Below are positions 1 to 20,012 of a DNA stretch of 20,012 nucleotides, piece after piece. A program made the translations under genes and the position numbers. The notes under the pieces were generated by a model. That model searched no databases. It saw only the letters and a program-made list of their open reading frames with translations, and had not been told where the DNA came from. Each line of letters opens with the position of its first letter. The first letter of the stretch is position 1. The DNA comes from an uncultured bacterium (GTDB lineage: Bacteria; CAIJMQ01): positions 1-20,012 of the forward strand of contig CAIJMQ010000062.1 of assembly GCA_903821905.1 (NCBI GenBank). Reading direction: 5' to 3'.

Positions 1-38
1 CTCTCTTGTTAGAATTGCCCCTTAGAAAAACAGGAAGG

Positions 39-110
39 GAAAACCATGGAAGAATTAAAACATTTTCAGCAAGGCGCTAATTTGAACATAAAGATGAAAA
101 CCATGGAAGA
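39..110 (+). repeat. 15-bp direct repeat around the MscS start codon
   Basis: GAAAACCATGGAAGA occurs at 39-53 and again at 96-110. The copies are 57 bp apart, exactly 19 codons, so both carry an in-frame ATG (46 and 103) followed by Glu-Glu. It is either a small duplication of the start region or chance in an A-rich stretch. Confidence 0.6.
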
Positions 111-1074
111 GATGAATGACCAATCTGCCTGGAAGAAGCAAATCCTTTCCTTCTTGTTTTTTTTAGTTCTTGCCTTTGGTTTCTTCTTTTTACATAAGAG
201 AGGCATTGAGCTATGGGAAATATCTTCAGGGAAATCGTTGAGTAGGTACCTTGCCGTTGTTTTTTTCATGATAGTCGGTTATTTCTTCTTTGCTTCTCTT
301 GTCCAGTTATTTGTCAGACAGCGCCGTGGGCCGCAAGGTGAAACAAAGATGCTCACGGGTTTCTTAAAAGCTGTTGTTATTCTAGCTATAATTCTTGCCT
401 TCATAGAAAGTACCGGTAGATTGACGGCACTGGGTGCTGTTGCGGCGGGTTTTGTGGGATTACTTCTTGGCTGGTCGTTACAGGCACCGGTAAGCGGTAT
501 TGCTGCCTGGGCGATGATAACTTTGAGAAGGCCTTTCCGTATAGGAGACAGGGTTCAGTTTCCTTCACTTGGGTTGGTGGGTGACATTACTGATATCGGA
601 ATAATGTACACGGTGCTTAATCAGGTGGGAGGAACTGTAGGAAGTGAAGAGGCGACAAACCGATATATTCTTGTTCCCAATGCCATGCTTTTCAGCCAGG
701 TAGCTATAAATTATACGTCTCAGCAGGAAGCGGCTTATTTCTTAGATGAAGTTGTGATGAGGATAACTTACGATTCGGATTGGGAAGAAGCTGAAAATAT
801 ACTGTTGCGGGCGGCGGAAAAAGTAACGCCCGAAATTATAAAAATAACGGGTCAAAAACCTTATATCCGTTCTGATATGTATGATTACGGAATTTTCCTT
901 CGCTTAAGATATATGACAGCGGCTACTGACCGTCCGAGAATCGCCCATGAGATAAATAAACTTATTTTTTGGGAATTCCAGAATAATTGTAAAGTTGATT
1001 TCGCCATTCCTTTTATATATTCGTACAGGAGTGGAGAAAAAGATAAAAGGGAAGATGCAGGCAAAGCTCCTTAA
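46..1074 (+). CDS. MscS-family mechanosensitive ion channel
   Basis: 342 aa inner-membrane protein of the small-conductance mechanosensitive channel family, which opens under membrane tension to release solutes during osmotic downshock. Hydrophobic segments lie at about residues 33-50, 68-90 and 105-122, followed by a glycine/alanine-rich pore-lining helix at about 127-160 (GAVAAGFVGLLLGWSLQAP). After that comes the typical beta-domain start, with RRPFRIGDRV at 161-170 and a VPNAMLF motif near residue 210. The start at 46 has a good Shine-Dalgarno (AGGAAGGG, 32-39). A second ATG at 103 lies in an in-frame copy of the same 15 bases, so a start 19 codons later is possible but has a poorer ribosome site. 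The MscS assignment is firm. The exact physiological role (tension gating or small-molecule efflux) cannot be read from sequence. Confidence 0.9.
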   Translation: MEELKHFQQGANLNIKMKTMEEMNDQSAWKKQILSFLFFLVLAFGFFFLHKRGIELWEISSGKSLSRYLAVVFFMIVGYFFFASLVQLFVRQRRGPQGETKMLTGFLKAVVILAIILAFIESTGRLTALGAVAAGFVGLLLGWSLQAPVSGIAAWAMITLRRPFRIGDRVQFPSLGLVGDITDIGIMYTVLNQVGGTVGSEEATNRYILVPNAMLFSQVAINYTSQQEAAYFLDEVVMRITYDSDWEEAENILLRAAEKVTPEIIKITGQKPYIRSDMYDYGIFLRLRYMTAATDRPRIAHEINKLIFWEFQNNCKVDFAIPFIYSYRSGEKDKREDAGKAP

Positions 1075-1137
1075 ACGAAGTGATAAGCAGGCCTTTATAA
1101 TCGTTAATTTTCTTTCTTGATTAATGGAAAAACAAAA

Positions 1138-2859
1138 ATGAAAATCGCGGTTCATATTACTCACGAGTCGATGAAAAAAATCGGCGGTATCGGAGCGGTT
1201 TTGAATGGTGTCTGTACTACGGATGCATATAAATCCGTCTTCGGGAAAACCGTCCTTTATGGGCCTTTGTTCGGAAGTAGCGAAGAGCTTAATGAGACGA
1301 TAGAAGTCCTTTTTTCCAGTGTTGATGGCTATGATAAAGATAATTATAAAAGGCTTTTTAGTGAAATTCAGCGGAAATACGGGATAGATATTGTCTATGG
1401 CAGAAGAGTATTAGCAGATGAATTTGAAGAGACCAAGAAGAATGATGTGGATGTATTTTTAATTGGCACTTCTTCAATGAACAAGGTTGAAGTGAACAAC
1501 TTCAAGTTCAGGTTGTGGGAGAAGTTCGGTATTCAATCTGACTTGTATGAAAATGACTGGGACTATGAACAGTATTTGAGGATTGCCATACCTTTTCTTG
1601 AGATACTGAATAAAGTATACAAAGAGGATTTAGAGTACTATTGTTTTTCTCATGAATATATGGGAGTACCTTCTGCGTTGTCTGCTGTTTTACAGGGCAA
1701 ACATAAAACTATATTTGTAGCCCATGAGGTTTCTACGGCAAGGTCTTTAGTAGAAAACTCACCGGGACATGATTTGAGTTTTTACAATATCTTATATTCT
1801 GAGCATGGAAAAAGGTCTTTAGAAGAAGTTTTCGGAAGCCAGAAACAGAACCCGCGCAATGAACTCATAAAACTGGCAGTGAATTTTGACAGAATATTTG
1901 CTGTTAGTGACCTGACCAAGGAAGAATATCTTTTCTTGGTGCCTGATACTCCTCGTAGGAAAATAAAGGCGGTTTACAATGGGTTGTCAGTGCAAAACAT
2001 ATCGGTGAACCGGAAAAAACAAAGCCGTGAGCTGATAGATATATATATCCAGAAACTTCTTGGTTTCAAACCTGATGTTATATTCACTCATGTAACAAGA
2101 TTGGTTATGAGTAAAGGGTTGTGGCGGGATATTGCTCTTCTTCATCATCTGGATGAAATTTTTCAATCAAAAAAATTTAAAGGAGCTTATATTTTGCTTT
2201 CTTCATTTGTAGCCACAGGGAGACCTTCTGAAGATATTATGCGGATGGAGAAAGAATATGGCTGGCCTGTCAATCATAGACGGAGCTGGCCTGACCTTAT
2301 GGGAAAAGAGGCGAAAATATATGACTACCTTGAAACTTTCAATAAAAAATCAGAAGCTATAAAAGGGGTGTTTATAAATCAATTCGGATTTAATAGGGAA
2401 AAATGCGGGTTGAAAGTACCTGAAGATGCTCAGTTTATAGATTTAAGGATAGCTTCCGATGCAGAATTGGGATTCTCGATATATGAGCCGTTTGGTATTG
2501 CTCAGCTTGAAACGATTCCATTCGGGGGAGTTTCGTTGTTGTCTTCTTCCTGCGGTTCAGCATCTCTATTAGATAAAGTTTTCAAGGATGCAAAGATAAA
2601 GCCATACTATGTGGTGGATTTTATATGCAAAGGTAACCATATGAAATGTGAAGAGCTAATAAAGAACAGCTTGACGATAGAAAAAAGGACTGCGATTGAG
2701 GGGGAACTATTTAAAGAACACGCAAATGCTATTTTCAAGGTTCTTCCTGTTACCGATAAAAAGAGAATGGAATATCTCAAGAACGCATTCCATTATAATT
2801 CCAAACTTTGCTGGGAAAATATCGTAAAAAAATTCTTTTTGCCTAATCTGCCCATTTAA
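1138..2859 (+). CDS. Glycogen-synthase-like glycosyltransferase (GT-B fold, GT3/GT5-like)
   Basis: 573 aa from the ATG at 1138; a TTG at 1117 in the same frame is less likely because the family start (KIAVHITHE) follows directly after 1138. The N-terminal domain has the KIGGIGAVL loop (about 14-22) that binds the nucleotide-sugar phosphates in glycogen and starch synthases. The C-terminal domain has the E-x7-E pair of retaining GT-B enzymes at Glu450 and Glu458 (EPFGIAQLE), followed by a Gly/Ser-rich loop. It probably elongates alpha-1,4-glucan from ADP- or UDP-glucose. Large inserts around residues 85-150 and 310-380 make it longer than GlgA (about 480 aa) and closer in size to GT3 enzymes. 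It follows the channel gene by 63 bp, with a weak TATAAT at 1096-1101. Its end overlaps the oppositely oriented phosphorylase gene by 17 bp. Donor sugar is not decidable. Confidence 0.8.
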   Translation: MKIAVHITHESMKKIGGIGAVLNGVCTTDAYKSVFGKTVLYGPLFGSSEELNETIEVLFSSVDGYDKDNYKRLFSEIQRKYGIDIVYGRRVLADEFEETKKNDVDVFLIGTSSMNKVEVNNFKFRLWEKFGIQSDLYENDWDYEQYLRIAIPFLEILNKVYKEDLEYYCFSHEYMGVPSALSAVLQGKHKTIFVAHEVSTARSLVENSPGHDLSFYNILYSEHGKRSLEEVFGSQKQNPRNELIKLAVNFDRIFAVSDLTKEEYLFLVPDTPRRKIKAVYNGLSVQNISVNRKKQSRELIDIYIQKLLGFKPDVIFTHVTRLVMSKGLWRDIALLHHLDEIFQSKKFKGAYILLSSFVATGRPSEDIMRMEKEYGWPVNHRRSWPDLMGKEAKIYDYLETFNKKSEAIKGVFINQFGFNREKCGLKVPEDAQFIDLRIASDAELGFSIYEPFGIAQLETIPFGGVSLLSSSCGSASLLDKVFKDAKIKPYYVVDFICKGNHMKCEELIKNSLTIEKRTAIEGELFKEHANAIFKVLPVTDKKRMEYLKNAFHYNSKLCWENIVKKFFLPNLPI

Positions 2860-5389
2860 TCAATTCCGGATGTAAACTCTCCACAATACTGTTTGCCGGT
2901 TTTATACGTACGTTTATGTTCTGTTGTCCGTATCCTTCTATTTTCAATGAACACGTATATTGACCTTGACCTTCACGTATTGTTTTGAACTTCATCGGTA
3001 TTATCCTGAAATTTTTATCTTCATTATAGAGATAAAAAACTTCCACCTTGAAGAGCTGATTAGGTATTTCTCCTAACTGAATTTGACATGTTGCTTCTAC
3101 TTCTTTGCCTTCAGTCAGATGTTCTTCTTTTTCGGTGTTTGTAGAAAACGAAGTAAACCTTACATTGCCCCAATGCTGTAATACCTGCTTCTCTTCATTC
3201 ATAGCTTCTTTTAAGATTTTATAGTTATTATCAGCAATCCTGTCGGATTCTTTAACTAAATTTATATAAAATTTATTTACATACTCATCAACGGCTCTGT
3301 TCATGTTGAATTTCCACAAGACAGATTTTATGGATTCTTTCATAATCATTATCCATTTTCCAGGAATATCGGCTTCATTTCGGTCATAATAAGATTTTAT
3401 TATTTCTTCTTCAAGTAAATCGTATATCTGATTTGCCTCGGCGGATTCTTGTAAATCGGAATCTTTATAGAATTCGCCGGCTGTAATAGACCAGCCATTT
3501 TTGCCGTTATAACCTTCTTTCCACCACCCTTCAAGTACGCTGAAATTAATTACTCCGTTCATTGCGGCTTTCATTCCAGAAGTTCCGCTTGCTTCCATTT
3601 CTTCCTGTGGTGTATTTAACCATACATCTGCTCCCCATACTAAATGGCGCGCAATATCAATATCATAATTTTCCAAAAACAGTACTCTGTCTTCCACTTC
3701 ATATTCTTTAGCAAAGTCCATGATTTCTTTTATCATTTCCTTGCCGTTTTCATCCGCAGGATGAGCTTTTCCCGAAAATATCAGCTGGACGGGTTTATCA
3801 GGGTTTGTAAGTATTTTAGCAAGTCTTTTTTTATCTTTTAGTATCAGAGTTGGCCTTTTATAGTGAGCAAACCTTCTTGCAAAGACAATAGTAAGATAAT
3901 TGGGATTTAGAAGACTTGCCAACTTTGAACTCTTTTTTTCCGAATATCCTCTGGCTTCAAAAGAATCGGAAACTCTCTTTCTTGCAAAAGGCACAAGAAT
4001 CTTCTTATTTTTACGGTGTGCATCCCATATTTCTTCGTCGGGTATATCTAGAATTTTCTTTTGCATAACTTCTTCTTCGCCGAATTCGAAAATGTTATGG
4101 CCTAAATACCGTTTTAAAAGATCACTAAAGGATTCGCTGACCCAAGATGCGTGAACACCGTTTGTAACGTAGTCTATGGGAATCTCTACCTTTTGTCTTT
4201 CGGGGAATAGATTCTCCCACATTTTTTGGGAAACATCTCTGTGTTGTAAAGATACAGCAGTTACGGTATTTGAAAATCTTATAGCGAGTGCAGGCAGCCA
4301 GAAAACATCGCTTTTATTATCTGCAAAGCCGAATTGTACTAGTTCTTCAAAAGAAATTCCCATAACTCTTGTCTCTGGTTCCAGGTATTTTCTTACCAAG
4401 TCCACTTTAAAATTTTCATTTCCTTCTATTACCGGTGTGTGTGTTGTAAATATAGTGGACGCTCTTATAATTGCCCGCGCTTCTGTAAGAGAAAATTTCT
4501 TATCTTGCATTAATTTCTGCAATCTTTTGAATATGAGAAATGCAGAATGGCCTTCATTTAAATGATAGATTTTCGGGTTTATACCCATAGCTTCTAATGC
4601 ATATATTCCGCCTATTCCCAGAATCAGTTCTTGCTGTATTCTTTTTTCCCTATCTGCAACATAGAGTTCATCAGTGATATCTCTAAGATGGGGTGGATTG
4701 TCCTGTATATCGGTATCAAGTAGTATAGTTCTAGCTCCTCCAACATCAACCTGCCACACTTTAACCTTTACATTTTCTTCGAGAAGTTTTACGTCAACAT
4801 AGACGGGCTGTCCCTGTTGGTTTTTTGCTTCTTTAAGCGGAATAAAATGATTTTCAAATTCGATAAATACTTCTTCTTGTTTGCCGTCAGGATTTAGCCT
4901 TTGTGTGAAATATCCATATTTATAAAGTAGCCCGATTCCAACAATGGGTATTCCCATATCAGAAGCACTCTTGATAAAATCTCCGGATAGGATACCTAAG
5001 CCGCCTGCGTATATTGGTATGGATTCGTGAATACCAAATTCCATAAAAAAATAAGCTATGGCGTCTTTACTGCCGAAATCATATTTTTTGCTGTTTTCTT
5101 TTTTCAATGTTTCCACTTTTTTCAGATATTCTTCAAACCGCTGATATACTTTATCTAATTCAAACAGAAACCCCTTGTCTTTTGAAAGTTTCTGTATCTT
5201 CTCTTTGGGGACAAGATATAACAGTCTGATTGGATTGTGACTTACTTCTCTGAACAAAGATGCATCTATTCTGTAAAAGAGATTGACAGCATCATAATTC
5301 CAAGTCCACCAGAGATTATGAGCGAGTTTGAAGAGTTTCCCTAAATTTTCTGGATATTTGGGCTCAACAAAGATTTTTTTTAAAATCAT
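2843..5389 (-). CDS. glgP: Alpha-glucan (glycogen/maltodextrin) phosphorylase, GT35
   Basis: 848 aa cytoplasmic enzyme releasing glucose-1-phosphate from alpha-1,4-glucan ends with phosphate. The N-terminus (LGKLFKLAHNLWWTWNYDA) is the domain found in the divergent bacterial/archaeal phosphorylases. The pyridoxal-phosphate site is EASGTSGMKAAMNG, with the Schiff-base lysine at about residue 607. Preceding motifs include FARRFAHYKRP and NTPQEEMEASG. The last roughly 130 residues form an extra beta-rich C-terminal part usual in this subgroup. Its ATG overlaps the upstream stop in an ATGA (5386-5389), and a strong Shine-Dalgarno (GGAGG on the minus strand, 5397-5401) lies inside the upstream gene, so translation is probably coupled and efficient. 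It is the last gene of the leftward glycogen operon and ends inside the convergent synthase gene. Confidence 0.93.
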   Translation of the reverse strand: MILKKIFVEPKYPENLGKLFKLAHNLWWTWNYDAVNLFYRIDASLFREVSHNPIRLLYLVPKEKIQKLSKDKGFLFELDKVYQRFEEYLKKVETLKKENSKKYDFGSKDAIAYFFMEFGIHESIPIYAGGLGILSGDFIKSASDMGIPIVGIGLLYKYGYFTQRLNPDGKQEEVFIEFENHFIPLKEAKNQQGQPVYVDVKLLEENVKVKVWQVDVGGARTILLDTDIQDNPPHLRDITDELYVADREKRIQQELILGIGGIYALEAMGINPKIYHLNEGHSAFLIFKRLQKLMQDKKFSLTEARAIIRASTIFTTHTPVIEGNENFKVDLVRKYLEPETRVMGISFEELVQFGFADNKSDVFWLPALAIRFSNTVTAVSLQHRDVSQKMWENLFPERQKVEIPIDYVTNGVHASWVSESFSDLLKRYLGHNIFEFGEEEVMQKKILDIPDEEIWDAHRKNKKILVPFARKRVSDSFEARGYSEKKSSKLASLLNPNYLTIVFARRFAHYKRPTLILKDKKRLAKILTNPDKPVQLIFSGKAHPADENGKEMIKEIMDFAKEYEVEDRVLFLENYDIDIARHLVWGADVWLNTPQEEMEASGTSGMKAAMNGVINFSVLEGWWKEGYNGKNGWSITAGEFYKDSDLQESAEANQIYDLLEEEIIKSYYDRNEADIPGKWIMIMKESIKSVLWKFNMNRAVDEYVNKFYINLVKESDRIADNNYKILKEAMNEEKQVLQHWGNVRFTSFSTNTEKEEHLTEGKEVEATCQIQLGEIPNQLFKVEVFYLYNEDKNFRIIPMKFKTIREGQGQYTCSLKIEGYGQQNINVRIKPANSIVESLHPELIKWAD

Positions 5390-6591
5390 ATTCCTTCCTC
5401 CAATCTTTTCTCCAAGTCTGCCAAAGCATGCATAAAATACATATATGCATCTTCAGGGGCAGAATAAGGAGAAAAATATTTATGAACATCACCGTCCTGA
5501 AAGTATTTTGTACACATATAGTAATACAAATCTGATGTGGAAAGTTTCCTTGCTGTATCAAGAAGGTCTTTTCTACCGCTTGCTTTTATATTACTCAAAA
5601 TTTTATAGAATGTTTTCGACGCATTCCATTGCAAAGAATTAGATAACCATGCTGAAAGGTCTCTCTCTGTGTCAGCCCAAGAGATAGGTTCCTTTACCGA
5701 TAAAGCTTCAGGTTCATAGTTTATACTGTCTTCAACTTCAGAAGGCCAGATAAAGGAAGCGAAGTTGTGTTTTAAAACATGTTTTGGTAGATTTTTAACG
5801 AATTCAAATATGCCGGTGTCGGACCACTGGTGTTCCCCAAAAGTTTCATAATCCATAAATAGATTCAGATAAAGTTTTTTCCCTGTTTTTTCTATCAAAG
5901 GTAATTTCTCTATCCAATCAATAAATTTCTCAACTTTCAGCGGATATTCTACCCATCCTTTGTCGGAAAATCGGAAAGCTATGTCGTCGGAAAGACGGTA
6001 ATACTTAAGAAGTAATAGATGTCTCTTGGTATAACTTTTATATGCATATAGAGGAGACCTCCACTTTAAAATTTTGTCGGCTCCTTCTGTAAGTATCATT
6101 TTAAATTGGGGCAACTCAGATATAATATCAGAAATCTTGTCACTATATATAAGTTCTGTATTGCGGAAAGTTCTTGGTTTAAGACCAAACTCCGTTTCTA
6201 TGAGTTTAGAATGTAACTGGACTTGTTCCAGGAATTCGTTTTCATCAAATAGGGAAGCCAGAGAATGATAATAAGTCTCACCTAAGAATTCTGTCCCTCC
6301 GCTTTTAGCAAGAGCTCTAAAAGTATCAAGAACATCAGGCCGATATTGCCTGAGTTGTTCGATTAATGTCCCTGTTATGCTGAATGAAACCTTGAAAGCT
6401 CCTTCGTATTTTTCAATTAATTCAAGCAGGAGATTGTTAGTGGGAAGATAGCATTTATCAGATACTTTATTTATTATATTCCTGTTTAACTCTTCATCAA
6501 AATAGTTGCCGGACTTACCTATTTCTGTAAGTCTGTACTGCCGTAATCTATATGGTTGGTGTACTTGAAAATAGAAAACTATATGTAGCAT
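5386..6591 (-). CDS. GH57 family alpha-amylase / 4-alpha-glucanotransferase-like enzyme
   Basis: 401 aa retaining glycoside hydrolase of family 57, acting on alpha-1,4-glucans. Conserved GH57 regions are visible: HQPYR (11-15), GETYYHSL (104-111), TFRNTELIYSD (141-151) whose Glu146 is the expected nucleophile, and FMDYETFGEH (245-254) whose Asp247 is the expected acid/base. The FRNTELIY form is that of the short MJ1611-type GH57 proteins found in glycogen clusters of archaea and uncultured bacteria, usually annotated alpha-amylase. The protein is about 400 aa, near the short end for the family. It has no signal peptide, so it works inside the cell. It starts 3 bp after the upstream glycosyltransferase stop with no recognisable Shine-Dalgarno, suggesting coupled translation. 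Whether it hydrolyses, transfers or branches cannot be decided. Confidence 0.87.
   Translation of the reverse strand: MLHIVFYFQVHQPYRLRQYRLTEIGKSGNYFDEELNRNIINKVSDKCYLPTNNLLLELIEKYEGAFKVSFSITGTLIEQLRQYRPDVLDTFRALAKSGGTEFLGETYYHSLASLFDENEFLEQVQLHSKLIETEFGLKPRTFRNTELIYSDKISDIISELPQFKMILTEGADKILKWRSPLYAYKSYTKRHLLLLKYYRLSDDIAFRFSDKGWVEYPLKVEKFIDWIEKLPLIEKTGKKLYLNLFMDYETFGEHQWSDTGIFEFVKNLPKHVLKHNFASFIWPSEVEDSINYEPEALSVKEPISWADTERDLSAWLSNSLQWNASKTFYKILSNIKASGRKDLLDTARKLSTSDLYYYMCTKYFQDGDVHKYFSPYSAPEDAYMYFMHALADLEKRLEEGI
5397..5401 (-). promoter_or_regulatory. Shine-Dalgarno of the phosphorylase gene
   Basis: On the minus strand GGAGG lies 7 bases before the ATG at 5389 and is followed by a second purine run AAGG. 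It sits within the last codons of the GH57 gene and supports re-initiation at the ATGA junction. Confidence 0.75.
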
Positions 6592-6594
6592 TTT

Positions 6595-7878
6595 TTAAGT
6601 GTTTGTATAAATATCAAGAATTTTTTGAGCTGCTTCTTTCCATCGTATTTTTGCCACTTCTTCTATGCTTTTCTCGGACATTTCCTTCAATCTCTTAGGG
6701 TTCTTAACGAGGTCAAGAATTATAGAAACGATTTTATCTATATCCCAGAAATCAACTTTATATGCACTTTCTATTATCTCGGCAACACCGGATTGTTTGG
6801 ATATGATTGCTACAGCTCCATAACTCATTGCTTCTAAAGGTGCAATTCCAAAAGGTTCGGAAACAGACGGCATAATAAATATATCTGCAGCGGAAAGAAT
6901 TGATTCCAGGTCTTGTCTTGTTAGAAAACCTGCAAAGAGGAATTTTGTCCCCAGTCCCATGGAAGCAGCTTGATGGATTATCTCTTTTTCCATGTCACCC
7001 TTGCCTCCCATTATGAACCTTACCTTTTTTTCTTTCCGCAATACTTTTTTTGCTACATCCAGAAAGTAATCTGGCCCTTTCTGTAGAGTTATTCTTCCGA
7101 TAAAGACAACCGTTGGTTCTTTGAATATTCTCTGTTTGGGTTTTCCTGTCGTTTCTACAAAAAAAGCATTATGGACGACTTTAATCTTATTTTGGTCAGC
7201 CAAATATTTTTCAATAATTATATTTGAAGTGTAACTTGAAACAGTAATTAACTTATCGGCAAGTTGCACCCCCATATATTCCAGATTATGTATTCTGCTG
7301 TCTCCGGCACCGCCTGCGCGGTCAAATTCAGTAGAGTGTATATGAGCTATCCAGGGTTTCCCGGATAGTCCTTTTATCAATAAAGCTGCAGGGGAAGTTA
7401 ACCAATCGTGGGCATGTATAACGTCAAAATCCAGATGTTTGGCGATGTTAACTGCTTTAGCTGTATAGTTTCTAACTTCCGGGAAGAATGGCCCGTCCTT
7501 AGAAAGAATATCAAATAGGAAATCTAAAGATGTAATGCCTTTTATTCCTTTAAGTATTTCATCTTCCCATATACTCTTAAATGTTTTTTCACCTGTCGTA
7601 AAATAAGCCATATCCAGATACTTTGCTCCTTCTATTAGGTGTTGTATCTTTACTCTTTTACCGAATTTTTTTCCCCTGGAAGGGTCAATAAAAGCAATAG
7701 GCATAGAATCTGCATCTTCTGGTTTTCTAAGCGGGAAATATACTTCCTCATTAGTGGGTATTATGAGGTCTATTTCTATGCCTGCTGAAAGTAATGCTTT
7801 TGCCATTCCGTAGCAAGCCATTCCCAACCCGCCGGTCAAAACAGGTGGGAATTCCCAAGTCAGCATTAAGATCCTCAT
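6595..7878 (-). CDS. GT4 glycosyltransferase, probable glycogen synthase
   Basis: 427 aa GT-B glycosyltransferase. The N-terminus has the EFPPVLTGGLGMACYGMAKAL segment (about 9-29), with the GGLG loop typical of glucan synthases and GT4 relatives. VIHAHDWLTSPA (middle) is the glycogen-synthase-like HDW motif. The C-terminal half has GRITLQKGPD and the E-x7-E pair at Glu341 and Glu349 (EPFGIAPLE). Context strongly favours an alpha-glucan synthase using NDP-glucose: it lies between debranching enzyme and GH57 in one operon. Its ATG overlaps the debranching-enzyme stop in an ATGA (7875-7878). It is a second, unrelated-looking synthase beside the 1138-2859 gene, so the two may differ in donor, primer or conditions. 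A sucrose- or trehalose-synthase-like activity is possible but less likely. Confidence 0.85.
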   Translation of the reverse strand: MRILMLTWEFPPVLTGGLGMACYGMAKALLSAGIEIDLIIPTNEEVYFPLRKPEDADSMPIAFIDPSRGKKFGKRVKIQHLIEGAKYLDMAYFTTGEKTFKSIWEDEILKGIKGITSLDFLFDILSKDGPFFPEVRNYTAKAVNIAKHLDFDVIHAHDWLTSPAALLIKGLSGKPWIAHIHSTEFDRAGGAGDSRIHNLEYMGVQLADKLITVSSYTSNIIIEKYLADQNKIKVVHNAFFVETTGKPKQRIFKEPTVVFIGRITLQKGPDYFLDVAKKVLRKEKKVRFIMGGKGDMEKEIIHQAASMGLGTKFLFAGFLTRQDLESILSAADIFIMPSVSEPFGIAPLEAMSYGAVAIISKQSGVAEIIESAYKVDFWDIDKIVSIILDLVKNPKRLKEMSEKSIEEVAKIRWKEAAQKILDIYTNT

Positions 7879-9905
7879 TGCTGTTCTTCTTCTCCCAGAT
7901 TCTTTAACATTTTTTCAATTAAGAAAATTGCGGCAACAGACCAACATTGAGCAGGTGCACCTTTAGGGATATTTGGGTCTTCCCCGTCATATATTTCCGG
8001 TACAGAAGACATCTTGCCTTGCATAAACCCGTTTCTAAATATAAAAACCAATTCTTCCAATTCAATGATAAGTTTGTCTTTATTTGTTGAATAGATTTTT
8101 GCCGCTACTTTTGCCATTGATAAAAGCAGCCATACCCATACTGTCCCCTCATGATATGCAAGGTCTCGCATTCTTTGATTACCCATGTATTTTTTTCTAA
8201 ATAGATTGCTTTCAGGAGCTATAGTTCTTAATCCATAAGGAGTAAGCAGTTTCTTTTTGGCAATTTCGTAGCCTATGCTCATTTTTTCCTTGGAAGTTAT
8301 ATCAAAAGGAAGCGAAAAGGCAATTAAGTAGTTTGGTCTGAGCTCCATTTTAGGTTTTCCATTTTCAATCCGGTCGGCGAAACTATTATCTATGAAGAAA
8401 GCATTCATAGATTTCTTTACTTTTTTTACAAGAGTTTCTAATTCTGACAAAGAAATCTTGTTCCCATCAAACTTTATTTCTTTGATATTTTCTTCTTTGG
8501 CAAAGTTAGTAAAAGACAGAAGCAGGTTATACCAGAGTGCGTTTATCTCAACGGGTTTTCCATATCTAGGAGTTACAGGTTCTCCGTGCACTTTTGCATC
8601 CATCCATGTCAATGCAAACCCTGTGTCAGGATGGATAGTAATCAGTCCGTCGTGTCTATCAATATGAGAAGGTAGGGATGCGTTGAATAGGTAGTTTGCC
8701 AAAATTTGATAAACAGTATCAAGCATGTTCTTCTTTGTTTGTGAATCAAATTCATTCCAAAATTCTATTACCCTTATTCCAAACCATAAGGATGCATCTA
8801 TAGTGTCGTAGTTTTCTCCTGCGTTTCCTTCACCGAAAGTATTCGGAATAATTCCGTCCTTCATATTGTTGCTGTATTTCTTTAGTATCTTGCAGGCGAG
8901 TTCATTCCCGCCTTCAATAAATTTAAGTGCCTCAAGCGAAATCATTGTGTCTCTTCCCCATGCGGAGAACCACGGAAATCCTGCGATGAGATCGTCCCCG
9001 ACTACGAATTCTTTCATGGCAATTTCCAGGATTTTTAGATATTCTTTGAATGCAAACATTCTCTTGCCTTCTTTAGAAATATTCAGGAGAATTTTTTCGG
9101 GTTCATTCTTGAATACGAACGGATGCCGTATAGGTAGGGGATGGTTTTTATATTTAGCTGTAGTTTCAATAATCAATCGTTCAAAGTTTTCCTGTGGACT
9201 ATCTGCAAAGAGGAGAATTTCTTCTTCTCCTGCTTGCAACATGCAGGTTACTTTAAAAGGAGATATTAAATCTTCAATTCCTTCATAACCACGAATCATT
9301 TCGGTAGGATAAAGAACATTCCTATATATAAGTGGTTCAGATTCAATATTATCTTTAAGACTGTACATATATGCTTCTATTCCTCTACTGGCAAATTTTG
9401 CGGTTTTTTCTGATAGCTCACACCTATATTCTCCTTTATCCCAAAGATTCGGCCCATTTACTACATGATGATTTCTAAAGGTGAATTTTGGTCTTAATAC
9501 AAGCTTGAAAGGTATTTCACCCAAATTGATGTATTTAACCAAGACCACATTTTTAGTAGGGTGGAGTTGAATTATTTTCATGATTAGTAACTGATTGGAT
9601 GGCGGATTGGTAGAATATAGAAAAGACGGATAAGGACGAAGAAAATATTCAACCATATGTTTATATCCTTGAGGATATACGGTATTATGATAGTTGTTGG
9701 CATCCAGGAAGAAACTTGTTCCATCTTCTAGGTGTATATTTTCTTCTATGGAAGAGACCAAATGTGTTCTTTTTAAGCTTGAATCTGAAGCAATTAGAAG
9801 GCCATGATATTTACGGTGGTTTAAAAGATTAGCAGAACCTAAGGCATATCCGCCTTGGGAATTTGTTAGTATCCATTCATACGGAGAGAATTCGAAGTTT
9901 TCCAT
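7875..9905 (-). CDS. Glycogen debranching enzyme (amylo-alpha-1,6-glucosidase, GH133 type)
   Basis: 676 aa, usual size for the archaeal/bacterial-type debranching enzyme. The N-terminal beta-domain opens with EWILTNSQGGYALGSA and RKYHGLL (residues 11-36), both hallmarks of the family. The C-terminal (alpha/alpha)6 barrel carries GFPWFSAWGRDT (Asp near 319), YDTIDASLWF, TWMDAKV and YHEGTVWVWLL. It removes alpha-1,6 branch stubs so that phosphorylase and GH57 enzymes can go on degrading. It is the first gene of the leftward operon 9905-2843. The start ATG at 9903-9905 has no clear Shine-Dalgarno. A TATAAT on the minus strand at 9948-9953 gives a short leader of about 35 bases. Confidence 0.93.
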   Translation of the reverse strand: MENFEFSPYEWILTNSQGGYALGSANLLNHRKYHGLLIASDSSLKRTHLVSSIEENIHLEDGTSFFLDANNYHNTVYPQGYKHMVEYFLRPYPSFLYSTNPPSNQLLIMKIIQLHPTKNVVLVKYINLGEIPFKLVLRPKFTFRNHHVVNGPNLWDKGEYRCELSEKTAKFASRGIEAYMYSLKDNIESEPLIYRNVLYPTEMIRGYEGIEDLISPFKVTCMLQAGEEEILLFADSPQENFERLIIETTAKYKNHPLPIRHPFVFKNEPEKILLNISKEGKRMFAFKEYLKILEIAMKEFVVGDDLIAGFPWFSAWGRDTMISLEALKFIEGGNELACKILKKYSNNMKDGIIPNTFGEGNAGENYDTIDASLWFGIRVIEFWNEFDSQTKKNMLDTVYQILANYLFNASLPSHIDRHDGLITIHPDTGFALTWMDAKVHGEPVTPRYGKPVEINALWYNLLLSFTNFAKEENIKEIKFDGNKISLSELETLVKKVKKSMNAFFIDNSFADRIENGKPKMELRPNYLIAFSLPFDITSKEKMSIGYEIAKKKLLTPYGLRTIAPESNLFRKKYMGNQRMRDLAYHEGTVWVWLLLSMAKVAAKIYSTNKDKLIIELEELVFIFRNGFMQGKMSSVPEIYDGEDPNIPKGAPAQCWSVAAIFLIEKMLKNLGEEEQQ

Positions 9906-9947
9906 TTTTATTTTTTTGTGGCAGGCCTATTTACAATATACATAAGC

Positions 9948-9953
9948 ATTATA
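9948..9953 (-). promoter_or_regulatory. Candidate -10 box for the glycogen operon
   Basis: TATAAT on the minus strand, 42 bases from the debranching-enzyme ATG. No good -35 hexamer is present 16-18 bases upstream (best is TATCTT-like), so this may depend on an activator or an alternative factor, or be fortuitous. Confidence 0.4.
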
Positions 9954-10053
9954 CAATACGAATCAAGTAAAAGATAACGTTTTGAATTTGGATTTTATCT
10001 TTATTATCAATAAATGTTAATGGCTAGATTCCCCCTTTTACCGACTTTTTTCT

Positions 10054-10093
10054 ACTTCGACAATTTTCATTGATTGGTTTTGAAAAACGAAGT
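10054..10093. repeat. 40-bp imperfect inverted repeat in the divergent region
   Basis: ACTTCG (10054-10059) pairs with CGAAGT (10088-10093), and inside it TTTTCA (10064-10069) pairs with TGAAAA (10081-10086), leaving an 11-base loop. There is no following T-run in either direction, so it is not a classical terminator. It lies 41 bp upstream of the rightward -35 box, a place suited to an operator, but no known binding site is recognised. Confidence 0.5.
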
Positions 10094-10133
10094 CTTATCT
10101 CAATGCCTGTTAGCGTGTATTTCCCTAGAAACT

Positions 10134-10162
10134 TGGACATGGAATATGGAATAAAGTATAAT
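10134..10162 (+). promoter_or_regulatory. Sigma70-type promoter of the FHA-PilZ gene
   Basis: TGGACA (10134-10139) and a perfect TATAAT (10157-10162) are separated by 17 bp. The predicted transcript starts near 10169, about 70 bases before the ATG at 10238. The arrangement closely mirrors the tRNA-Lys promoter at 11079-11107. Confidence 0.7.
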
Positions 10163-10174
10163 AAATCGCTTTGT

Positions 10175-10212
10175 GTGGCAATAACTTATCGGCCAGACTA
10201 AGTGTATTTTAA
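10175..10212 (+). pseudogene. Degenerate 5' half of tRNA-Lys (tRNA relic)
   Basis: Aligned without gaps to nucleotides 1-38 of the tRNA-Lys at 11121, 27 of 38 bases agree, including 11 of the first 12 and the TTTTAA of the anticodon loop (anticodon TTT kept). Its promoter matches too (TATAATAAA and a GACA-type -35 at 17 bp). The acceptor 3' strand and T arm are absent: similarity stops after the anticodon loop, where the Shine-Dalgarno and start of the FHA-PilZ gene begin. Seen directly in the sequence. That it derives from a duplicated tRNA-Lys is inference. Confidence 0.55.
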
Positions 10213-10237
10213 TTATGTATTTTTAAGAAAGGTTACG

Positions 10238-11035
10238 ATGCAAAATCCGCTAATCAGGTTGTTCAGAGGTAAGGTCAGCGAAAAAGAAAGAAGAACCCGT
10301 ATTTTGGATAAGATAACGCATGGAGAGATAAAAGATATTACAGCACGTCCTGCTATTATTATACACATCAAAGCAGAAGGCGAGTCCCCCGTTTATAATC
10401 TCCCAATTCATAGAGAATTTTTTATAGGGAGAGATCCTAAATTTTTTGTGGGTAAAGATTCAAGGAATCAATTATATTTAGAAGGAGAAGGTGTTTCGGA
10501 TGTTCATGCTAAAATAAGACCTGAAAAAGATAGCTATGTACTTTATGATTTGGCATCAAAAAGCGGCACATATGTGAATTGGGAGAAAAAGTTAAAGCAT
10601 AAATTGGAACATAGGGACAGAATAAGAATAGGGCCCCACATTTTAATGTTTGAATTCATAGAAGAAGGAAAAGGAAGTTTCGATGGAATAGAAAGAAGGA
10701 AAGCTGTCCGGATTAAACCTCTGATAACCATAAAGTTTTTAATGATGTCCCATGATAAACTCAAGGAATACCATGGTATAGTAAAAGATATCAGTATTGA
10801 CGGCGCTAGAATAGAAATTGAGCAAGAAATGCCCGAGGGAAATATCATAGAAGCAGGAATCTCTTCTTCAGAATTGGCATTTGTTGAGTTTATAGCACAG
10901 GTCATTTGGAAAAAGATAAAGAGAGAAGATACCAAAATATTATATGAAATGGGAATCCAATTCTTGAAGATGGACGAAAAAGAGAGGGAAATCCTAAAGA
11001 ATTATCTTTTTAATTCTGCGGGAACTGTCAGTTAG
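10238..11035 (+). CDS. FHA-PilZ domain protein
   Basis: 265 aa from the ATG at 10238, chosen because AAGAAAGG (10225-10232) lies 5 bases upstream; an in-frame GTG at 10202 lies inside the tRNA relic. The FHA domain (about 45-135) binds phosphothreonine and shows IGRD (63-66), VSDVHAKI with His90, and SKSGTYVN. The PilZ domain (about 150-260) has the c-di-GMP-binding RxxxR (Arg154 and Arg158) and DxSxxG (184-189, DISIDG), so nucleotide binding is expected. No signal peptide or membrane segment is seen, so it is a cytosolic adaptor joining Ser/Thr phosphorylation to c-di-GMP signalling. The output partner is unknown. It stands alone between the divergent promoter and the tRNA genes. Confidence 0.88.
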   Translation: MQNPLIRLFRGKVSEKERRTRILDKITHGEIKDITARPAIIIHIKAEGESPVYNLPIHREFFIGRDPKFFVGKDSRNQLYLEGEGVSDVHAKIRPEKDSYVLYDLASKSGTYVNWEKKLKHKLEHRDRIRIGPHILMFEFIEEGKGSFDGIERRKAVRIKPLITIKFLMMSHDKLKEYHGIVKDISIDGARIEIEQEMPEGNIIEAGISSSELAFVEFIAQVIWKKIKREDTKILYEMGIQFLKMDEKEREILKNYLFNSAGTVS

Positions 11036-11078
11036 TAAAAAGAATGACATACGTTCTTTGCAGATTAGATATACCTAT

Positions 11079-11107
11079 TAGACACCATCGGAAAAAAGCA
11101 GTATAAT
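11079..11107 (+). promoter_or_regulatory. Promoter of the tRNA-Lys/tRNA-Glu (and queC) unit
   Basis: TAGACA (11079-11084), 17 bp, then TATAAT (11102-11107). The tRNA-Lys begins 13 bases after the -10, so the primary leader is only about 7 bases. No other promoter is obvious before queC, so read-through to it is plausible. Confidence 0.75.
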
Positions 11108-11120
11108 AAACAACTTTTTT

Positions 11121-11193
11121 GGGGCAATAACTCAGCTGGTAGAGTAACGGCCTTTTAAGCCGTGAGTCGGGAGTTCGAATCTCCCTTGCCCTA
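11121..11193 (+). tRNA. tRNA-Lys (anticodon UUU)
   Basis: 73 nt cloverleaf. The acceptor stem GGGGCAA/TTGCCCT closes with a G1-U72 wobble and discriminator A73. The D stem is ACTC/GAGT, the anticodon stem ACGGC/GCCGT with loop CTTTTAA (TTT at 34-36), and the T stem GGGAG/CTCCC with a standard TTCGAAT loop. CCA is not encoded. It is one base away from the following tRNA and surely co-transcribed with it. Confidence 0.97.
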
Positions 11194-11194
11194 C

Positions 11195-11267
11195 GTCCCC
11201 ATCGTCTAGAGGCCTAGGACACCGGGTTTTCAACCCGGTAACAGGGGTCCGAATCCCCTTGGGGACA
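11195..11267 (+). tRNA. tRNA-Glu (anticodon UUC)
   Basis: 73 nt cloverleaf: acceptor GTCCCCA/TGGGGAC with A73; D stem GTCT/GGAC; anticodon stem CCGGG/CCCGG with loop TTTTCAA (TTC at 34-36); T stem AGGGG/CCCCT. The overall sequence resembles bacterial tRNA-Glu. The T loop reads TCCGAAT, so the near-universal U55 (pseudouridine) is C. All stems are intact, so it is probably functional. CCA is not encoded. Confidence 0.95.
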
Positions 11268-11271
11268 CCCT

Positions 11272-11289
11272 CTTTTAGAATCGTAAAAG
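11272..11289 (+). other. Short AT-rich hairpin between tRNA-Glu and queC
   Basis: CTTTTA and TAAAAG form a 6-bp stem around a 6-base loop, 5 bases after the tRNA end and 9 bases before the queC ATG. It is too weak and lacks a U-tract for a terminator. It might mark a processing point. Confidence 0.25.
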
Positions 11290-11298
11290 TTATATCCT

Positions 11299-11988
11299 AT
11301 GAAAAAAGCAGTTGTATTAACGAGTGGTGGTTTGGATTCAACAACTGTTCTTGCTATAGCTAAAAATAAAGGGTTCAAGCTTTATGCTTTGACTTTTGAT
11401 TATGGGCAAAGACATAGGTATGAATTATCAAGTGCAATAAAAGTTGCGGAATATTTTAGAGTAGTTGAACATAAAATAATAAAGATAGACCTAAAATGTT
11501 TTGGAGGTTCTGCTCTAACTGATAACATAGAAGTTCCTCAGAATAGAAAGATAAAAAAAGGTATCCCTGTAACATATGTTCCGGCGAGAAATACGATATT
11601 TCTTTCTTACGCTTTAGCTTGGGCAGAGGTTTTAAAATCTCGCGATATATTCATAGGAGTCAATGCTATTGACTACAGCGGTTATCCGGATTGCAGGCCT
11701 GAATATATAAAGGCATATCAAAAAATGGCTGACCTTGCTACAAAAATAGGTGTTGAGGGTAGCCCTATCAAAATCAATACTCCTTTAATCAATCTTAGTA
11801 AATCCGAAATTATAAAAAAGGGCATAAAGTTAGGTGTTGATTATTCAATTACTCACAGTTGTTATAATCCTGCAAGAAATGGTTTAGCATGTGGTAAGTG
11901 TGATAGTTGCATCTTAAGGGAAAAAGGATTTAAAAAAGCCGGCATAAAAGACCCTGCAAGATATGTAATTATGTTGAAACAATTTTGA
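11299..11988 (+). CDS. queC: 7-cyano-7-deazaguanine (preQ0) synthase QueC
   Basis: 229 aa, normal length. The enzyme converts 7-carboxy-7-deazaguanine to preQ0 with ATP and ammonia, a step of the queuosine (and other 7-deazaguanine) pathway. The N-terminal PP-loop SGGLDSTT (about 9-16) binds ATP, DYGQRH and the VPARNTIF segment are family signatures, and Cys188, Cys198, Cys201 and Cys204 form the structural zinc site. The start is placed at the only ATG next to the PP-loop; no Shine-Dalgarno is evident. It lies 31 bp after tRNA-Glu and may be read from the tRNA promoter. No queD, queE, queF or tgt is nearby, so the rest of the pathway must be elsewhere. Neither adjacent tRNA is a queuosine substrate (those carry GUN anticodons). 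Confidence 0.95.
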
Positions 11989-12021
11989 AAACACTTTCAA
12001 AAGATGTAAAATGGACTTGGA

Positions 12022-13158
12022 ATGAAAAAGATTAAAAAGGATAGGATGGGAAAAGAGGTAGAGAAACTTCAAAAAAGGATTGCGGAGTTAAAGAAATTAG
12101 AAACCGATTGTAGAAAATCAGAATCTAAATGTAAAAGGTCGGAAGCTGAGTGCAGAAAATCAGAATCTGAATGCAAAAGGTTAGAGAAAGAAAGAGAAAG
12201 ACTTCTACGGATCATTGAAAACACAAAAGCAGCTATATTCATTACCTCCTATGATGGAACAATTATCTATACAAATCCTGCGATGGATGAACTTTTTGGC
12301 TACCAGAAAGGGGAATTACTTGGGGAAAAACCGTCTGCTTTCAGTACCAGTCCCGATCCAGTAAAGTTTATGAAAGACACTATGAGAATTCTTGAAAAAG
12401 AAGGATATTGGGAAGGTGCAGTACCTAATAGAAAAAAAGATGGCACTAAATTTACCACTTATGTAAGAAAATCTGTTTTAAAAGATAATAAGGGGGCAAT
12501 AACAAATTTTCTTATAACTGAAAATGATATTACTGAACATAATCATGTAAAAGATCAACTTAAAGAAAGTTTAAATAAGTTGGAAGACGTGCTGGAAGAA
12601 ACCATCCGTGCGATGGCATTGACGATTGAGAAAAGAGATATATTTACTGCGGGACACCAACGTCGTGTAGCTGAATTAGCTTTTACTATAGCAAAGGCTA
12701 TTAACCTATCTAAAGATAAAGTTAAAGGAGTTTATATGGCAGGGCTTCTTCATGACATCGGGAAAATAAGTATACCTGCTGAACTCCTTATGAAACCTGC
12801 TATATTAAATGAAATTGAGCTTAAACTTATAAGAAATCATCCTCAGACAGCATATGACATATTAAAAGAAATAGAATTCCCTTGGCCTATTGCTACAATT
12901 GCGCTTCAGCATCACGAAAGAATGAATGGTTCCGGATATCCTAATGGTTTGACAAGTAAGAATATTATTCTTGAATCGCGAATTTTAGCTGTTGCTGATG
13001 TTGTTGAGGCGATGTCATCAGCCCGGCCTTACCGCCCGGCTCTTGGAGTAGATAAAGCATTGGAAGAGATTTCCAGCAAGAAAGGTTTGCTTTATGATTC
13101 GGATGTAGTGGATACTTGCGTAAAACTTTTTAAGGAAGGCGGGTTTAAATTTAAGTGA
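12022..13158 (+). CDS. PAS/HD-GYP protein with N-terminal cysteine-heptad coiled coil (c-di-GMP phosphodiesterase)
   Basis: 378 aa, no membrane segment. Residues about 10-65 form a highly charged coiled coil in which cysteines recur exactly every seven residues (30, 37, 44, 51). A PAS sensor domain follows (about 62-175; TNPAMDELFGY, ITEND), then an HD-GYP domain (about 195-370) with HDIGK (His244, Asp245), HH at 297-298 and GSGYP. HD-GYP proteins hydrolyse c-di-GMP with a di- or tri-metal centre, and the metal residues visible here are present, so activity is expected. The cysteine coil plus PAS suggests redox, metal or ligand sensing by a dimer, which is inference. It follows queC by 33 bp with a weak ribosome site. 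With the FHA-PilZ gene 1 kb upstream it makes a possible c-di-GMP circuit. Confidence 0.9.
   Translation: MKKIKKDRMGKEVEKLQKRIAELKKLETDCRKSESKCKRSEAECRKSESECKRLEKERERLLRIIENTKAAIFITSYDGTIIYTNPAMDELFGYQKGELLGEKPSAFSTSPDPVKFMKDTMRILEKEGYWEGAVPNRKKDGTKFTTYVRKSVLKDNKGAITNFLITENDITEHNHVKDQLKESLNKLEDVLEETIRAMALTIEKRDIFTAGHQRRVAELAFTIAKAINLSKDKVKGVYMAGLLHDIGKISIPAELLMKPAILNEIELKLIRNHPQTAYDILKEIEFPWPIATIALQHHERMNGSGYPNGLTSKNIILESRILAVADVVEAMSSARPYRPALGVDKALEEISSKKGLLYDSDVVDTCVKLFKEGGFKFK
12109..12192 (+). repeat. Two tandem 42-bp units encoding Cys-heptads
   Basis: The unit 12109-12150 is repeated at 12151-12192. The first 30 bases differ at only 3 positions, while the last 12 have diverged. Each unit encodes two heptads starting with Cys, so the whole encodes four (Cys at residues 30, 37, 44, 51). 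Confidence 0.8.
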
Positions 13159-13193
13159 AATCTTATCTTTAAAATTTACATTTCATTCCTGAA

Positions 13194-13928
13194 ATGACAA
13201 AACAAGCAATATTTAATTTCGAGAAAAAAGAAAATCCTACTCAGAAAGTTAAGTTTACAAGTGACAAGATAAACAAAAAGAATAGACTTGTTCTTTCCCC
13301 GAGCACTTTGAATATTTTCAGGGATTGTCCACGTTGTTTCTGGTTGCAGATAAATGAAGATATAAAAAGGCCCAGAGGGGCATTTCCCTCGATTGCATCA
13401 GGGTTAGATAGAGTTATAAAAGAATACTTTGATACCTATAGAGAAAAAGGAGACTTACCGCCTTTGCTTAAAGATAAAATCGAAGGTAAGTTAATACCGC
13501 AACTACCAAAGAAATTATATTTTAATGACAATTCTACAAATGCTTCTTTAATGGGTATGCTCGATGAATGTCTAATATTATCTGAAAACAGATATGCTCC
13601 TTTGGATTACAAAACCAGAGGTTCTTTGCCTACCGATACCCATCCAGCATACAAGTTACAGATGGACATGTATACATTGCTGCTTGAAAAAAATGATTAT
13701 AAAACGAATAACTTAGCTTACCTTCTCTATTTTGTTCCTCGTTCAGGGAAACTTCATGAAGGTATTCCCTTTGAAGTAAAAATGATAGAAATAAAAACTT
13801 CTCCCGAAAGAGCCCTTGATTTTTTTCACGAAGCAATAGATTTATTAAAGAAACCAATACCTGATTCTTCACAGAATTGTGAATATTGTAACTGGATTAA
13901 TCAGTTAAATGGAAAAGAGAAAGATTAA
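13194..13928 (+). CDS. PD-(D/E)XK superfamily nuclease with two Cys pairs (Cas4/AddB-nuclease-like)
   Basis: 244 aa. The nuclease core shows GMLDE (Asp124), PLDYKT (Asp138 and Lys140 of the D-x-K motif) and LQMDMY (Gln156, Tyr160), the arrangement of RecB/Cas4-type exonucleases. Cys pairs lie at both ends: CPRC (45-48), within a conserved N-terminal LSPSTLNIFRDCPRCF segment, and CEYC (229-232). Four such cysteines bracket the catalytic core in Cas4 and AddB where they hold a [4Fe-4S] cluster; the spacing here (CxxC plus CxxC) would also suit zinc. No cas genes, repeats or helicase partner are present, so a CRISPR role is unsupported. It probably acts in DNA repair or end processing. No clear Shine-Dalgarno precedes the ATG; it follows the HD-GYP gene by 35 bp. 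Confidence 0.75.
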   Translation: MTKQAIFNFEKKENPTQKVKFTSDKINKKNRLVLSPSTLNIFRDCPRCFWLQINEDIKRPRGAFPSIASGLDRVIKEYFDTYREKGDLPPLLKDKIEGKLIPQLPKKLYFNDNSTNASLMGMLDECLILSENRYAPLDYKTRGSLPTDTHPAYKLQMDMYTLLLEKNDYKTNNLAYLLYFVPRSGKLHEGIPFEVKMIEIKTSPERALDFFHEAIDLLKKPIPDSSQNCEYCNWINQLNGKEKD

Positions 13929-13970
13929 ATTGGTTTTAGAATGTTTATCTAAAAACACAAAGTCAATAAA

Positions 13971-13976
13971 AGGAGG
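13971..13976 (+). promoter_or_regulatory. Strong Shine-Dalgarno of ilvC
   Basis: AGGAGG, 9 bases before the ATG at 13986. It is the best ribosome site of the window and stands out because several neighbours (queC, nuclease, transporter, larE) have none, suggesting ilvC is highly translated. Confidence 0.85.
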
Positions 13977-13985
13977 ATTTATATT

Positions 13986-15086
13986 ATGGCTAAGATAGAT
14001 TTTGGTGGGGTAAAAGAAGAAGTAATTATGCGCAAAGAATTCCCCATGTCAAGAGCCCGCAAGGTGCTCAAAAATGAAACAATTGCCGTTATAGGTTACG
14101 GTGTACAGGGACCTGCCCAATCGTTAAATATGAAAGATAATGGTTTCAATGTTATTATCGGACAGTCAAAGAAATTCAAGAAAGATTGGGATCGGGCTAT
14201 GAAAGATGGTTGGAAACCCGGGAAAGATTTGTTTGAAATGGAAGAAGCTGCTAAACGCGGGACTATTGTTGAAATGTTAGTTTCCGATGCTGCTCAAAGA
14301 TCCATATGGCCTGTTATAAAAAAATGTCTAAAGCCGGGCAATGCGTTATATTTTTCACATGGTTTTTCCATAGTGTATAAAGAACAGACAAAAATCATTC
14401 CTCCTAAAAATGTAGATGTGATTATGGTTGCTCCCAAAGGTTCAGGGACATCACTACGCAGAAATTTCCTTTCAGGCGCAGGGATAAATGCAAGCTTTGC
14501 GGTATTTCAGGATGCTACCGGTAGAGCTAAAGAACGTTGTATTGCATTGGGGATTGCAATAGGTTCCGGCTATCTTTTCCCGACAACATTTAAAAAAGAA
14601 GTTTATAGTGATTTGACTGGTGAACGTGGCGTTCTTATGGGTGCTCTTGCAGGTATTATGGAAGCGCAGTACGCAGTCTTGAGAAAGAACGGACATAGCC
14701 CGAGTGAAGCATTCAATGAAACGGTTGAAGAATTAACAGAAAGTTTAATTCGGCTTGTAAGCGAAAACGGTATGGATTGGATGTATTCCAACTGTTCAGC
14801 CACAGCCCAGCGTGGTGCTCTTGATTGGAAACCCAAATTCAGAGCTGCAGTATTGCCTGTATTTGAAGATTTGTACAAAAGAGTAGCCTGCGGTTTAGAA
14901 ACAAAGCGAGTTTTGTCCTCTTGTGGTCAACCCAACTATCAGGAAAAACTTACAAAAGAACTTCAAGTTATGGGTAATTCGGAAATGTGGCTGGCTGGTA
15001 AAGCTACACGTGCTCTTAGACCTATGGAACCAGCAAAGAAAATATCCAGATTTACAAAAGGAATTGCTGGAAGAAAATCCAATTAA
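13986..15086 (+). CDS. ilvC: Ketol-acid reductoisomerase, fungal Ilv5-like type
   Basis: 366 aa, longer than ordinary class I bacterial enzymes (about 330-340) and much shorter than class II (about 490). It rearranges and reduces acetolactate or acetohydroxybutyrate with NAD(P)H and magnesium in valine, leucine and isoleucine synthesis. The Rossmann loop is GYGVQG (37-42); SHGFS and VAPKGSGTSLRR follow; metal ligands fall in SDLTGERG (Asp209, Glu213) and ETVEE (about 245-249); the C-terminus has GNSEMWLAGKATRALRP. The motifs, the length and the GDW-like KPGKDLF segment resemble yeast Ilv5 and the Bacteroidetes enzymes more than E. coli IlvC. The coenzyme loop (GQSKKFKKDW) has no obvious signature to call NADH or NADPH. 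No ilvB/H/D or leu gene is adjacent. The gene after it begins 16 bp downstream. Confidence 0.95.
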   Translation: MAKIDFGGVKEEVIMRKEFPMSRARKVLKNETIAVIGYGVQGPAQSLNMKDNGFNVIIGQSKKFKKDWDRAMKDGWKPGKDLFEMEEAAKRGTIVEMLVSDAAQRSIWPVIKKCLKPGNALYFSHGFSIVYKEQTKIIPPKNVDVIMVAPKGSGTSLRRNFLSGAGINASFAVFQDATGRAKERCIALGIAIGSGYLFPTTFKKEVYSDLTGERGVLMGALAGIMEAQYAVLRKNGHSPSEAFNETVEELTESLIRLVSENGMDWMYSNCSATAQRGALDWKPKFRAAVLPVFEDLYKRVACGLETKRVLSSCGQPNYQEKLTKELQVMGNSEMWLAGKATRALRPMEPAKKISRFTKGIAGRKSN

Positions 15087-15088
15087 TC

Positions 15089-15093
15089 GGAGG
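15089..15093 (+). promoter_or_regulatory. Shine-Dalgarno fixing the TTG start of the GNAT-like gene
   Basis: GGAGG, 9 bases before TTG at 15103 and 2 bases after the ilvC stop. The frame is open 60 codons further upstream inside ilvC, but only this start has a ribosome site and lies outside the upstream gene. Confidence 0.8.
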
Positions 15094-15102
15094 TCGGACA
15101 AC

Positions 15103-15735
15103 TTGAAACTTAGAGAACACCAAGTTACGCTTCAAGGAAATAAAGTCGTTCTTCGTCCCATGACGGAATACGATTGGGATATAGTATGGAGGTGGAATTA
15201 CAATCATAATACTCTCTACTTTTCCGGAGGCCGTAATTTCATTGAATATTCCCCGGAGCGAATCCAAGCAATGTACCGCCGTATTTCTGAAGATGCTTTT
15301 TGTTTTATTATTGATGTTCCGGCAAGCCAATTAACCTCCAAACAGTTAGTTGATTCTGATACTGATAGCAAACCTATTGGTGACTGCTGGCTTCGGAAGA
15401 TAGACATTGAAAGGATTCTGGTAGCTCATCCTGTGAGGCGATGCAGATGTATCGATTTAATAATAGGGGAGACAGATTTTATGAAATCTGTATTTAGTAT
15501 TGATATAATCAGCACATTGACGCAGTTTGGTTTCGAAAAAGAAGGTGCAGAAATAATGTTTGGTTGTGAAATTCCTGATTATAATAGACAAAGTTTAAGG
15601 GCTTTCCAGAAATCAGGATATCAAATATACAACAAGGTAAAACAACCTGCTGGAAACAAATCTCGATATGTCTATGATGTTATTTTGATGAAAGAACAAT
15701 ACAAACTAAAACCGTACAGTAAAGAACAAAAATAA
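15103..15735 (+). CDS. GNAT-fold protein (RimJ/RimL-like) with altered acetyl-CoA loop
   Basis: 210 aa from a TTG start. The fold is that of N-acetyltransferases: VVLRPMTEYDWDIVWRWNY at the N-terminus, PIGDCWLRKID as the central strand, IDLIIGETDF, and IPDYNRQSLRAFQKSGY at the C-terminal end, a conserved CoA-side segment. Where family members have the glycine-rich pyrophosphate loop (WGKGYG-like), this protein reads MKSVFS (127-132), with no glycine, though the flanks align without a gap. Acetyl-CoA binding is therefore doubtful: it may be inactive, may bind another ligand, or may be a recent mutant. The changed codons coincide with a perfect palindrome (15472-15491). It is translationally close to ilvC (16 bp), a link without an obvious functional reason. 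Confidence 0.7.
   Translation: MKLREHQVTLQGNKVVLRPMTEYDWDIVWRWNYNHNTLYFSGGRNFIEYSPERIQAMYRRISEDAFCFIIDVPASQLTSKQLVDSDTDSKPIGDCWLRKIDIERILVAHPVRRCRCIDLIIGETDFMKSVFSIDIISTLTQFGFEKEGAEIMFGCEIPDYNRQSLRAFQKSGYQIYNKVKQPAGNKSRYVYDVILMKEQYKLKPYSKEQK
15472..15491 (+). repeat. Perfect 8-bp palindrome at the GNAT cofactor loop
   Basis: ACAGATTT, loop TATG, AAATCTGT. It lies in the codons for residues 124-130, overlapping the start of the region where the family's acetyl-CoA loop is expected. Confidence 0.6.
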
Positions 15736-15782
15736 GGGGTAGAGCCAAGAAACAGGATATGAAGCACAGAAGCGAACAAGAC

Positions 15783-15787
15783 AGGAG
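15783..15787 (+). promoter_or_regulatory. Shine-Dalgarno of the membrane protein gene
   Basis: AGGAG, 8 bases before the ATG at 15796. It supports this start within the purine-rich 60-bp spacer after the GNAT-like gene. Confidence 0.7.
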
Positions 15788-15795
15788 AACCGCAG

Positions 15796-16794
15796 ATGAA
15801 AAAACCTAAGAAAAAGTTGGAAATACCGGCTTACAAGGATAAAAATGTAGGACTTGTTGCATTCGGAATTCTGCAGATTTTTATGGGCGGATTTTGTATT
15901 CTTTTAATACCTTTCATGCTTTTCGGTATGATTATTTCTAATACTATTAATAAATCTACAGCAATGCCTTTAAGCTTGCCGATGATGGCTCAAAGCATTT
16001 TATTCTATATTCTAATAGCTGTGTGGTTTATATTGATGGGAATCGGTTCTATCAAAGCACGTCGATGGGCAAGATCACTGATAATAATATCATCTTGGTT
16101 TTGGCTTATTTGCGGAATAATAGGATTTATTTTCTGGAGTATATTTGTTTCACCGGATGTCTATAAACAAATTGTTTTAAAAGAACAAACACCTCTTTTT
16201 GCCATTGCCATTATCAAACTTATTATAACAATATTTCTGCTTGGAATTTATGTTATTCTGCCCAGTGTTTTCCTTCTATTTTATACGGGCAAGAATGTCA
16301 AAGTCACTTGTGAATTCAGAGACCTCAAAGTCCGATGGACTGACAAATGTCCTTTACCTGTCCTTGCATTAAGTTTCATATTTGTAATTTCAGCACTTTC
16401 AATGCTGCAAATGTCGTTCTATGATTTTGTAATTCCGTTTTTTGGTTCCCTGATAAGCGGATTACAAGGTGCTATCGTAGCTCTCATTATCATATTACTG
16501 CTTATTTCTCTTGCTGTCGGCACATATAAGCTAAAGATGGTGGCGTGGTGGAGTGCCGTTGTGGTAATACTTCTCGGTACGGTATCAACAATTATGACAT
16601 TCTCGCGTATCAGTTTGTTGGAATTCTATCAAAAGATGAATTTTTCCGAACAGCAATTAAAAGTCATCCAACAAATGGGCATATTCCAGAATTTCAGTAT
16701 GACTTGGTATAGCATATTCTGGACCGTGGTATTTCTGGGATACTTGATATACACGAGAAGGTTTTTTGTTAAGCATACTGAAATTAAAAAGTAA
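15796..16794 (+). CDS. Polytopic membrane protein of unknown function
   Basis: 332 aa with about eight hydrophobic segments: roughly 18-48, 66-85, 93-118, 133-164, 188-206, 212-241, 247-268 and 303-320. The N-terminus is basic and cytosolic (MKKPKKKLE), and the loop before segment 5 has a compact motif ending WTDKCPLPVL (about 181-190) that looks conserved rather than random. I cannot assign a characterised family. It lacks transporter signatures I would recognise and has no soluble domain. It is 23 bp upstream of the NicO-type transporter gene and probably co-transcribed with it, so an accessory role in metal transport is possible but unproven. Confidence 0.8.
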   Translation: MKKPKKKLEIPAYKDKNVGLVAFGILQIFMGGFCILLIPFMLFGMIISNTINKSTAMPLSLPMMAQSILFYILIAVWFILMGIGSIKARRWARSLIIISSWFWLICGIIGFIFWSIFVSPDVYKQIVLKEQTPLFAIAIIKLIITIFLLGIYVILPSVFLLFYTGKNVKVTCEFRDLKVRWTDKCPLPVLALSFIFVISALSMLQMSFYDFVIPFFGSLISGLQGAIVALIIILLLISLAVGTYKLKMVAWWSAVVVILLGTVSTIMTFSRISLLEFYQKMNFSEQQLKVIQQMGIFQNFSMTWYSIFWTVVFLGYLIYTRRFFVKHTEIKK

Positions 16795-16817
16795 AAAATA
16801 ACTAGCATAATTCTAAA

Positions 16818-17531
16818 ATGACACCGGAATTAATACTTCTCACCATTACTGCGATTTCAATAGGATTCTTTCATACATTGTTTGGACCTGACCATTATTT
16901 GCCGTTTATCGTGATGGCTCAAGCGAGAAAATGGTCTTTACCCAAGACAACATTAGTAACCTTTTTGTGCGGACTGGGACATGTTGGAAGCTCTGTTTTG
17001 TTAGGTATGGTTGGTGTTGCTTTTGGTATTGCTGTAAGAAGATTGGAGTTTGTGGAATCATTCCGCGGTAATGTTGCAGCTTTGATGTTTATTGCATTTG
17101 GTTTAGTGTATTTTGTTTGGGGGTTAAGACGTGCTTTCAGGAATCAACCCCATACACATGCACACTTTCATCAAGGCGGTCATCCTCACGTTCATAAACA
17201 TGAGCATAGCAATGAACATGTACATCTTCATGAAAAAGAAAAAGCTGTTAACATTACACCCTGGATTATCTTTACAATTTTTGTTTTTGGTCCCTGCGAA
17301 CCGTTAATACCCATACTCATGTATCCTGCAGCAAAGAATAGTATCTTTGGTATGGTGTTGGTAGCAAGTGTTTTCAGCATAGTTACTATTTCTACTATGC
17401 TGGGAATTGTTCTCGTTTCTACTTTCGGGATAAATTTTCTACCGATGCAACGATTAGAAAGATATAATCACGCATTGGCTGGTGCTGCGATACTCCTTTG
17501 CGGATTAGCAATTCAGTTCCTAGGTTTATAA
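16818..17531 (+). CDS. NicO/TauE-like metal transporter with His-rich loop, probable nickel
   Basis: 237 aa membrane protein with about six helices. The first helix carries HTLFGPDHYLPF (His19, Asp25, His26), the H-x(5)-DH signature of the NicO/RcnA/UreH-type nickel-cobalt permease group. GLGHVGSS (His55) in the second helix is the second conserved region. The cytosol- or periplasm-facing central loop (112-138) has 12 histidines in 27 residues, a typical nickel, cobalt or zinc buffer. FVFGPCEPLIPIL in the second half matches the sulfite-exporter-like superfamily repeat. It directly precedes larE (26 bp), and the Lar pathway inserts nickel into its cofactor, so nickel is the likely substrate. 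Import or export direction is not decidable from sequence. No Shine-Dalgarno is apparent. Confidence 0.82.
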   Translation: MTPELILLTITAISIGFFHTLFGPDHYLPFIVMAQARKWSLPKTTLVTFLCGLGHVGSSVLLGMVGVAFGIAVRRLEFVESFRGNVAALMFIAFGLVYFVWGLRRAFRNQPHTHAHFHQGGHPHVHKHEHSNEHVHLHEKEKAVNITPWIIFTIFVFGPCEPLIPILMYPAAKNSIFGMVLVASVFSIVTISTMLGIVLVSTFGINFLPMQRLERYNHALAGAAILLCGLAIQFLGL

Positions 17532-17557
17532 TCATTGCCTTTTTCCCCAAAATTTAT

Positions 17558-18403
17558 ATGGATAGTCTAAAGAAAAAATCAGATAATTTGAAGCATATCT
17601 TAAAAAAATTCGGAAGTGTTATTGTTGCTTTTTCAGGTGGCGTTGACAGCACTTTTTTGCTTAAAAGTGCAATAGATGTTTTAGGCGACAATGTAATCGC
17701 TGTAACTGCTGATTCGGAAACTTATCCTTCTTCGGAACTGAAGGGCGCAAAGAAGCTCGCCCGCAAATTGGGCGTAGAGCATATAATAATCACTACCGAA
17801 GAATTATCCAATCCCGGATTTGTGAAAAATCCCATCAATAGATGTTATCTCTGTAAAAAAGAGTTATTCTATAAATTTAAAAAGTTCGCCGAAGAAAGAG
17901 GAATATCCCATATCGTTGAAGCATCTAACTACGATGACTTGAAAGATTTCCGCCCGGGAAGAAAAGCTATTAAGGAACTTGGCATAAAAAGCCCTTTGCT
18001 GGATGTAAAACTTACAAAGGAAGAAATCAGACAACTTTCCCGAAAAGCAGGTCTTCCCACCTGGAATAAATCGTCTTATGCCTGTCTTGCTTCAAGAATA
18101 CCTTATGGCGTGAAAATTACTCCCGCTAAACTAAAGCGGATTGAAAAAGCCGAGGAATTCTTGAAAAGTTTAAAACTGCATCAGGTTAGGATAAGGGACT
18201 ATGGCGATATGGCTCGCATTGAAGTATCAAAAAACGATATACCCTTAATCTTAAAAGATAAAGTGAGAACAAAAGTTATTGAGAAGTTAACCAAATTAGG
18301 ATACCATTACATCACACTTGATTTGGAAGGATATAGAACGGGAAGCATGAATCCCCTAGAAATTCGAAGAATTTCAGGGACTAAGTCCTCGGAATCTTTC
18401 TAA
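17558..18403 (+). CDS. larE: LarE, pyridinium-3,5-biscarboxylate mononucleotide sulfurtransferase (iron-sulfur type)
   Basis: 281 aa from ATG 17558. The frame is open to 17498, but that part overlaps the transporter gene, and with this start the key cysteine falls at 176, the same number as in Lactiplantibacillus plantarum LarE. The PP-loop SGGVDS (26-31) adenylates the substrate carboxylates, then sulfur is added to make the bis-thiocarboxylate precursor of the nickel-pincer nucleotide. Cys96 and Cys99 (CYLC) join Cys176 (YACLASR). In known family members a lone Cys176 is sacrificed per turnover, while the three-cysteine type holds a [4Fe-4S] cluster that can carry extra sulfide and is catalytic. 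GYRTGSMNP (about 263-271) is where the family usually ends; the last residues (about 272-281) are an extra tail. Next gene larB follows by 31 bp. Confidence 0.93.
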   Translation: MDSLKKKSDNLKHILKKFGSVIVAFSGGVDSTFLLKSAIDVLGDNVIAVTADSETYPSSELKGAKKLARKLGVEHIIITTEELSNPGFVKNPINRCYLCKKELFYKFKKFAEERGISHIVEASNYDDLKDFRPGRKAIKELGIKSPLLDVKLTKEEIRQLSRKAGLPTWNKSSYACLASRIPYGVKITPAKLKRIEKAEEFLKSLKLHQVRIRDYGDMARIEVSKNDIPLILKDKVRTKVIEKLTKLGYHYITLDLEGYRTGSMNPLEIRRISGTKSSESF

Positions 18404-18414
18404 GATTCCAGAGG
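18387..18414 (+). other. Stem-loop across the larE stop codon
   Basis: CCTC-GGAATCTT (18387-18398) pairs with AAGATTCC-A-GAGG (18402-18414) around the loop TCT, giving 12 pairs with one bulged A. The TAA stop (18401-18403) lies at the loop. A shorter palindrome, GGACT-A-AGTCC (18378-18388), precedes it. No U-tract follows, so it is not an intrinsic terminator. The GAGG of the 3' arm is part of the purine run ahead of larB, so it could modulate larB translation or stabilise the upstream mRNA. Confidence 0.5.
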
Positions 18415-18434
18415 GAAGGTAATAAATCAAAAAC

Positions 18435-19187
18435 ATGGATAGGATAGAACTCAAAAAAACACTGGAGCAGGTGAGAATCGGAAAGCTAAGTGTTGAAAAG
18501 GCAATCGGTAAATTAAAACATTTTCCCTACAAAGACCTTGGCTTTGCAAAGATTGATACGCATCGCTCTCTAAGGCGGGGTTTCCACGAAACTATTTTCT
18601 GTGAAGGCAAGACAATTGAGCAGATAAAGAAGATAGTTGCAAAGACCAAGAAATCCGAGATTATGGCGGCAAGAGCAAGCCCTCAAGTTTTCAAAGCAAT
18701 AAAGAAGATTATCCCCGAAGCAGTATATTTTGAAAAAGCAAGAATAGTAGCTGTCCCGCCTCGCCCGCCGAAGCTTCAGCGAAGGCGGGCACAAAAGACC
18801 ATTCTCATCATTACCGCAGGCACTGCCGATATTCCTGTAGCCGAAGAAGCCGCAGTTACGGCAGAACTTATGGGTAACAAAGTTGACCGTCTCTACGATG
18901 TTGGAGTTGCGGGAATTCATCGTCTATTAGACCATCACGAAGAATTATCCAAAGCAAGTGTCCTTATTGTTGTTGCCGGCATGGAAGGCGCTCTCCCCAG
19001 TGTAGTAGGGGGGCTCGTTGATAAACCCGTGATTGCAGTTCCGACAAGTATAGGTTATGGAGCAAGTTTTGAGGGATTAGCCGCTCTCCTTTCAATGCTC
19101 AACAGCTGTGCCCCGGGAATAACCGTTGTTAACATTGATAATGGTTTTGGAGCTGGATACTTCGCTAGTTTAATAAATAAAAAATGA
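18435..19187 (+). CDS. larB: LarB, pyridinium-3,5-biscarboxylate mononucleotide synthase
   Basis: 250 aa. LarB carboxylates and hydrolyses nicotinate adenine dinucleotide, the first step to the nickel-pincer nucleotide used by lactate racemase and related epimerases/racemases (LarA family). The N-terminal helical part has FAKIDTHRSLRRGFHETIF; the C-terminal PurE-like domain has TAGTADIPVAEEA (from about 126), RLYDVGVAGIHR, VAGMEGALPSVVGGL and PTSIGYGASFEGL. Between the domains, residues 108-120 (PPRPPKLQRRRAQ) are not family-like and come from a GC-rich palindromic DNA insert. The active-site motifs are intact, so the protein should work. Its stop overlaps the next ATG (ATGA, 19184-19187). 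LarC, the nickel-inserting enzyme, is not in the window. Confidence 0.94.
   Translation: MDRIELKKTLEQVRIGKLSVEKAIGKLKHFPYKDLGFAKIDTHRSLRRGFHETIFCEGKTIEQIKKIVAKTKKSEIMAARASPQVFKAIKKIIPEAVYFEKARIVAVPPRPPKLQRRRAQKTILIITAGTADIPVAEEAAVTAELMGNKVDRLYDVGVAGIHRLLDHHEELSKASVLIVVAGMEGALPSVVGGLVDKPVIAVPTSIGYGASFEGLAALLSMLNSCAPGITVVNIDNGFGAGYFASLINKK
18755..18790 (+). repeat. GC-rich palindromic insert within larB
   Basis: GCCCGCC (18763-18769) and GGCGGGC (18784-18790) are perfect inverted arms around a 14-base core that contains GAAGCTTC and can also pair CTTC with GAAG. A direct echo, CCCGCC, lies just outside at 18755-18760. The element is far more GC-rich than the surrounding gene and keeps the reading frame. 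Confidence 0.75.
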
Positions 19188-20012
19188 AAAAGTTTTTTAA
19201 AATATTAGGTATTATATTTGGTGGTTTAATCGGGCTGGTTATTATTGTTTATATAATTCTCAATATCGTATTCAGTATCCAACTAAAAGATAAAATTGCT
19301 GAACTAAAAGCACAAGGAAGACCCACGACAATCGCTGAAATTATTCCACCGTCGGTTCCAGACGAAGAAAATGCGGCAATATTCTACAACAAAGCAATTG
19401 AACTAATGAAATCATACAAGGAAGGAAGTGCACTTTATAAAATAGGTGAATTTACACTTGATATTGGTTCTTTTCGAGATATTTCCCAATGGACTAATGA
19501 ACAAAGAGAAGAAATTTCAAAACTAATCAATTCCAAAGAAATGCAGGATATTTATGAACTTTTTGAAGAAGGTTCTCGGAAACCTAAGTGTAGATTTAAT
19601 ATTGAATATGAAAAAGGACATGAAATAGAATTGCGTCATCTTAACCATATGCAATATATTACCAGGTTGTTTTGCTTAAGAGCTTTGCTTGAAGCAGAAT
19701 CTGGTAATGTAGAACAAGCAGTTGATACTCTTCTTATAGGTTTAAGAATTTCAAATCATTTGAAGGATGAGCCATTTAAAATTTCACAGTTGGTAAGAAT
19801 CGCCTGTGATGGAATCATAATAGAATGTATTGAAAGTATTGCGGATTCAAAAAGTGTCACACCCGAAAAAGCAACTTTAATAATGAATGAATTCTGCACT
19901 CGTGATGATATTCAACTTTTTATTAAAGGTGAAGATAGTAATAGGATTTTAGGTATAGGTTTTTTTGAAGATATGTTGCATAATAAAATACCTTTATCTT
20001 CAATCGAATATC
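19184..20012 (+). CDS. Conserved hypothetical membrane-anchored protein, 3' truncated by window end
   Basis: 276 codons are visible and no stop is reached. The ATG at 19184 overlaps the larB stop as ATGA, so translation is coupled. One N-terminal hydrophobic segment (about 7-31; IIFGGLIGLVIIVYIIL) acts as an uncleaved anchor. The rest is soluble and alpha-helical: IPPSVPDEENAAIFYNKAIE (about 53-72) is followed by repeat-like helices, including LLEAESGNVEQAVDTLLIGL, that read like a TPR-type pair. I do not recognise a named family, although proteins with the SVPDEENAA motif seem familiar from uncultured and planctomycete-like genomes. Because it is fused into the lar series by overlap it may just be a passenger, or be related to metal cofactor use. 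Nothing else supports a function. Confidence 0.75.
   Translation, partial: MKKFFKILGIIFGGLIGLVIIVYIILNIVFSIQLKDKIAELKAQGRPTTIAEIIPPSVPDEENAAIFYNKAIELMKSYKEGSALYKIGEFTLDIGSFRDISQWTNEQREEISKLINSKEMQDIYELFEEGSRKPKCRFNIEYEKGHEIELRHLNHMQYITRLFCLRALLEAESGNVEQAVDTLLIGLRISNHLKDEPFKISQLVRIACDGIIIECIESIADSKSVTPEKATLIMNEFCTRDDIQLFIKGEDSNRILGIGFFEDMLHNKIPLSSIEY

Follow-up and report, generated by a model that had tools for sequence, protein, structure and literature searches.

A NicO-like transporter beside nickel-pincer nucleotide genes in Ratteibacteria: a candidate general nickel importer

LarB and LarE make a dithiolated precursor into which LarC inserts nickel, and in Lactobacillus plantarum the lar locus carries an ECF nickel transporter alongside these genes. 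The stretch of DNA analysed here (the window)—the whole 20,012-base contig C62 of a draft genome from the Ratteibacteria (G000; 1.30 Mb, 84% complete)—has a single-protein, NicO-like transporter gene directly before larE and larB. Does this protein feed the cofactor alone, supply the cell with nickel more generally, or protect it from the metal? The best explanation overall, to which we assign a probability of about 0.65, is that a UreH/NicO-like importer provides general nickel supply beside one of its users and is controlled by NikR in relatives. The parts are known and the arrangement is new: a probable nickel importer, from a family linked to NikR, stands next to pincer-cofactor genes, where it offers a single-protein counterpart to the ECF nickel systems.

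The locus and its transporter

The original prediction described a membrane protein with an HxxxxxDH signature and a loop of 12 histidines, encoded 26 bp before larE and followed by larB; coordinates and profile matches agree with this description (Table 1), the larE ATG at 17558 leaving a NicO–larE gap of 26 bp. The LarE of the window carries cysteines C96, C99 and C176 (numbering of the matched stretch), a CxxC...C pattern assigned to the [4Fe-4S] type (PMC9283937). A search for larC in the same genome, which had been proposed as a check, found it at the start of contig C1 (531–1739; PF01969, 1.3e-151), and LarB, LarE and LarC are all encoded in G000. Directly before larC, at C1:2–568, lies the tail of the family-specific ORF cut by the end of the window; with one ORF interrupted by the two contig ends, C62 and C1 seem to be neighbours. 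A Pfam search with this ORF returned no match.

Table 1. Features of the transporter–lar locus in the window, and promoter-like blocks at two further loci.
Feature	Position	Strand	Evidence
Multi-helix membrane protein, 332 residues	15796..16794	+	Family-conserved; place in unit doubtful
Possible left-half remnant of NikR-type box	16799..16817	+	Comparison with relatives’ box; suggestive
NicO-like (UreH-type) membrane transporter, 237 aa	16818..17531	+	PF13386 match, HxxxxxDH, His loop, family context
Sigma-70-like site TTAGCA-N16-TATAAT directly 5′ of larE	17505..17532	+	Equally frequent in shuffles
larE, sulfur transferase of nickel-pincer nucleotide synthesis, CxxC-C type	17558..18403	+	TIGR00268, 3e-100
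larB, carboxylase/hydrolase of nickel-pincer nucleotide synthesis	18435..19187	+	NF033503, 3e-89
Family-specific ORF, cut by contig end	19184..20012	+	Homologue between larB and larC in G002, G003
Promoter-like blocks	L042:10171-10199, 10679-10707	-	TTGAC-N17-TACAAT
Promoter-like block	L041:9166-9194	+	TTGAC-N17-TACAAT

The transporter motif reads H19-TLFGP-D25-H26 and the histidine loop spans residues 112–138, with exactly 12 histidines within residues 107–146. Residues H19, D25, H26, H55, H112, H114, C160 and E161 do not vary among 47 homologues drawn from many phyla, so chance does not explain the motif. PF13386, the Pfam family covering UreH, was the only Pfam or NCBIfam model to score above its cutoff (29.4 bits against 24.9); no NicO or NiCoT model from either collection did so. 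An AlphaFold2 model (mean pLDDT 87) is all helical outside the histidine loop and has at least six membrane helices, with HTLFGPDH in the first of these (helix 3–22 to 28–37). Sequence searches identified no solved relatives and a Foldseek search with the model gave no clear solved match (best E 0.39), so the fold provides no functional evidence. The best VIA-align score (Z 7.3) was to ZIP zinc transporters, a fold match that we rejected because helical proteins with no relationship score as high.

UreH-type secondary nickel transporters are small single proteins encoded beside nickel-enzyme genes and are nickel-specific by neighbourhood prediction (PMC2667541). The protein studied here resembles them in being a small single-protein transporter with nickel-related neighbours, although those neighbours are pincer-cofactor genes rather than the urease, hydrogenase and SodN genes listed in that paper, and the likeness is one of description.

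Nickel, NikR and the direction of transport

Neighbourhood counts covered genes within three of the transporter at 76 loci of its family. The commonest neighbour was nikR (16/76 loci; identity confirmed by Pfam), with hypB and hypA next (several loci each), so that, with lar, the family has both nickel-enzyme and nickel-regulator genes beside it, as expected of UreH/NicO-like proteins. NikR-type boxes (half-sites GTGTTAC/GTAACAC, spacing 13–14 bp) precede nikR at nine of the 14 loci tested, with 0–2 mismatches, and were almost never seen in shuffles. The same NikR signal, in reversed half-sites too, has been described for delta-proteobacteria, where box and regulator accompany nikMNQO (PMC545781); that is an ECF-type system, in contrast to the single NicO-like protein with lar neighbours in some lineages that we describe here. 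A loosely named transporter family is in this way tied to nickel via NikR in many phyla.

NikR is a repressor of uptake genes when nickel is plentiful, which makes import the likelier direction. The original prediction allowed for either nickel supply or nickel detoxification: the nikR and Hyp neighbours and the NikR-type boxes favour supply, and detoxification is unlikely under NikR-type control. This comparative evidence makes nickel import by the 237-residue protein very likely. That it is instead an RcnA-like exporter, protecting the cell from nickel or cobalt, seems highly improbable to us: it shares with RcnA an HxnDH motif, a histidine-rich loop and a weak similarity (PRK10019, 5.9e-05), but the score of 22.4 bits is far below the model cutoff of 195 and the regulator linked to the transporter family is of the uptake type, its boxes fitting nickel-repressed uptake genes.

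In two relatives from the family of the window species (G002 and G003), an identical 28-bp box, GTAGCACGAATTTAAAATTTGTGTTATA, precedes NicO amid spacers that have diverged, and nikR occupies different positions in the two genomes. The box is present as a single copy in the 1.47 Mb of G002, only before NicO. A nikR gene in the genome together with an upstream NikR-type box is found in both relatives and in several phyla. No nikR gene was found in the genome of the window species (84% complete) and the window contains no NikR-type box above chance; directly ahead of its NicO, the bases TAGCATAATTCTAAAATG look like the left half of such a box, as might remain had a deletion taken away its right half together with the spacer, although the likeness is no more than suggestive.

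These relatives also bear on the membrane protein encoded before NicO, which the original prediction had tentatively included in the same unit. Its ORF ends 24 bp before NicO and shows 54% identity to homologues in two relatives, with no match in Pfam or NCBIfam profile searches. Its membership is doubtful because it is separated from NicO by nikR in G003 and by a 161-bp gap that holds a NikR-type box in G002, and because conserved gene order extends to unrelated genes, ilvC among them.

A TTGAC-N17-TACAAT site precedes larE in G002 and G003 (in G003 also the ORF before larE) and a stable hairpin lies 3′ of NicO in G002 (z −3.2); in these relatives, larE may thus be transcribed from a separate promoter. 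Several genes of G002 and G003 are preceded by the same block, with a spacer ending in AAAACAA; as start codons fall within about 10 bases of it, the leaders would be very short. A riboswitch scan of the window was negative, the only RNA matches being two tandem tRNA genes (11121–11267, + strand) directly before queC.

Recurrence of the transporter–lar pairing

The order NicO, larE, larB, family-specific ORF, larC is found on one strand in G002 and G003, with an extra ORF of 174 residues between NicO and larE in G003. A block running from queC to larC, ilvC included, is conserved in all three family members (G000, G002 and G003) and, since the whole block is syntenic, lar–NicO adjacency in these three Ratteibacteria counts as one event. 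Two members of the same class (G004 and G005) have larE-larB-larC without NicO. Another genome, G001, from the genus of G002 and 96% complete, lacks NicO, larE, larB, larC and [NiFe] hydrogenase; in the four genomes compared, the nickel genes are retained or lost as a set. At C29:9414–9515 (L200), G001 has a nikR fragment, a 44-residue ORF that may be a pseudogene or lie at an assembly edge.

Comparison of neighbourhoods beyond this family, proposed as a check on the pairing, gave a divided answer: the pairing is seen again and again, in two gene orders and across at least three lineages, and most relatives of the transporter adjoin unrelated genes. The order nikR-NicO-larE-larB-larC occurs in two Paludibacter genomes among 80 transporter loci sampled across many phyla. 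A survey of 386 genomes found the transporter in 26, LarB in 199 and both in 17; the genes are adjacent in four of these 17, comprising the three Ratteibacteria and G276, which has the order larB-larC-larE-NicO. By a rough estimate (assuming a few kb, the same strand, 3 Mb genomes and about 15 lineages), chance would yield such adjacency in about 0.02 lineages, against the two seen; Paludibacter, from the other sample, is a third.

Ratteibacteria and Paludibacter proteins stand apart in trees, and AU tests did not reject a single origin of their cassettes (LarE, p 0.065; NicO, p 0.26); independent assembly is therefore suggested by the gene order of G276 and not proven by the trees. The coupling of NicO and lar is real, and is a minority habit of the transporter family. 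In the literature searched, we found no paper that mentions NikR together with lar genes, and none that places a NicO-like transporter within a lar locus.

It might still be argued that the transporter supplies hydrogenase only and came to lie beside larE through chance of gene order: ilvC and other unrelated genes lie in the syntenic block, candidate promoters stand before larE itself and most relatives have no lar linkage. We regard this as unlikely, given that the pairing recurs in Paludibacter and G276 and that lar, NicO and hydrogenase are jointly absent from G001.

Two further observations concern individual loci in the samples. The larC of one Paludibacter locus is split into two adjacent ORFs (L153:12517–13805) and is a single ORF in the other (L133), the split reflecting either a frameshift or a sequencing error; L. 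plantarum larC carries a known frameshift. The transporter loci L083, L085 and L087, in which NicO has an FmdE-like gene and hypB for neighbours, are nearly identical and come from bins named Armatimonadota and Cloacimonadota, pointing to recent transfer or binning error.

Nickel clients and the user of the cofactor

G000 encodes the large subunit of a [NiFe] hydrogenase, complete with both CxxC pairs (RICGICSTGH and DPCISCSCH), which lies with a maturation protease and HypF about 14–22 kb beyond larC; G002 encodes HypA and HypB. Crude pattern scans of G002 detected no other importer of the NiCoT, CbiM or Nik-ABC types.

The original prediction had also proposed a search for LarA-family genes in the genome that holds larC. 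The genome does hold larC. For LarA, two domain models gave no homologue in G000, G002 or G003 (genomes 81–92% complete), and none was seen among the ORFs of G002 or in G276. At this completeness, absence of LarA is likely but not certain, and missing parts of the assemblies or a very divergent LarA are possible causes of the result. In the Paludibacter genomes, LarA matches were only weak and fell in ORFs about 430 residues long, and LarB occurs without LarA in 24 of 80 sampled LarB genomes. Like the L. plantarum lar locus, the loci described here join nickel transport genes to pincer-cofactor genes; they differ in transporter type, in the CxxC-C type of LarE and in the lack of a recognisable LarA.

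The genome has a nickel hydrogenase but lacks any recognisable cofactor user, so the importer probably does not serve the cofactor alone, and the dedicated nickel route put forward in the original prediction is not supported. Such a route would have the transporter feed LarC through co-expression or direct hand-over, leaving other nickel enzymes to another importer. In its favour are the short gaps between the genes of the window, the recurrence of the pairing (three lineages, two orders) and a NikR-type box that in G002 occurs only before NicO. We nevertheless think it improbable: the hydrogenase is a second nickel client in the same genome, pattern scans of G002 showed no second importer, larE in relatives has a candidate promoter to itself, the transporter family sits mostly elsewhere than beside lar genes and LarA was not found in the three Ratteibacteria.

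General supply accommodates these observations better. Under this reading, a secondary UreH/NicO-like transporter would bring Ni2+ into the cell, with the HxxxxxDH, H55 and GPCEP residues probably lining the path and the histidine loop gathering metal. In relatives, NikR would control the importer via the box directly upstream, so that it is made at nickel scarcity; in the window species, with neither nikR nor a box at the locus, NicO is probably read through from the preceding gene. LarB and LarE would supply the dithiolated precursor for nickel insertion by LarC, whose gene follows shortly after the contig end, and the importer would serve the [NiFe] hydrogenase of the same genome as well.

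Lack of LarA here and in the sampled LarB genomes makes the question of other cofactor users a concrete one. It is conceivable, although we consider it rather doubtful, that where the importer, LarE, LarB and LarC are encoded without LarA, as in G276 and the three Ratteibacteria, the nickel-pincer nucleotide serves an enzyme that does not belong to the LarA family. These hosts offer small genomes in which to seek such users.

Elsewhere in the window, a Cas4-like (PD-(D/E)XK) protein is encoded at 13194–13928 (+ strand; Cas4 match 26.9 bits against a cutoff of 65), its place conserved in the family; the window holds no cas genes. Four large genes at 2843–9905 (− strand) resemble, by eye, a glycogen/alpha-glucan cluster (phosphorylase-like, GH57-like, glycosyltransferase and debranching-like), and a further glycosyltransferase-like gene, also recognised by eye, lies at 1117–2859 (+ strand).
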